From Dasania marina DSM 21967 (GTDB lineage: Bacteria > Pseudomonadota > Gammaproteobacteria > Pseudomonadales > Dasaniaceae), in contig NZ_KB891586.1 of assembly GCF_000373485.1 (NCBI RefSeq), forward strand, positions 262,734-326,733: a stretch of 64,000 nt of DNA, written 5' to 3'. The position numbers and the translations under genes are program-made. The notes under the pieces are model-generated. The model saw only the letters and a program-made list of their open reading frames with translations, was not told the origin of the DNA and did no database searches. Position 1 is the stretch's first letter. Each line of letters starts with the position of its first letter. This document shows positions 1-64,000 of the stretch, in pieces.

Positions 1-686
1 ACGGCAGTATGGATAACAAAATTGGCGTTGTTTTCGGCCATTAGGCGCTTAGTCATAATGACGTGGGCGCGGTGCATGGGGTTGCGGGTTTGCAGAGCAA
101 TAACATTGTTCCAGCCCCAGCTGGCAAATTTTGCACGTAGGGAGGCGGGGCTGTCACGGTATTGTTTAAAGTCGTAATACAGTGGTGGTGTCACCCCCAC
201 TAAACGGCCACCTAGATAGTAGCCACCAGCTTCGGCATTGAGATAATGCACTCCAGGGTGACAGTCTTTGCTGCTGCCAAAAACAGCCTCAGCTTCGCGG
301 GCTTTATCAGGCCGCCAGCAATCACTAACCGTCATATTGGCAATTACCACCCCCTCGGCGTCGCGCAGAGTAATGGTTTGGCCGCTAGCGATTTGCTCGG
401 CAAAACTGGCTGAAACATCTAAGGTGATGGGCATGGGCCATAGCGTGCCATCGGCCAGACGCATATTGTCTAGTACCGTGTTGTAATCGGCCTCGCCCAT
501 AAAACCCTCTAAAGGCGAGAAGGCACCATTAAGTAATAACTCTATATCGCACATTTGGCGCTTCGTTAAATCCCAAGACAGGTTGTGTTTAGCCTGTTCT
601 TTGGCGGCCGCTAAAGCGTCATCCTGGACGTAAAGATCGATTAATTGATCACCGTGAGCCCGGCCTGCTGATATAACTTCACTCAT
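1..686 (-). CDS. sat: Sulfate adenylyltransferase (ATP sulfurylase), 3'-truncated by the window edge
   Basis: Makes adenosine 5'-phosphosulfate from ATP and sulfate, the first step of cytoplasmic sulfate activation. Translating from an ATG at 686 (MSEVISAGRAHGD, preceded by AAGAAGGG at SD distance) gives 228 residues that run off the left edge. The segment contains the family's PUA-like N-terminal region (LLNGAFSPLEGFM) and the catalytic signature QTRNPMHRAH at residues 199-208, which binds the ATP phosphates. This is the homomeric Sat type, not CysD/CysN. Some proteobacteria fuse a CysC APS-kinase domain after Sat; that part lies outside the window and cannot be judged. It is divergent from the amidohydrolase gene across 177 bp. 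Confidence 0.9.
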   Translation of the reverse strand, partial: MSEVISAGRAHGDQLIDLYVQDDALAAAKEQAKHNLSWDLTKRQMCDIELLLNGAFSPLEGFMGEADYNTVLDNMRLADGTLWPMPITLDVSASFAEQIASGQTITLRDAEGVVIANMTVSDCWRPDKAREAEAVFGSSKDCHPGVHYLNAEAGGYYLGGRLVGVTPPLYYDFKQYRDSPASLRAKFASWGWNNVIALQTRNPMHRAHVIMTKRLMAENNANFVIHTA

Positions 687-863
687 ATATTACCCTTCTT
701 CTTAGAGTGGCCAATTCTACGGATTTTAAAATTAAATGCAGCCACCACAGCGATAAAAACTTTCCCTCACTTTCCCCCCTATAGCCAAAACGCTTAGAAG
801 CGATTATATTAAACCCTCAAAATAAGCTTTTACTTACGAAAAATAGAATAGCCGGAGCCTTCC

Positions 864-2603
864 ATGACAATCCTCAACCCAAGCCATCTCAAACAGTTGG
901 GGCTAACTGCCCTAAGCTGTGCCCTAGCCGCTTGTTCACCCGGTACCCCGCCGGCCACACAGCTAGCTGCGGATTTAGTGTTAAGCAACGCCAAAGTCTA
1001 TACCGTCGATGAGCAACAGCCCTGGGCTGAAGCCGTAGCCGTAAAAGACGGCAAAATCGTTTTTGTAGGCAGCAATCAAGACGCCAAGCAATGGCTAGGC
1101 GATGATACCCAACAGCAGGATTTGGCCGGCAAAATGTTACTGCCCGGATTCATAGACTCCCATGCCCACCCTGCCGCCGGTGGCGCTTTTGTACGCAGCC
1201 TATCGCTAGATACCTATGCCAACCCCGAAGACTGGGTTAAAGCTGTAGCGGGTTACGCCGCAGCCAATCCTGAATCCCCAATCCTCTTTGGCTATGGATT
1301 TTTAGCTAGCGCCTTTGGCCCCGAAGGCCCCACTGCCGCTTTATTAGATCAGGCTGTTGCTGACAAACCCGTCTTTATTATGGATGAAGGTTTTCACGGT
1401 GGCTGGGCTAACACCAAGGCCATGCAGCTATTAGGCATTAATAAAGATACCCCCGATATCATGCCCGGCTTTAGCTATTACAAACGTGACGCACAGGGCA
1501 GCCCCACCGGCTACTTCCTAGAAGACGCTGCTACCGCAGCCATGGATAAACTAGATGTTATTAATGCTGATAGCGTTGCCCTAGGTACTGCAGATGTATT
1601 CGACATAATGAACAGCTACGGGATTACCGCCGTGTTTGACGCTGGTGCGTTAAGTGTAGGTGATATCCAAATTGACATGTTGGACAAACTCTATGAACAA
1701 GGTGACTTCACCGTGCGCATGGTGGGCTCACACGCCGCCATGACACCCGAAGGCTACGATACGGCAATAGCGCAAGTACTAGAAAAAAGAAAAAACACCA
1801 AACGCCCCCTGTATCACATCAACACCTTAAAAATTATGGACGATGGCACCATAGAAGGTCGCACTGCTGGTATGTTTGAGGACTACCAAGGCGAGCCGGG
1901 CAATAAAGGTACCCATGTATTTACTCAAGCACAAATGGACCACATGGTCACCGAAGCCACCGCCAATAATGTGGATGTGCACATACACTCTCTAGGCGAG
2001 CGCGCTATCGCCGATGCTTTAAACGCCATCGAAGTCGCCAAAAAAGCTTACCCCAACAGCACTAGCCGCCACGCTATTTGCCATGTGCAAGTGATACGCG
2101 ATCAAGAAATCAAACGCTTCGCCGAGCTAGGCGTCACCGTACAAAGCACCCCGCTGTGGGCCTCTTATGATGACTTCGGTGAGCAATTTGTTAGCAAGGA
2201 CCAGTTTAACCGCTATTTCCGTTTTAACAGCTTCAAACAAGCGGGCATAAAAATGGCCTTCGGCAGCGACTACCCCGCTACCGGTGCGGGCACCTTAGGC
2301 ATGTCGCCGCTATTTAATATGGAGATAGGCCACACTCGCCAAAGCGCTGGCGAACCCAACGCCAAGGTACAGCCCAATATTAAAGAGCGCTTAGACCTAG
2401 CCACACTGATACGCGGCTACACTATAGAAGGAGCTTACCAAATGCATATGGAAGATAGCATTGGCTCCATTACCGTAGGTAAGTTCGCGGACTTTGTGGT
2501 GCTAGAAGATAATATTTTTGAGGTAGCTACGCACGAAATACATAAGATCAAGGTTGCTCAAACTTACTTAGGCGGAAAAGTGGTTTATCCGGCCGCGAAA
2601 TAA
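864..2603 (+). CDS. Amidohydrolase family 3 (YtcJ-like) lipoprotein
   Basis: Predicted metal-dependent hydrolase of 579 residues. A signal peptide ends in a lipobox L21-A-A-C24, so the mature protein should be lipid-anchored, probably in the outer membrane. The amidohydrolase-3 layout is visible: a short N-terminal beta-sandwich (LVLSNAKVYTVDE), the metal-binding H99-A-H101 in PGFIDSHAHP, a second metal-ligand region near VDVHIHSLGERA, the late Asp in AFGSDYPATG, and the C-terminal return strand SITVGKFADFVVL. Substrate is unknown; relatives act on amides, ureas and cyclic amides. It is monocistronic, followed by a strong hairpin terminator. The annotated start has an SD-like CCGGAG upstream. 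Confident in family, not in substrate. Confidence 0.88.
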   Translation: MTILNPSHLKQLGLTALSCALAACSPGTPPATQLAADLVLSNAKVYTVDEQQPWAEAVAVKDGKIVFVGSNQDAKQWLGDDTQQQDLAGKMLLPGFIDSHAHPAAGGAFVRSLSLDTYANPEDWVKAVAGYAAANPESPILFGYGFLASAFGPEGPTAALLDQAVADKPVFIMDEGFHGGWANTKAMQLLGINKDTPDIMPGFSYYKRDAQGSPTGYFLEDAATAAMDKLDVINADSVALGTADVFDIMNSYGITAVFDAGALSVGDIQIDMLDKLYEQGDFTVRMVGSHAAMTPEGYDTAIAQVLEKRKNTKRPLYHINTLKIMDDGTIEGRTAGMFEDYQGEPGNKGTHVFTQAQMDHMVTEATANNVDVHIHSLGERAIADALNAIEVAKKAYPNSTSRHAICHVQVIRDQEIKRFAELGVTVQSTPLWASYDDFGEQFVSKDQFNRYFRFNSFKQAGIKMAFGSDYPATGAGTLGMSPLFNMEIGHTRQSAGEPNAKVQPNIKERLDLATLIRGYTIEGAYQMHMEDSIGSITVGKFADFVVLEDNIFEVATHEIHKIKVAQTYLGGKVVYPAAK

Positions 2604-2627
2604 ATCGAAATAACCTGTACTACCATA

Positions 2628-2660
2628 AACATGCAGCATTTTGGCTGCATGTTTATTTTT
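2628..2660 (+). terminator. Rho-independent terminator after the amidohydrolase
   Basis: A perfect 10-bp stem (2628-2637 AACATGCAGC with 2644-2653 GCTGCATGTT), a 6-nt loop and a T-rich tail. Confidence 0.85.
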
Positions 2661-2678
2661 ACCACCAAAAAATATTTA

Positions 2679-2688
2679 CCCCCCCCCC
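2679..2688. repeat. Poly-C tract, C10
   Basis: Ten consecutive C residues lie in otherwise AT-rich intergenic DNA, 118 bp upstream of the hybrid histidine kinase start and downstream of the amidohydrolase terminator. Long G/C homopolymers are prone to slippage; here the tract is noncoding. Confidence 0.9.
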
Positions 2689-2806
2689 TAGACTTACGGC
2701 CTCATTCGCGTCGCAAAAGTTAATCATCAGTGGACTAGCCGAGCTACTCTATCTATATTGATTAAAAAATTCTTAGTTTGAATACGCAGCGACATAATTA
2801 AAACAC

Positions 2807-4894
2807 ATGCCTCATTACAGCCATCCCATTTCTAACACCCTATTTAATAAACTTCCGGGGGCCGCCTACCGCTGTAAAAACCAACAGCCGCGTAGCATGA
2901 TAGAAGTTACCGACGGCATCAAAAACCTTACCGGTTACAGCGTAGCTGATTTTATTCAAGATCAACTGCCCCTAAATAACTTAATCCACCCCGACGACCA
3001 GCAACCCTGTTGGAATGAAATTCAAACAAAGCTTAGCCAGAAAGCTGAATACGATATTGAGTATCGCATCATCAATAAATCGGGAGAGACACATTATGTC
3101 TGGGAGCATGGTGTAGGGGTATACGATAATGGCCAGCTCACCGAACTAGTAGGCTTTATTAGTGATTTAACCCCAAAAACCAAACAACTAGAAAAAACCA
3201 AACAACATCAACAGCTTTTATTATCACTAGCCAGTAGCAAGCATTTAGCCTTAGGCGAACTCATACCATTTAATCAATTGCTTGCTGAGCAATCAGCACT
3301 AACCCTTAATGTTGATAGGGTTAGCTTATGGCTATTCAACCAGCAACAAGATGCCATAGACTTAATTAATCTGTACGAAAAAAGCAGCCGTAGCCACTCC
3401 AGCAATATAAGCTTAGCTGAAGCCGATTATCCCGAATACTTTAAGGCCGTACGCGTAGGCCGCGCGATGGACATTAGCGACATAACTGAAGACCAACGCA
3501 CCCAAGAGTTTATCCCTGCCTACGCGCCCAAAACTGGGGTCACCGCCATGTTAGATGTCAGTATACGCCTAGCGGGTGAAGTCATAGGGGTGATCTGCTA
3601 CGAAATGGTAGGCCATGCTAGGCGCTGGGCCATAGAAGATATAGCCCACGCCAGTGAACTCGCCGACCTAACGGCCCAGCTTATCGCCAATAAAAAACAC
3701 ATAGAAGTAGAAAGTAAAATTATCGAAGCCAATGCCGCCAGCAAAGCCAAAAGCCAACTACTAGCCACCATTAGCCATGAAATACGCACCCCCATGAATG
3801 GTGTACTAGGCATGGTAGAGCTGCTCTACGCCACGCCACTAACCCCTCAACAGCAATCTTATTTAGACACCATACGTGATTCCGGCGGGCTATTGCTCAC
3901 CATTATTAACGATGTTTTAGACTATTCAAAACTCAATGCCGGCAAACTACAGCTCATCACCAGCCCCACAGCTATTCATGAGTTATTTAGTAGTGTGATT
4001 TGGCTATTGCAGCAAACTCATCACAAAAAAATCGAGATTATTCTAAAAAAAGAGCAGGGATTACCCGAGCATCTCATGCTAGATAATCACCGGCTTAAAC
4101 AAGTGCTGATGAACTTAATCGCCAATGCCCTCAAGTTTACCGAGCAAGGTAGCATTACCGTTAGCTACGGCGCGCTAGATCAACAGCAGTGGTTTTTTAG
4201 CGTGACCGATACCGGTATAGGTATAGACCCCAAGACTATCCCCCTACTGTTTGAGCCCTTTGAGCAAACCCTCAGCCGCGGTAATATCACTGAAGGCACC
4301 GGGTTAGGTTTACCCATATGCAAAAATATTGTCGACTTAATGCAGGGCAGCATAAAGGCCAGCAGTGCCTTGGGCAAAGGTACTAAAGTCTTAGTTACTC
4401 TGCCTATGCACCCGGCTCCCCAACCAAGCATACCAGCTGACAACAAGGGCATTTTATCGACCAGCCTACACTCAAACCAGCAGCACAACGCACCGCTCTT
4501 GAACGTCTTAGTTGCCGAAGACAACCCCACCAACCGCTTGGTTATACAGGGTTTGCTAACACAGTGTGGTATTAGCCCCGATTTATGCGCTAATGGTTTA
4601 GAAGCGTTAGAAAAATTTCAGCACAATAAAGGCCGCTACGACCTAATATTGATGGATTGTGATATGCCGGTAATGGATGGTTTCACCGCCAGCCGCAAAA
4701 TCAGGCAGCTGAGCTATGCCAGCAGCCATTTACAGATTGCGGCGTTAACCGCTCATGCCCTAAGCGAGTTTAGGCAACAAGCCTATGAGGCAGGCATGAA
4801 TCACTACCTCACCAAGCCACTTAAACTGAGTGATTTAAAAAACTTACTGCTAAACTTAGAACGCCTTCCCAAAGCCACTAGCCCTATTGCCTAG
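2807..4894 (+). CDS. Hybrid sensor histidine kinase/response regulator (PAS-GAF-HisKA-HATPase-REC)
   Basis: A 695-residue soluble hybrid kinase with no transmembrane segment or signal peptide, so it should sense a cytoplasmic signal. Domains in order: a PAS fold about residues 15-125 (ending HYVWEHGVGVYDNGQLTELVGF), GAF about 130-285, a HisKA dimerisation domain with phospho-acceptor H324 in SHEIRTPMNG, HATPase about 425-540 (NALKFTEQG, TDTGIGI, GTGLGLPI), and a C-terminal receiver about 565-685 with phospho-Asp D617 in LILMDCDMPVMDG and the conserved Lys in YLTKPLK. No output domain or HPt is fused and no partner regulator is adjacent, so the downstream partner is unknown. The upstream intergenic region carries a C10 tract. 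Confidence 0.92.
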   Translation: MPHYSHPISNTLFNKLPGAAYRCKNQQPRSMIEVTDGIKNLTGYSVADFIQDQLPLNNLIHPDDQQPCWNEIQTKLSQKAEYDIEYRIINKSGETHYVWEHGVGVYDNGQLTELVGFISDLTPKTKQLEKTKQHQQLLLSLASSKHLALGELIPFNQLLAEQSALTLNVDRVSLWLFNQQQDAIDLINLYEKSSRSHSSNISLAEADYPEYFKAVRVGRAMDISDITEDQRTQEFIPAYAPKTGVTAMLDVSIRLAGEVIGVICYEMVGHARRWAIEDIAHASELADLTAQLIANKKHIEVESKIIEANAASKAKSQLLATISHEIRTPMNGVLGMVELLYATPLTPQQQSYLDTIRDSGGLLLTIINDVLDYSKLNAGKLQLITSPTAIHELFSSVIWLLQQTHHKKIEIILKKEQGLPEHLMLDNHRLKQVLMNLIANALKFTEQGSITVSYGALDQQQWFFSVTDTGIGIDPKTIPLLFEPFEQTLSRGNITEGTGLGLPICKNIVDLMQGSIKASSALGKGTKVLVTLPMHPAPQPSIPADNKGILSTSLHSNQQHNAPLLNVLVAEDNPTNRLVIQGLLTQCGISPDLCANGLEALEKFQHNKGRYDLILMDCDMPVMDGFTASRKIRQLSYASSHLQIAALTAHALSEFRQQAYEAGMNHYLTKPLKLSDLKNLLLNLERLPKATSPIA

Positions 4895-4949
4895 CTAGGC
4901 GGCATTACCGATAATACCCCCTATTCACAGCGCTATATAAGGTTGCCGC

Positions 4950-5483
4950 ATGGCCTCACTACAAGATCAATTACTGAAAGCTGGCGTAGTCGACGCCAAA
5001 AAAGCCAAAAAACTCAAGCAGGAACAGCGCAAGCAAGCCAAGCAACAACCCAAGGGGAACGCACCGCAGGATGAGACTAAGCAACTGGCACAACAAGCTC
5101 TGGCCGCAAAAGCTGCAAAAGCAAAAGCGCTAAACAAGCAACAACAACAGCAGGCTGAGCAAAAAGCGATACAGGCACAAATTATTCAATTGATTAATAA
5201 CCACCGTATCGCAACGGCGGATGGCGACATTGCCTATCAATTTACCGATGGTAAGAAAATTAAAAAAACCTATATCACACCCTTACTGCAAACCCAGCTC
5301 AGTAAAGGTTTAATTGCTATCGCTAAACTCGGCGATAAGTACCACTTAGTGCCTGCCGTGGTTGCCGATAAAATCAAACAACGCGATGCCTCTGTGATAG
5401 TGCTAATCAATCACAAACAAGAAACCATAGACGAAGACGATCCCTACGCCGATTACCAAATACCCGATGATTTAATGTGGTAA
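4950..5483 (+). CDS. yaiL: DUF2058 family protein (YaiL-like)
   Basis: A 177-residue protein matching the DUF2058/YaiL family, sometimes described as a nucleoprotein or polynucleotide-associated protein; its molecular role is not established. The N-terminus MASLQDQLLKAGVVDAKKAK is typical. It is followed by a highly basic, Gln/Lys/Ala-rich coiled-coil-like segment (about residues 15-75), then a compact C-terminal domain containing YQFTDGKKIKKTYI, and ends DDPYADYQIPDDLMW. The ATG is preceded by AAGG. It sits 55 bp after the hybrid kinase and may be co-transcribed, but no functional link is evident. Confidence 0.85.
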   Translation: MASLQDQLLKAGVVDAKKAKKLKQEQRKQAKQQPKGNAPQDETKQLAQQALAAKAAKAKALNKQQQQQAEQKAIQAQIIQLINNHRIATADGDIAYQFTDGKKIKKTYITPLLQTQLSKGLIAIAKLGDKYHLVPAVVADKIKQRDASVIVLINHKQETIDEDDPYADYQIPDDLMW

Positions 5484-5584
5484 CCATTAGCCGTAAATCT
5501 CACCACTAGAAAAGATGCTTATAATTCATACGCTTATCTAAAATTAGTCTATGCTCAAACTATTAATCAATAGCAGGAGCAAGT

Positions 5585-7234
5585 ATGAAAGCGTCAGACC
5601 TAATGGTGAAATGCCTAGAAGAAGAAGGCATAGAATATATTTTTGGTGTGCCCGGCGAAGAAAACGCCGACTTTATGATGTCGCTGGAGCACTCCGAGCA
5701 AATACGATTCATCCTCACCCGCCACGAACAAGGCGCGGCCTTTATGGCCGAAATCTACGGCCGCCTTACCGGCAACCCCGCTGGCTGTTTAGGTACCTTA
5801 GGCCCAGGGGCAACCAACTTAATCACCGGTGTCGCCGACTCGAATATGGATAGGGCGCCTATGCTGGTATTAACTGGCCAAGCGGCCTCCACCCGCCTGC
5901 ATAAAGAATCCCATCAAGTCATGGATGTGGTGCATATGTTTGAGCCTGTCACCAAATGGGCTACCACTATTTGGCACCCCGAAAACATCCCCGAGATTAT
6001 GCGTAAAGCGGTACGCCTAGCGCGCACTGAAAAGCCCGGCGCAGTCCATATAGAATTACCCGAAGACATAGCCAAGCTACCCTGCGATAAAACGCCATTA
6101 CCGGTGCAAAAATATCGCCGCCCAGTGCCTGCCGATAAAATCATGGACCAGGCTTTTGCTCGTATTAAGCAGGCCAAAAACCCTATTATTATTGCCGGCA
6201 ATGGCTGTATACGCCGCCGCGCCAGCAAGCAATTACGACTGCTGTGTGAAAAAACCCAAATCGGTGTACTCAGCACTTTTATGGCTAAAGGCTCAGTCGA
6301 TATGGACGCGCCCTACTGCCTATACACCATAGGCCTAGGCGCTAAAGACATACCGGCCTGCGCCATAGACGCGGCTGACTTAGTGATCACTCTGGGCTAT
6401 GACATGGTGGAATACCATCCTAAGCTGTGGAATAACGACCGCGCCAAAGACATCGTACACATAGATTTTTTACCCGCTGAAATTGATGAAAACTATCAAC
6501 CGCAAATTGAAGTAGTCGGTGATTTAGCCCATGCCCTGTGGATGCTAAATGAGCGCATCGATGCCGAAGGCTACAGCTTTGACACCACTAGGCAGCAGGC
6601 GGTACGCCGTGACATGACCGATGATTTAAATCATTACGCCGACGACATTACTGAGGGCATTATTAAACCCCAAAAAGCCCTGTGCGATGTTAGAGCGGTA
6701 ATGGGCCCTCACGATATTTTGCTATCGGATGTAGGCGCGCACAAAATGTGGATAGCGCGGCACTACCAATGCCACGAACCCAACACCTGCTTAATCCCCA
6801 ACGGTTTTTGCTCTATGGGCTTTGCCCTACCCGGTGCCATAGCGGCCAGCTTGGTACATCCCGACCGCAATATTTTAGCCATAGCTGGCGATGGTGGCTT
6901 TCTGATGAACGTGCAAGAAATGGAAACCGCCTATAGGCTTAACTGCAATATGACAGTCATGGTTTGGGAAGATGGCGGCTACGGTTTAATTGCCTGGAAA
7001 CAAACCAACGAATTTAACAAACACACCGATCTATCCTTTACCAATCCCAATTGGCTACAACTGGCCTCTGCCTTTAACTGGCACGGCCACCGCGTAGAGA
7101 ATAGCGTCGACTTAAAAGCAACATTGGCAAAAGCCCTCGCGGAAAAAGGCCCCAGTTTGGTGGTTATCCCCATAGATTACCGTGAAAATATGGCCTTAAC
7201 CGAACGCCTAGGGGAAATGAGCTGCCCTATATAA
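5585..7234 (+). CDS. Acetolactate synthase large-subunit-like ThDP-dependent enzyme
   Basis: A 549-residue thiamine-diphosphate enzyme of the acetolactate synthase/AlsS group, expected to condense two pyruvates to 2-acetolactate. Visible features are the N-terminal Pyr domain with catalytic Glu E48 (RHEQGAAFMAE), the GTLGPGATNL loop, a central Rossmann-like domain, and the C-terminal PP domain with the metal/ThDP motif starting GDG at 435-437 (AGDGGFLMN ... WEDGGYG). No IlvN regulatory subunit is adjacent, which argues for a stand-alone catabolic enzyme rather than the branched-chain biosynthetic one; this is inference. A different 2-ketoacid decarboxylation/ligation activity is possible. The start has SD AGGAG in AGCAGGAGCAAG just upstream. 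It converges on the aldehyde dehydrogenase gene across the repeat region. Confidence 0.82.
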   Translation: MKASDLMVKCLEEEGIEYIFGVPGEENADFMMSLEHSEQIRFILTRHEQGAAFMAEIYGRLTGNPAGCLGTLGPGATNLITGVADSNMDRAPMLVLTGQAASTRLHKESHQVMDVVHMFEPVTKWATTIWHPENIPEIMRKAVRLARTEKPGAVHIELPEDIAKLPCDKTPLPVQKYRRPVPADKIMDQAFARIKQAKNPIIIAGNGCIRRRASKQLRLLCEKTQIGVLSTFMAKGSVDMDAPYCLYTIGLGAKDIPACAIDAADLVITLGYDMVEYHPKLWNNDRAKDIVHIDFLPAEIDENYQPQIEVVGDLAHALWMLNERIDAEGYSFDTTRQQAVRRDMTDDLNHYADDITEGIIKPQKALCDVRAVMGPHDILLSDVGAHKMWIARHYQCHEPNTCLIPNGFCSMGFALPGAIAASLVHPDRNILAIAGDGGFLMNVQEMETAYRLNCNMTVMVWEDGGYGLIAWKQTNEFNKHTDLSFTNPNWLQLASAFNWHGHRVENSVDLKATLAKALAEKGPSLVVIPIDYRENMALTERLGEMSCPI

Positions 7235-7257
7235 AAACAGACTAATAACAAAAATAA

Positions 7258-8112
7258 AACACGCACGATGCTGAGGTTAAAGTTTTTAACTCCGCAATAG
7301 CACAAGGTCATTGCTCCATGATGGCGGCCCTCCGGGCTGCCTTCACTCTCGACTGAGCCCGGCCCCCTGCGGGGAAAGCGGCCGGTCTCAGTCGCTCCCT
7401 CAGCGCTCATCTTTAATATTCCGCAATAACCTTGCGCCATTACCTGTATATCGTAGTGACATCACACTGCATATTTCTTAGCGAAAAAATTAAACACGCG
7501 TGATGCTAGAGGGGTGAGCCGGGTGCTGTCGCGAAATATCAAAGGGCTGGCCGCGGTAGCGGATGAGACAGCGCAGCGCTTTAAGGCTCAGTAGCGGACA
7601 CGGGAACCCCGGAGGGGCCAGACCATGTAGCGGCGGCACTCGGCTCAGCCCTCGATACTAGTAAAGCATTGTGTTGGCCCAAATTGTTGCCAGTCGTAAA
7701 ATCCGAAAACACAATGCTTATCTTGCTGGTCTGGCTAAGGTTTTTTAACCCGGCAATGGCCCAAGGTCATTGCTGCATGATGGCGGCCCTCCGGGCTGCC
7801 TTCACTCTCGACTGAGCCCGGCCCCCTGCGGGGAAAGCTGCCGGTCTCAGTCGCGCCCTCAGCGCTCATCTTTGATATTCCGCAATAACCTTGCGCCATT
7901 ACCTGTATATCGTAGTGACATCACACTGCATATTTCTTAGCGAAAAAATTAAACACGCACGATGCTAGAGGGGTGAGTCGGGTGCTGTCGCGAAGTATCA
8001 AAGGGCTGGCCGCGGGAGTGGATGAGACAGCGCAGCGCTTTAAGGCTCAGTAGCGGACGCGGAAACCCCGGAGGGGCAGACCATGTAGCGGCGGCATCCG
8101 GCTCAGCCCTCG
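7258..8112. repeat. Two direct copies of a long structured intergenic repeat, period 459 bp
   Basis: The roughly 1-kb gap between two convergent genes (7235-8235) contains no convincing gene. It holds a unit at 7282-7654 repeated at 7741-8112, offset 459 bp and then 458 bp after a 1-bp deletion, with a few percent divergence. Each unit has two modules. Module A carries imperfect outer arms (7299-7316 with 7421-7438), a GGCGGCCC/GGGCTGCC hairpin and a CGACTGAG/CTCAGTCG hairpin (7350-7357, 7387-7394). Module B is bounded by arms near 7509-7525 and 7638-7653. The 15-mer AACACGC(A/G)(C/T)GATGCT marks module borders at 7258, 7493 and 7952. Candidates are a nonautonomous mobile element or a structured RNA; I cannot name the family. 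Confidence 0.85.
7664..7719. repeat. 12-bp perfect inverted repeat between the two structured units
   Basis: AAGCATTGTGTT (7664-7675) and AACACAATGCTT (7708-7719) form a perfect 12-bp stem around a 32-nt loop. It lies in the 86-bp spacer that separates the two repeat copies and is not itself duplicated. Confidence 0.8.
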
Positions 8113-8156
8113 GTTTAAAGCGCCGTAAGCTCAAATGGATATTTCTCACAGGCAAT

Positions 8157-8187
8157 AAAAAAGCCCTTACCTAGGTAAGAGCTTTTT
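8157..8187. terminator. Bidirectional terminator after the aldehyde dehydrogenase
   Basis: A stem of AAAAAGC.CTTACC paired with GGTAAG.GCTTTTT has a short loop and A/T runs on both sides. It lies 49 bp beyond the minus-strand stop codon of the dehydrogenase. Confidence 0.85.
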
Positions 8188-8235
8188 CACTGTTAAACTA
8201 GCGACCTTCACACGATCGCTATTACGCAATATGAA

Positions 8236-9729
8236 TCAACTAATATCGAACCAAGTGGATTTCAATTCACTGTAATCATCAAAGGCGTGCAAAGACTTAT
8301 CACGGCCATTACCTGACTGTTTAAAACCACCAAAGGGCACGGTAATATCACCGCCAAAATAATTATTCACCCATACTGAGCCCGCTTCTATTTCAGCGGC
8401 CACTCTATGGGCGCGGCCCAAGTTATTAGTCCAAATACCGCAAGCTAAGCCATAAATAGAATCGTTGGCTATGGCCACCGCATCGGCTTCGTCTTTAAAG
8501 GGGATAGCCACTAACACAGGCCCAAACACTTCTTCTTGGGCGACTTGCATTTGGTTATTCACGCCTTTAAAAATAGTCGGTTCGTAGTAGTAACCGCCCG
8601 CAACCACTTGTGCAGCTTTACCGCCACACACTAACTCAGCACCTTCTTTGCGAGCGACATCCACATAATACTCAACCGTGTCGAATTGTTTTTTATCAAT
8701 TAACGCGCCCATTACCGTGCTGGGGTCTAAGGGATTACCGGGCATGTGCGCTTTGGCTGCTTCTGCCACCTTAGCCACAAACTCATCGATAATCGACTCT
8801 TCTACCAATAAGCGTGAACCGGCGGTGCAGGTTTCACCTTGGTTATAGAAGATAGCCATCGCAGCCATTTTAGCGGCTTTATCTAAATCGGCATCGGCAA
8901 ACACGATATTGGGTGACTTGCCGCCCAACTCTAAGAACGTACGTTTCAAGTTAGACTTAGCTGAATACTCCATCAATAACTTGCCCACTGGCGTAGAGCC
9001 GGTAAAGGTTTGGCCGTCTATATCCATGTGCATGGCTAACGCCTCACCCAAGCTGCCACCAGGCCCAGGTAATACCTGTAACACGCCATCGGGTAGACCT
9101 GCTTCTTTGGCCAAGCCTGCTATGCGTAACGCTGTTAAAGGGGTATTAGAGGCGGGTTTTAAAATCACCGAATTACCGACTGCTAACGCTGGGCCTAACT
9201 TCCAAGCCGTGGTCGCTAAGGGAAAGTTCCAAGGGACTATGGCCACGACTACACCTAAGGGCATACGCGTAACCAAACCCAGCTCACCAGGGCCGGTAGG
9301 GGCAATTTCGTCGTAGACTTTATCCACGGCTTCGCCATTCCAGCGCAGGGTGTTAATAGCGCTAGCTGAGTCTACGTAGAGGGTATCGGAAATAGGTTTG
9401 CCGCAATCTAGGCTTTCTAACAGCGCCAGATCTTGTTGATGCGTTTCTAATAAGTTAGCCCAACGTACGATGACTTTTTTGCGCTCTGCCGGTGCTAGCT
9501 TAGACCACACCCCCGAGCGATAGGCCTGACGTGCACCCTTAACTGCAATCTCGGCATCTTCAGGGCCGCAGCAGGCTATGTCTGCTAATTTCTGGCCATT
9601 GGCCGGATTAATATTGACGGTGGTTTTACCTGATAGTGCATTAACGTATTCACCGTTAATAAAGGCACGACCTTCAATTGTGAGTTCAGCTGCGCGCTGT
9701 TGCCAATCCGCTAGGGTTAAATCACTCAT
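8236..9729 (-). CDS. Aldehyde dehydrogenase, PuuC/gamma-aminobutyraldehyde type
   Basis: An NAD(P)-dependent aldehyde dehydrogenase of 497 residues, the usual family length. The substrate-binding core contains VPWNFPL, FTGSTPVG, general base E267 in LELGGKSP and catalytic C301 in NQGETCTAGS, then EEVFGPV and PFGGFKQSGNGRD. The N-terminus (ADWQQRAAELTIEGRAFING) and C-terminus (KSLHAFDDYSELKSTW) resemble PuuC/KauB, which oxidise gamma-glutamyl-aminobutyraldehyde or guanidinobutyraldehyde in polyamine catabolism. No other polyamine gene is nearby, so the substrate is inferred. It faces the acetolactate-synthase-like gene. Start ATG at 9729. Confidence 0.88.
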   Translation of the reverse strand: MSDLTLADWQQRAAELTIEGRAFINGEYVNALSGKTTVNINPANGQKLADIACCGPEDAEIAVKGARQAYRSGVWSKLAPAERKKVIVRWANLLETHQQDLALLESLDCGKPISDTLYVDSASAINTLRWNGEAVDKVYDEIAPTGPGELGLVTRMPLGVVVAIVPWNFPLATTAWKLGPALAVGNSVILKPASNTPLTALRIAGLAKEAGLPDGVLQVLPGPGGSLGEALAMHMDIDGQTFTGSTPVGKLLMEYSAKSNLKRTFLELGGKSPNIVFADADLDKAAKMAAMAIFYNQGETCTAGSRLLVEESIIDEFVAKVAEAAKAHMPGNPLDPSTVMGALIDKKQFDTVEYYVDVARKEGAELVCGGKAAQVVAGGYYYEPTIFKGVNNQMQVAQEEVFGPVLVAIPFKDEADAVAIANDSIYGLACGIWTNNLGRAHRVAAEIEAGSVWVNNYFGGDITVPFGGFKQSGNGRDKSLHAFDDYSELKSTWFDIS

Positions 9730-9804
9730 AAGCTTACCTATTTATTATTGAATAAATTTATTATTAACAAGTGTTGTGTCTGTGCTGCTAGGGGCATGCT
9801 ACTA

Positions 9805-9847
9805 GGGCTGTGCTAGCTGCCACTAACGGGTCAAACTAGCACAGCCC
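9805..9847. repeat. 12-bp inverted repeat between lipA and the aldehyde dehydrogenase gene
   Basis: GGGCTGTGCTAG (9805-9816) and CTAGCACAGCCC (9836-9847) form a perfect stem with a 19-nt loop. It lies downstream of lipA and upstream of the aldehyde dehydrogenase on the same strand. No T-run follows the stem, so it may be an operator or mRNA-stabilising hairpin rather than an intrinsic terminator. Confidence 0.6.
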
Positions 9848-9900
9848 CTCAGCGGGGACAACACCTACAATACGGTATTCAATAGTAGGAAAAACTCTGT

Positions 9901-10905
9901 TTACGCTTGTTTAAACAGGCTGTCATCTACCTGTTTGTCGGCGTGGTAAGAAGACCTCACCATAGGGCCACTGGCCACACTCTTAAAGCCTAATTGCTTG
10001 GCAATTTCACCAAACTCATCAAACTCTTCGGGGGTAACATAGCGCTCTACTGCTAAGTGATCTTTACTAGGCTGTAAATACTGGCCCATGGTAATCATGT
10101 CTACATTATGAGCGCGCATATCTTTCATCACTTGGATCAGTTCTTCGCGGCTTTCACCCAAACCTAACATCAGGCCAGATTTGGTCAGCACATCGGGGCA
10201 GCGCACTTTGAAATTTTTCAGCAGGTCCAGCGACCACTGATAATCGGAGCCAGGGCGTATTTTTTTATACAGGCTGGGCACCGACTCTAGGTTGTGGTTA
10301 AACACATCGGGAGCATCTTTGGCCAATATATCTAGTGCGATATCCATGCGCCCGCGAAAATCGGGCACTAATGCCTCAAAGCGTATACCGGGGCAGGCAG
10401 CGCGGGTTTCACGTATACAGTCGGCAAAATGCTGAGCACCACCATCGCGCAAATCATCACGGTCTACCGAAGTCACGACTACGTATTTAAGCTGTAAATC
10501 ACCTATGGCGGCGGCAAGCTCTTTAGGCTCGTTTTCGTCCAAGGCATTGGGGCGGCCGTGGGCGACATCGCAAAAGGGGCAACGACGGGTGCAGATTTCA
10601 CCCATAATCATAAAGGTGGCAGTACCGCCGCTAAAGCATTCGCCCAAATTGGGGCACATAGCCTCTTCGCACACGGAGGCCAGCTTATGTTTGCGCAATA
10701 AATTTTTAATACGGGTGACTTCTTTACCCACCGGCATTTTAGCCCGTATCCAGTCGGGCTTTTTGAGCGTCACTTCAGTAGGTATGACTTTAATCGGGAT
10801 GCGCGCCATCTTATCGGCACCGCGTAATTTTTCACCCTGCACTACTTTTTTCGGCGCTGCCTTTTGAGCACTGGCCGTTGTATTTGTTTGATTTTGTTCA
10901 GACAC
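9901..10905 (-). CDS. lipA: Lipoyl synthase
   Basis: Radical-SAM enzyme that inserts two sulfurs into protein-bound octanoyl groups to make lipoate. It has 334 residues. The auxiliary cluster ligands are C79, C84 and C90 ([12 protein letters not shown]) and the radical-SAM cluster ligands are C105, C109 and C112 (CTRRCPFC). Start is a GTG at 10905 (VSEQNQ read as MSEQNQ); the next ATG would remove the conserved DKMARIP region. The basic, low-complexity N-terminus (residues 1-30) is less conserved. It is last in the ybeD-lipB-lipA run, 57 bp after lipB, so both lipoylation enzymes are likely co-expressed. Confidence 0.97.
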
Positions 10906-10962
10906 GTTGCAACCACTAAGTTAAGAGTATGTAAGTAAGAGTAAGGGAGCGCTGTTATCGCT

Positions 10963-11619
10963 CTAGATGATTTGGCTGGCATTATACCCAAGATCAGCCA
11001 TTAATACGCCCAATAACTGTTCAGCTATAGGCTCTACGACTAGGGGCTGGTTGAGCTCCTGGGCCATATTCGTCACTGCCATACCCGCATAACCACAGGG
11101 GTTAATACGAGCAAAGGGCTGCATATCCATATCTATATTGAGGCTAAGGCCATGAAAACTGCGGCCCTTGCTCACCCGCAGGCCTAGTTGCGCGATCTTG
11201 GCGCCCGAGGCTACATACACACCGGGGGCATCGGTTCTAGGGTTGGCGACTATACCCTGCTGGGCTAGCACGGTGACTAGCCCCTGCTCGATCACCGTGA
11301 CTAATTGCCTAACACCTATACCCAAGCGCTTAATGTCGATTAACAAATAGGCGACTAACTGCCCGGGGCCGTGATAAGTCACCTGGCCGCCTCTATCAAC
11401 CTGCACTACCGGTATGTCTCCGGGGGCTAAGATATGCTCGGCCTTGCCGGCCTGACCTTGGGTAAATACCGGCTGATGTTGTAACAACCAAATCTCATCA
11501 GCTGTTTCTGGCCCTCGCTGCTGGGTAAAGTCCTTCATGGCCTGCCACACCGGTACGTAATCCACTATACCCAAATGCTTGACGACCAAAGGCTGGCTGG
11601 GGGCTACCGCGGAGGCCAT
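10963..11619 (-). CDS. lipB: Octanoyl-ACP:protein octanoyltransferase
   Basis: Transfers octanoate from acyl carrier protein to lipoyl domains, supplying the LipA substrate. It has 218 residues. Catalytic pair K141 (SGAKIAQLG) and C175 (NPCGYAGM) are both present, with the family signature [16 protein letters not shown] at about 77-91. The start ATG follows directly on the ybeD stop codon, consistent with translational coupling. Confidence 0.96.
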
Positions 11620-11901
11620 TTACAAAACCATTTTAACGCGGCCCGATGCCTTTAATTCGACAAATATAGCCTCTATCTGTGTCACACCGGTGGCAGTAAT
11701 GGTAATGGTCACCGACTGAAAACTGCCTTTGCCGCTGGTTTTTACTTTCACCGTGTCACGCTCTAGCTCGGCGTGTTTAGCCATAGACTCCAGCACAAAG
11801 TGCTCAAAATCTTCTGCCGCGTCACCCAACACCTTAATCGGGTATTGGCAGGGGAATTCTATCTTCGGCCGTTGATCTTCGGGTATATCCGACATATCCA
11901 T
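11620..11901 (-). CDS. ybeD: DUF493 family protein YbeD
   Basis: A small 93-residue ACT-like fold protein of the YbeD/DUF493 family, conserved next to lipB/dacA in gammaproteobacteria; its function is not established, and a regulatory role near lipoylation is only suggested by synteny. The core PCQYPIKVLGDAAEDFE and the C-terminal ASGRVKMVL match the family. It abuts lipB with no gap and lies 15 bp after dacA. Confidence 0.9.
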   Translation of the reverse strand: MDMSDIPEDQRPKIEFPCQYPIKVLGDAAEDFEHFVLESMAKHAELERDTVKVKTSGKGSFQSVTITITATGVTQIEAIFVELKASGRVKMVL

Positions 11902-11916
11902 GCTTATAGTACTACC

Positions 11917-13080
11917 CTAGAAAATTAATAACTGTTTAAAAAACAACACAATACCTGCCCACAGGCGCTTGAATAGGCCGCCTTCGTCTACCGACGCTAA
12001 AGCCACTAAAGGCTCTTGCAGCAGGGTTTCACCCGCTAAACTCACCACCAACTCACCATAGACTTTACCCTTGGTAACCGGGGCCTTAATAGTTTCATCA
12101 ATATTGAGTACCGCTTTTATCTTATCCTGCTGGCCGCTGGGGATAGTCAGGTGGATATCGCGACTCACGCCTAAGCTTAGGCTGTCGCTGTTCCCAGCCC
12201 AGACTTTGCTATCGGCCAGTACGGCTCCGGCATCGTAAAGTTTATGGGTTTCAAAATAACGGAAACCGTAAGATAGCAGTTTTTGCGTTTCTCGCTCTCT
12301 CGCCGACTCGCTGCTAGCGCCCATCACTACCGTGATCAAACGCATATCATTGCGCTTGGCTGAGGTCACTAGGCAATAACCTGCCTCACTAGTGTGGCCG
12401 GTTTTTAAACCATCCACGCTGGGGTCTTTAAACAATAAACGGTTACGATTGGTGGTGCGTATATTGTTGTAGGTGTAGTCATGCTGGCTGTACAGGGCGT
12501 AGGATTCTGGGAATTTTAAAATGGACTGGGCCAATGTCGCCAAGTCACGGGCCGTGGTGTAGTGCTCGGGATCTGGCAGGCCATGGGCATTAACAAAGTG
12601 GGTGTTCTCCATGCCTAATATTCGCGCATGCTGGTTCATCACATCAGCAAAAGCTGCTTCGCTGCCGGCCAAGTGTTCCGCCACGGCGACACTGGCATCG
12701 TTACCCGATGAAATCACTATACCCTTATGTAACTCACTTAAGGATACTTGCTTGCCCACTTCTATCCACATGAGCGAGGAACCGGCAAATACTGGGTTTT
12801 GTGCCCAGGCACGCTGACTGATTAACACCTGATCATCATTATTAACATTGGGATTATTTTTTAAATCGTACGACAGCACATAGCTGGTCATCAGCTTGGT
12901 TAAGCTGGCTGGCGGTAAACGCTCATCGGCGTTGTTTTCTACGATCACCTTGCCACTGTTAGCGTCTATTAACAAATAACCTGAAGCGGCAATCTGCGGC
13001 GGTGCGGGGATAATAGCTGGCCCGGCCATACTGAGGCTGGCTAAAGTAACAAGGCAAAAAAGAAACGCAATATATCTCAT
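11917..13080 (-). CDS. dacA: D-alanyl-D-alanine carboxypeptidase (PBP5/6 type)
   Basis: Periplasmic DD-carboxypeptidase that trims the terminal D-Ala of peptidoglycan pentapeptides. It has 387 residues, with a signal peptide of about 19-20 residues ending SMAG. The three penicilloyl-serine motifs are present: S59-L-T-K62, S125-G-N127 and K226-T-G228. The beta-rich PBP5 C-terminal domain follows, and a final amphipathic or hydrophobic segment (LFKRLWAGIVLFFKQLLIF) should anchor the protein to the inner membrane. It is downstream of rlpA and mltB in a wall-enzyme cluster. Confidence 0.96.
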   Translation of the reverse strand: MRYIAFLFCLVTLASLSMAGPAIIPAPPQIAASGYLLIDANSGKVIVENNADERLPPASLTKLMTSYVLSYDLKNNPNVNNDDQVLISQRAWAQNPVFAGSSLMWIEVGKQVSLSELHKGIVISSGNDASVAVAEHLAGSEAAFADVMNQHARILGMENTHFVNAHGLPDPEHYTTARDLATLAQSILKFPESYALYSQHDYTYNNIRTTNRNRLLFKDPSVDGLKTGHTSEAGYCLVTSAKRNDMRLITVVMGASSESARERETQKLLSYGFRYFETHKLYDAGAVLADSKVWAGNSDSLSLGVSRDIHLTIPSGQQDKIKAVLNIDETIKAPVTKGKVYGELVVSLAGETLLQEPLVALASVDEGGLFKRLWAGIVLFFKQLLIF

Positions 13081-13156
13081 AATAATATGTATAAACCCAC
13101 TAGGAATGGTGAGGTGAATGGAGTAACAGGATGGTAACGGAAGTCAGCGTGTTGCG

Positions 13157-13909
13157 CTACTCGCTAATCAATCTGGGTGTAGCCAGCTGCTTGCTGCGCA
13201 GCTCGCTATCTAGCTGCTCCACCCTTGCATAATCTACAAAAGGGCCCAGTAGCACACGATAAAAGCCGGGGATTTCACTGGTGATAACACTGGCCACCTC
13301 GCCGGTTTCTCGGGTTAAGGTATCGCGAAAATTCTGTGCTGAAGTCAGGCTTTTAAAGGAGCCTGCCTGTAAATAATAGCGCTTGCTCGCTGACTCGCCA
13401 GACAGGCTCATAGGATCTATAGCCTCTACCCGCAACCTAGCCGTGCCCTTATGGGCATAACCCAGCTTAATCGCTGCAGCGTAAGACAAGTCGATAATTC
13501 TGTCGCCGTGAAAGGGGCCTCTATCGTTAACCCGAACAATAATCTGTTTACCGTTTTCTACATTGGTGACTTTAGCAAAGCAGGGTATAGGTAAAGTTTT
13601 ATGGGCTGCAGTGGCTTCATAAAGGCTATACACCTCGCCATTAGCCGTGTTTCTGCCGTGAAACTTGGTGCCATACCAAGAGCCTATACCTTCCTCCACA
13701 TAACCTTTTACGCCAGGCAGCAGATGATAGGTTTTACCCAACACCTTGTAAGGGCTGCGATTACCAGCGGTGGTAATCGGTTCGCGCTTAGGCACAGCAT
13801 CGCTGACCTGCTCGGAGCTTAACAGTATGGGGGGTGCGCTGTCTTTAGCCTCAAACACCGTACAAGCCGATAGCATGATCGCCATCACCACAATAAAAAA
13901 ACGTTTCAT
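13157..13909 (-). CDS. rlpA: RlpA family septal-ring lytic transglycosylase, lipoprotein
   Basis: Lipoprotein expected to cleave naked (denuded) glycan strands at the division site. The lipobox LSAC places the lipidated Cys at residue 16 from the ATG chosen here; a GTG two codons upstream (13915) is an alternative start. A double-psi beta-barrel domain (about 70-160) contains GIGSWYGTKFHGRNTANGE and VRVNDRGPFHGDRIIDLS, with the catalytic-type Asp and His visible. A C-terminal SPOR domain (about 175-248, YYLQAGSFKS...) should bind septal peptidoglycan. It lies 3-9 bp after mltB. Confidence 0.94.
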   Translation of the reverse strand: MKRFFIVVMAIMLSACTVFEAKDSAPPILLSSEQVSDAVPKREPITTAGNRSPYKVLGKTYHLLPGVKGYVEEGIGSWYGTKFHGRNTANGEVYSLYEATAAHKTLPIPCFAKVTNVENGKQIIVRVNDRGPFHGDRIIDLSYAAAIKLGYAHKGTARLRVEAIDPMSLSGESASKRYYLQAGSFKSLTSAQNFRDTLTRETGEVASVITSEIPGFYRVLLGPFVDYARVEQLDSELRSKQLATPRLISE

Positions 13910-13917
13910 GTTCACGA

Positions 13918-14892
13918 TTACTTAATACTTTCACTGAGTTGAAATACGGCCATCGCATACAATGCGCTGTGGTTGTAACGGGTAATCACATAAAAGTTTT
14001 TAAAACCTATCCAAGCCTCATCACCCTGCTCGCCCTGTAAAATCATCGCCGTAGCTAGGCTATTAGCGGCCACGTTAAAATCAGCCTGGTAACCGCCCGT
14101 TGCTAAATCCTGCAAACTCAGTGTGGGCTTTAATGCCTGATTGGCTAACTCGCGATTAGTTTTATCATTGATGCGGGCCGTCACTGTCACCGCCTCGCCC
14201 GCTCGCCAACCATGCTTGTTAAAATAATTGGCAACACTACCTATGGCATCGATAGGGTTATTAATAATATCGGCAACGTCATCGCCATCAAAATCCACCG
14301 CGTAATGGCGGTAGCTGCTGGAAATAAATTGGCCAAAGCCCATGGCACCAGCATAGGAACCCATTAACTCTTCAGCTTTAAAGCCCTGCTCTTTAACCAG
14401 TAATAAATATTGCTCTAGTTCAGAGGTAAAAAACGTACTGCGAGGCGGGTAATCAAAAGCTAGGGTGGCCAAGGCGTCCAATACTCGGTGCTTACCTTTA
14501 TGATGGCCGTAACGGGTTTCTACCCCGATGATGGCGGCGATAATATTCGCGGGCACACCAAACTGTTGCTCAGCTCTAGCTAGGGGTACTTTGTACTCTT
14601 GCAAAAACTCACGACCTTGCGCAATGCGACTCTCATCTAAAAAAATCTTGCGGTAGTCTTTCCAGGTCAACACTTTTTCAGCTGGTCGCGAGATCGCATC
14701 CAAAATAGATTGTTTGCGCTCTGCCTTGGATAACAGATCATTGACATAGGCTTTATCAAAACCGTGCTCACTAACCATACGCTGCACAAAAACCTGCGCC
14801 TGTTCATGGTTTTTATAATTAGCCTGCAAACTCGCGCTAAGGCATAAAACCATGGCCGATATAGCTATTTTAACAACGGTTTTTTTGCGCAT
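13918..14892 (-). CDS. mltB: Membrane-bound lytic murein transglycosylase B
   Basis: Cleaves peptidoglycan glycan strands to anhydro-muropeptides in the periplasm. From the ATG at 14892 it has 324 residues; a GTG at 14913 would add seven charged residues ahead of the signal peptide and looks less likely. The catalytic Glu is E125 in IIGVETRYGHHKG, followed by RVLDALATLAFDYPPR and the family-typical GAMGFGQFISSSYR. The signal peptide has no lipobox Cys, so this may be a soluble (SltB-like) form rather than a lipoprotein. It lies between rodA and rlpA as in Pseudomonas. Confidence 0.92.
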   Translation of the reverse strand: MRKKTVVKIAISAMVLCLSASLQANYKNHEQAQVFVQRMVSEHGFDKAYVNDLLSKAERKQSILDAISRPAEKVLTWKDYRKIFLDESRIAQGREFLQEYKVPLARAEQQFGVPANIIAAIIGVETRYGHHKGKHRVLDALATLAFDYPPRSTFFTSELEQYLLLVKEQGFKAEELMGSYAGAMGFGQFISSSYRHYAVDFDGDDVADIINNPIDAIGSVANYFNKHGWRAGEAVTVTARINDKTNRELANQALKPTLSLQDLATGGYQADFNVAANSLATAMILQGEQGDEAWIGFKNFYVITRYNHSALYAMAVFQLSESIK

Positions 14893-15004
14893 TTTTTTAC
14901 CCACGGAGTACACCTACACTAAGAGCTTACTGTCACTATCGTGGCGTCAGCATAACACAGCAACACTGCGCCGATAGGAACTGGTTTAAACTTTTACTAA
15001 CATT

Positions 15005-16150
15005 TTATTGATCGATAATTCTTTTTTCTGTACTGATGGCCATTAACAAACCAAAGCCCACCATCAAGCTCACTACCGAGGTGCCTCCTTGGCTAACCAA
15101 AGGCAAAGGCACCCCCACCACTGGCAACAAACCCGACACCATGCCCATATTTACAAACACATAAACAAAAAAAGTCAGGGTAATACTGCCCGCTAATAAA
15201 CGGCCAAAACAGTGCTGTGCTTTATATCCTATCCACAAGCCGCGGCCAATAATCAGCAAATATAGGCCTATTAATATCAACACGCCTTTTAAGCCTAATT
15301 CTTCTGCAAGCACAGCAATAATAAAATCGGTGTGACTTTCCGGTAAAAAATCCAATTGTGACTGAGTGCCATTCAACCAACCCTTGCCATCAAAGCCGCC
15401 CGAACCTATCGCGGTTTTGGATTGAATAATATTCCAACCCGCCCCTAATTTGTCGCTTTCGGGATTTAACATAGTGAGTATGCGCTGCTTTTGATAGTCG
15501 TGTAATACAAAATGCCACATCGGATACGCAGCCATCACTAATAATCCTAGAGCACTGGCTATATAGGACCAACGTATACCCGCGAAAAACAACACGAATA
15601 AACCCGAGGTGGCAATTAAGATAGAGGTCCCCAAGTCTGGCTGTTTTGCGATTAACAAGGTAGGCACGACAACAATGATTAAGCTAATCAGTACATGACG
15701 CAAACTGGGCGGCAATACCCGCTTAGAAAAATACCAAGCCGCTGCCATAGGTAGCACCACTTTCATTAATTCGGCGGGCTGAAAACGAAGGCCGCCCAAG
15801 CTTAACCAACGCTGCGCACCTTTTGCGCCCACACCAAAAAACGGGACTAAAATTAGCAAAATCACACAGGCCACATAGGCCGCTGGCGCCAGCCGCTTGA
15901 TACGCTCCACATCAAACTGGGCAATAATAAACATCACCGCATAGGCCAGCATAAAAAAGCGCCCCTGCTTGTATATCACACTCATATCTTGGCCGCTGGC
16001 ACTGTATAAAACAAACAGTCCAGCCGCTGTTAACACTAACAATAACAGCAGTAGGGTGGGGTCTATATGTAGGCGCTGCCAAATGCTGTTGCGACGTACC
16101 AGCTCGGAGCCAGCGCCAGGCATTTGTCGCACAAAATCGCTATGACTCAT
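15005..16150 (-). CDS. rodA: Rod-shape-determining SEDS glycosyltransferase RodA
   Basis: Polytopic inner-membrane peptidoglycan polymerase of the elongasome, partner of PBP2. It has 381 residues with about ten hydrophobic spans. SEDS hallmarks include GAKGAQRWLSLGGLRFQPAE, KQPDLGTSIL and the C-terminal PLPLVSQGGTSVV. The start overlaps the mrdA stop region by 11 bp, so it is translationally coupled to its transpeptidase partner. Confidence 0.97.
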   Translation of the reverse strand: MSHSDFVRQMPGAGSELVRRNSIWQRLHIDPTLLLLLLVLTAAGLFVLYSASGQDMSVIYKQGRFFMLAYAVMFIIAQFDVERIKRLAPAAYVACVILLILVPFFGVGAKGAQRWLSLGGLRFQPAELMKVVLPMAAAWYFSKRVLPPSLRHVLISLIIVVVPTLLIAKQPDLGTSILIATSGLFVLFFAGIRWSYIASALGLLVMAAYPMWHFVLHDYQKQRILTMLNPESDKLGAGWNIIQSKTAIGSGGFDGKGWLNGTQSQLDFLPESHTDFIIAVLAEELGLKGVLILIGLYLLIIGRGLWIGYKAQHCFGRLLAGSITLTFFVYVFVNMGMVSGLLPVVGVPLPLVSQGGTSVVSLMVGFGLLMAISTEKRIIDQ

Positions 16151-18032
16151 TAGCCACCTCTATTTTCACCGTATCGCTGGACGCGTTATTGAGCATGCCC
16201 TGATCAATTAACCAGGCATCAAAAACTTTTCTCACCACAGCGGCGGCAAGACTACTTTTCTCACCATTCTCTATAATCACGGCCACCACAATTTTGGGCT
16301 TATCAACGGGCGCGAAGCCTACAAATAAGGCATGATCGCGCTGCCGTCGTAAAATTTGATCCGCGTCATATTCCTCACCCTGCGCTATACCGATTACCTG
16401 CGAGGTACCGGTTTTACCCGCCATACTAAAACGGGCGCCGCGACGTATGCTGTGGCCTGAACCGCGTATGTTGTCAATCACCTGGGCCATCGCCTGCACC
16501 ACCGACTGCCAGTGCTGAGGCTCAACGTCTATATAAGGTTTCTCTTCAGCGGCCTGTAACTGATCACCCTGCTGGCGCAGTAGCCGCGGCACAAAGTTTT
16601 GGCCACGATTGGCCACAGCGCTAAATGCCGAGGCCAATTGCAAGGGTGTTACCAACATGTACCCTTGACCTATACCTACGTTTAAAGTTTCACCGGGGAA
16701 CCAAGGCAGCCGTTTCATTTGCCGCTTCCAGGTTCTTGAGGGCAATAAACCTTCGCGCTCATTGGTGTTATCGACCTCCACCTTACTGCCTAAACCAAAG
16801 GGCTGAGCAAAATCATGGATGCGATCTATACCCAACCGATAGGACAAATCCCAAAAATAGGTATCGCAGGACTCCGTAATCGCCTGCTCCAACTGCACAT
16901 ACTCACCGTGGCCACGCTTACGCGTTTTCCAGGTCCAGTCGCGGTATAAGCGATCATCATTGGGCAGTTGGTACCAACCGGGATCGCGTACTTTTGTGCT
17001 GGGGGTAATCACCTTGTAGTGCAAGCCTGCCAAACCAAAGATAGGTTTAATAGTAGAGCCCGGAGGGTACTGCCCTTGCAGAGCGCGGTTAAATAAGGGC
17101 AGATCTAAGGAGTCACGCAATTGCCCATAATCGTTGTTGCTAATGCCGTTAACAAATAAATTGGGATCAAAACTGGGGGTACTTACCATCGCGAGAATAC
17201 CGCCATTGCGCGGGTCTATAGCGACAACGGCACCGCGTTCACCCGCTAAGGCATCGTGAGCCACTTGTTGCACATGGGCATCTAGGTGCAGGTAAATATC
17301 GACACCGGGCTCAGGGTCTTGTCGCTCTAACACTCTGAGCACCCGGCCACGGGCATTGGTTTCTACGTTTTGGTAGCCCACCTTGCCATGCAGCAACTCC
17401 TCGTAGTATTTCTCTAAGCCAATTTTGCCTATATATTGGCTGCCACTGTAATTCACCTCATCAATCACCGCCTGCTCGCGCTCATTAATACGCCCTACAT
17501 AACCCAATACATGGGCAAAGTATTCGCCTTGCGGGTAATAACGGCTCAGCCTCGCATCCACATCCACACCCGGTAGACGATAGCGATTGACCGCTATGGC
17601 GGCAATTTCCTGCTCGTTAAGCTGCGTTTTTAAGGTTATGGCTTGATAAGCCCGGCGGCGAGCCAACAACTGCTGAAACTTCTCTATGTGCTCGTCGTTA
17701 AGCTCGATGATGGATTGCAGCGTGGTTAAGGTTTCAGCTAAATCACCTACCTGCTCTTTCACTACGGTAAGTTCGTAGCTGGGGATGTTTTCAGCCAGTA
17801 GCACGCCATTGCGATCGTAGATTAGCCCACGCTTAGGAGGGATGGCTTGCAACTGTACCCGGTTGCGGTCGGACTGGGTGCGATAGATATCGTGATCCAG
17901 CACCTGCAAGGAAAAATAACGCCCGGCCAGCAGCAACAACATCGCCGCCACTGCCAATAACACCACCACCAACCTAGCGGCATAGATACGCTTCTCGGTG
18001 TACGGATCTTTGATGCTAACGCGTGGTGACAT
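16140..18032 (-). CDS. mrdA: Penicillin-binding protein 2 (elongasome transpeptidase)
   Basis: Cross-links peptidoglycan during cylindrical growth. It has 630 residues, with a single N-terminal transmembrane helix (about 18-38), a pedestal domain beginning RNRVQLQAIPPKRGLIYDRNG, and a transpeptidase domain with active-site S326-x-x-K329 (PPGSTIKP), an SxD-type motif in TESCDTYFW and a C-terminal KTG box (MAGKTGTSQV). It lies upstream of and overlaps rodA. Length and motifs are normal. Confidence 0.97.
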   Translation of the reverse strand: MSPRVSIKDPYTEKRIYAARLVVVLLAVAAMLLLLAGRYFSLQVLDHDIYRTQSDRNRVQLQAIPPKRGLIYDRNGVLLAENIPSYELTVVKEQVGDLAETLTTLQSIIELNDEHIEKFQQLLARRRAYQAITLKTQLNEQEIAAIAVNRYRLPGVDVDARLSRYYPQGEYFAHVLGYVGRINEREQAVIDEVNYSGSQYIGKIGLEKYYEELLHGKVGYQNVETNARGRVLRVLERQDPEPGVDIYLHLDAHVQQVAHDALAGERGAVVAIDPRNGGILAMVSTPSFDPNLFVNGISNNDYGQLRDSLDLPLFNRALQGQYPPGSTIKPIFGLAGLHYKVITPSTKVRDPGWYQLPNDDRLYRDWTWKTRKRGHGEYVQLEQAITESCDTYFWDLSYRLGIDRIHDFAQPFGLGSKVEVDNTNEREGLLPSRTWKRQMKRLPWFPGETLNVGIGQGYMLVTPLQLASAFSAVANRGQNFVPRLLRQQGDQLQAAEEKPYIDVEPQHWQSVVQAMAQVIDNIRGSGHSIRRGARFSMAGKTGTSQVIGIAQGEEYDADQILRRQRDHALFVGFAPVDKPKIVVAVIIENGEKSSLAAAVVRKVFDAWLIDQGMLNNASSDTVKIEVANES

Positions 18033-18082
18033 GCACTACAGCCAAGTTGTTATTGTTATGTTCATTGACGGAGTAAACCAAG

Positions 18083-18550
18083 CTATCGATGATAAGGGTG
18101 GTTACCATTGATAGTCCACGCCCTATAAAGTTGCTCGGCTAATAATATACGTACCAAGGGGTGAGGCATAGTGAGGGCCGATAAAGACCATTTTTTTTGC
18201 GCTAAGGCTAGGCACTCCGGCGCCAAACCATCGGGCCCACCTATTAATAAGCTGATGTTGCTACCGCTTTGCTGCCAGTCGCTAAGCTCGGCGGCCAGCT
18301 GTTCGGTGCTCCAGGCCTTACCCAGCACGTCCAACGCCACCACGGTATCACCCTTACCTATGGCCGCCAGCATATGCTGGCCTTCGCTGTGTATGGCGCG
18401 CTGTATATCGGCGCCTTTACCGCGCTTACCCAAAGGCAGCTCTTTAAACTCTAGCTTGAGCTCAGGGGGCAGGCGCTTTTGGTATTCATGTACACCCTGC
18501 GCTACCCAGCTGGGCATTTTGGTGCCTACGGCAATAATCCGTAAACGCAT
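18083..18550 (-). CDS. rlmH: 23S rRNA pseudouridine1915 N3-methyltransferase
   Basis: SPOUT-class methyltransferase that methylates pseudouridine 1915 in 23S rRNA of assembled ribosomes. It has 155 residues. The SAM-binding knot region includes [15 protein letters not shown] and the C-terminal [21 protein letters not shown] is diagnostic. The ATG overlaps the rsfS stop (TAATG), indicating coupling. Confidence 0.97.
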
Positions 18551-18882
18551 TAAGCCGGCACAGACCAGAGTTTTTCCAGTTCATAAAAGTTGCGCGCTTC
18601 TTCTAACATCACGTGTACTACTACGTCGCCAAAATCGACAAGTACCCAGTCAGAACCACTATTGCCTTCTACGCTTAGCGCTTGTAGGCCTTGTTTTTTC
18701 AGCTCGAGGTAAACATTATCGGCCAACGATTTTACGTGGCGACTCGAGCTGCCGGTACACACCAGCATATAGTCAGTAACGTTGGTTAGGCCTTGCACAT
18801 CCAAGCTGACGATGTCTTTGCCCTTAAGGTCATCCAAGGCTTCAAAGGCGGCGTCTTTAATGGTTTCGGCAGTAAACTTCAT
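18550..18882 (-). CDS. rsfS: Ribosomal silencing factor RsfS
   Basis: Binds ribosomal protein uL14 and blocks subunit joining in starvation. It has 110 residues matching the RsfS/Iojap family: [24 protein letters not shown], then [17 protein letters not shown] and a C-terminal YELEKLW. It lies in the nadD-rsfS-rlmH series. Confidence 0.96.
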
Positions 18883-18927
18883 GGTTGTTCTTTCCTGTTG
18901 TGGGTATAAGCAGCATGGCGAATAAGT

Positions 18928-19602
18928 TCACTCGCTGCGGTACAGCTGATGCTGCTCTATATAGTCTAAAACGGTATCCGGTAAGTACTGACTTACCGGC
19001 TGGCCCTGGCTCAGCGCCTGCCGTATGGCGGTAGCTGATATAGGGTAAGGGGTGAGCGTTTGCAGTAACACCCGCCCTGAAGCTTGTTGCAATAATTGTG
19101 ACGGTGACGCCACCTTGTGCCGCGCTAACAGCTCTGCCACAGGCCCTTGCGTCACTAGGCTAGCCTCTGGCCTGGCCATCACAATAATGTGGGCATAGTC
19201 CAGCAGCTCCTGCCAACGATGCCAGCTATCCAAGTGGTTAAAGGCATCCACGCCCATTAGCCAACACAACACCACCTGCTCACCGTATTCGCGGCGCAGC
19301 GCTATAAGCGTGTCGATGGTATAGGATAGTTGATCGCGTTGTAGCTCACGATCATCAACACTAAGCCCGTCCAAGCCCGCTATAGCCAGCTCTACCATGG
19401 CCAAGCGCTGCTGGCTACTCACCCCGGGGCTGGCCCTGTGTGGCGGCCTATGACAGGGGATAAATTTCAACTCATCGGCCGCCAACACCTCCTTTAGCTC
19501 TTGCGCCGAACGCAGGTGGCCAAGGTGTATGGGGTCGAAAGTACCGCCCAATAAAGCAATCACAGCTTGTGGATTAGTCAAAACAGACGGCTCGCTAGGC
19601 AT
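18928..19602 (-). CDS. nadD: Nicotinate-nucleotide adenylyltransferase
   Basis: Adenylylates nicotinate mononucleotide in NAD biosynthesis. It has 224 residues, with the nucleotidyltransferase motif GGTFDPIHLGHL near residue 18 and the C-terminal ISATAIR motif (S-x-T-x-x-R). The start codon overlaps the proA stop (TAATG). Confidence 0.96.
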   Translation of the reverse strand: MPSEPSVLTNPQAVIALLGGTFDPIHLGHLRSAQELKEVLAADELKFIPCHRPPHRASPGVSSQQRLAMVELAIAGLDGLSVDDRELQRDQLSYTIDTLIALRREYGEQVVLCWLMGVDAFNHLDSWHRWQELLDYAHIIVMARPEASLVTQGPVAELLARHKVASPSQLLQQASGRVLLQTLTPYPISATAIRQALSQGQPVSQYLPDTVLDYIEQHQLYRSE

Positions 19603-20858
19603 TATTGACGTATATGGCCATCACCAAATACGACATACTTTTGCGAGGTTAGGCCCTCTAAACCCACTGGCCCACGGGCGTGAATTTTATCGGTAGAAAT
19701 GCCTATTTCAGCACCCAAACCGTATTCAAAGCCATCGGCAAAACGAGTAGAGGCATTAATCATCACCGAGCTGGAATCCACTTCACGCATAAAACGGCGG
19801 CCACTGCTGTAGTCTTCGCTAATAATAGAATCGGTATGGTGTGAGCCATAATGATTTATATGCGCTATCGCCTCATCTAAACTAGCGACTATTTTGATGG
19901 CCAATATAGGCGCTAGGTATTCGCTACTCCAATCTTGCTCAGTGGCAACTAAAGCTTCGGGTAATATAGCGCGTGTTTTTTCGCAGCCGCGCAACTCCAC
20001 TTCTTTCTGCTGGTAGCCCTGCGACAGCAACGGCAATATTTGCTCGGCTACGGCCGCGTGTACCAATAACGTTTCCATGGTATTGCAGGTGCCGTAGCGG
20101 TGCGTTTTGGAATTAAGGGCGATATTGTAAGCCTTGTCTAAATCGGCAGCCTTATCGATGTAAACATGGCAGATACCGTCTAAATGCTTGATCACCGCAA
20201 CCTTGGCATCGCGCGCTACGCGCTCAATTAAACCTTTGCCACCACGGGGCACTATCACATCCACATATTCGGCCATGGTAATTAGCTCGCCTACAGCCGC
20301 CCGGTCGGTGGTGCTAACAACTTGCACCGCGGTTTCAGGTAAACCGGCCTCGACTAAGCCCTGCTTAATACAGTTAGCGATGGCTTGGTTAGATTCTATT
20401 GCTTCAGAACCACCGCGCAGAATGGTGGCGTTGCCCGATTTAATACAGAGGCTGGCCGCTTCTACTGTTACATTGGGGCGCGACTCGTAAATAATACCTA
20501 TCACACCTAAAGGCACCCGCATTTTGCCTACTTGTATGCCGGATGGGCGATAGCTAACCTCGCTCATCTCGCCTATGGGGTCACGTAACGAGGCCACCTG
20601 CTGTAGGCCTTCTATCATGTCGTCTATACGCTCAGAGCTAAGCTCTAGCCTGTCTAGTAAGGCGGCATCTAAATTATTGCTGCGACCATTTTCCATATCA
20701 ATAGCATTGGCGGCTAACAGGCTATCGCGAGCATTAGCCAGCGCTTTGGCGGTGGCCAGCAAAGCGGTATTTTTTAGTCCGGTATCGGCGGCGGCCATCA
20801 CGCGTGATGCTGCTCGCGCCTGCTGGCCTAACTCAACCATGTATGACTTTACGTCCAT
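19602..20858 (-). CDS. proA: Gamma-glutamyl phosphate reductase
   Basis: NADPH-dependent reduction of gamma-glutamyl phosphate to the semialdehyde in proline synthesis. It has 418 residues. The aldehyde-dehydrogenase-like catalytic Cys lies in [12 protein letters not shown] and the signature [21 protein letters not shown] is present near the C-terminus. It sits directly upstream of nadD as in Pseudomonas-type genomes; proB is not nearby. Confidence 0.97.
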
Positions 20859-20982
20859 TGCTAACTCAACCTATGGTGTTATCCGGCTATTACTAGCCCA
20901 ACTCAAAATTTGAGCGCCATTATACCTGATGAGCTAGAGGAAATAATCACTATATTGCAATGAGCAGGGCTGCTTGCGGCAA

Positions 20983-21570
20983 TCATTCCATGCCAGCCAA
21001 CAAATCCATTAAGCCTTCTAAGCGGGTGAGTGAATCTGAGGTTAACAACGAGTATTTAACTGACTCATCTATCGGTAGCAGCTGCGCCAGCACACAGCTT
21101 AGGCTCTCAACATCGTTAAGGTCGCTATCTATCTCCAAACTGGCTATATGCGGATGCTCTATTAATTGCGCCAATAGGTTTTTTAATTCAGCACTGTGCT
21201 GGGGTATAGGTATGATGGGCTCTGGCTCTATCCATGTGACCTCGGCCCGCCAGAGTTGATTTACCCGCTGCTCGGCCCGCTGTATACGGAATTTTTTTTG
21301 GCCCTCTATAACCACGACTAACAGACCATTATCTAGCGCATGCCAATCCACTATCTGCGCATAAGTGCCCACATCGGCCAGCTTAGTACCTTGCTGCTGG
21401 CTGGCCACACTGACCTCAGAACCCTGACGCAACCAAGTCACCCCAAAGCCACTATTGGTTTTGAGGCTATCCTTTACCAACTCTAAATAACGAGGCTCGA
21501 ATATTTGTAAGGGCATGCGCCCCCGTGGGAATAACACCGCTTTTAACGGGAATAATGGAATATTCTCCAT
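20983..21570 (-). CDS. LON substrate-binding-domain protein (peptidase S16, N-terminal domain only)
   Basis: A 195-residue stand-alone Lon N-terminal (PUA-like) domain, beginning IPLFPLKAVLFPRGRMPLQIFEPRY. It has neither the AAA+ nor the protease domain of Lon, so it is not a protease by itself. Such proteins are widespread and poorly characterised; a ligand- or substrate-binding role is plausible. It lies in a same-strand run between the cysteine-cluster protein and proA. Confidence 0.88.
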   Translation of the reverse strand: MENIPLFPLKAVLFPRGRMPLQIFEPRYLELVKDSLKTNSGFGVTWLRQGSEVSVASQQQGTKLADVGTYAQIVDWHALDNGLLVVVIEGQKKFRIQRAEQRVNQLWRAEVTWIEPEPIIPIPQHSAELKNLLAQLIEHPHIASLEIDSDLNDVESLSCVLAQLLPIDESVKYSLLTSDSLTRLEGLMDLLAGME

Positions 21571-21591
21571 AAACTGCCCCGATTACTGGGT

Positions 21592-21846
21592 TTAAGACTG
21601 CGTCGCTAACTCTAATACTGCTATTAAGTGTAATGCCTGTTCGCGGTTATCACCACATACGCTGGCATCGGCCTGAAACTGGTCACAGAGCGCGGGGCGC
21701 TGTGACTGGCCAAACAGCTTACAGAGATTATTTTCATCCAACTGTATACAGCGCACGCCGGCGGGTTTGCCCTGAGGCATACCGGGTATAGGTGTGTTGA
21801 TAGAGGGGGCTATGCAACAGGCGCCACAACCTAAGCGACACTCCAT
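21592..21846 (-). CDS. YkgJ-type cysteine cluster protein
   Basis: A small 84-residue protein with eight Cys residues, including C3 and C7-GAC-C11 in MECRLGCGACC and C33, C42, C54 and C63. The layout fits the YkgJ/zinc-or-iron-chelating cluster family (Pfam CxxCxxCC type). Function is unknown; the cysteines suggest a metal or Fe-S site. It lies 21 bp upstream of the LON-domain gene and 28 bp after the MMPL transporter. Confidence 0.82.
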   Translation of the reverse strand: MECRLGCGACCIAPSINTPIPGMPQGKPAGVRCIQLDENNLCKLFGQSQRPALCDQFQADASVCGDNREQALHLIAVLELATQS

Positions 21847-21874
21847 TATCCCTCCCCCATCACGACTAGCGCAT

Positions 21875-24448
21875 TCACGGTTTTTGTTCGGCTTCCGCGC
21901 CCAAGGGCTTAAAGGTGATAATCAGCTGCGGCAATAGTAATAGCGCGCCCATTAAGGCAGCAAACATGGCCGAGGCCGTTAGCAAGCCAAAATAAATACT
22001 GGGTTTAAAGTTAGACAAGGCCAATATTGAAAAACCTAACACTATAGTCACCGAGGTGTAATACATGGCTTGGCCAGTAGACGCATGACAGCGATACATG
22101 GTGGCCATATAGTTGCGATCTTTGGCAAACTCATCTTTAAAACGGTGTACATAATGGATGGTGTCATCCACCCCTATACCGATGGTAATGGCAGCGATAG
22201 TCACCGTCATAATATCCAGCGGTATACCAATAAGGCCCATGCCGCCTAGAACTAAGCTAGCCGCTAATAAGTTGGGGGCTATGGCCAGCAGCGCCATAGT
22301 CATAGAGCGAAACAACACCACAAACATCAGCATAATACCCAAAAACACCGCACCCAGAGTGAGTATTTGCGAGCGAAACAAGCTTTGCAGCATATTGTTA
22401 TACAGCACCAGCATGCCACTTAGGCGCACCTTATCCTCGGCAAAACCCAGTTCGTTAACGAGGTGCGACTTTATCTCTTTCATTAATTCATCGCGCTGCA
22501 AACTGCGACTGGTTTCTTTTACCCGTATGCTGATTCTAGCTTGGTCTATCTCTTCACTTAGATAAGGGGTAATGAGTAAATTTTGTACATCCTCGGGTAA
22601 TTTTTGCTGGATTAATGCCAGCTGTATATCATCGTAACCGGGTGCCAATAGCTCTAGCATTTTACCGGTGGTCGCTAATGACATGACCTTGCCGGTTTCA
22701 GGCAGGCCATCAATATAATCATGCGCCTGCTCTATGCGCGCCAAACCTGCGCGGGTAAACCAAGTGCTGGCACTCTCGGCAGCAGCACTGTCGCCGCCAA
22801 AACCGACATCATCGGCAAAAAAATCATCTTCAAAGCTCTCCTCAAAGCCATCATCACTTAAGGCCTCGGCTTGATCTTGTGAACTAGCATCTTCAGTGCC
22901 GGCAAATATAGGCCCACTATCCTCCGCATCAATAATAATCTCTAGCGGAATAGTGCCGCCCAATTGCTCATCAATAATCTCCATGCCCTGATAAATTTCA
23001 GTGGATTTTTTAAAGTAATCGATAAAACGATTTTCCACTTTTAATTGGCTTACCCCCCAAGCACTTAAGCCTGCCAAGAGCATTGAGGCTAGTAATACTT
23101 TGGCTTTATGATGCTCGGTTATTTTGGCAAACCACAAGGTCAAGCCTGCATCGTGAGTGTCTTCATCAGTTTTAGCCTTGCTTAATACCGGTTTTTTCAT
23201 TAACAGCATAATCGCCGGTAGTAACACAAAAGAGAGTATCAAGGCGGTGCTCACCCCCACTGTCATCATCCAACCAAAATCGATCACAGGCCGTATGCCA
23301 CTAACTACTAGCGAAGCAAAGGCCACGTTGGTCGTGAGTGTGGTATACAAACAGGGCCTAGCCATAAACTGGGTAGTTTTTGCGACTAACTGCTGCTGGC
23401 TGTCATCGGGATAGGCATGCAGCAGCTCACGGTAGCGAACAATTAAATGTATGGTGATGGATAGAGTAATAATTAATAGCAGGGCTACAAAATTGGATGA
23501 GATCACCGTCATGCGCCAATCCAGCCAGGTAATCAACCCCAACATAAACACCACTGTGGCGAAACAGGTCGCCAAAGGCACGATTACCCAACCAGGGCGT
23601 TTAAAAATAACCGCCATAATAAAAATAATAAACAACATAATGCCGCTGCCAAAGACCACCAAGTCGCTTTTGACAAAGGCAATCATGTCTACGGCTATCA
23701 TAGGTACGCCGCCTAAAAATAATTGCGCATTTCCCCTATAGCGATCCAGCACTGCCCGCACGTTAGCCACCATTTGCGCCTGCTGGTCATTAAAAATAAC
23801 TGCGTAGTCTCTAAACGTTTGCTCTGCTTGCTCTAATTGCAGCTGTTGTGCTTCTGTAAAGCCCGGCTTGTAAGAGAGCACGCGCAGATCATCCCGCGCA
23901 TTAAGCAGGGTAAAATAACGCTCATCGCGCTCTATATTGACTTGCAGGGCTGTGGTTTTGCTATCCTGACTGGTTAATAGATTTTTATAAATAGGGCTAG
24001 TGGTAAGCTCTTTACGGGCTAACTCTCTATCTAACTCTGGCATGCGCAGGTTCATGATGCCTTGACCGTTGGCAATACCCTCTAAGGTGGCCGGCGGACT
24101 TTGCAATAGCGGCACATCTAAAATGCTAACCACGGAGGTAATCTTGGCCAGATTCGCTAAATCCTTTTGCAGTGCATCCAATTGCGCCAATACCGCATCG
24201 GATAATAAATCCTGCTCGGGCGTATAGGTGACGACTAAATAGTCATCGGCACCATAGCGTTTATTAACTTCCCGAAAAAACTCTAAATCTTTATCACCTT
24301 CTAATACCAGCGAGTCGGCTGAGGCATCCAATTTAAAATTGGGTATGTGGCTGCAAAACCACAGCAGCACCGCCAAGGTAACTAACAGTGTGACTAAAGG
24401 CCGCTGTAGTATTAGCCGTTGATAAACCGAAAATAGACGCTGTTGCAT
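21875..24448 (-). CDS. RND superfamily MMPL transporter
   Basis: A large inner-membrane exporter with the two-repeat RND topology: one N-terminal helix, a periplasmic loop, five to six helices, a second loop and six more helices. It has 857 residues from the ATG at 24448; a GTG three codons upstream is the alternative start. The MMPL-type hallmark GIGVDDTIHYVHRFKDE is near the C-terminus. The second periplasmic loop has an unusual Asp/Glu/Ser-rich insert (about residues 505-555). Relatives move lipids, hopanoids or outer-membrane precursors; the substrate here is unknown and no adaptor or outer-membrane gene is adjacent. Confidence 0.88.
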   Translation of the reverse strand: MQQRLFSVYQRLILQRPLVTLLVTLAVLLWFCSHIPNFKLDASADSLVLEGDKDLEFFREVNKRYGADDYLVVTYTPEQDLLSDAVLAQLDALQKDLANLAKITSVVSILDVPLLQSPPATLEGIANGQGIMNLRMPELDRELARKELTTSPIYKNLLTSQDSKTTALQVNIERDERYFTLLNARDDLRVLSYKPGFTEAQQLQLEQAEQTFRDYAVIFNDQQAQMVANVRAVLDRYRGNAQLFLGGVPMIAVDMIAFVKSDLVVFGSGIMLFIIFIMAVIFKRPGWVIVPLATCFATVVFMLGLITWLDWRMTVISSNFVALLLIITLSITIHLIVRYRELLHAYPDDSQQQLVAKTTQFMARPCLYTTLTTNVAFASLVVSGIRPVIDFGWMMTVGVSTALILSFVLLPAIMLLMKKPVLSKAKTDEDTHDAGLTLWFAKITEHHKAKVLLASMLLAGLSAWGVSQLKVENRFIDYFKKSTEIYQGMEIIDEQLGGTIPLEIIIDAEDSGPIFAGTEDASSQDQAEALSDDGFEESFEDDFFADDVGFGGDSAAAESASTWFTRAGLARIEQAHDYIDGLPETGKVMSLATTGKMLELLAPGYDDIQLALIQQKLPEDVQNLLITPYLSEEIDQARISIRVKETSRSLQRDELMKEIKSHLVNELGFAEDKVRLSGMLVLYNNMLQSLFRSQILTLGAVFLGIMLMFVVLFRSMTMALLAIAPNLLAASLVLGGMGLIGIPLDIMTVTIAAITIGIGVDDTIHYVHRFKDEFAKDRNYMATMYRCHASTGQAMYYTSVTIVLGFSILALSNFKPSIYFGLLTASAMFAALMGALLLLPQLIITFKPLGAEAEQKP

Positions 24449-24484
24449 GCCTGTCACTATCCTTAAAAAACCATAGAAGTTATT

Positions 24485-25858
24485 TTATTGCTGTAAAGCG
24501 CTGACTAATTTTTGATGTATGCCAGCAAAGCCACCATTGCTCATAATCACAATTTGCTCACCAGGCTGCACGCTATTAACGACCTCAGTAATAATATGAT
24601 CTATATTTTGATTCACGCTGGCCCTACCCTGACTGGCTGCTACTACCGACTCAAGGCTCCAGTCTAAGCCCGGAGGCTGATACCAAATAACACGGTCGGC
24701 CTGCTGGGTGGCATTGGCTAATTTGGCTAAATGCGCACCCATACGCATAGTATTTGAGCGTGGCTCTATGATGGCGGTGATTTTTTGCTGGCCCACCTTG
24801 GCGCGCAATCCCGCTAAAGTCGTAGCAATTGCGGTGGGGTGATGCGCAAAGTCATCGTAAACGGCAATCCCGTTAACCTCGGCTAATAATTCCATACGCC
24901 GTTTCACACCCTGAAACCGGCTAAGCGCTTGCGCGGCTATGTCGGGGCTAACGCCTACATGCCTAGCAGCCGCCATCGCCGATAAAGCGTTGGCAACATT
25001 ATGTTGGCCGCTGTGCGCCCAATTAACAGTCGCCGCCAATTCGTTATCCAACAGCACATTAAACACGCTGCCGTCAGGCTGTTGCAGTGAAGCCGACCAA
25101 CCTTTATCTAAAGCCTTACCCGTCGAGGTCGCTGAGGTATAGACCCGCTCTGACCATAGACCCTGCTTTAATACCGCTTCCAAGCTCTCGGTATGCGCCG
25201 GCAGTATCACCTGGCCATTACTGGCTATGGTGCGGATGAGATGATGAAATTGTTTTTGTATAGCGGCTAGGTCATCGAAGATATCGGCGTGATCAAACTC
25301 TAAATTGTTCAGCACCGCCGTGCGCGGCCGGTAATGAATAAATTTAGAACGCTTATCAAAAAAGGCACAGTCGTATTCATCAGCCTCTATAACAAAAAAA
25401 GGCGACTCCCCTAAACGCGCCGACACGCCAAAATCAGCAGGTACGCCACCAATTAAATACCCGGGGCTCATCTTGGCGTAGTCTAAAATCCACGCCAGCA
25501 TACTGGCGGTACTGGTTTTGCCATGGGTTCCGGCACAGGCCAACACCCAACGATCTTGTAATAAATGTTCGGATAACCACTGCGGGCCAGACGTGTATTT
25601 AAGCCCCTGCGCCAGCATGTATTCTATCGCGGGGTTACCTCTGGACATGGCATTACCCACCACCACCAAATCGGGGGCGGGATCTAACTGGGCCGGATCG
25701 TAGCCCTCGGTTAAGCTAATACCCTGCTCTTGCAGTTGGGTACTCATGGGCGGGTAAACATTGGCATCTGAGCCAGAAACGGTATGGCCTAGCTGGCGGG
25801 CCAAAATGGCTAAGCCGCCCATAAAGGTGCCGCAGATACCCAAAATATGGATATGCAT
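24485..25858 (-). CDS. mpl: UDP-N-acetylmuramate:L-alanyl-gamma-D-glutamyl-meso-diaminopimelate ligase
   Basis: Mur-ligase family enzyme that reattaches recycled tripeptide to UDP-MurNAc. It has 457 residues. It has the N-terminal Rossmann start MHIHILGICGTFMGGLA, the ATP-binding loop CAGTHGKTSTAS, the central FFVIEADEYDCAFFDKRSKF motif characteristic of Mpl rather than MurC, and YDDFAHHPTAI. It is first of a long minus-strand run. Confidence 0.96.
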   Translation of the reverse strand: MHIHILGICGTFMGGLAILARQLGHTVSGSDANVYPPMSTQLQEQGISLTEGYDPAQLDPAPDLVVVGNAMSRGNPAIEYMLAQGLKYTSGPQWLSEHLLQDRWVLACAGTHGKTSTASMLAWILDYAKMSPGYLIGGVPADFGVSARLGESPFFVIEADEYDCAFFDKRSKFIHYRPRTAVLNNLEFDHADIFDDLAAIQKQFHHLIRTIASNGQVILPAHTESLEAVLKQGLWSERVYTSATSTGKALDKGWSASLQQPDGSVFNVLLDNELAATVNWAHSGQHNVANALSAMAAARHVGVSPDIAAQALSRFQGVKRRMELLAEVNGIAVYDDFAHHPTAIATTLAGLRAKVGQQKITAIIEPRSNTMRMGAHLAKLANATQQADRVIWYQPPGLDWSLESVVAASQGRASVNQNIDHIITEVVNSVQPGEQIVIMSNGGFAGIHQKLVSALQQ

Positions 25859-25932
25859 TTCTGTCCTTAAATGATTTTTATTGCGCGGATAGTATCATTG
25901 CAGTTTGCTGAAACCCAGCACTAAGGCAGTGC

Positions 25933-26211
25933 TTAGCCATCACTGTCGACATACTCTAAACCTATGCCATCTTTATCGCAGCGAGCGATACGCATTTTCA
26001 CCACTGGGGCGTCGCCATCCCCCATACCTTGCACCTGCACATTGACTATCTCGCCTATGGCGGGCATGGGATTACCTTCGGAAAGTATAAATGCCCCAGA
26101 CTCAGAAATATCACTGGTGTGGGTTGCTACCTCCCCCACCTCTGGGTGTGTCACTTTTACCTCAGCACGAAACTTGGTACGTAGGTCTCGTCTTTTATCT
26201 GAATCCGTCAT
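25933..26211 (-). CDS. PilZ domain protein
   Basis: A single-domain PilZ protein, about 92 residues from the ATG at 26211 (an in-frame GTG at 26241 would add ten residues). The cyclic-di-GMP binding pattern is visible: an Arg-rich start (DKRRDLRTKF) and D-x-S-x-x-G in TSDISESGAF, so it probably binds c-di-GMP. Its output partner is unknown. It is divergent from ppa. Confidence 0.88.
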   Translation of the reverse strand: MTDSDKRRDLRTKFRAEVKVTHPEVGEVATHTSDISESGAFILSEGNPMPAIGEIVNVQVQGMGDGDAPVVKMRIARCDKDGIGLEYVDSDG

Positions 26212-26414
26212 AATAAACCCTATATTATTGTTATCACCCACAGATCTAAGCCGCTAGGTTAGCATAAGCTTCTGATTCAAGCATTGGTATTCAGCGCCGC
26301 TCAGTTTATAATCGCAGATCAATTTTTTAGGCCACTACGTATTAGCTTCTCGGCTAAGCCCCTATTAACGGCACTAATTGTTAAACCATTAACCCTAATT
26401 GGAATGCAGCAACC

Positions 26415-26945
26415 ATGAGCTACAACAAAATCCCAGCAGGTAAAGACCTACCCAATGATATCTATGTCGCTATAGAGATTCCAGCCAACCACGCCCCCAT
26501 TAAGTATGAGATCGACAAAGATATGGATTGCTTATTGGTTGACCGCTTTATGGCTACACCTATGTTTTATCCTGCCAACTATGGCTACATCCCTGAAACT
26601 TTATCAGAAGATGGCGACGCATTAGATGTATTAGTGGTTACCCCCTACCCCGTCGCCCCTGGCTCAGTAATACGCTCGCGCCCTATAGGCATTTTAAACA
26701 TGAGCGATGAAGCAGGCCAAGACGCCAAACTACTAGCGGTACCACACGACAAACTCTCTACACTCTATAAAGATGTACAAGAGATAGCCGATTTACCCGA
26801 ATTGCTCATTAAACAAATCGAACATTTCTTTGAAAACTACAAAGACCTAGAAGTCGGCAAGTGGGTAAAAATAGAGGGTTGGGATAACGCCGCTGCCGCT
26901 AAAGCTGAGATCATCAAAGCCAAAGCCGCTTATGATAATGCCTAG
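26415..26945 (+). CDS. ppa: Inorganic pyrophosphatase (family I)
   Basis: Hydrolyses pyrophosphate to orthophosphate in the cytoplasm. It has 176 residues, the standard bacterial length. The signature [10 protein letters not shown] with the metal-binding aspartates is present, along with [13 protein letters not shown] and the C-terminal [10 protein letters not shown]. It has its own promoter region and is followed by a strong terminator. Confidence 0.97.
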
Positions 26946-26960
26946 ACATAAGACATAACG

Positions 26961-27003
26961 TAGACATAAAAAAACCAGGCACTGCCTGGTTTTTTTATGT
27001 CTA
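26961..27003. terminator. Bidirectional terminator between ppa and the convergent unknown gene
   Basis: A perfect 21-bp inverted repeat (26961-26981 with 26983-27003) has a GC core CCAGGC/GCCTGG flanked by A7 and T7. It can terminate transcription from both sides. Confidence 0.95.
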
Positions 27004-27021
27004 CTATTAATACAATTAACA

Positions 27022-27498
27022 TTAGGCCGTTTTAGGTTTACTGATAAGCAATTTTTGATAGAGCTTGGTGTTTTTGCGTATCGCCTTATGCTTGGAATAG
27101 GTATCAATTGCTTTTTTCCAAGCCTCCTGCTCACCATGAGCATTAACGGAAAAACTGGTGCAGACTATTTTCTGCTTAATTTCCGACGATATACCCACCT
27201 GGAAGATAGGCGTAATGGTGCCGCTTTTTTCGGTTTTTAATAAATAGCTAATACCCTTGATAGTGCCATCGGCATTAAAACAACGATCCGCCTTTAATTG
27301 CTGCTTGGTTTTTTGTTGTAGTTCAGCAAGCTCCTTATCCCTATCAAAAGCATCTTGTTCAACCCGCCTCTTATGCCTACCTTCTAGGCGCATACCTTCG
27401 CTTTTTAAGGAATAGTATTCCTGAAATAAAGCACCATTAATCGTTCGTCGTACACGATAGCCATAAAAGGCCTCATTATCTATTAACTTTACACTCAA
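27022..27498 (-). CDS. Unknown protein with AP2-like repeats
   Basis: 158 residues, no firm family assignment. It starts with TTG at 27498, supported by AGAGG five bases upstream. Two segments have the feel of AP2/integrase-type DNA-binding beta-hairpins: YGYRVRRTINGALFQEYYSL with a following charged helix (about 10-65), and TPIFQVGISSEIKQK with FSVNAHGEQEAWKKAIDTY (about 95-135). The protein is very basic and coiled-coil-like in between. AP2-like assignment is inference from pattern. It is monocistronic, convergent with ppa, and its composition is AT-richer than its neighbours. Confidence 0.65.
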   Translation of the reverse strand: MSVKLIDNEAFYGYRVRRTINGALFQEYYSLKSEGMRLEGRHKRRVEQDAFDRDKELAELQQKTKQQLKADRCFNADGTIKGISYLLKTEKSGTITPIFQVGISSEIKQKIVCTSFSVNAHGEQEAWKKAIDTYSKHKAIRKNTKLYQKLLISKPKTA

Positions 27499-27664
27499 AA
27501 TAACCTCTTTACTCTACCTAGTGCAGAGAGAAATGCCGCATCCGTGACGTATTTATTATTTAAGCTGAGTTTCAACTCAACGTTTTACAAACTTCGCTAA
27601 TGTATAGAAAACATCTATAGCTTTACAAGAGATTAAGTTCACAATAAAAAAATATAAGAAAAAT

Positions 27665-28378
27665 TTACTTAAAAATAAACTGGCAAGACTCAGGATAACA
27701 GTCTACCGGCACATCAATATAGCGAGACTTAATCAATGGCAAATTATCTAGCACGGTTTCTTTTAGCAACATATCGCAGCTCTCGCAGCATAGCCGAATC
27801 GCCTCTAGGCTTAACGCTTTTTGATAATGCGCCGCAATAGGCCCATAGCTTAAGTGCCAACGTTCGGGCGCAACCCCGCCACGATCATGATTATAGGGCC
27901 GGAAAAAACCCAGTTCAGGTTCGGCCACCAATAGCTCATCCAGCCATTGGTGCAAGGCATAAAAGGGGCCTCCAACACTCACTTCAGCCAAAGACAACTG
28001 CAGCTGATAACCCGGCTCTATGGCTGCCCTATCATAAACATCTATATCGGTGCCCCAGTGGTGCCTAGAAGCCCCTGGCAAGGCCGACCAGCGCAGCACC
28101 GCCTCTAACTGTTGCCAGGCACTCAGACCCTGCAAACTTAAAAGTTGATTATGGCTATCGTACACCGGCCTATTACCACTCAGCTTGGCATTCCATATCG
28201 TCAGCTGGCGCTCATGGCTTCTATAAGCACTAGCCACCGCCAAATCAAAGCCCGCAGCCTTGGCCCTGTCCTGCAAGCGGGTAAACGCCGTGATAACACC
28301 TTTATGCATAGGCGCCTCAGCGGTATCGTAATCTATATTCTGGTCACTTTGACCCAGTAAGCTAGCTATTTCCGTCAT
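27665..28378 (-). CDS. M15B family D-alanyl-D-alanine carboxypeptidase (VanY-like)
   Basis: Zinc peptidase fold of 237 residues from the ATG at 28378. An upstream ORF extension overlaps the divergent gene's promoter and adds unconserved residues, so I rejected it. Zinc-site motifs are SRHHWGTDIDVYD (S-x-H-x-x-G-x-D-x-D) and PERWHLSY (E-x-W-H). AYRSHERQLTIWNAK is the typical substrate-loop region. No signal peptide is visible from this start, so it may act on cytoplasmic or recycled muropeptides; a LdcB/DacB-like role is also possible. It is divergent from the TfoX-C gene. Confidence 0.85.
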   Translation of the reverse strand: MTEIASLLGQSDQNIDYDTAEAPMHKGVITAFTRLQDRAKAAGFDLAVASAYRSHERQLTIWNAKLSGNRPVYDSHNQLLSLQGLSAWQQLEAVLRWSALPGASRHHWGTDIDVYDRAAIEPGYQLQLSLAEVSVGGPFYALHQWLDELLVAEPELGFFRPYNHDRGGVAPERWHLSYGPIAAHYQKALSLEAIRLCCESCDMLLKETVLDNLPLIKSRYIDVPVDCYPESCQFIFK

Positions 28379-28481
28379 AGTATTTATAAAATTTTCAGCA
28401 ATATGTGTGTGTTTATTGATATATCCGCCTATCTGTATTATAAAATTAGAATATAATAACAAAGATAATAGAGCAGTCCTT

Positions 28482-28748
28482 ATGCAAAATGATTTACTAG
28501 AGTTGAAAAATCTAGGCAACACCTCAATAAACTGGCTCAAAGCCATAGGCATTAACAGCTATGAAGATCTAAAAAACATCGGCCCTGTTGCAGCCTACAC
28601 CCAAATCAAACAACGCGAAATTAAAGTATCCAAGGTATTTTTATATGCTCTGCAAGGCGCATTAATGGATACCCATTGGAACGATTTAGCACCCAGCCTT
28701 AAACAACAGCTGGTTGAAGAAGCGGAGAAGCGTTTAGCCACCACCTAA
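28482..28748 (+). CDS. TfoX C-terminal-domain protein
   Basis: An 88-residue helix-hairpin-helix-like protein matching the TfoX C-terminal domain: LLELKNLGNTSINWLKAIGI and then YEDLKNIGPVAAYTQIK. It lacks the N-terminal TfoX domain, so it should not be called a competence regulator. A start at 28407 is possible but would add a hydrophobic unconserved leader; the ATG at 28482 fits the family. It is coupled to the Rieske gene 3 bp downstream. Confidence 0.85.
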   Translation: MQNDLLELKNLGNTSINWLKAIGINSYEDLKNIGPVAAYTQIKQREIKVSKVFLYALQGALMDTHWNDLAPSLKQQLVEEAEKRLATT

Positions 28749-28751
28749 TAT

Positions 28752-29072
28752 ATGATCAAGCTTTGTCACATAGACGATATACCCGAAGATAGTTCTAAGG
28801 GCTTTGAATACAACGACCACAGCCTGTTTGCGGTGAAGAAAGACGGCCAACTGTTTATCTATAAAAATAGCTGCCCGCATCTGGGCGTAGAGCTAAACTG
28901 GCAGGAAGACCAGTTTTTAGATATAGATAACACCCTAATCCAGTGTAGCACCCACGGCGCCCTGTTTATTATAGAGGACGGCCAGTGTGTAGCCGGCCCC
29001 TGCTTAGGGGAGCAGTTACAAACTATATCCTACACCATAGAAGATGGCATGGTTACAGTCTCTAGTCTCTAG
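28752..29072 (+). CDS. Rieske [2Fe-2S] domain protein
   Basis: A small soluble Rieske ferredoxin of 106 residues. Cluster ligands are C-P-H (SCPHLGVELNW) and C-x-x-H (QCSTHGALF). No oxygenase or cytochrome partner is adjacent. The final codons GTC TCT AGT CTC TAG already belong to the heptanucleotide repeat array, so the stop codon and last residues are repeat-derived. Start ATG is 3 bp after the TfoX-C stop. Confidence 0.9.
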   Translation: MIKLCHIDDIPEDSSKGFEYNDHSLFAVKKDGQLFIYKNSCPHLGVELNWQEDQFLDIDNTLIQCSTHGALFIIEDGQCVAGPCLGEQLQTISYTIEDGMVTVSSL

Positions 29073-29156
29073 TCTCTAGTCTCTAGTCTCTAGTCTCTAG
29101 TCTCTAGTCTCTAGTCTCTAGTCTCTAGTCTCTAGTCTCTAGTCTCTAGTCTCTAG
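29057..29156. repeat. Tandem heptanucleotide array (AGTCTCT)n, about 14 copies
   Basis: About 100 bp of uninterrupted 7-bp units starts inside the last codons of the Rieske gene and ends at CTCTAGAATTC. The unit contains CTAG at each junction, a tetramer usually scarce in bacteria. Confidence 0.97.
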
Positions 29157-29198
29157 AATTCTGTCAGCAAACCACCTGCTGTCAACTAATTGTTTTTT

Positions 29199-29235
29199 TC
29201 TAGCGACTAAGAACTAGAGACTAGGAACTAGCAAC
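29199..29235. repeat. Dispersed CTAG/GACTAG repeat copy
   Basis: A run of CTAGCGACTA-AGAACTAGAG-ACTAGGAACTAG-type words lies between the heptamer array and the pnp terminator. Similar words occur at 29285-29318, 53326-53408 and 55297-55315. Confidence 0.75.
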
Positions 29236-29248
29236 TTTCAAACCAACA

Positions 29249-29284
29249 AAAAAGGCCAGCCCCCTTACAGGAGCTGGCCTTTTT
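29249..29284. terminator. Bidirectional terminator between the Rieske gene and pnp
   Basis: A perfect 12-bp stem of AAAAAGGCCAGC (29249-29260) and GCTGGCCTTTTT (29273-29284) has a 12-nt loop. Confidence 0.93.
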
Positions 29285-29318
29285 ACTAGCGACTAAAGAC
29301 TAGAGTCTAGCGACTCTA
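29285..29318. repeat. CTAG/GACTAG repeat copy overlapping the pnp stop codon
   Basis: CTAGCGACTA-AAGACTAGAGTC-TAGCGACTCTAGTC words run up to and include the TAG stop of pnp. Related words are in the other copies at 29199-29235, 53326-53408 and 55297-55315. Confidence 0.75.
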
Positions 29319-31430
29319 GTCTTCTGAAGCTTCTTCAGTTTTTTCTTCTAACTCTTTTATAGACAACTTAATACGACCGCGCTGATCAACGTCTAATACT
29401 TTAACTTTGATCTCTTGGCCTTCTTTTAAGTAGTCAGTAACATTCTCTACGCGCTCAGATGAGATTTGTGAGATATGCACTAAGCCGTCTTTGCCTGGCA
29501 AGATGTTAACGAAAGCACCAAAATCAACAATGCGCGCTACAGTACCTGTGTAAACAGCACCGATTTCCGCTTCAGCCGTGATTTCTAATACTTTAGCTAC
29601 CGCCGCGTCACGCGAAGTTGCATCAGTACCGTAGATACGAACTGTACCATCGTCGTCTATATCAACGCTGGCGCCAGTCTCTTCGGTGATAGAACGGATA
29701 GTTGCACCGCCTTTACCGATTACGTCGCGAATCTTATCAGTGTCAACTTTCAAAGTTGCCATAGAAGGTGCATTTTCAGACACCTCAGTGCGAGACGTGC
29801 TTAGCACTTGGTTCATTTGACCTAAGATGTGCAAACGCGCAGTCATGGCTTGCTGTAAAGCAATTTCCATAATTTGCTCGTTTATACCTTCAATCTTAAT
29901 GTCCATTTGCAGTGCAGTAATACCATCGGCAGTACCGGCTACTTTAAAGTCCATGTCGCCCAAGTGATCTTCGTCACCCAAGATATCGGTCAAAACAGCG
30001 AAACGCTCGCCTTCTTTAACCAAACCCATGGCGATACCGGCAACCGGTGCCTTAAGAGGCACGCCCGCTTCCATCATCGACAAGCTGGCCACACAGGCAG
30101 AAGCCATAGAGCTAGAGCCGTTAGATTCAGTAATTTCTGATACTACACGAATGGTGTATGGGAAATCTTCAGGCTTAGGTAATACCGCAGCAACACCACG
30201 ACGCGCTAAACGGCCATGGCCTATCTCACGACGGCTAGTGAAGCCAGCACGACCACACTCACCTACTGAGTAAGGAGGGAAGTTGTAGTGCAACATGAAG
30301 TTATCTTCACGCTTACCTTCTAAGGCGTCAATTAACTGTGCGTCACGGGTAGTACCTAAAGTAGTTACACCAATCGCTTGCGTTTCACCACGAGTAAACA
30401 GTGCTGAGCCGTGCGTTTTTGGCAATATACCTACTTCAACATTGATACCACGAACTGTACTGTTATCACGGCCATCAATACGGGCTTCGCCGTTTAGGAT
30501 GCGCTGACGTACAGTAGATTTTTCAAGCTTTTTGAACACGTCTAATACGTCTTCCGCTGAATACTGGGCATCATCACCGGTAGCCAATTGCGCAATCAAC
30601 TGCGCTTTTAAAGCACCTAGGCTAGCATAGCGATCCGCTTTATCAGTAATGCGGTACGCATCGCCTATGCCTTGTTTGAAACCGTTAGCAACAGCTGCTA
30701 ATAGCGCAGTGTTTTCAGCTTCAGCTTCGGCTTCCCAGCGTGGCTTGCCAACTTCAGCCGCTAGCTCAGCAATCACCTTGATAACTGTTTGCATTTCTTG
30801 GTGGGCGAATAAAACCGCACCTAGCATTTGATCTTCAGTCAACTCTTGCGCTTCTGACTCAACCATTAATACCGCTTCAGAGGTACCGGCCACAACCATA
30901 TCTAGCGCACTTTCAGCTAGCTTGTCATAACCTGGGTTTAAGATATAACCCTCTTCTGCAGTAAAGCCAACGCGTGCTGCACCCACTGGGCCATTGAAAG
31001 GCACACCAGAAATAGCCAACGCAGCTGAAGTACCAATTAAGGCAATAATATCGGGATCGGTATTTTTATCCGCAGACATTACCGTACACATAACCTGTAC
31101 TTCGTTTTTAAAACCTTCTGGAAATAATGGACGTATAGGACGGTCGATTAAACGCGAGGTTAATGTTTCTTTTTCTGAGGGGCGAGCTTCGCGCTTGAAA
31201 AATCCACCGGGAATTTTACCCACCGCGTAGGCTTTTTCAGTGTAATGCACACCTAATGGAAAAAAGTCTTGGCCTGGTTTTGCCGACTTAGCAGCAACAA
31301 CAGTACACAGTACTTTTACGTCACCCATAGTCGCCAATACTGCACCTGTCGCTTGACGGGCAATACGGCCGGTTTCTAATGTTACGGTATGATTACCGAA
31401 TTGAAATGTCTTTGTTACTGGATTCACCAA
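29316..31430 (-). CDS. pnp: Polynucleotide phosphorylase
   Basis: 3'-5' phosphorolytic exoribonuclease, a degradosome component. It has 704 residues with two RNase PH-like cores, a KH domain (about 555-612, [15 protein letters not shown]) and a C-terminal S1 domain (about 622-690). Start is TTG at 31430 (MVNPVTKTF), matching the E. coli MLNP start, with GGGAGG seven bases upstream; a GTG in the next codon is an alternative. It is downstream of rpsO through an attenuating hairpin. The stop TAG lies in a dispersed GACTAG repeat. Confidence 0.98.
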
Positions 31431-31522
31431 TTGAAATCCTCCCTTCTGGGGCTAATGTAAGTTCTGTTTATTCATCTATTTACTTAATTTTTATAGCCCT
31501 TGTTTAAACGACTATAAAATGC

Positions 31523-31552
31523 AAAAACCCCAACCGTTTAGCTGGGGTTTTT
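31523..31552 (-). terminator. rpsO-pnp intercistronic terminator
   Basis: AAAAACCCCA (31523-31532) pairs perfectly with TGGGGTTTTT (31543-31552), with a 10-nt loop. It is the conserved position of the partial terminator that separates rpsO from pnp. Confidence 0.93.
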
Positions 31553-31560
31553 ATTAGGTC

Positions 31561-31830
31561 TTAACGACGTAGACCTAAGCGCTTAATCAAGTCGGCGTAA
31601 CGTTCAACGTTTTTGCCTTTTAGGTAATCCAGTAATTTACGACGCTGGTTTACCATGCGAATCAAACCACGACGTGAGTGGTGATCATGCTTGTGGTCAC
31701 CAAAGTGGCCTTGTAACTTTAAAATATTTGTCGTTAACAATGCTACTTGTACTTCTGGTGAACCGGTATCGCCTTCAGCTGTTTGGTATTCAGTTACAAC
31801 AGCTGCTTTTTCGCTAGCAGATAATGCCAT
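31561..31830 (-). CDS. rpsO: 30S ribosomal protein uS15
   Basis: Binds the 16S rRNA three-way junction. It has 89 residues of standard length with [39 protein letters not shown] lies before the ATG. The roughly 160-nt leader has a CCTGAC/GTCAGG stem (31904-31929) that could take part in S15 autoregulation, as known for other bacteria. Confidence 0.98.
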
Positions 31831-31999
31831 TTTTAATTCCTTAATTCATTGAATGATATGCCCCGTAAACACGACCTAAGCCCCATTTACCTCTGAAATT
31901 TAGCCTGACCGCGCATATCTACAGTCAGGTTAATCATGCTCTTTACACAGCCATAGGCTGCTTGCGCATAATAAGCGCGGAATTTTACCCTATTTTGGA

Positions 32000-32926
32000 T
32001 CAGTTTGTCGCTATTAATCGACGTGGTTTTACTAATCCATCGTCATTTAATTCGCCTATGCCTAAAAAGCTGCCCTGCTCACTATAGAGCTTAAATTCGC
32101 TATCGCTAGGCGCCTTAGGCACCATCACCGGCTGACCCTGCTTGATATAATCCACCGCGGCCTCGCTTAGGGTCACCGCAGGCAGATGACCCAAGGCTTG
32201 GTCTACCGGCTGTAACAAGGCATCCAGCTCGTCAAAAGCCTCTCTATCACGCAATACCTGTAATTCAGCCAGGCTAACACTCTGCGACGCCACAAAAGGG
32301 CCAGCACCGGTGCGGTTGAGCATGGAGACGTGAGCACCACAACCTAATGCTGCCCCCAAATCTTCCGCTATAGAACGTACATAGGTACCTTTGCTGCATT
32401 CTATATAAACATCAATCTCAGGGTACTCGCCCGCCCTATACGCTTCTAGCTCCAGAGTGAAAATCTCTACCCGGCGGCTTTTGCGCTCCACCTCCAACCC
32501 TTTACGGGCCAATTTATACAACGGCTGGCCTTCATGCTTAAGAGCCGAATACATGGAGGGCACTTGCTCTATGCTACCCCGGAATTGGTCCAGCATAGCT
32601 AGCACTTGCTGCTCGCTAATATGCTCCGCCGGCTCGGCCGTTAACACCTTACCTTCGGCATCCCCCGAGGCAGTGGTGACACCCAAGGTAAAGGTGCTGC
32701 GATAAGCCTTGTTGGCGTTGAGTAGGTATTGTGAAAACTTGGTGGCCTCGCCAAAACACAGCGGTAATACGCCGGTAGCTAGCGGGTCCAAGCTACCGGT
32801 ATGGCCGGCCTTTTGCGCGTTATAAATCGCTTTGGCCACCTGTAGCGCCCAATTAGAACTTTTATCTATGGGCTTATCTAACACTAAGATGCCGTGTACC
32901 GGCCTACCTCGACGTCGCTTAGCCAA
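32000..32926 (-). CDS. truB: tRNA pseudouridine55 synthase
   Basis: Isomerises U55 in the T-loop of tRNAs. It has 308 residues; the catalytic Asp is in KAGHTGSLDPLATGVLPL (about residue 48). The C-terminal PUA-like region begins near 250. It starts with TTG at 32926, two bases after the rbfA stop, with GAGG seven bases upstream; no ATG lies nearby. Confidence 0.97.
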   Translation of the reverse strand: MAKRRRGRPVHGILVLDKPIDKSSNWALQVAKAIYNAQKAGHTGSLDPLATGVLPLCFGEATKFSQYLLNANKAYRSTFTLGVTTASGDAEGKVLTAEPAEHISEQQVLAMLDQFRGSIEQVPSMYSALKHEGQPLYKLARKGLEVERKSRRVEIFTLELEAYRAGEYPEIDVYIECSKGTYVRSIAEDLGAALGCGAHVSMLNRTGAGPFVASQSVSLAELQVLRDREAFDELDALLQPVDQALGHLPAVTLSEAAVDYIKQGQPVMVPKAPSDSEFKLYSEQGSFLGIGELNDDGLVKPRRLIATN

Positions 32927-32928
32927 AA

Positions 32929-33333
32929 TCAGGCCTCGCTATCATCATCGGCTTTATCATAATCATCGTGCTGCCGGTCTTCAGACACCGCTTTTTCGAT
33001 AAGATTAGAAAGATACTGGCCATTTACCACACTGGCATCAAAATAAAAGCGCATTTTCGGCGTGGTACGGGCATTGCTAGCCTTAGCGATTTGCGTGCGC
33101 AAAAAACCTGCTGCCTTATTAAGAGCCTCTATAGACTCCTCCGCCTCTTGCTCGGTTTCCTTACCCAGCACGGTCACATACACTTTCGCATGGCTCATGT
33201 CGCGGCTTACTTCAACATCAGTCACACTGACCATGCCTACCCGCGGATCGCGAACTTGAAATTGTATGAGCCCGGAAAGCTCGCGTTTAATAAAATCACC
33301 CACCCGTTGGGTACGGCTATATTCTTTGGCCAT
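32929..33333 (-). CDS. rbfA: Ribosome-binding factor A
   Basis: 30S maturation factor with a KH-type fold, 134 residues from the ATG at 33333 (AGGTGG eight bases upstream); a GTG at 33345 is a less likely start. The N-terminus MAKEYSRTQRVGDFIKREL and the core MRFYFDASV match the family. The C-terminal tail is acidic. Confidence 0.97.
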   Translation of the reverse strand: MAKEYSRTQRVGDFIKRELSGLIQFQVRDPRVGMVSVTDVEVSRDMSHAKVYVTVLGKETEQEAEESIEALNKAAGFLRTQIAKASNARTTPKMRFYFDASVVNGQYLSNLIEKAVSEDRQHDDYDKADDDSEA

Positions 33334-33461
33334 ATCAGCCACCACCTAAAACATTTACGGGGCAAAAAAATAACCCCTAAAAATAAAAAATTGCCATGCC
33401 CGAAACAGGCATGACAATCATCGATTAAGGCCCCGTTAACACGGGGACAGCAAGGTAGAAA

Positions 33462-36089
33462 TTATAGGGTACGAGCGTACTCTTTAACTTCGTAAACCTC
33501 TATCTTATCGCCAGGCTTAACATCGGTATAGTTTTTAACACCTATGCCACACTCCACGCCGTTACGTACTTCATTGACGTCATCTTTAAAGCGGCGCAGC
33601 GACTCTAACTCACCTTCGTAAATAACCACATCCTCGCGTAAAACGCGTATAGGATTACTACGTACCAGCGTACCTTCAATAACCATACAGCCGGCAATTT
33701 GACCGAACTTAGGCGAGGTAAATACATCGCGAACTTCCGCGGTGCCGTTAATTTCTTCGCGCATCTCTGGACTAAGCATGCCAGACAAAGCCTGCTTAAC
33801 ATCATCTAACAAGTCGTAAATAATGCTGTAGTAGCGCAGATCTAGACCTTCGCTTTCTACCAATAGACGGGCTTTATTATCGGCGCGTACGTTAAAACCA
33901 AACACCACTGCACCCGAGGTTGCTGCCAAGCTAGCATCGGTTTCAGTAATACCACCGACACCGCCACTGATAATATTCACCTTAACTTCATCATTACCTA
34001 TTTCCATCAATGATGACTGTATAGCCTCTAGCGAACCACGCACATCTGCTTTCAACACGACGTTTAAGGTACGTACTTCGTCAGCACCCATGTTGGCAAA
34101 CATGTTTTCCAACTTAGCTGCTTGCTGACGCTTAAGCTTGTCCTCACGGTCTTTGGTTTGACGGAACAAGGTAACTTCACGCGCCTTCTTCTCACTCTCC
34201 AGCACCATAAAGCTATCACCCGCATCGGGTGTGCCGTCTAAGCCTAAAATCTCTACAGGAATAGAAGGGCCAGCTTCTTTAATGGGGTTACCATTTTCAT
34301 CATTCATGGCACGTACACGGCCATAGTGATGGCCTGCTAAGACGATATCGCCTTGGCGTAAAGTACCAGCCTGCACCAACACAGAAGCCACTGAACCACG
34401 CCCTTTATCTAAGCGCGACTCTATAACGATACCGCTACCTGGAATGTCGGTAGCTGCCTGCAGCTCTAACAGTTCGGCCTGTAATAAGATCGCTTCTAAT
34501 AGAGCATCTATGCCGTCACCGCTGTGCGCTGATACGGGAACAAACTGCACATCGCCGCCCCAGTCTTCCGGGATAACGTCTTTAGCTGCCAATTCATTTT
34601 TAACACGATCTAAATCGGCACCCTCTTTATCCATTTTGTTCACGGCGACAATAATAGGTACGCCTGCAGCACGGGCGTGCTTAATCGCCTCTTCGGTTTG
34701 TGGCATCACACCGTCATCGGCAGCAACCACCAAAATCACTATATCAGTACTCTTGGCACCACGTGCGCGCATGGCGGTAAACGCCGCATGCCCAGGGGTA
34801 TCCAAAAATGAAATCATGCCGTGATCGGTTTCTACATGATAGGCACCAATATGCTGGGTAATACCACCCGCCTCACCACCGGCTACAACTGTTTTGCGTA
34901 TATAGTCTAGCAATGATGTTTTACCGTGATCTACGTGACCCATAACAGTAACCACTGGCGCACGAGGCATCATAGTACCTTCTTGCTGACCTAGTTCTGT
35001 TTCCAGCGCTTCTTCAACTTCATCACCGCTAACTAACTTGGCAACATGCCCAAGCTCTTCAACCACTAACTGCGCAGACTCTTGGTCTAGGCTTTGATTG
35101 ATGGTAGCCATCACACCCATACCCATCAGAATTTTAATAACCGCAGAGGCTTTGACATTCATTTTCTGAGCAAGCTCAGAGACTAATAGCGCTTCAGGGA
35201 TTGCAACTTCGATAGCTTTTTTCTCGGTAGGGGCCGAGAAACCATGCTGCTTCGCACCTTCTGGCAATTTTAAGATTTTTTGCTTGCGGCGACCGCGCAT
35301 ATTACCTTCATCCATATCGATATTACGGATGTTATGGCCACGGTTTTTACCGCGTTTTTTGATCGCCAGCTCTTTAACTTTAGGGCCTTTCTTCTTGCCA
35401 GCTCGGGCTTCAGCGCTAGCTTCGGCATCGGGCTCAGCATGCATGCGAGCAGGCTTAGCTTTTTTGTCGTCGGTTTTTTTGTTGCTATCTACCGCTGCTA
35501 GACGTACCTCTTCTGCACGTTTAGCGGCTAGTGCCGCCTCTTGTAACTCGCGATCTTTGACATCTTGTTCCTGACGCTTGGTTGCAGCCATCTGACGCAA
35601 CACTTCAGGATCCATTTGCGACTTGTCCAGCGTTGCCTCTTGCGCAGCCTGAGCCTCTTTTTCGGCCAAAGCCTTGGCCTCTGCCGCCGCTTTTTCCGCA
35701 AGTTCTAGCGCCGCTTTTTCAGCCGCTAGCTCTTGTTCTGTTTTTTCGCTTAGCTCATTGTTCGCCAGCTCCTCAGCTGCCAACTCTTGCGGATCACGCT
35801 TAATATAAGTGCGCTTTTTACGCACTTCTACGCTAACCGTTTTTTTACCTTGGCTAGAACTGGTTTTCAAGGTGCTGATGGTTTTACGTTTTAAGGTGAT
35901 TTTCTTAGGCGCATCCGCCGCTTCACCATGGCTGCTCTTTAAAAAAGCCAGCAATGTTTGCTTATCATCATCCGATACAATTTGTTCAGCCTGTGTATGC
36001 GTAAGGCCCGCCTGCTTCATTTGACCCAATAAACGGTCAACTGGCGCGCCAACTACTTCAGCTAGTTGGCTTACAGTTACTTCAGCCAT
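33462..36089 (-). CDS. infB: Translation initiation factor IF-2
   Basis: GTPase that delivers initiator tRNA to the 30S subunit. It has 875 residues. The N-terminal IF2_N domain is followed by a long Ala/Glu/Lys-rich charged linker (about 100-250). The G domain has [26 protein letters not shown] and NKMDKE; domains II-IV complete the protein, ending [12 protein letters not shown]-like. It lies between nusA and rbfA. Confidence 0.98.
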
Positions 36090-36134
36090 TCAGTATTCTC
36101 CTGTGTATTGCTACTTGTTATTACTGATGTACGC

Positions 36135-37631
36135 TTATTGATCGTCAGTTTCAGCAAACCATGGGGCGCGAGCAGTCATAATTAATTCGCCTGCACGCTG
36201 CGCATCCATACCTTCAATATCGAGTATATCTTCTACACCTTGCTCAGCAAGGTCTTCCATGGTGACTATACCTTTACTGGCCAACACGAAAGCTAAATGC
36301 TTATCCATGCCGTCCATAGTCAGCAAATCTTCAGCTGGGTCGACTTTACCCAACTGCTCTTCGCTGGCGATAGCCTGTGTTAGTAGCGCATCTTTTGCTC
36401 TAGCACGCAGCTCTTCGGCTATATCTTCATCAAAGCCTTCAATGGCAGTCATTTCCTCTAACGGAACATAAGCAACTTCTTCCAAGGTAGTGAAACCTTC
36501 TTCCACCAACACTTCAGCCACATCTTCTTCTATATCTAAAGCAGCCATAAACTGCTCCATAATGGCGCCTGATTCCTTTTGATGCTTTTCAGCAGCATCT
36601 TCAACGCTCATTACATTAATCGTCCAACCGGTTAGCTCACTGGCCAGGCGCACATTTTGGCCGCCGCGACCTATGGCCATAGCCAAGTTTTCTTCATTAA
36701 CCGCCACATCCATAGTGCCGGAGTCTTCGTCCACAACAATAGACTCTACTTCGGCAGGTGACATGGCGTTGATAACTAATTGCGCAGGATTGTCGTCCCA
36801 CAAAATAATATCGACACGCTCATTACCCAGCTCGCCAGATACCGCCTGCACACGCGAACCACGCATACCTACACAAGCACCCACTGGATCAATGCGACCA
36901 TCGTTAGTTTTAACGGTGATCTTTGCTCGTGAACCGGCATCGCGTGCCGCCGAACGTATCTCAATAACCTGTTCAGAAATTTCAGGCACTTCAATTTTGA
37001 ATAGCTCTATGATCATTTCTGGGCAGGCACGGCTTAAGAATAACTGTGGACCACGTGCTTCTGGACGCACATCTTGTAAAATGGCGCGCGCCCTTTCACC
37101 CATGCGGAAAACTTCACGGCCTACCAGCTCTTCTCTAGGTAATAAGCCTTCGGCATTGTTACCTAAATCAACAATAATATTATCGCGGGTCACTTTCTTA
37201 ACGGTACCGCTCACCAGCTCGCCTATGCGGCCCTGGTATTCTTCAACCACTTGCGCACGCTCTGCTTCACGTACTTTTTGTACAATGACTTGCTTAGCCG
37301 TTTGCGCAGCAATACGGCCAAAACCTATATTCTCTACCACTTCCTCATGGACGTCGCCTACTTGTAAGGCACTGTCTTCTTCATGTGCTTCTTCAAGGGT
37401 AAACTGAGTGCCCAGCAAGGCCATTTCGTCATCGCTCATCACCAACCAGCGGCGGGTGGTAACATAGTTGCCGGTAGTTCTATCTATGGCTACCTGTATG
37501 TCAGCGTCTTCGTCATAGCGCTTTTTAGTAGCCATGGCTAACGCCTGCTCTATTGCCTCGAAAATAATTTCTCGATCTACGCCTTTCTCGTTAGAAACTG
37601 CTTCAGCTACTAAAAGTATCTCTTTACTCAT
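36135..37631 (-). CDS. nusA: Transcription termination/antitermination factor NusA
   Basis: RNA-polymerase-binding factor of 498 residues: an N-terminal polymerase-binding domain, S1 (about 135-200, [12 protein letters not shown]), two KH domains (about 230-345, including [15 protein letters not shown] and [12 protein letters not shown]), and two C-terminal acidic helix-hairpin-helix repeats (about 360-490), as in gammaproteobacteria. Confidence 0.98.
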
Positions 37632-37696
37632 TGCTCGCCTCGTTAAAATCCATTCACGCGCTTACGGTCTAAGCGGGTAAAACATACGGTACGCAA

Positions 37697-38152
37697 TTAA
37701 AATTGCGGGACTATATTTGCCTTATCGATCATCTCAAAGGGTAATAAATATTCGTGATCATCAACAACAATCACCACGTCTTGATCTTCTACACCCACTA
37801 ACTGGCCGGTAAAGTTTCTACGACCTTCGTAGGCTACGCGTAGCTTTAGCTTTACCACATCACCTTTGTGAGTTAGGTATTGCTCTAGGCTAAACAAAGG
37901 CCTAGCCATACCTGGCGAAGAAACCTCTAGGGTATATTCACCGGCTATAGGGTCTTCCACATCAAAAACACTACTAACCTGACGACTGACTGCAGCACAG
38001 TCGTCGACATCGATACCCTTGGGGTTATCTATATAAATTCTTACTACAGTTTGTTTGGAGTGTGCGACATATTCTACGCCCCATAACTGTAACTCTAAAG
38101 CCTCAACAACGGGCTTGATTAACTCTAGCAATAGCGCATCTTTGCCAGCCAT
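37697..38152 (-). CDS. rimP: Ribosome maturation factor RimP
   Basis: 30S assembly factor of 151 residues with an N-terminal alpha/beta domain ([33 protein letters not shown]) and a C-terminal SH3-like barrel. It is the first protein gene of the operon after the initiator tRNA. Confidence 0.97.
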
Positions 38153-38281
38153 GCATAAACCTCAATAAATCGAGTAAACTGCCACTGCCTTTTAAAAAGC
38201 AGCAGCAATAAAAAATGGGCTCCTAGGCCCACTTCAATCTGGCTCAGCCCTGCATCTCGCAAAAGCTAAACCGCAAATAGC

Positions 38282-38308
38282 AAAAAACCCCAGCAAAGGG
38301 GCTTATTC
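38282..38308 (-). terminator. Possible weak terminator/attenuator between the initiator tRNA and rimP
   Basis: On the minus strand a short GCCCC...GGGG stem is followed by six T residues, 33 bp after the tRNA 3' end. The stem is short, so readthrough into rimP is expected. Confidence 0.5.
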
Positions 38309-38340
38309 AGTGTCACGCGTTTACTGTACAACGCATGAAT

Positions 38341-38417
<77 letters not shown>

Positions 38418-38521
38418 TCTACTTTGGCCCAACACTTAATAGCGATAATTTGCTACTGCATCGACCACCATGCCCCTTTGGCATGCGCCCATCAAACCCC
38501 TAGGGCTTAATAAGTGCGCGA

Positions 38522-38550
38522 ATTATAGGGATTTGGCGGTTTTGGGTCAA
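38522..38550 (-). promoter_or_regulatory. Sigma-70 promoter for the metY-rimP-nusA-infB operon
   Basis: On the minus strand, -35 TTGACC (38545-38550) and a perfect -10 TATAAT (38522-38527) are separated by 17 bp and followed by a GC-rich discriminator (TCGCGC), as expected for a stringently controlled stable-RNA promoter. The rest of the gap 38418-38716 shows only the tRNA-Leu terminator. Confidence 0.88.
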
Positions 38551-38682
38551 GGACAAGTTCCCGTATTTACCCTGCAGGGGCAACTATTTTCAGTATGCAG
38601 TCACCGCAAAAAACAAAAAACAGAGACTCAGCCCAGCCACAGCGTAGCCAACCATGCTAACACCCCCACTTTGGACAGACAT

Positions 38683-38714
38683 AAAAAAAGCGCCTAAAAC
38701 TAGACGCTTTTAAT
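38683..38714 (-). terminator. Terminator after tRNA-Leu
   Basis: AAAAGCG.CTA pairs with TAG.CGCTTTT across a short loop, with an oligo-T on the minus strand. It separates secG/tRNA-Leu from the metY promoter. Confidence 0.85.
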
Positions 38715-38716
38715 AT

Positions 38717-38803
38717 TGGTGCCGAAGGCGGGACTTGAACCCGCACGAGCTTGCGCTCACCACCCCCTCAAGGTGGCGTGTCTACCAATTTCACCACTTC
38801 GGC
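38717..38803 (-). tRNA. leuU: tRNA-Leu (GAG)
   Basis: An 87-nt class II tRNA with a long variable arm, encoded CCA and anticodon GAG in the loop CCTTGAGGG. The sequence closely resembles E. coli leuU, which likewise follows secG. It lies 6 bp from the secG stop, so it is probably processed from the secG transcript. Confidence 0.95.
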
Positions 38804-38809
38804 TAAAAC

Positions 38810-39202
38810 TTAATTACTGCCAGGCATATCCTCTGACGTGGCAGGTACATCAACCGAAGTTGCTGGCGCAACCGTGGCAGGCATATCAGACTGCTCCATC
38901 TCAGGCATCTCAACCTCGCTAGACTCCACTACCGCTGGCACAGGCATATCAATAGCGCCCACACTTGCCGCATTCTCTTTGGCCACCACAGCCAAACCAA
39001 AGCTAGTCACAAAAAATAACGTGGCCAATACAGACGTACCCTTGGTCAGCAAATTACCGCCGCCCTGGCTACCCATAATTGTTTGCGATGCACCCGAGCC
39101 AAAAGAGGCCCCCATGCTGGCGCCCTTGCCCTGCTGAATCAGAATCAAGCCAATAATGCCCAATGCTGCAAGTACGTGACAAATAAGTATTAATTGTTCC
39201 AT
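38810..39202 (-). CDS. secG: Preprotein translocase subunit SecG
   Basis: A 130-residue auxiliary subunit of the SecYEG channel. Two membrane helices (about 3-22 and 52-72) flank the conserved loop QQGKGASMGASFGSGASQTIMGSQG. The C-terminal tail (about 85-130) is rich in Met, Pro, Ser and Glu and is longer than usual. Confidence 0.95.
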   Translation of the reverse strand: MEQLILICHVLAALGIIGLILIQQGKGASMGASFGSGASQTIMGSQGGGNLLTKGTSVLATLFFVTSFGLAVVAKENAASVGAIDMPVPAVVESSEVEMPEMEQSDMPATVAPATSVDVPATSEDMPGSN

Positions 39203-39217
39203 AGTAATAACTCTATT

Positions 39218-39979
39218 TTAATTCGATGACTGGGCCGCACGACAAATCACAGAAAAGTCGTCGACCTTTAACGAAGCTCCACCGACTAAGGCTCCGTCTA
39301 TATCTGGTTGAGCAAACAATAGTGCCGCATTGGCCGCATTGGCGCTACCGCCGTATAAAATTTGTAATGCTACTGCCGCCGGCTCGCTATACTGCGCAAG
39401 CACTGCCCGCAAATGCTGATGCACGGCTTGCGCCTGCTCGGGGCTGGCCGTTACACCTGTGCCTATCGCCCAAATAGGCTCATAAGCCAGCACCGCCTTA
39501 TCAAAAGCAGCTATACCAACCTTGTCTATAATCGCCGTTAACTGCTCAGCAACAAAGGCTAACGCTTGACCGGACTCGCGCTGTTGCAAGCTCTCACCCA
39601 AACACAATATTGGCGTTAAGCCCGCTGCCTGCGCGGCAATAAATTTTTCTGCAATCAACGCATCAGTCTCAGCAAAAAGCGCGCGCCGCTCTGAGTGACC
39701 TATAATCACATAGCGACAACCCAACTCGGCCAACATAGGCGCTGACACTTCGCCAGTATAAGCACCCTGCTCATGCTGGCTCACATTTTGTGCGCCCAAG
39801 GCGATGCGACCATCCGTTAAAAGCGTTGCTGCTTGCGCGAGAAAAACCGCTGGCGGACAAACTGCCGTATCGGCAAAGTCGCCCTGCGTAGCCTGAGCCT
39901 GCAAACCTGTCAGCAAGCTATGCACTAACTCCTGGGAGCCATGCATTTTCCAATTACCTACGACCAACTTGCGACGCAT
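39218..39979 (-). CDS. tpiA: Triosephosphate isomerase
   Basis: Interconverts dihydroxyacetone phosphate and glyceraldehyde 3-phosphate. It has 253 residues with VGNWKMHGS (Lys), IIGHSERR (His), AYEPIWAIGTG (Glu) and the phosphate loop ILYGGSANAAN. It is 15 bp upstream of secG. Confidence 0.98.
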   Translation of the reverse strand: MRRKLVVGNWKMHGSQELVHSLLTGLQAQATQGDFADTAVCPPAVFLAQAATLLTDGRIALGAQNVSQHEQGAYTGEVSAPMLAELGCRYVIIGHSERRALFAETDALIAEKFIAAQAAGLTPILCLGESLQQRESGQALAFVAEQLTAIIDKVGIAAFDKAVLAYEPIWAIGTGVTASPEQAQAVHQHLRAVLAQYSEPAAVALQILYGGSANAANAALLFAQPDIDGALVGGASLKVDDFSVICRAAQSSN

Positions 39980-40077
39980 AGTTTTCTCTTAGCTAAAAAA
40001 GGCGGCAATCTTACCCAAAGAACTTTCAACATACAAGAAAGGAGCAAGGCTTAATGCTATCTTTGCTGACAACATGG

Positions 40078-41415
40078 CTAGGCAACCTCAGCTTTAACCA
40101 CGGCGGCAATCTCTTTGGCCAAACGGCTAACTAATTCGCCGTCCTCACCTTCAACCATGACCCGCACTACCGGCTCGGTACCCGATGGCCGCAACAACAC
40201 CCTACCGCGACCCGCCAAAACAGACTCAGCTGCCGCCACTGCCTGATCAATAGCGCTATTAGCTGCCAGTTTGCCACTATCACTCATCGCCACATTAATC
40301 ATGACCTGCGGAAACTTGCTCATCCCCGCCACCAAATCATGCAAAGGTATTTGACTACCCACCACCGCAAGCAACACCTTTAACGCAGCCACCAAGCCAT
40401 CACCGGTAGTAGTAACGTCGGCACAAATAATATGGCCGGAGTTTTCGCCACCTAAAGTCCAACCTTCCACCTTCATGCGCTCGTTAACATAGCGGTCACC
40501 CACCTTGGCGCGCGCAAAAGGCACTTGTAATTTCTGTAACGCTAACTCAAAACCTAGATTAGACATTAACGTACCTACCACCCCGGCACAGGAGCCGGTG
40601 GTGCGTATTTCATCTTGCGCAATCACATACAACAATTCATCGCCATCAATTAAACGGCCATTGCGATCAACAAACACTAATCTGTCGCCATCGCCATCAA
40701 AAGCCACACCCAAATCAGCCTTCTCCATCACCACCCGCTGCTGCAACGCCTGCGGCTGAGTAGAGCCCACCTGCTCGTTAATATTAAGGCCGTTGGGCTT
40801 ATCGGCCATGGTAATCACCTCAGCACCCAGCTCATCAAAAACCGCTGGCGCCACTTGGTAGGTAGCCCCGTGAGCGCAATCCACCACTATTTTTAAGCCT
40901 TTAAGATTAAAACCACTGGGCACGGTGCTTTTACAAAACTCTATATAGCGCCCCGCGGCATCATTAATGCGAGTCACCTTACCTAGCTTGGCAGAGTCTA
41001 CCGTGGTCATAGGTTCATCTAGCTGGCGCTCTATTTCCAGCTCAACCTCATCAGGCAATTTAGTGCCTTCGGCCGAGAAAAACTTAATGCCATTATCGTG
41101 ATAAGGGTTATGGGAGGCGCTAATCACTATGCCTGCCTGCGCCTGAAAGGTGCGGGTTAAATAGGCCACCGCCGGTGTGGGCATAGGCCCCAGCATACAA
41201 ACGTCGGCACCGGCCGCCACCAAGCCTGCCTCTAAAGCCGACTCAAACATATAACCAGAGATACGGGTGTCTTTGCCTATGATAATTTTACAGCGCCCTT
41301 TGCGCGCAAATACCTTGCCTACCGCCCAGCCCAGCTTTAGCACAAATTCTGGAGTAATCACCCCGGCCCCTACCAGACCACGTATACCATCGGTACCAAA
41401 GTATTTTCTTGTCAT
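40078..41415 (-). CDS. glmM: Phosphoglucosamine mutase
   Basis: Converts glucosamine-6-P to glucosamine-1-P for UDP-GlcNAc. It has 445 residues from the ATG at 41415; a TTG one codon upstream is not needed. It has phospho-Ser S101 in [11 protein letters not shown], the metal loop DGDGDRL and the C-terminal [12 protein letters not shown]. It is in the ftsH-folP-glmM order typical of gammaproteobacteria. Confidence 0.98.
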
Positions 41416-41448
41416 CAAGCCTGCCTTATTTATTGTTGTTTTCTGCCG

Positions 41449-42330
41449 CTATGCATTTTGCATAGCATTAAAAAGTGTTAATGCGTCTACGGTTTCTGCC
41501 ACATCGTGCACCCGCACGATGGCCGCGCCATGCATCAGCGACATCAGTGCCAAGGCCAAGCTGCCGGCCAAACGGTCAGCCACCTCGCGACCTAATACTT
41601 GGCCTATTAGTGACTTACGGGATAGGCCCACCAAGATAGGAAACCCCATCGCCTGCAGTTGTGATAAGCCCTTCAGTAATTGCAGATTATGCTCAACCGT
41701 TTTACCAAAACCAAAACCGGGGTCAATAATAATACGTTCGGCCACTATACCCGCAGCTACACAAGCCTCGGCCCTAGCGGTTAAATACTTGGCTACTTCA
41801 CTGACGACGTTTTGGTAGTTGGGATTATGCTGCATCATAGCCGGGCTGCCCTGCATATGCATTAGGCATACGGGCAAACCTGTTTGCGCCGCCGCTGCTA
41901 GCGCGCCGGGGCGCTCTAGGGCACGCACATCATTGAGCAAACCGGCACCGCAACGAGCCGCGGCCAGCATCAACTCTGGACTGCTAGTATCTACCGAAAT
42001 CACCGCATCAAAACGCGCATTGATGGCCTCAACCACCGGCAGCACTCTATCCATCTCTTCCGCTAGGGGTACCGCCTTCGCACCCGGCCTAGTGGACTCG
42101 CCACCTACATCAATAATGGCAGCACCCTCAGCCAATATGCGCTCCACTCGCTGCAAAACCTTTTGCTGATTAACTAGGCCAGCAGTGGTGAGGCTGCCGC
42201 CATCGGAGAAGGAATCAGGAGTAACATTCAACACCGCCATGACCTGCGGTTGCGATAAATCTAAAACACGACCGCCGCAATCCATGGAGAAATTGCGGCG
42301 GTTATTAGCTGTAGTCACTGCTGTAGACAT
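41449..42330 (-). CDS. folP: Dihydropteroate synthase
   Basis: Joins p-aminobenzoate to dihydropterin pyrophosphate in folate synthesis; the sulfonamide target. It has 293 residues, a TIM barrel with MAVLNVTPDSFSDGG, DVGGESTRPGA and IDPGFGFGKTVEHN. It is 14 bp downstream of ftsH. Confidence 0.98.
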   Translation of the reverse strand: MSTAVTTANNRRNFSMDCGGRVLDLSQPQVMAVLNVTPDSFSDGGSLTTAGLVNQQKVLQRVERILAEGAAIIDVGGESTRPGAKAVPLAEEMDRVLPVVEAINARFDAVISVDTSSPELMLAAARCGAGLLNDVRALERPGALAAAAQTGLPVCLMHMQGSPAMMQHNPNYQNVVSEVAKYLTARAEACVAAGIVAERIIIDPGFGFGKTVEHNLQLLKGLSQLQAMGFPILVGLSRKSLIGQVLGREVADRLAGSLALALMSLMHGAAIVRVHDVAETVDALTLFNAMQNA

Positions 42331-42344
42331 ACGATAGGAAACAA

Positions 42345-44267
42345 TTAATGATCGCTGGCAGGGCCGCCAACGGGTTTGTCGGCCTGCGCTTGGTCTTCAC
42401 TCTCAGGCTCCGCGGCCTTGCCGGCATCACCTTTAGTGTCATCATCATTCCAGTCCGCTGGCGGACCAGGCTTGCGCCCTTCCATAATGATATCAATCTG
42501 ACCCGCGTCTATGGTTTCATACTGCATCAAAGCTTCAGCCATTAAATCCAGCTTATCGCGGTTTCCAGCTAGAATCTGTTCGGCCTGAGCATAACAATCA
42601 TCAATGATGCGACGCACCTCGGTATCGATTTCATTGCGGGTATTACCTGACACATGGGACGAAGAACCACCCGGCTTACCTAAGTACACCTCGTCTTGTG
42701 CGTCTTCATACATCAGCGGACCCAGCTTGTCAGACAAACCCCACTTGGTCACCATGTTGCGGGCTATGCTGGTGGCGCGCTCTATATCATTAGAAGCGCC
42801 GGTAGTAACACCATCTTTACCCAGTGTCATTTCCTCGGCAATACGACCGCCAAATAAGGAACAAATCTGGCCTATGATATGACGGCGACTCAGGCTATAA
42901 CGATCCTCTTTAGGCAGGAACATGGTCACGCCCAAGGCGCGGCCACGAGGAATAATAGACACTTTATAGACAGGGTCATGTTCAGCGACTAAACGACCCA
43001 CTATAGCGTGGCCGGCTTCGTGATAAGCGGTATTGAGCTTCTCTTTATCAGACATCACCATAGATTTGCGCTCGGCGCCCATCATGATTTTATCTTTGGC
43101 CATCTCAAACTGCTCCATACCCACCACGCGCTCACCGGTGCGCGCCGCAAACAGCGCCGCCTCATTCACCAAGTTGGCCAGATCAGCACCAGAGAAACCT
43201 GGGGTACCGCGCGCAATAACCGACGCATCGATCTTGTCAGATAAAGGCACTTTGCGCATATGTACTTTTAAGATTTGTTCGCGGCCACGTATATCGGGCA
43301 AGCCCACCACTACCTGGCGGTCAAAGCGACCGGGGCGCAATAGCGCGGGATCTAATACATCGGGACGGTTAGTCGCGGCGATAACAATTACACCATCGTT
43401 GACATCAAAACCGTCCATTTCTACCAATAACTGGTTTAGGGTTTGCTCACGCTCGTCGTGGCCACCGCCCATACCAGAACCACGATGCCTACCCACAGCA
43501 TCGATTTCATCGATGAAAATAATACAGGGCGCTTGTTTTTTCGCCTGCTCAAACATGTCGCGCACACGAGAGGCACCCACACCAACAAACATTTCTACGA
43601 AATCAGAGCCTGAGATAGTAAAGAAAGGCACTTTCGCCTCGCCGGCTATGGCTTTAGCCAATAGGGTCTTACCGGTACCGGGCTGACCTACCATCAACAC
43701 ACCACGGGGGATACGGCCACCCAATTTTTGGAATTTGCCGGGGTCGCTTAAGAAATCCACCAGCTCTTTAACATCTTCTTTGGCTTCATCAACACCCGCC
43801 ACATCGGCAAAGGTGGTTTTGATTTGGTCTTCACCTAATAGGCGCGCCTTGCTCTTACCAAAGGACATGGGGCCGCCTTTGCCGCCACCACCGCCTTGCA
43901 TTTGGCGCATAAAGAACATAAATACGGCAATAATTACCAAAATGGGAAAACTGGCGACTAGTAACTGCATCCAGATGCTTTGCTGTTCGGGCTTGCGGCC
44001 TTCAACTTCAACCCGGTGATCATAGAGATCGGTCATTAAACCAGGATCTTCTATTAAGGGCCTAACGCTTTCAAAGCTGCTGCCATCTGAGCGCTGACCA
44101 CGTATGGTTTGGCCTTCTATCACTACGCGCCGCACCCTATCGTTTTGAACCTCTTGGATAAACTGCGAGTAATCCAAAATCTCTGCAGTGGGACGCACGT
44201 TGAAGTTATTAAAAATCGACAACAAAACCGTAGCAATCACCAACCACAGCAATAAATTTTTTACCAT
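42345..44267 (-). CDS. ftsH: ATP-dependent zinc metalloprotease FtsH
   Basis: Hexameric membrane AAA+ protease. It has 640 residues from the ATG at 44267 ([11 protein letters not shown], matching E. coli MAKNLILWLVI); a TTG three codons upstream is a weaker start. It has two N-terminal membrane helices with a periplasmic loop, Walker A GQPGTGKT, Walker [12 protein letters not shown], a second region of homology, and the zinc motif HEAGH. The C-terminus is a charged tail (about 595-640). Confidence 0.98.
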
Positions 44268-44422
44268 ATCGTTCAAAAGTCTATCCTCTATAGAGCGCCT
44301 AGGCCTACAAGCCTGTGCTCATTACAACAATGCTGCCACTTTACTACACATTAGCCCAAGGCTCCATTGGCAACGCCGGCTGTTCGCACCAACTCTGGCC
44401 ACAGGAGACTAAGACACGGAAA

Positions 44423-45046
44423 CTACGATTTAAATCCTCGCCCCAACAAATACACCTCCCGAGAGCGTGCGCGGGACGCAGCGGGCTTACGGGTAATGAC
44501 GGTTTGGAAGCTGGCCTTTAACTCGGCCATTAAGGGCTCAAAGCCCTCCCCCTGAAACACCTTAGCCAAAAACACGCCCTTAGGCTTTAACACCTGCCTG
44601 GCCATATCTATCGCCAACTCCACCAAATACATGGAGCGTGGCTGATCAATATCGCTCATACCACTCATATTGGGGGCCATATCGGAAATTACAAGGTCTA
44701 CCGGCGAATCAGCTATCAGTGCCATGATCTCATCAAACACGGATTCTTCGGTAAAATCCCCCTGAATAAAGTCCACCCCCGCCAAGCCATCCATAGGTAA
44801 AATATCTGAGGCTATGACCCTACCCTTATGCCCCACCAGCTCAGCAGCCACCTGTGACCAACCGCCTGGCGCGGAACCTAAGTCCACTACCGTCATGCCT
44901 GGCAGTATCAGCTTATCTTTCTCTTGTATCTCTAACAGCTTGTAACAGGCTCTAGAACGATAACCCTCGCGCTTGGCCCGCATAACGTACTCATCGTCAA
45001 AATGCTCTCTTAGCCACCCCTTACTACTACTGCCTTTTTTTGCCAT
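44423..45046 (-). CDS. rlmE: 23S rRNA 2'-O-methyltransferase (U2552)
   Basis: Heat-shock methyltransferase acting on the large-subunit A-loop. It has 207 residues with the SAM motif [15 protein letters not shown] and the K-D-K-E tetrad region ([23 protein letters not shown]). It is upstream of ftsH and divergent from yhbY, the conserved arrangement. Confidence 0.97.
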
Positions 45047-45236
45047 TAGAGCCCATACCTATTTGTTGCAGATAGAGGCTGGCAACCACATTGCCGCCAA
45101 CCAATACCGCCATCTACTTCTATCGCCAACCCATGCTTTTCTATACAATACAGCACCGGATTTAGGTCCCCTTATTAAAGCGGTCCATTATCCCATAAAC
45201 CCCAGCCCAACAGACAGCATCAAAAAGCCGCACATT

Positions 45237-45545
45237 ATGCCATTAACATCTAGTCAGAAAAAACAATACCGCACCCTAGGCCACAACTTAAAGCCTGTAG
45301 TAATGATTGCCGACAAAGGCGTAACTGAAGGGGTAGACAAAGAATTGGAGCGCGCGCTTAACGACCACGAGTTAATTAAAGTTAAGCTTAACGTGAATGA
45401 CCCGGCCATACGCAAACTATTAGCTCAAGAGCTTTGCGACAAACATCGGGCTTTACTGGTGCAGGCCATAGGGAAAATGGTGTTAATTTATCGCGCCAAC
45501 CCCAAACCCAACCCTAAGCTATCTAATTTATTACGCGCCACCTAA
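45237..45545 (+). CDS. yhbY: YhbY family ribosome-associated RNA-binding protein (CRM domain)
   Basis: A single CRM-domain protein of 102 residues linked to 50S assembly. The start ATG at 45237 begins MPLTSSQKKQYRTLGHNLKP; upstream in-frame ATGs would add an unconserved leader. The GxxG-type loop of the CRM fold is present in ADKGVTEGVDKE. It is divergent from rlmE, as in E. coli. Confidence 0.95.
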   Translation: MPLTSSQKKQYRTLGHNLKPVVMIADKGVTEGVDKELERALNDHELIKVKLNVNDPAIRKLLAQELCDKHRALLVQAIGKMVLIYRANPKPNPKLSNLLRAT

Positions 45546-45573
45546 AGTAGGCAGCGTTCATAAACAGCGACGC

Positions 45574-45996
45574 TCAGCCGGCAGGTTTGGGCGTTGGCTC
45601 AGCCACCCTAACCCTGTCATCTGGCTTGCCGCCAACCTCCCAGGCCATCGCATCTGCCAGCGTGTCAAACACCTTAAGCTGCCAGGACGTCTGCCCAAAG
45701 CGCTGCAAATAAAGCGCTATACTTTTTCTCACCGACTGGTCGTCTGTCACTATCGCAATGTGCGCATTAGGGTTGCTAATAAAAGCGGCGCTATCAATAT
45801 GCACAAAAGTTTTTAAGTCATGCAAGCTTAAATCAAAATAGGTCACCGCCACACAGTCGTAAATACGTTTACGTAAATCATCGAATCGATAATCTCTGGC
45901 AACCTCATCCACCATAGCCATCAACGTGTCGGCATTAATCACCCCCGACAACGTCACACTCAGTACATCTTTAGACCACGACAACGCATATACCAT
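45574..45996 (-). CDS. SpoIIAA/STAS-like domain protein of unknown function
   Basis: About 140 residues, not assigned to a characterised protein. Alternating strands and helices (DVLSVTLSGVINADTLMAMV, KRIYDCVAVTYFDLSLHDLK, NAHIAIVTDDQSVRKSIA) resemble the SpoIIAA-like/STAS fold family found in many marine proteobacteria. The ATG at 45996 is chosen, with GAGG 11 bases upstream; a GTG at 46005 is too close to that SD. It is convergent with yhbY. Confidence 0.7.
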   Translation of the reverse strand: MVYALSWSKDVLSVTLSGVINADTLMAMVDEVARDYRFDDLRKRIYDCVAVTYFDLSLHDLKTFVHIDSAAFISNPNAHIAIVTDDQSVRKSIALYLQRFGQTSWQLKVFDTLADAMAWEVGGKPDDRVRVAEPTPKPAG

Positions 45997-46183
45997 AACA
46001 ACCACAACCTCAGCTATTCCTAAACATCAGTCACCTCTATAGGTAACGCAGAGAAAAAACATAAGTGAAACATAGCAATATTTGGGATTTTTAAAACAAT
46101 TATTAACGCCAACTATTACCATTTTTGGGATAAAATTAGGCTTTTATAACTATTTTTCGTTTAGTGGCTGCTAACAAACCTAC

Positions 46184-46195
46184 AGCTAATTAGCT
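46184..46195. repeat. 12-bp perfect palindrome
   Basis: AGCTAATTAGCT is a perfect palindrome in the 287-bp AT-rich gap between the STAS-like gene and greA. It may be an operator for the upstream region of the STAS-like gene. No promoter was assigned. Confidence 0.5.
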
Positions 46196-46242
46196 TTTTT
46201 AATAATTCAGGCGTTTTTTATAGGCAACAAAGTTATAGACAA

Positions 46243-46268
46243 AAAAAAGAGGCTTTCGCCTCTTTTTT
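46243..46268 (-). terminator. Terminator after greA
   Basis: A perfect stem AAAAAAGAGG/CCTCTTTTTT has a 6-nt loop and a U-run on the minus strand, 17 bp after the greA stop. Confidence 0.93.
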
Positions 46269-46284
46269 AACAATGGTTCTCGTT

Positions 46285-46761
46285 TTAAATATGCTCGACT
46301 AAACCAATTTCGTATTCCACATCGCCACCCGGCGTACGAATGATGACGTCATCACCTTCAGACTTACCAATTAAGCCTCTGGCTATAGGGGAAGTAATAG
46401 AGATTTTACCTAGCTTCACACTGGCTTCATCTTCACCCACTATTTGATATTTTACGGTCTCGTCAGTTTCTATGTTGATAATAGTCACTGTCACGCCAAA
46501 AATAACTTTGCCGGTGTAAGCGATACTAGTCACATCAATAATCTGTGATTCGCCTAACTTACCTTCTATTTCCTGTATACGTCCCTCGCAAAAGCCCTGC
46601 TGCTCACGGGCAGCATGGTACTCAGCATTTTCCTTCAGGTCGCCGTGCTCGCGGGCGATAGCAATAGACTGAATAATACGTGGTCTATCTTCCGTTTTCA
46701 GACGACTTAATTCGTCTCGCAAGGCCTTTTCACCGGCCACTGTCATGGGTGTTAAACGCAT
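46285..46761 (-). CDS. greA: Transcript cleavage factor GreA
   Basis: Rescues backtracked RNA polymerase. It has 158 residues (standard) from the ATG at 46761; a TTG four codons upstream is not the start. The N-terminal coiled coil has the acidic tip residues in [16 protein letters not shown]; the C-terminal FKBP-like domain has [17 protein letters not shown]. It is downstream of carB as in the carAB-greA order. Confidence 0.98.
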
Positions 46762-46806
46762 ATTTTTAACCAAACCTTATAATTCAAACCTATAGTTCAA
46801 AACTTG

Positions 46807-49800
46807 TTATATCAAACCTTGATGAACATCTTGTAAGCGGCGCACCACTATTTCATCATCCACTTTAAAGGACTCGCAGATAGCCTCACCACCCGCCAAG
46901 GTGGTAGTGTAATACACTTTATATTGTAAAGCCGAGCGGCGAATTGAAGCAGAATCGGCAATAGCCTGTCTACCCTCAGTCGTGTTAATAATGAGATCTA
47001 TATCACCGTTTTTAACCATATCTACCGCATGAGGCCTACCCTCATTCACCTTGTTAACCACATCTGTTTCTATGCCTGCCGCTTTAATGACTTTGGCAGT
47101 GCCTCTAGTCGCGACCAAAGTAAAGCCCGCATCCACCAAAGATCTGGCGACACCGACTATGCCTTCTTTGTCGGCCTCCCGCACGCTTAAAAAAGCTTTG
47201 CCGGAAGTAGGAATCACACTACCACCGCCCAGTACGGCTTTGCGGAAAGCTTCAGGGAAGCTCACTCCCAAACCCATCACCTCACCGGTGGATTTCATTT
47301 CTGGGCCTAAGATGGGGTCTACACCCTGGAACTTATTAAAGGGGAATACCGCCTCTTTAACACAGTAATAGCTGGGTATAATTTCTTTGGTAAAGCCCTG
47401 ATCCGCCAAGCTAGTGCCCGCCATACAGCGCGCAGCAATTTTAGCCAGCGATACACCTATGCACTTAGACACAAACGGCACGGTACGAGAAGCACGAGGG
47501 TTGACCTCTATCACGTAGATCTCACCATCTTGCTCAGCCAACTGCACATTCATTAAACCGCACACGCCTAACTCTAGGGCCATGGCTTTAACCATGTCGC
47601 GCATTTTGTCTTGACTTTCTTTGCTTAAAGAGTAAGGCGGCAAGGAACAAGCGGAGTCACCCGAGTGCACACCGGCCTGCTCTATATGCTGCATGATAGC
47701 GCCGATGACAACATCTTTACCGTCACTCACCGCATCCACATCCATTTCTACGGCGGCGTTTAGGAAGTGATCCAACAATACCGGCGACTCATTAGACACC
47801 TGCACCGCATTGGTCATATAGCGCATCAACTCGTCTTCGTTGTAGACGATTTCCATGGCGCGGCCACCCAATACATAAGAGGGGCGTACCACCAAGGGGT
47901 AACCAATATTAGCCGCAGCTTCTACCGCCGCCTCGGTAGAGCGCACCGTGATATTAGGCGGCTGCTTTAAGCCCAGTTTTTGTATCATTTGCTGGAAGCG
48001 TTCGCGATCTTCGGCGCGGTCTATAGCATCAGGCGTGGTACCAATAATCGGCACACCCGCCGCTTCTAAATCGCGGGCTAATTTCAGTGGCGTTTGGCCA
48101 CCAAACTGCACGATGACGCCTTTGGGCTTTTCTTTTTCTACGATTTCTAACACGTCTTCCAAAGTCACCGGTTCAAAGTACAGGCGATCAGAGATGTCGT
48201 AATCGGTAGAAACCGTTTCGGGGTTACAGTTCACCATAATGGTTTCGTAACCGTCTTCACGCATTGCCAAGGCGGCGTGTACACAGCAGTAATCAAACTC
48301 TATACCTTGGCCTATACGGTTGGGGCCACCGCCTAAGATTAGGATTTTATCTCTGTCGCTAACATCGGCCTCACACTCTTCCTCATAGGTAGAGTACATA
48401 TAAGCCGTGCTGGTAGAGAACTCAGCCGCACAGGTATCAACGCGCTTGTAGACAGGATTAATCTTTAAGGCTTTACGGTGTGCTCTAACCGCCGACTCTT
48501 GTTCGTTTAACAATACTGACAAGCGCTTATCGGAAAAGCCTTTGCGCTTAAGGCGGTACATTTCATCGGCCGTCATATCATCGAGATTGACAGCCTTCAG
48601 CGCATTTTCAGAATTCACCAAGTCTTCAATTTGCACCAAGAACCAACGATCTATAGAGCAGTAATCAAACACTTCATCGACGCTCATGCCATAACGGAAG
48701 GCATCGGCCACATACCAGATGCGCTCGGCTCCCGGGGTGCGTAACTCGCGGATGATTTTATTTTTGGCATCAGGCCTATCAACATCAATTTGATGTTCAA
48801 AGCCCGACGAACCCACTTCTAAGCCACGTAATGCTTTTTGTATAGACTCTTGGAAAGTGCGACCTATGGCCATCACCTCACCCACTGATTTCATCTGCGT
48901 GTGCAGGCGATCATCGGCGGCGGGGAATTTTTCAAAGGTAAAGCGAGGGATCTTGGTAACCACGTAATCTATAGCCGGCTCAAAAGAAGCCGGCGTCGCG
49001 CCACCGGTGATGTCGTTTTGCAACTCATCTAAGGTGTAACCTACCGCCAACTTGGCCGCTACCCTGGCAATGGGGAAGCCGGTAGCTTTAGAAGCCAAAG
49101 CCGATGAACGCGATACCCGTGGGTTCATCTCTATAATCACCAAGCGACCGGTATCGGGGCACTGACCAAACTGTACGTTAGAGCCGCCAGTTTCTACGCC
49201 TATCTCACGCAGTACCGCCATAGAGGCGTTACGCATGATTTGGTATTCTTTATCGGTAAGGGTTTGCGCGGGCGCTACGGTAATAGAGTCACCGGTATGC
49301 ACACCCATGGGGTCAAAGTTTTCTATAGCGCAGACGATAATGCAGTTGTCGTTTTTATCGCGCACCACTTCCATTTCGTATTCTTTCCAACCGATTAAAG
49401 ACTGGTCGATAAGCAACTCATTGGTGGGCGACAAGTCCAAGCCGCGCTCACAAATTTCCACAAATTCTTCACGGTTGTAGGCGATACCGCCGCCGCTGCC
49501 GCCCATAGTAAAGGAGGGGCGAATAATAGAGGGGAAGCCCAGCTCTTCTAACACCGCCAACGCTTCTGTCATATTATGGGCTATGCCCGAGCGCGGCGTT
49601 TCTAAACCTATGCGCTTCATCGCCTTATCAAACAGGTCGCGATCTTCCGCCATATCGATGGATTCTTTAGTCGCACCGATTAACTCAACATTGTATTTTT
49701 CCAGCACACCCTCTCTAGCCAAATCCAGCGCACAGTTCAGTGCGGTTTGGCCGCCCATGGTAGGCAGGATAACGTCGGGACGCTCTTTCTCTATGATTTT

Positions 49801-50025
49801 TTCTACCGTGCGCCATTCTACCGGCTCTATGTAGGTGGCATCGGCCATAGCCGGATCGGTCATAATAGTGGCGGGGTTTGAGTTCACCAAAATAACGCGG
49901 TAACCCTCTTCGCGTAGCGCCTTACACGCTTGCGCACCCGAGTAGTCAAACTCACAGGCCTGGCCAATAACGATTGGGCCAGCGCCCAGTATTAATATGC
50001 TTTCTATGTCAGTTCTTTTTGGCAT
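46807..50025 (-). CDS. carB: Carbamoyl-phosphate synthase large subunit
   Basis: Makes carbamoyl phosphate for arginine and pyrimidines. It has 1072 residues (standard) with two homologous ATP-grasp halves (each starting with an ILGxGPxxIGQxxEFDY motif), an oligomerisation domain and a C-terminal MGS-like allosteric domain. It is co-transcribed with carA. Confidence 0.99.
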
Positions 50026-50133
50026 CGATCTCTTAACCTAGCGTTTAAATGTGTTCAAATTTTTCATCAATATCGTGTTGCAATATCGTTGCGCAATATA
50101 CCAATATGCCACCCTATAGAGAGTGGCATACCG

Positions 50134-51288
50134 TTAAGCCTTGTGCGCTTCCATCAACTCAATAAAGTGATCGAATAAGTTGGCCGCCTCATGGGGGCCG
50201 GGGCTAGCCTCAGGGTGACCCTGAAAGCTAAAGGCCGGCTTGTCGGTGCGGTGTATACCCTGCAAAGAGCCGTCAAATAAGGACTTGTGGGTCACTCGCA
50301 TATTGGCTGGCAGCGTGGCCTCATCGGCGGCAAAGCCGTGGTTTTGGCTGGTAATTAACACCGTGCCATCTTCCAAGTTTTGTACCGGGTGGTTAGCTCC
50401 GTGGTGGCCAAACTTCATTTTTAAGGTTTTTGCGCCGCTGGCCAAGGCCAACAACTGGTGACCCAAGCAGATACCGAAGATGGGGATGTCGGTTTCTAAA
50501 AAGGTTTTAATCGCCGCTATAGCATAGGTACAAGGCTCTGGGTCGCCAGGGCCATTAGAGAGGAATATGCCATCGGGCTGCATAGCCAGCACTTCGCTAG
50601 CTGGCGTTTCAGCAGGTACTACGGTTAGCTTGCAACCACGATCGGCCAGCATGCGTAAAATATTGCGCTTAACGCCAAAGTCGTAAGCCACTACATGAAA
50701 CTTGCACTCGGCATCGCTGTAGTCTTTATAGCTGTCACCGGTCAGTTGATCAGAGGGTAAAGTCCAGCTGCCCTGCTGCCAGTTGTAGGCGGCTTTAGTG
50801 CTAACCACTTTCGCTAAGTCCATGCCTTTTAAACCGGCAAAGCCCTTGGCTAGCTCTAGCGCCTTAGCTTCGTCTATATCGACACCGGCCATAATACAGC
50901 CGTTTTGGGCGCCTTTGTCGCGCAAAATACGGGTTAGCCTACGGGTGTCTATATCGGCTATGCCTATGATGTTCTTGGCTTTGAGGTAGTCTTGCAGGCT
51001 TTGCTGGTTGCGAAAGCTGCTGGCTAACAAAGGTAGATCGCGTATCACTAGGCCTGCTGACCAGATCTCAGATGATTCTTCATCTTCGTCTGTAGTGCCC
51101 GTGTTACCTATATGTGGATAGGTAAGCGTAATAATTTGCTTAGCGTAGGAAGGGTCAGTCAATATTTCCTGATATCCGGTCATGGCTGTATTAAATACAA
51201 CCTCACCGACGGAGTGCCCCTCGGCACCGATGGCTAAACCCCGAAAAATACTTCCGTCTTCTAGGGCGAGTATGGCTGGTACCGTCAA
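50134..51288 (-). CDS. carA: Carbamoyl-phosphate synthase small (glutaminase) subunit
   Basis: Hydrolyses glutamine and passes ammonia to CarB. A TTG start at 51288 is chosen: it has a perfect GGAGG five bases upstream and gives 384 residues (E. coli has 382); an in-frame ATG at 51354 would add 22 residues with no homology. The triad Cys is in [10 protein letters not shown], with LSNGPGDPE and the late HPE (QGHPEASPG). Confidence 0.97.
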
Positions 51289-51350
51289 GCAAACCTCCAA
51301 TATATAGGGCAAAAAACGAGTGCGGGAGATAGCAGTGGTGTTAGGCGCCG

Positions 51351-51367
51351 TCATACCTTGAGTATGA
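51351..51367. promoter_or_regulatory. 17-bp interrupted palindrome upstream of carA
   Basis: TCATAC-CTTGA-GTATGA is a perfect 6+5+6 palindrome 63 bp upstream of the carA start, between it and the aceK terminator. It could be a repressor site for carAB. It does not fit an ArgR or PurR box that I know. Confidence 0.35.
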
Positions 51368-51388
51368 AACCCATGCCGCAGACTGTAA

Positions 51389-51422
51389 AAAAGCGAGATG
51401 AAGTTTACCTCATCTCGCTTTT
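51389..51422 (-). terminator. Terminator between aceK and carA
   Basis: AAAAGCGAGATGA (51389-51401) and TCATCTCGCTTTT (51410-51422) form a perfect 13-bp stem with T-runs on the minus strand. It ends the aceK transcript 140 bp after its stop and isolates carAB. Confidence 0.93.
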
Positions 51423-51561
51423 ACGAATGCTTTACCCGTGCGCTTATCTTAGTACCCATTGAAAGGCCCATACTGATAAATTAAGGGGGGTTTTACGCCG
51501 TTGACCACTGGTCTAACTTGGCGGGCGATTCTACGCAAAAGTTGAGCTATTGTCCAGCGAG

Positions 51562-53325
51562 CTAGGGCTTAATTTCAGCAAGTTTAGCTGCGGCCAGCTC
51601 GGCTTTGAGCGGCCGCTTAAAGCTATACTTGCGTCTATAAGGGAATACGCTCTTCACTTGGCCATTGCGTATCTGCCGCTGCAGGCGCTGCCAAAACTCT
51701 GCTTGATAGATATCGCTGTGTAAGCGATCAAATACCTCTCTGGCTCGCTGATTACCAGAAAAGAACAGCCGAAACTCCTCGGGGAACACGTCATTAGGGG
51801 CCACGTTATACCAAGGGCCACTAGCCATTTCCTGCTCTTCGGTTTGCGGCTGGGGTATTTTGCGGAAATTACAGTCCACTAAAGGGCAGATTTCATCGTA
51901 GTCGTAAAATACCACCCGACCATGGCGGGTCACCCCAAAGTTCTTTAGCAACATATCGCCGGGGAATATATTTACTGCCGCCAGCTGCTTAATGGCATTG
52001 CCATATTCATCCATCACGCTTTCTACTTGCTGATCACTCGCATCTTTAAGGTAGAGGTTTAAGGGCACCATTTTGCGCTCTACGTACACATGTTTAAGTA
52101 TCAGCACATTGCCCAGCTCTTCTATTAACGAGGGCACCTCACGCACCAACTCCTCCATAAGCTCATCGGAAAAGCGCCGCCTATCAAATACCAGGTTTTT
52201 AAACTCTTGGGTATCGGCCATACGGCCCGCTCTATCCCAGCGTTTAACCAATACGTATTTTTCCTCCACCTGCGCCCTAGTCATATCTTTAGGCGGGGTA
52301 AATCTATCCTTAATTACCTTATAGACGTAATCGAAACCCGGACGGGTAAACACCAGCATCACCATGCCTTTAATACCCGGCGCGGTGACATATTCATCAT
52401 CGGAGTGCATGGTCTCCCATACCGCTCGCCGAAAGAACACGGTTTTAGCATGCCTAGCAAAACCCAGGGCGCTGTACAGTTCAAACACTTCTTTTTGCGG
52501 CATCAGTTTTTTCAAAAAAGCCACAAACTGTGAAGGCACAGAGGCATCCACCATAAAATAGCTACGGGTGAAACTGAATAGAATACTGACATCATCAGCT
52601 TCGTTAAGCACGGTATCTACATAAACACCGCCGCACTCATTATTCATAAAAGGCAACACAAAGGGGATACTATCTTCGCCATCGATGATACGCCCCACTA
52701 GGTAGGCCGCCTTATTGCGATAAAACAGAGACTCCAATATTTCCGCCCTAAAGACCTCACCCTGCAGTAAACGCTCGCCTAGCAGGGCTTCTAAAATCTC
52801 CGCCACACGCTGCACATCACGCTCAAAATCCTCAAAGGGCACATTGAAATCAGTGCTCGCTAACACGCTACGCACAAACGGACTTACTTCGGTGATTTTA
52901 TAACGATCAAAAATTTTGCTGGGGGCGATATCAATATCCATATCGTCGCCATCGAAAACAAAGGAGAATTTATCGCGAATTTTTCTATGCTTAAAAATAA
53001 AACAATAGACCGAATTAAAAAAGGTCTGCGCTATTTCGTAATTGCTGTGGGTTTCAACGATATCCGCATAATCAAGCTTAGCGTGCTCCCACACCTCTGG
53101 GTCGCCTAGCAAATCGCCCGCCACAGTTTCAGCCACCGCCGCCACCTCGGCCACCTTCTTTTTATACATGGACAGCCGATTACTCATCTCTGCTTGTACT
53201 AAATTCCAATCCGCTTTTTCAAAACGGGCCTGGGCACCTAAAGTGACATTTTGAAAATCACCAAAAAAGGAATCAAAGCCATTTAAGATGGCTTTGGCTA
53301 AGCGTAGTGAGCGGGTCATACCCAT
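51562..53325 (-). CDS. aceK: Isocitrate dehydrogenase kinase/phosphatase
   Basis: Bifunctional enzyme that inactivates or reactivates isocitrate dehydrogenase, diverting carbon into the glyoxylate shunt. It has 587 residues, full length. It has an N-terminal regulatory domain and a C-terminal kinase-like domain with IFPGDMLLKNFGVTRHGRVVFYDYDEI as the catalytic region. It is not in an aceBAK operon here but sits near aceA and glcB in the same block, so its role with them is clear. Confidence 0.97.
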   Translation of the reverse strand: MGMTRSLRLAKAILNGFDSFFGDFQNVTLGAQARFEKADWNLVQAEMSNRLSMYKKKVAEVAAVAETVAGDLLGDPEVWEHAKLDYADIVETHSNYEIAQTFFNSVYCFIFKHRKIRDKFSFVFDGDDMDIDIAPSKIFDRYKITEVSPFVRSVLASTDFNVPFEDFERDVQRVAEILEALLGERLLQGEVFRAEILESLFYRNKAAYLVGRIIDGEDSIPFVLPFMNNECGGVYVDTVLNEADDVSILFSFTRSYFMVDASVPSQFVAFLKKLMPQKEVFELYSALGFARHAKTVFFRRAVWETMHSDDEYVTAPGIKGMVMLVFTRPGFDYVYKVIKDRFTPPKDMTRAQVEEKYVLVKRWDRAGRMADTQEFKNLVFDRRRFSDELMEELVREVPSLIEELGNVLILKHVYVERKMVPLNLYLKDASDQQVESVMDEYGNAIKQLAAVNIFPGDMLLKNFGVTRHGRVVFYDYDEICPLVDCNFRKIPQPQTEEQEMASGPWYNVAPNDVFPEEFRLFFSGNQRAREVFDRLHSDIYQAEFWQRLQRQIRNGQVKSVFPYRRKYSFKRPLKAELAAAKLAEIKP

Positions 53326-53408
53326 ATTTTTAGTCTCTAGTTGTTAGTCGACAGTCTCTAGCTTTTTCTAGCGGCTTTTCTAGCGACTAGGAACTAGCCA
53401 CTAGCGAC
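53326..53408. repeat. CTAG/GACTAG repeat cluster between rraA and aceK
   Basis: About 80 bp of AGTCTCTAG, GACAGTCTCTAG, CTAGCGACTAG and GAACTAG words fill the gap and run into the last codons of rraA, encoding its terminal LVASS and TAG stop. Confidence 0.8.
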
Positions 53409-53875
53409 TCTTTAGCAATAATAATGCCGGTGCCGTCGGCATAGAGGTAATCGCCGGGGTTTACGGTTACGCCGGCAAACTGCAAGGGGATGTTGATTTG
53501 GCCTTCGCCGCGCTTTTCGGTTTTTCTGGGGATTGTGCCTAACGCCATCACCCCCATGTCCATCTCTGCAATATCTTCTATGTCACGGATATAGCCGTAT
53601 ATCACTATGCCTGCCCAGTTATTTTTTACTGCCTTGGCCACCAGCATATCACCCAGCAACGAACGCCTAGGCGAAGCGCCGCCGTCTACTACCAACACTC
53701 TACCTTTACCTTCAGTGGCAACTAGCTCGGCAACTTTTGAGTTGTCCTCAAAACACTTAACCGTTACTACTTCACCGCCAAAGCGGCGAATAGGGCCGTA
53801 ATGGTTAAATACAGGCGCTACAACTTGCACGGCATCGCCGTACTCATCACATAAATCAGGGGTAGAAATTTTCAT
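53387..53875 (-). CDS. rraA: RraA family protein (ribonuclease E regulator/aldolase family)
   Basis: 162 residues from the ATG at 53875, 10 bases after AGAGAG. The RraA/HMG-aldolase-like fold is indicated by VVDGGASPRRSLLGDMLVAKAVKNNW and GIVIYGYIRDI, with the GxxD-type substrate motif at the former. It inhibits RNase E in E. coli; some family members are 4-hydroxy-4-methyl-2-oxoglutarate aldolases, so the function is not certain. Its last codons and stop lie in a CTAG repeat. Confidence 0.9.
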   Translation of the reverse strand: MKISTPDLCDEYGDAVQVVAPVFNHYGPIRRFGGEVVTVKCFEDNSKVAELVATEGKGRVLVVDGGASPRRSLLGDMLVAKAVKNNWAGIVIYGYIRDIEDIAEMDMGVMALGTIPRKTEKRGEGQINIPLQFAGVTVNPGDYLYADGTGIIIAKESLVASS

Positions 53876-54020
53876 CACAGCTCTCTTATCGATACTCTTA
53901 TTAATGTGCTTATTAATGTGTTTATTAATGGCCAATACACCACACACCCTAAAGTGTTAGAGACTAACAAAACTACTATCGTTAACCTAGTTCATTCACT
54001 ATTACCGCTTTGGATGCCCT

Positions 54021-54629
54021 ATGGCCAAGCTCAAGCAATACCAGCAACATGACCTCGCCGAGATTAGCCTAGTACTTGCTAGCGCCTTTCGCGACTATGA
54101 GGTTATGCGCTATCTATTTAGCGATTCCGACCACTATTATCAGCAGCATGTGCAGGGATATTTCCACGCACTGTTAAGCATGAGCCTAGCTAATAACTGG
54201 CCTAGGCTAGGCATATACACTGAAGGGCAATGGGTTGCTGCCACCATAGCTTATCACTCCAGCTCCGCCGATGTAGTGGCAGGCAGCGATAAGGCACTAC
54301 AGCAGTTTTGCCAACAACTCAGCCCACATACACAACAACGCATAGACTATTACGAAAGCCGCGCCGATGCCGCCCACCCCAGCACGCCACATTTTTTTAT
54401 AGATTCACTGGGCTGCCTACCACAACATGAGGGCAAGGGTTACGCAAAAATCTTATTACAGGCACTGCAACAGCTCTCCCTGCAACACCCTAACGCTAGC
54501 GGCGTATGCCTCAATACCGAATCCAGCCTCAACCTACCGGTTTATCAACGCGTGGGATATAAGATAATAAGCACACAAACCATAAGCTCACTCACTAGCT
54601 GGTGCTTATTTAAAGCCGATAGTGATTAA
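54021..54629 (+). CDS. GNAT family acetyltransferase
   Basis: 202 residues, single GNAT fold. N-terminal LKQYQQHDLAEISLVLASAFRDYEVMRYLF; acetyl-CoA binding loop region LPQHEGKGYAKILLQAL (Q/RxxGxG/A); then ASGVCLNTESSLNLPVYQRVGYKI. The substrate is unknown. It is convergent with the ART-like gene, the two overlapping by 4 bp. Confidence 0.88.
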   Translation: MAKLKQYQQHDLAEISLVLASAFRDYEVMRYLFSDSDHYYQQHVQGYFHALLSMSLANNWPRLGIYTEGQWVAATIAYHSSSADVVAGSDKALQQFCQQLSPHTQQRIDYYESRADAAHPSTPHFFIDSLGCLPQHEGKGYAKILLQALQQLSLQHPNASGVCLNTESSLNLPVYQRVGYKIISTQTISSLTSWCLFKADSD

Positions 54630-55186
54630 GCACTAAGCAGAGTGACATAATCGGCGACTATATCTTTATTGCAATAAGCCATGCCCAGCTTATTTAAATA
54701 CTCCATACGATTTGCATTCATCAAATCTATATCGGGCGCTGACAAACCTGCAGCCTCATAAAGTGCAGCAACAAAAGCTACATACCTCTCACCCTCGGGT
54801 GTTAACAGCAAGCTGGCTGCACCTACATCCGTTTTCACGGACCCAGCCAAATCTACCGGCAAATTTACTGCCAACACTACGGGTGTTTCCGCACCGGCAA
54901 AGCGCACTGAACGATTGCGAACCGCTTGCTCAGCCCAGTAATACGCCAGGGCTTTGCTCTGCGTTAAAAATACCGGCTCTATGGATTCGGTGTATTTGTT
55001 GCCAATAGTATCCATGGTTTGCTTAGCCGCCTGCTTACTGGCCTTATCACCCGAGCGATTAAGGCCATCACTTAAAATAGCATCGGCCAATGCCGAAGAC
55101 GTACCGTGATACCAGGTATTAGTAACGGCAAAACCTTCTTTGCTTAATAGGACTTGGGAATCTTGTAGGTATTCAGGGATAGGCAT
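54626..55186 (-). CDS. Unknown protein, possible ADP-ribosyltransferase-like fold
   Basis: 186 residues from the ATG at 55186; a GTG at 55285 would fall inside the aceA terminator, so it is rejected. The sequence shows WYHGTSSALADAILSDGLNR (H27 in YHGTS), a middle VFLTQSKALAYYWA and a following PVVLAVNLP strand, the pattern seen in many PARP/KptA-type ADP-ribosyltransferase folds. The fold call is inference; I do not see a clear catalytic Glu. It has no signal peptide. Downstream of aceA on the same strand and convergent with the GNAT. Confidence 0.6.
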   Translation of the reverse strand: MPIPEYLQDSQVLLSKEGFAVTNTWYHGTSSALADAILSDGLNRSGDKASKQAAKQTMDTIGNKYTESIEPVFLTQSKALAYYWAEQAVRNRSVRFAGAETPVVLAVNLPVDLAGSVKTDVGAASLLLTPEGERYVAFVAALYEAAGLSAPDIDLMNANRMEYLNKLGMAYCNKDIVADYVTLLSA

Positions 55187-55262
55187 CAACACATTCCAAA
55201 TAAAGGAGATAAGGGGATCAGAACTTTCGAGCCTGACCCCATCAGCACATTCTAACAGAAAC

Positions 55263-55290
55263 AAAAAAGGCGACCCAAGGGCCACCTTTC
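55263..55290 (-). terminator. Terminator after aceA
   Basis: On the minus strand an imperfect hairpin (AAAGGTGGCCC...GGGTCGCCTTT, two mismatches) is followed by seven T residues, 44 bp past the aceA stop. Confidence 0.75.
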
Positions 55291-55296
55291 TTTTCC

Positions 55297-55315
55297 AGCG
55301 ACTAGAAACTAGCCG
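55297..55315. repeat. CTAG/GACTAG repeat copy after aceA
   Basis: GCGACTAGAAACTAGCCGC, a single short copy of the dispersed family, lies between the aceA stop and its terminator. Confidence 0.7.
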
Positions 55316-55333
55316 CTAAAGACACCAAAACCC

Positions 55334-56932
55334 TTAACCGAACTGGTTAGAAGTGTTCTTTTCGCCACCGGCTTTCAGGGCATTTTCACCCGCAAAGTAT
55401 TCTTTGTGATCATCACCCATATCAGAACCTGACATGTTTTGGTGTTTAACACAGGCAATACCTTGGCGAATTTCTTTACGCTGTACGCCAGCAACATAAC
55501 CCAGCATACCCGCTTCACCGAAGTATTCTTTCGCTAAGTTGTCAGTAGACAATGCTGCGGTGTGATAAGTAGGCAAAGTGATTAAGTGATGGAAGATGTT
55601 AGCTTCACGAGCCGTGTCAGACTGGAAAGTACGGATCTTCTCGTCAGCGCGCGCACACAGCTCAGATTCGTCATACTCAACACTCATCAAGTTAGCACGA
55701 TCATAAGCAGATACGTCCTCACCCGCTGCAACCATCGCATCATAAGCCTGCTGACGGAAGTTTAATGTCCAGTTGAAAGAAGGTGAATTGTTGTAAACCA
55801 GCTTCGCATCAGGAATTTCTTTACGCACTTCGTTCATCATATCAGTGATATCTTGAACGCTAGGCGTTGCCGTTTCTATCCATAATAGATCGGCACCCGC
55901 TTTGATCGCCTCGATGCTGTCAAATACGCAACGCTCTTCACCTGTTCCTTGACGGAATTGGTATAAACCAGAAGGTAGACGCTTAGGACGAACTAATTTG
56001 CCATTACGGTTGAAGCATACATCGCCTTCAGCCATGTCAGCTACGTCGATTTCTTCAACATCTAAGAAAGCGTTGTATTGATCACCTTGATCGCCAGGCT
56101 CTTTAACTACCGCAATTTCTTTAGTTAGACCGGCACCTTCAGAATCGGTACGGGCAACGATAACACCGTCATCAACACCACACTCAAGGAAGGCATAACG
56201 CAACGCGCGCAATTTAGCGTGAAAGTCTACGTGAGGAACCGTTACTTTACCGTCTTGGTGGCCACACTGCTTCTCATCAGCCACTTGGTTTTCAATTTGT
56301 AAACAACAAGCACCGGCTTCAATCATTTGCTTAGCCATCAGGTAAGTCGCTTCAGCGTTACCAAATCCGGCATCGATGTCGGCAATAATAGGCACAACAT
56401 GGGTCACGTGGTTATCAATTTGATCTTGGATAGACGTTTCAGCAGCTTTATCGCCCGCTTCACGCGCCGCGTCTAATTCACGGAACAAACCACCGAGTTC
56501 ACGGGCATCCGCTTGACGTAAGAAGGTGTATAACTCTTCAACCAAATTAGCGACAGTCGTTTTCTCATGCATAGATTGGTCAGGAAGAGGGCCAAACTCA
56601 GAGCGTAGCGCAGCAACCATCCAGCCTGAAAGGTATAAATAACGGCGGTCAGTTTGGCCGTTAAAATGCTTCTTGATAGAAATCATTTTTTGTTGGCCGA
56701 TAAAACCATGCCAGCAACCTAAAGACTGGGTGTACTTAGTCTTGTCTTTATCGAACGCCGCCATATCAGCGCGCATAACGCCAGCTGTGTACTTGGCAAT
56801 ATCAAGACCTGTTTTAAATTTGTTTTGAGCGCGCATGCGAGCTACAGATTCTGGGTTAATAGCATCCCATGGGCTGCCTGCCGCCTCTTTAAGCGCAGCG
56901 ATAGCTTGGATGTCTTGAGTAATGGCTGACAT
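55334..56932 (-). CDS. aceA: Isocitrate lyase (long type)
   Basis: Cleaves isocitrate to succinate and glyoxylate. It has 532 residues, matching the long Pseudomonas-type enzyme rather than the 434-residue E. coli form. The active-site Cys is in DEKQCGHQDGK (KxCGH motif). The metal and substrate region includes VVPIIADIDAGFGNAEATY. It is divergent from the LysR gene across 124 bp that contain an inverted repeat. Confidence 0.97.
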   Translation of the reverse strand: MSAITQDIQAIAALKEAAGSPWDAINPESVARMRAQNKFKTGLDIAKYTAGVMRADMAAFDKDKTKYTQSLGCWHGFIGQQKMISIKKHFNGQTDRRYLYLSGWMVAALRSEFGPLPDQSMHEKTTVANLVEELYTFLRQADARELGGLFRELDAAREAGDKAAETSIQDQIDNHVTHVVPIIADIDAGFGNAEATYLMAKQMIEAGACCLQIENQVADEKQCGHQDGKVTVPHVDFHAKLRALRYAFLECGVDDGVIVARTDSEGAGLTKEIAVVKEPGDQGDQYNAFLDVEEIDVADMAEGDVCFNRNGKLVRPKRLPSGLYQFRQGTGEERCVFDSIEAIKAGADLLWIETATPSVQDITDMMNEVRKEIPDAKLVYNNSPSFNWTLNFRQQAYDAMVAAGEDVSAYDRANLMSVEYDESELCARADEKIRTFQSDTAREANIFHHLITLPTYHTAALSTDNLAKEYFGEAGMLGYVAGVQRKEIRQGIACVKHQNMSGSDMGDDHKEYFAGENALKAGGEKNTSNQFG

Positions 56933-56976
56933 GGTATTTCCTTACTGATGGGTAAACAGGCCAACAAATTATGACC

Positions 56977-57026
56977 TTAGCTAAATCGTGGACAAAGTCT
57001 ATCCGAGCATGCGATGATTTAGCTAA
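56977..57026. promoter_or_regulatory. Inverted repeat operator between aceA and the LysR gene
   Basis: TTAGCTAAATC (56977-56987) and GATTTAGCTAA (57016-57026) are perfect inverted arms. Each contains the 8-bp palindrome TTAGCTAA; the two palindromes are 42 bp apart, centre to centre, close to four helical turns. This is a plausible autoregulatory LysR site. Confidence 0.65.
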
Positions 57027-57056
57027 TTTATAGTTTTTATGTCCGGTATTTACTTT

Positions 57057-58004
57057 ATGAATATATCTCGTATAGATCTCAACCTACTCGTTTACCTTGA
57101 TGTACTGCTGCGCCACCGCAATGTCACCAAGGCAGCCAACCAGCTAGGTATTAGCCAACCCGCCATGAGCAACGGCCTAAAACGGCTACGCGATTTATTT
57201 GGCGACCCGCTATTAGTACGTACTAGCGAGGGTATGATGCCAACCGAGCGGGCGCAAGGGCTGCAACCAGTAGTGCGCAACATGCTAGCCAGCGTAGAGC
57301 AGGCCATACAACCCACTACCGAGTTTGACGCCAAAAACAGCGACCGCGTGTTTCGCATTATGGCCAGCGACTACACAGAATCCACCCTCACCATCCCCCT
57401 GCTCAAACACCTGCGCGAACTAGCTCCCAATGTGCGCCTAGATATCATGACCCCCAGTGATGTCACCTACCAAGATGTAGAACAGGGCAAAGTGGATATG
57501 GTCATCAACCGCTTTGACGACATTCCCCAGTCCTTTCACCAAACCACCGTCTGGCACGATAGCTTCTCCTGCCTGTTTAGCCGCGACCATCCAGTAGCAC
57601 AAAACTTTAACCTAGACAGTTACTTAGAGTCACAACATGTATGGGTAAGCAAAACCGGCATGGGTACAGGGGTGGGGGTTAACCCCAGCGACGTACAGCG
57701 CTTGGGCTGGGTCGATAATGAACTAGGTAAGCTAGGCAAAACCCGTAACATTACCGTGTTTACCCGCCATTATTTATCCGCCATGCAAATGGCTGAACAA
57801 AAAGATCTGATCGTCACGGTGCCCAGCAAAGCAGCCATCTCGCAGCGCAACAACCCCAAGCTGCTAATCAAGCCCGCGCCCTTCCCGATACAGCCACTAG
57901 AGCTAAAAATGGCCTGGAGCCCATTACTGCAAAGTAATCCAGGCCATCAGTGGATGCGCCGTCTGATAAAAAGCGTGGCTGAAGAAATAGAGCGCGGTAA
58001 CTAA
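57057..58004 (+). CDS. LysR family transcriptional regulator
   Basis: 315 residues from the ATG at 57057 (an upstream ATG at 57039 adds six). N-terminal winged helix-turn-helix: ISRIDLNLLVYLDVLLRHRNVTKAANQLGISQPAMSNGLKRL; effector domain follows. Divergent from aceA and upstream of glcB on the same strand, it probably regulates the glyoxylate shunt. The effector is unknown. Confidence 0.9.
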   Translation: MNISRIDLNLLVYLDVLLRHRNVTKAANQLGISQPAMSNGLKRLRDLFGDPLLVRTSEGMMPTERAQGLQPVVRNMLASVEQAIQPTTEFDAKNSDRVFRIMASDYTESTLTIPLLKHLRELAPNVRLDIMTPSDVTYQDVEQGKVDMVINRFDDIPQSFHQTTVWHDSFSCLFSRDHPVAQNFNLDSYLESQHVWVSKTGMGTGVGVNPSDVQRLGWVDNELGKLGKTRNITVFTRHYLSAMQMAEQKDLIVTVPSKAAISQRNNPKLLIKPAPFPIQPLELKMAWSPLLQSNPGHQWMRRLIKSVAEEIERGN

Positions 58005-58143
58005 TACAGCTAAGCAGTCATCACATTCACATACCTTATAGCGAACATAATAACTATTAATTAGATTTATCATGGTGCCCTACATAGAATAAGGAAACAG
58101 ACTATTTCCACTTTCCATTCGCTAAGATGTTTAGGGCTTTATC

Positions 58144-60312
58144 ATGGCAACGCGCATACAACAGGGCGGCTTACAGGTCGACAGTACCCTACACTCGCTC
58201 ATTAATGAGCAAGTCATCCCCGGCACCGGTGTTAACACCGCGCATTTTTGGCAAAGCTTTGAAGCCATACTCAGCGACCTCAGCCCTAAAAACAAAGCAC
58301 TACTAGACCAACGCGCCAGCCTACAACAACAAGTTAACGACTGGCACAAAGCCCACCCCGGCCAAGCTTTTAACTTTGCAGAATACAAAAGCTTTTTACA
58401 AAAAATCGGCTATCTAGTCGCCGAAGGCGAAGACTTCAGCATTAGCACCCAAAACGTAGAGCCCGAAATTGCCGAGCAGGCAGGCCCGCAATTAGTGGTG
58501 CCTATTATGAATGCCCGTTTTGCCCTTAATGCCGCTAACGCTCGCTGGGGTAGCTTATACGATGCTCTCTATGGCACCGACGTTATCGCCAATGAAGGCA
58601 GCATTGCCAAAACCGCCAGCTTCAACCCTTTGCGTGCCGACGAAGTACGTCGCCTAGCAAAAACCTTTTTAGACAGCGCCGCACCTTTAAATGGCGCCTC
58701 ACATAAAGACGCCGCCGGTTACAGCATTAACAACGGCAAGCTCAACGTGTTATTAAAAAATGGCGAGACTGTTACCTTAATCGACAACCAACAATTGCAA
58801 GGCTATCAAGACGATGCCGCCAAACCCAGTATCGTTTTGCTCAAACACAACAACCTACATTTTGAGATAGAGATCGATCAGCAACTGTCACGTAAGGTCG
58901 ATGCTGCCGGCGTAATAGACGTTAACCTAGAAGCCGCACTCTCCACCATTATGGACTGCGAAGATTCCGTTGCCGCTGTCGATGGTGAAGATAAAGCGCT
59001 GGCCTATAGCAACTGGCTGGGGTTAATGAAGGGCGATTTAAACGTCACTCTCAAAAAAGGCGAGCAAGAATCTATACGCCGCCTCAACCCCGACCGTAAC
59101 TACACCAGCCCCAAGGGTAAAAAGTTTTCACTCAAGGGGCGCAGCTTATTATTTATTCGCAACGTCGGCCACCTCATGACTAACCCCGGTATTTTAGATA
59201 GCCATGGCAACGAAGTGCCCGAAGGTATTATGGACGGCATGATCACCTCACTAATTGCCATGCACGACTTAAACGGCAGCGGCCCCTTGCGCAACAGCCG
59301 CGCCAACAGCATTAATATCGTCAAACCTAAAATGCACGGCCCCGAAGAAGTGGCCTTCACCAATGAATTATTTGGCCGCATAGAAGACGCCCTAGGGCTA
59401 GAGCGCCACACCATTAAAGTGGGCATTATGGATGAAGAGCGCCGCACCTCGGTGAACTTAAAAGAGTGCATACGCGCAGCCAAAGACCGCGTGGTATTTA
59501 TTAACACCGGTTTCCTAGACCGCACCGGCGACGAAATACATACCAGCATGGAGGCCGGTCCTATGGTACCCAAGGCCGAAATGAAAGCGCAGAAATGGAT
59601 AACCGCCTATGAAAACTCCAATGTCGATATAGGCTTAGCTTGTGGCCTGCAAGGCAAATCACAAATTGGTAAAGGCATGTGGGCCGAACCCGACAACATG
59701 GCAAAGATGATGGAAGCTAAAATTGCCCACCCACTGTCAGGCGCCAACACGGCCTGGGTACCCTCGCCTACCGCCGCCACTTTGCACGCCATGCACTACC
59801 ACCAAGTCAACGTGCAAAACCAGCAGCAGGAAATTAAGCAGCGCGCCGCCGCCAGTGTCGATGATATTTTAACCATCCCCTTATTAGGCGACCGTAAACT
59901 CAGCGCTGACGTAATTCAAAAAGAATTGGATAATAATGCCCAAGGCATTTTAGGCTATGTGGTCCGCTGGGTAGATCAAGGGGTGGGCTGCTCAAAAGTA
60001 CCCGACATCAACAACGTAGGCCTAATGGAAGACAGAGCCACCTTGCGTATTTCCAGCCAACACATAGCCAACTGGTTACACCACGGCATATGCAGCCAAG
60101 CGCAAGTCATGGAAACCTTACAACGCATGGCAGCCATTGTTGATAGCCAAAATGCAGGCGACCCGGCATACACCACTATGGCACCCAGCTTTAACGGCCT
60201 AGCTTTTCAAGCCGCCTGTGATTTAGTGCTTAAAGGCTGCGAACAACCCAGCGGTTATACCGAGCCCGTTTTACACGCCAAACGTTTAGCCCTAAAAGCG
60301 CAACAAGCGTAA
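58144..60312 (+). CDS. glcB: Malate synthase G
   Basis: Condenses glyoxylate and acetyl-CoA to malate. It has 722 residues, the long monomeric G type rather than AceB. The catalytic region includes [37 protein letters not shown] and ALQ-type C-terminal residues. It follows the LysR gene, with a strong terminator after it. Together with aceA it completes the glyoxylate shunt. No promoter was assigned in the 139-bp gap. Confidence 0.97.
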
Positions 60313-60326
60313 GCAAACCATTAACA

Positions 60327-60378
60327 AAAACAAAAAAAGGCGCGTGTTAATGATTTAACACGCGCCTTTTTTTGTTTT
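60327..60378. terminator. Bidirectional terminator between glcB and dapB
   Basis: A perfect 24-bp stem (60327-60350 with 60355-60378) with a GGCGCGTG core, flanked by A7 and T7, and a 4-nt loop. It ends transcripts from both converging genes. Confidence 0.97.
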
Positions 60379-60406
60379 GTCTGTGCTGCCGCAGTAAGAC
60401 CTAGCT

Positions 60407-61252
<846 letters not shown>

Positions 61253-61267
61253 TCAATATCAGTGGCC

Positions 61268-61410
61268 ATTTAGGGAGTTTAACGTTTGAGTTTACAGGTA
61301 AGTGCAAGGAAGCACTGCGCACAGCAGCGGAGTGTACAATAGTACATGAGCATGCGAGCACAGCGCTGACGCAGTAATTGCCTGTAAAATCGAGCGTTAA
61401 AACCCTAAAT
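61268..61410. repeat. Long imperfect inverted repeat between dnaJ and dapB
   Basis: A 143-bp imperfect palindrome runs from ATTTAGGG (61268-61275) to CCCTAAAT (61403-61410), with matching TTTACAGG/CCTGTAAA internal arms and a GTAC-AATA-GTAC centre. Its right end overlaps the dnaJ stop codon. It fills the 191-bp gap. Confidence 0.75.
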
Positions 61411-62541
61411 TTTCATGTCGTCGAAAAAGTTCTTTACACCTTCAAACCAAGAGCTCTTTAAGGGCGACTGGTCGCCGTTGCCATCATCAAAGGTTTGTTG
61501 CAACTCTTTCAACAATTCTTTTTGTTTTTTGGTTAAGTTAATCGGGGTTTCTACTGATACCTTGCAGAGCAAGTCGCCAGTGGAGCCACCGCGTACGGGC
61601 GCAACACCTTTGCCTCGTAATCTAAATAGCTTACCGGTTTGTGTTTCTGAGGGTATTTTCAATTTTACGCGACCGTCTAAGGTCGGCACTTCCAGCTCAC
61701 CACCTAGGGCAGCATCGACAATGGATATAGGCACTTCGCAATACAAATGCTTACCGTCACGCTCAAATATTTTATGCGCACGCACATTCATCTGCACATA
61801 CAAATCGCCACTAGGGCCGCCATCGGGGCTGGCCTCACCTTCACCGGATAAGCGTATACGGTCACCCGTATCAACACCGGGCGGTACTTTTACCGATAAG
61901 GTTTTGGTTTCTTCTACACGCCCTTGACCATAGCAGCTGCCACAGGGATCGGAAATCATCTTGCCCTTACCGCGACAATTGGGGCAGGTTTGTTGCACCG
62001 AGAAAAAGCCCTGCTGCATACGTACCTGGCCAGCACCACCACAAGTAGTACAGGTAACGGGCGCGCTGCCTTTTTTAGCACCAGAACCATCACAAGGCTT
62101 ACATGCTACCAAGGTAGGTATGCGAATTTTTGTGGTGGTGCCTTTTACCGCTTCTTCTAAATCTATATCTAGGTTATAGCGCAAATCAGATCCGGGCTGT
62201 GGCCCGCGATGCCTGCCGCCTCCGCCGCCTCCAAAAATATCACCAAACACATCGCCAAAAATATCGCTGAAATTACCGGCACCGGCGCCACCACCATAAC
62301 CACCACCCGCATTACCATCCACACCGGCATGGCCGTATTGGTCGTAGGCAGTACGTTTTTGGCTATTAGAAAGAATCTCGTAAGCCTCACTGGCTTCCTT
62401 GAATTTTTCTTCAGAGGCTTTGTCATCGGGGTTGCGGTCGGGATGATGCTTCATCGCCACACGGCGATAGGCTTTTTTCAGATCCGCCTCTGAAACATCC
62501 TTACTAACCCCTAAAATTTCGTAATAATCGCGTTTTGACAT
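61405..62541 (-). CDS. dnaJ: Chaperone DnaJ
   Basis: DnaK co-chaperone. It has 378 residues from the ATG at 62541 ([12 protein letters not shown]); an ATG three codons upstream is an alternative. It has an N-terminal J domain with HPD ([10 protein letters not shown]), a Gly-rich linker ([13 protein letters not shown] and FGGGGGG), four CxxCxGxG zinc repeats, and a C-terminal substrate domain. It lies between dnaK and dapB. Confidence 0.98.
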
Positions 62542-62593
62542 AGTTTTCATTCAGCCTGTTTCGGCTGCTACTTCTGGCTTTTTAAATGAATAA

Positions 62594-62717
62594 AAGCGCA
62601 GCTTAAATGCCGCGCTTCAAAATAATATGGCTGAAGCTACAAGCCGTAAGCTACAAGAAAAACTCTCTTGCAACTTACCGCTTACAGCTTGCCGCTGTCG
62701 ATAAAAAAGCTGCGCTT
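62594..62717. repeat. Nested inverted repeats between dnaK and dnaJ
   Basis: Outer arms AAGCGCAGCTT (62594-62604) and AAGCTGCGCTT (62707-62717) are a perfect 11-bp inverted repeat; the second overlaps the dnaK stop. Inside lies an imperfect inner hairpin of AGCTACAAG/GTAAGC-type words (62634-62693). Confidence 0.75.
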
Positions 62718-64000
62718 ATTTATCGTCCTTCACTTCTTCAAACTCGGCATCCATTACGTCATCGGCAGACTCAGCTTGTTCAGCACCAGCGTCACCGCCA
62801 GCAGGCTGGGCTTTCGCTTGCTCTTCGGCGTATAGCTTTTGCGCTAATGAGCCAGACGCTTCCGTCAGCTTTTGGGTAGCCGCGTCCATCGCTTCTTTGT
62901 CACCGCTGCCTACAGCCTCTTCAGCCTCTTTTAGCGCTTCTTCTATCGCCGCTTTCTCAGCGTCGTCAGCTTTGTCGCCAGCTTCTTCTACGGTTTTCTT
63001 AGTCGCGTGGATTAAGCCTTCTAACGTGTTACGAGCCGTTACCACTTCTTCAAACTTTTTATCCGCTTCGGCGTTAGCTTCAGCATCGCGCACCATGTTT
63101 TCGATTTCGTCGTCAGACAAACCACTAGAAGCCGTGATGCGTATAGACTGTTCTTTACCGGTTGCCTTATCTTTGGCGCCCACATGCAGAATACCGTTGG
63201 CATCTATGTCGAAGGTTACTTCAATTTGTGGCATGCCACGCGGTGAGGGCGGAATATCAGCCAAGTCAAAACGACCTAGTGATTTGTTTTGTGCCGCTTG
63301 CTTGCGCTCACCCTGTACTACGTGAATCGTCACTGCTGATTGATTATCTTCAGCGGTAGAGAAAGTTTGCGATTTCTTAGTAGGAATCGTGGTGTTCTTT
63401 TCAATCAAAGTCGTTGCAACGCCGCCCATGGTTTCTATACCTAGGCTTAATGGGGTTACGTCTAGCAACAATACGTCTTTAACATCACCGCTTAATACCG
63501 CACCTTGAATCGCCGCGCCCATGGCTACTGCTTCATCAGGGTTTACATCTTTGCGTGGAGCCTTACCGAAAAATTCAGCTACTTTCGCTTGTACCATAGG
63601 CATGCGAGTTTGGCCGCCCACTAAAATGATGTCATCAATTTCAGAGGTTGATAAATCAGCATCTTTAAGCGCTTGCTGTACAGGTTTTAAAGAATTAACA
63701 ACTAAGTCTTCAACCAAAGATTCAAGCTTGGCACGGGTTAACTTAACCACTAAATGCTTAGGCCCAGTCGCGTCAGCAGTAATGTACGGCAAGTTCACTT
63801 CTGTTTGCTGGCTAGAAGACAACTCGATCTTAGCTTTTTCAGCAGCTTCTTTTAAGCGCTGTAGGGCTAGCGGATCGTTGTGTAAATCAATGCTGTTGTC
63901 TTTCTTAAATTCAGCGGCCAAATATTCGATTAAACGCATATCGAAATCTTCACCACCTAAGAAAGTGTCACCATTGGTAGAAAGTACTTCGAACTGATGC
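62716..64000 (-). CDS. dnaK: Chaperone DnaK (Hsp70), 5'-truncated by the window edge
   Basis: The C-terminal 427 or so codons of Hsp70, continuing beyond the right edge through [20 protein letters not shown]. The remaining part of the nucleotide-binding domain ([24 protein letters not shown]), the [14 protein letters not shown] linker/substrate region and the C-terminal EFEEVKDDK tail are visible. An ATG at 63939 is internal, not a start. Followed by dnaJ. Confidence 0.98.

Follow-up and report, generated by a model that had tools for sequence, protein, structure and literature searches.

Two copies of a 372-bp unit, 459 bp apart, lie between convergent genes of Dasania marina DSM 21967, and the question that they raise is what kind of element this is and how it came to occupy the gap. 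The window, our term for the whole 64,000-nucleotide stretch of DNA that was analysed, carries them in a 1001-bp gap (7235-8235) bounded on the left by a TPP-enzyme gene (+) and on the right by an aldehyde dehydrogenase gene (-). A preliminary description made from the letters of the sequence had reported this duplicated layout, which we confirmed, and had offered a nonautonomous mobile element or a family of structured RNAs as its possible explanations.

An array built from one folding module

Alignment of the two copies yielded a first homologous block at 7283-7582 and 7742-8041 (95% identity over 300 nt) and a second at 7603-7654 and 8061-8112 (87% identity, register off by one). Each copy was found to hold two modules, A and B, and the array resolves into the following parts.

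7250-7275, + strand: apparent stump of a B module fused to the spacer upstream of A, with the 15-mer border at 7258-7272 (repeat and pattern search)
7283-7447, - strand: module A, copy 1; core 7309-7433 (-), covariance model 67.4 bits, E 8.9e-18
7448-7506, no strand: A-B linker, copy 1, its 3' end formed by the 15-mer border
7507-7656, + strand: module B, copy 1; core 7522-7635, covariance model 109.3 bits, E 1.7e-30, a match by construction, as this core is one of the model's 32 seed rows
7657-7741, no strand: B-A spacer, containing a 12-bp inverted repeat (7664-7675 / 7708-7719)
7742-7906, - strand: module A, copy 2; core 7768-7892 (-), covariance model 63.9 bits, E 1e-16
7907-7965, no strand: A-B linker, copy 2, in register with copy 1
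7966-8114, + strand: module B, copy 2; core 7981-8093, covariance model 96.8 bits, E 1e-26
8153-8192, no strand: terminator-like bidirectional hairpin, a palindrome at the 3' end of the array (folding energy -13.8 kcal/mol on + and -23.0 kcal/mol on -)

Both modules of copy 1 fold far better than expected from their composition (A, 7283-7445, and B, 7507-7655; z = -5.74 each, with none of 200 dinucleotide shuffles as good), in keeping with the two independently folding modules per copy described earlier. These modules are not unrelated, however: A copy 1 is matched on the - strand by a profile HMM as well (E 1.9e-8), and A and B are one module type present in both orientations. The remark that A pairs better in its second copy also held, with + strand energies of -78.3 kcal/mol for copy 2 and -66.6 kcal/mol for copy 1. 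The 15-mer AACACGC(A/G)(C/T)GATGCT, previously placed at module borders in general, does occur exactly at 7258, 7493 and 7952 (five matches with up to two mismatches, against 0.43 expected) but is specifically the 5' border of B modules, and at other places it sits immediately before B. Because the copy at 7258 is followed by A instead, we read it as the probable remnant of a B module since deleted. As had been judged from the sequence, no plausible reading frame was found in the units, none of at least 100 aa overlapping them, though an 87-aa frame does.

The complete module spans 150-165 nt and consists of a three-way-junction core of about 115 nt enclosed by an outer stem, P1, which was left out of the covariance model. 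To describe the core we aligned 32 examples from four genus-level groups (Dasania, the marine gammaproteobacterium HTCC2143, Mangrovimicrobium and Oceanicoccus MAGs), which share the consensus helices P2, P2', P3 with its tip, and P4. Across these cores 95.3% of cells are paired, 73 of them altered on both sides, and the core pairs covary, with a score of 0.360 compared to 0.100 in shuffled alignments (0/500 as high) and a drop to 0.028-0.118 once the partners are offset by 1-3 columns. Compensatory double changes affect 9 of the 18 pairs (6.7 in shuffles), and a weaker measure, the count of further pair types, gave 20 compared to 17.4, equalled by 43/500 shuffles. The core fold is thus strongly conserved by covariation across the four groups. 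Unpaired junction bases are conserved across genera as well, partly by construction, since most seeds were collected by a 25-mer whose bases are thereby fixed in the alignment. Strong covariation alone is not proof of an RNA gene.

Dispersal, placement and turnover

BLASTN with the unit returned 14 matches in the host genome (best E 7e-215), distributed over 8 loci, and 25 matches, partial ones counted, at 11 loci in a congener (G001). The preliminary description had named a single locus lacking homologues, covariation and a transcript as the mark of a mere local duplication; further loci, homologues and covariation were all found, and local tandem duplication alone is ruled out by dispersed copies in the host, in the congener and in other genomes of the order. 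The dispersed repeat family is therefore solid, in agreement with the earlier proposal of a nonautonomous mobile element: it is multi-copy, occupies some sites in one congener only, is patchy within the order and holds no plausible reading frame.

With the covariance model we detected modules in 15 of 390 genomes and 9 of 142 genera of an order-level set, host included, and in 2 of 369 genomes of a class-wide sample, namely the host and one weak single match; because the best 9-10 candidates per genome were scored in these searches, the copy counts are lower bounds. A renewed search of 13 carriers found several matches (up to 15) in nine and one match in four, such that carriers mostly hold multiple copies, often as outward-facing pairs. 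BLASTN of the Dasania unit against plasmid and phage collections and an exact 25-mer search of viral contigs gave no match, in searches that diverged modules would escape. Among open-licence PubMed Central papers we found no description of the module family, a comparison that lies apart from the 92 stem-loop families of PMC2267715. Two neighbourhoods among the carriers deserve separate mention. In genome G002 (locus L134), a 6S RNA gene (1724-1901) is preceded, at a distance of about 110 bp, by a module (1501-1616), and in two congeners (L131 in G185; L133/L145 in G262) modules occupy apparently the same gap upstream of what we take to be an IHF-beta-like gene, one congener carrying a single module there and the other an outward pair.

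All eight host arrays lie between convergent ORFs, compared to a baseline of 7 convergent pairs among 49 adjacent ORF pairs in the window, and 8 of the 11 congener loci are likewise convergent, the other three being called tandem. Outside the Dasania arrays, crude ORF calls classified 27 loci as 14 convergent, 11 tandem and 2 divergent; this set derives from 30 loci, selected mainly as single-module loci, three of which (L177, L178 and L180) later showed a second one nearby. The terminal hairpin accompanies 6 of 8 host arrays and 6 of 11 congener loci. A search of both Dasania genomes with its pattern (up to three mismatches) gave 9 + 8 hits at 12 places, all of them array ends, and the reversed-pattern control gave none in either genome. 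By eye, diverged hairpins were also seen at the congener loci L041, L044 (second array), L045 and L047; the loci L037, L039 and L049 showed none.

Such placement raises the possibility that the modules have a DNA-level function for the host where genes converge, as two-way transcription stops or as gyrase or nucleoid-protein sites of the kind described for BIMEs, and that they spread by recombination instead of transposition. The convergent settings in the host and elsewhere, the bidirectional hairpin and the variable make-up of arrays at shared sites (below) all speak for this account; on the other side, the modules are patchy in the order, six of the seven convergent gaps in the window lack the element, and some sites are occupied in one congener only. 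We regard it as improbable.

The window also contains repeats of other types. Tandem heptamer-based repeats (AGTCTCT / AGCGACTAG) occur at 29043-29161, 53318-53409 and 55291-55324, the first overlapping the convergent gap 29072-29316, and similar AGTCGCTAG runs adjoin the arrays at L034 and L050. At 60327-60378, in the convergent gap 60312-60407, two perfectly matching 24-bp arms enclose a 4-nt loop, an inverted repeat that has the appearance of a bidirectional terminator. In genome G006, a short dispersed repeat, GTCATTCCCGCGAAGGCGGGAATCCAG (L016, 1737-1764), recurs in dozens of places, and it is present at some places in G001, G002, G003, G005 and G014 too.

Comparison of the two Dasania genomes indicated that seven of the eight host sites are also occupied in the congener, with flanks about 73-84% identical, so that any movement must be slow or old. 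Three one-species sites were compared, with L045 and the first array of L044, apparently also congener-only, set aside. At two sites occupied in the congener (L042 and L047), the host lacks the element and the flanks stand 103 and 272 bp apart, as opposed to 889 and 1015 bp. At the third (L037), occupied in the host, the congener carries 551 bp of other sequence instead and is thus not a clean empty site. The covariance model detected no module in the three regions lacking the element. Intergenic flanks of the congeners are too diverged to align at the junctions of these three sites, and for this reason no target-site duplication is readable; one-species occupancy may reflect loss instead of gain. 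Array make-up differs at 6 of the 7 shared sites, and most modules (23 of 30 B, 24 of 26 A) have their nearest neighbour in their own genome. For 19 B and 19 A modules the orthologous site holds a counterpart, which in no case is the nearest neighbour; the pattern is consistent with concerted evolution or with modules at old sites being replaced repeatedly.

Orientation, strand preference and the outer stem

A and B share one fold and are homologous in inverted orientation. The covariance model, only one of whose 32 seed rows is a Dasania A, places A on the strand opposite to B in 18 of 19 Dasania arrays, the remaining array (L048) consisting of B alone, and the profile HMM gives the same placement in 16 of the 19 arrays. 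The same inverted arrangement was observed in HTCC2143 and in Mangrovimicrobium sediminis. Among neighbouring cores of other genera, 13 of 16 face outward (<- ->), with one inward pair and two in the same direction, and a later search added two further outward neighbours (loci L177 and L178). All ten Mangrovimicrobium neighbours face outward, and the HTCC2143 arrays contain seven outward and two inward pairs. Dasania arrays alternate between the two, as a tandem (AB)n requires; outward cores are separated there by 48-91 bp (median 88, n = 23) and inward cores by a median of 124 bp (n = 17).

In Dasania and HTCC2143, the strand on which a module folds better follows module orientation and not array orientation: the + strand is favoured for B in 30/30 Dasania cases, the - strand for A in 18/19, and the core strand in 11/11 HTCC2143 cases, although modules of one genome are not independent and counts such as 30/30 therefore overstate the evidence. 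No such preference was apparent in Mangrovimicrobium or Oceanicoccus, where 10/20 and 5/8 modules, respectively, favour the core strand. With DNA folding parameters the preferred strands are unchanged. Substitutions within the helices of Dasania B are biased toward tolerance of G-U, which occurs in 22 Watson-Crick pairs as opposed to six with A-C (one-sided binomial 0.002, valid only if pairs are independent). For Dasania A, the structure predicted on the + strand has eight pairs with G-U and eight with A-C, and that predicted on the - strand has 11 and five. The structures behind these counts come from prediction on one strand, which gives G-U an advantage on that strand; among the 23 A pairs predicted on both strands, read on +, four show G-U and seven A-C.

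These data bear directly on whether the modules are a structured non-coding RNA family, expressed as transcripts of their own or as 3'-UTR elements, kept by selection on RNA function and multiplied by ordinary duplication. Several observations lend weight to this second proposal of the preliminary description: the strong covariation across genus-level groups, the G-U tolerance of B, the better folding of the core strand in B and HTCC2143, the terminator-like hairpin at array ends and the unpaired junction bases, conserved in part by construction. Conserved loop bases could mean RNA function, and GGA in the P4 loop could make a Csr/Rsm-type sponge a candidate role. What stood of the proposal is the conserved fold. 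Its expression as RNA fares less well, as the two modules are oppositely oriented and, in Dasania, each is best on its own strand, such that one transcript cannot hold both in their better form; on this ground we rejected the simple reading as a single-transcript RNA. The absent strand preference in Mangrovimicrobium and Oceanicoccus likewise argues against RNA function, as does the lack of a promoter excess (2 found, 1.0 expected). Five early cases had suggested that the core strand follows that of the neighbouring gene, an idea that failed in the larger set of tandem contexts, in which crude ORF calls, several of them doubtful, gave six on the same strand and five on the opposite one. Rfam offered no family at its gathering cut-off over the window modules or 11 other loci, and a permissive search of 7100-8300 returned five hits, all below their own cut-offs. 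While the strand data may fit either single-stranded DNA (ssDNA) or separate RNAs, we consider an RNA family unlikely overall.

The outer stem behaves differently from the core. Several genomes have a P1 helix that pairs well, often over 21-40 bp, and whose sequence varies by locus. Its arms are often unlike between loci of one genome in G279, G056, G012 and G371, with pairing kept: three G279 stems pair at 40/40, 27/27 and 29/31 positions with unrelated letters, and G371 stems range from 21/22 and 30/31 down to 23/29. Two G056 stems with 26-nt arms differ at six compensated positions and pair at 26/26 in both, and single-locus stems in G002 and G185 pair at 24/24 and 32/32. By contrast, the P1 sequence is common to different loci in Dasania, the arms are common or alike at some loci of G012, G056 and G371, and some module matches have a P1 of only 6-10 nt by the arm-pairing method used.

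Template switching during replication, which PMC8794818 describes, has to be taken seriously as another source of part of the covariation and could account for P1 arms that are well paired within loci and unlike between them, including the compensated G056 pair. Were it to act alone, the units would be ordinary local tandem duplications of meaningless palindromic DNA. Dispersal, the junction bases common to several genera and the bias of B toward G-U over A-C would then go unexplained, and we consider this highly improbable. The P1 data also admit a new class of structure-recognised mobile element in which an enzyme with no relation to RAYTs moves the conserved core and P1 is remade wherever the element lands, for instance through self-primed copying of the flank in inverted form; a stem made anew in this way would pair well within each locus while its sequence varied from locus to locus in one genome. 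We hold this version to be quite unlikely.

A candidate mobile repeat among known systems

Taken together, we favour the unit being a non-autonomous, structure-bearing mobile repeat, BIME/REPIN-like in its working and larger in scale, to which we assign a probability of roughly 0.65. Under this model, the dispersal unit would most likely be the outward inverted pair A(<-) B(->), each half of which is a stem-closed three-way junction. The junctions would fold in an ssDNA intermediate, and an enzyme acting in trans would recognise their shape and copy the A-B pair into new intergenic sites, with copies persisting mainly at convergent gene ends. Units would then multiply locally into (AB)n arrays and be homogenised across loci by recombination, possibly as gene conversion, while selection on folding, template switching between arms during replication, or both would keep the helices paired. 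Arrays in place might plausibly also influence how neighbouring genes are transcribed, through bidirectional termination or 3'-end structure. The enzyme, the ssDNA intermediate, gene conversion and any benefit to the host are the conjectural parts of this model; dispersal, module pairing and orientation, covariation, one-species occupancy of some sites, patchy distribution, within-genome similarity and location were observed.

Our search for such an enzyme covered the Y1 transposase class (PF01797) in G000 (the host), G001, G006 and G057, followed by 24 further genomes. Among these 24, a Y1 match was present in nine of the 12 carriers, one of them scoring under the family cut-off, and in nine of the 12 non-carriers, and this equal frequency implies that Y1 presence does not follow module presence; PF01797 had no match in the carriers G002, G006, G007 and G384, some of which are incomplete assemblies. 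Neither BLAST nor the covariance model identified a module at the four Y1 loci inspected, which were taken from G000, G001 and G057 with up to 1.5 kb on each side. A RAYT/Y1 partner is consequently not supported, and the searches used found no transposase or recombinase linked to modules. Whole-unit BLASTN in the host (E <= 1e-3) recovered the arrays only, at a threshold below which short ends shared with an IS would fall.

The Y1 searches yielded some observations of their own. Genome G016 has 49 PF01797 matches, many of them fragments near contig ends. Two Y1 transposase genes (L113 on G001 C9 and L114 on G000 C7) have GGGGTCGTAACGATTATTTTT-type sequence on one side, with an inverted GGGGTCGTAACGATTATTTTT-type copy on the other side of the gene at L113 too, and locus L112 has GGGGTCAG-type ends. 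The L113 and L114 loci resemble the TIRtrons presented in PMC3733652 and are unrelated to the modules.

Comparison with known repeats places the family closest to REP-derived systems. Like BIMEs, which are the nearest precedent for alternating arrays (as presented in PMC2817692), the modules are extragenic and palindromic inverted homologues, arranged in alternating orientation and in tandem within intergenic gaps, with variable copy number and a preference for the 3' sides of genes, the latter also reported for REPs (PMC3733652). They differ in that the unit is a three-way-junction module of 150-165 nt, as opposed to the 20-40 bp given for REP units in PMC3733652, and in having no associated RAYT that we found. 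Copy number, usually above 100 per genome for REPs according to PMC2817692, is likewise not REP-like, at 14 matches in the host, 25 including partial ones in G001 and 1-15 in 13 other genomes. Alignments of module ends contain no GTAG or CGTC tag, and GTAG occurs inside Dasania B. REPINs (PMC3116915) are the nearest precedent we encountered for an inverted doublet as a dispersal unit, and the modules resemble them in being non-autonomous and in forming such doublets, as reflected in the 13 outward pairs compared to one inward and two same-direction pairs in other genera; unlike REPINs, they lack a short REP core and each half folds alone, and we found no RAYT with modules at its flanks.

The TIR repeats of tyrosine transposases are another near precedent, described in PMC3733652 as moderately abundant, partly self-complementary and arranged in dimers and clusters, all of which applies to the modules; in contrast to TIRtrons, the four Y1 loci fetched had no flanking modules. 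With the MITE-like repeats ERIC/YPAL, RUP and NEMIS, as outlined in the same source, the modules share short, coding-free, intergenic sequence that would fold strongly if transcribed, and they differ in their composite inverted-module architecture and in that BLAST revealed no host IS sharing the unit sequence. In our best reading, the family passes as BIME/REPIN-like but fails on unit size, tag, copy number and a linked RAYT.

If the mobile-repeat model is correct, the module family poses a concrete question, namely what copies A-B pairs. Because its outer stems differ between loci yet stay paired, the family also provides a natural test of fold selection against template switching. The junction of a large cloverleaf-like module would have stayed conserved in several marine genera although the searches to date link no transposase to it, and RAYT-linked REPs would not be the sole means by which bacteria keep folding non-coding repeats.
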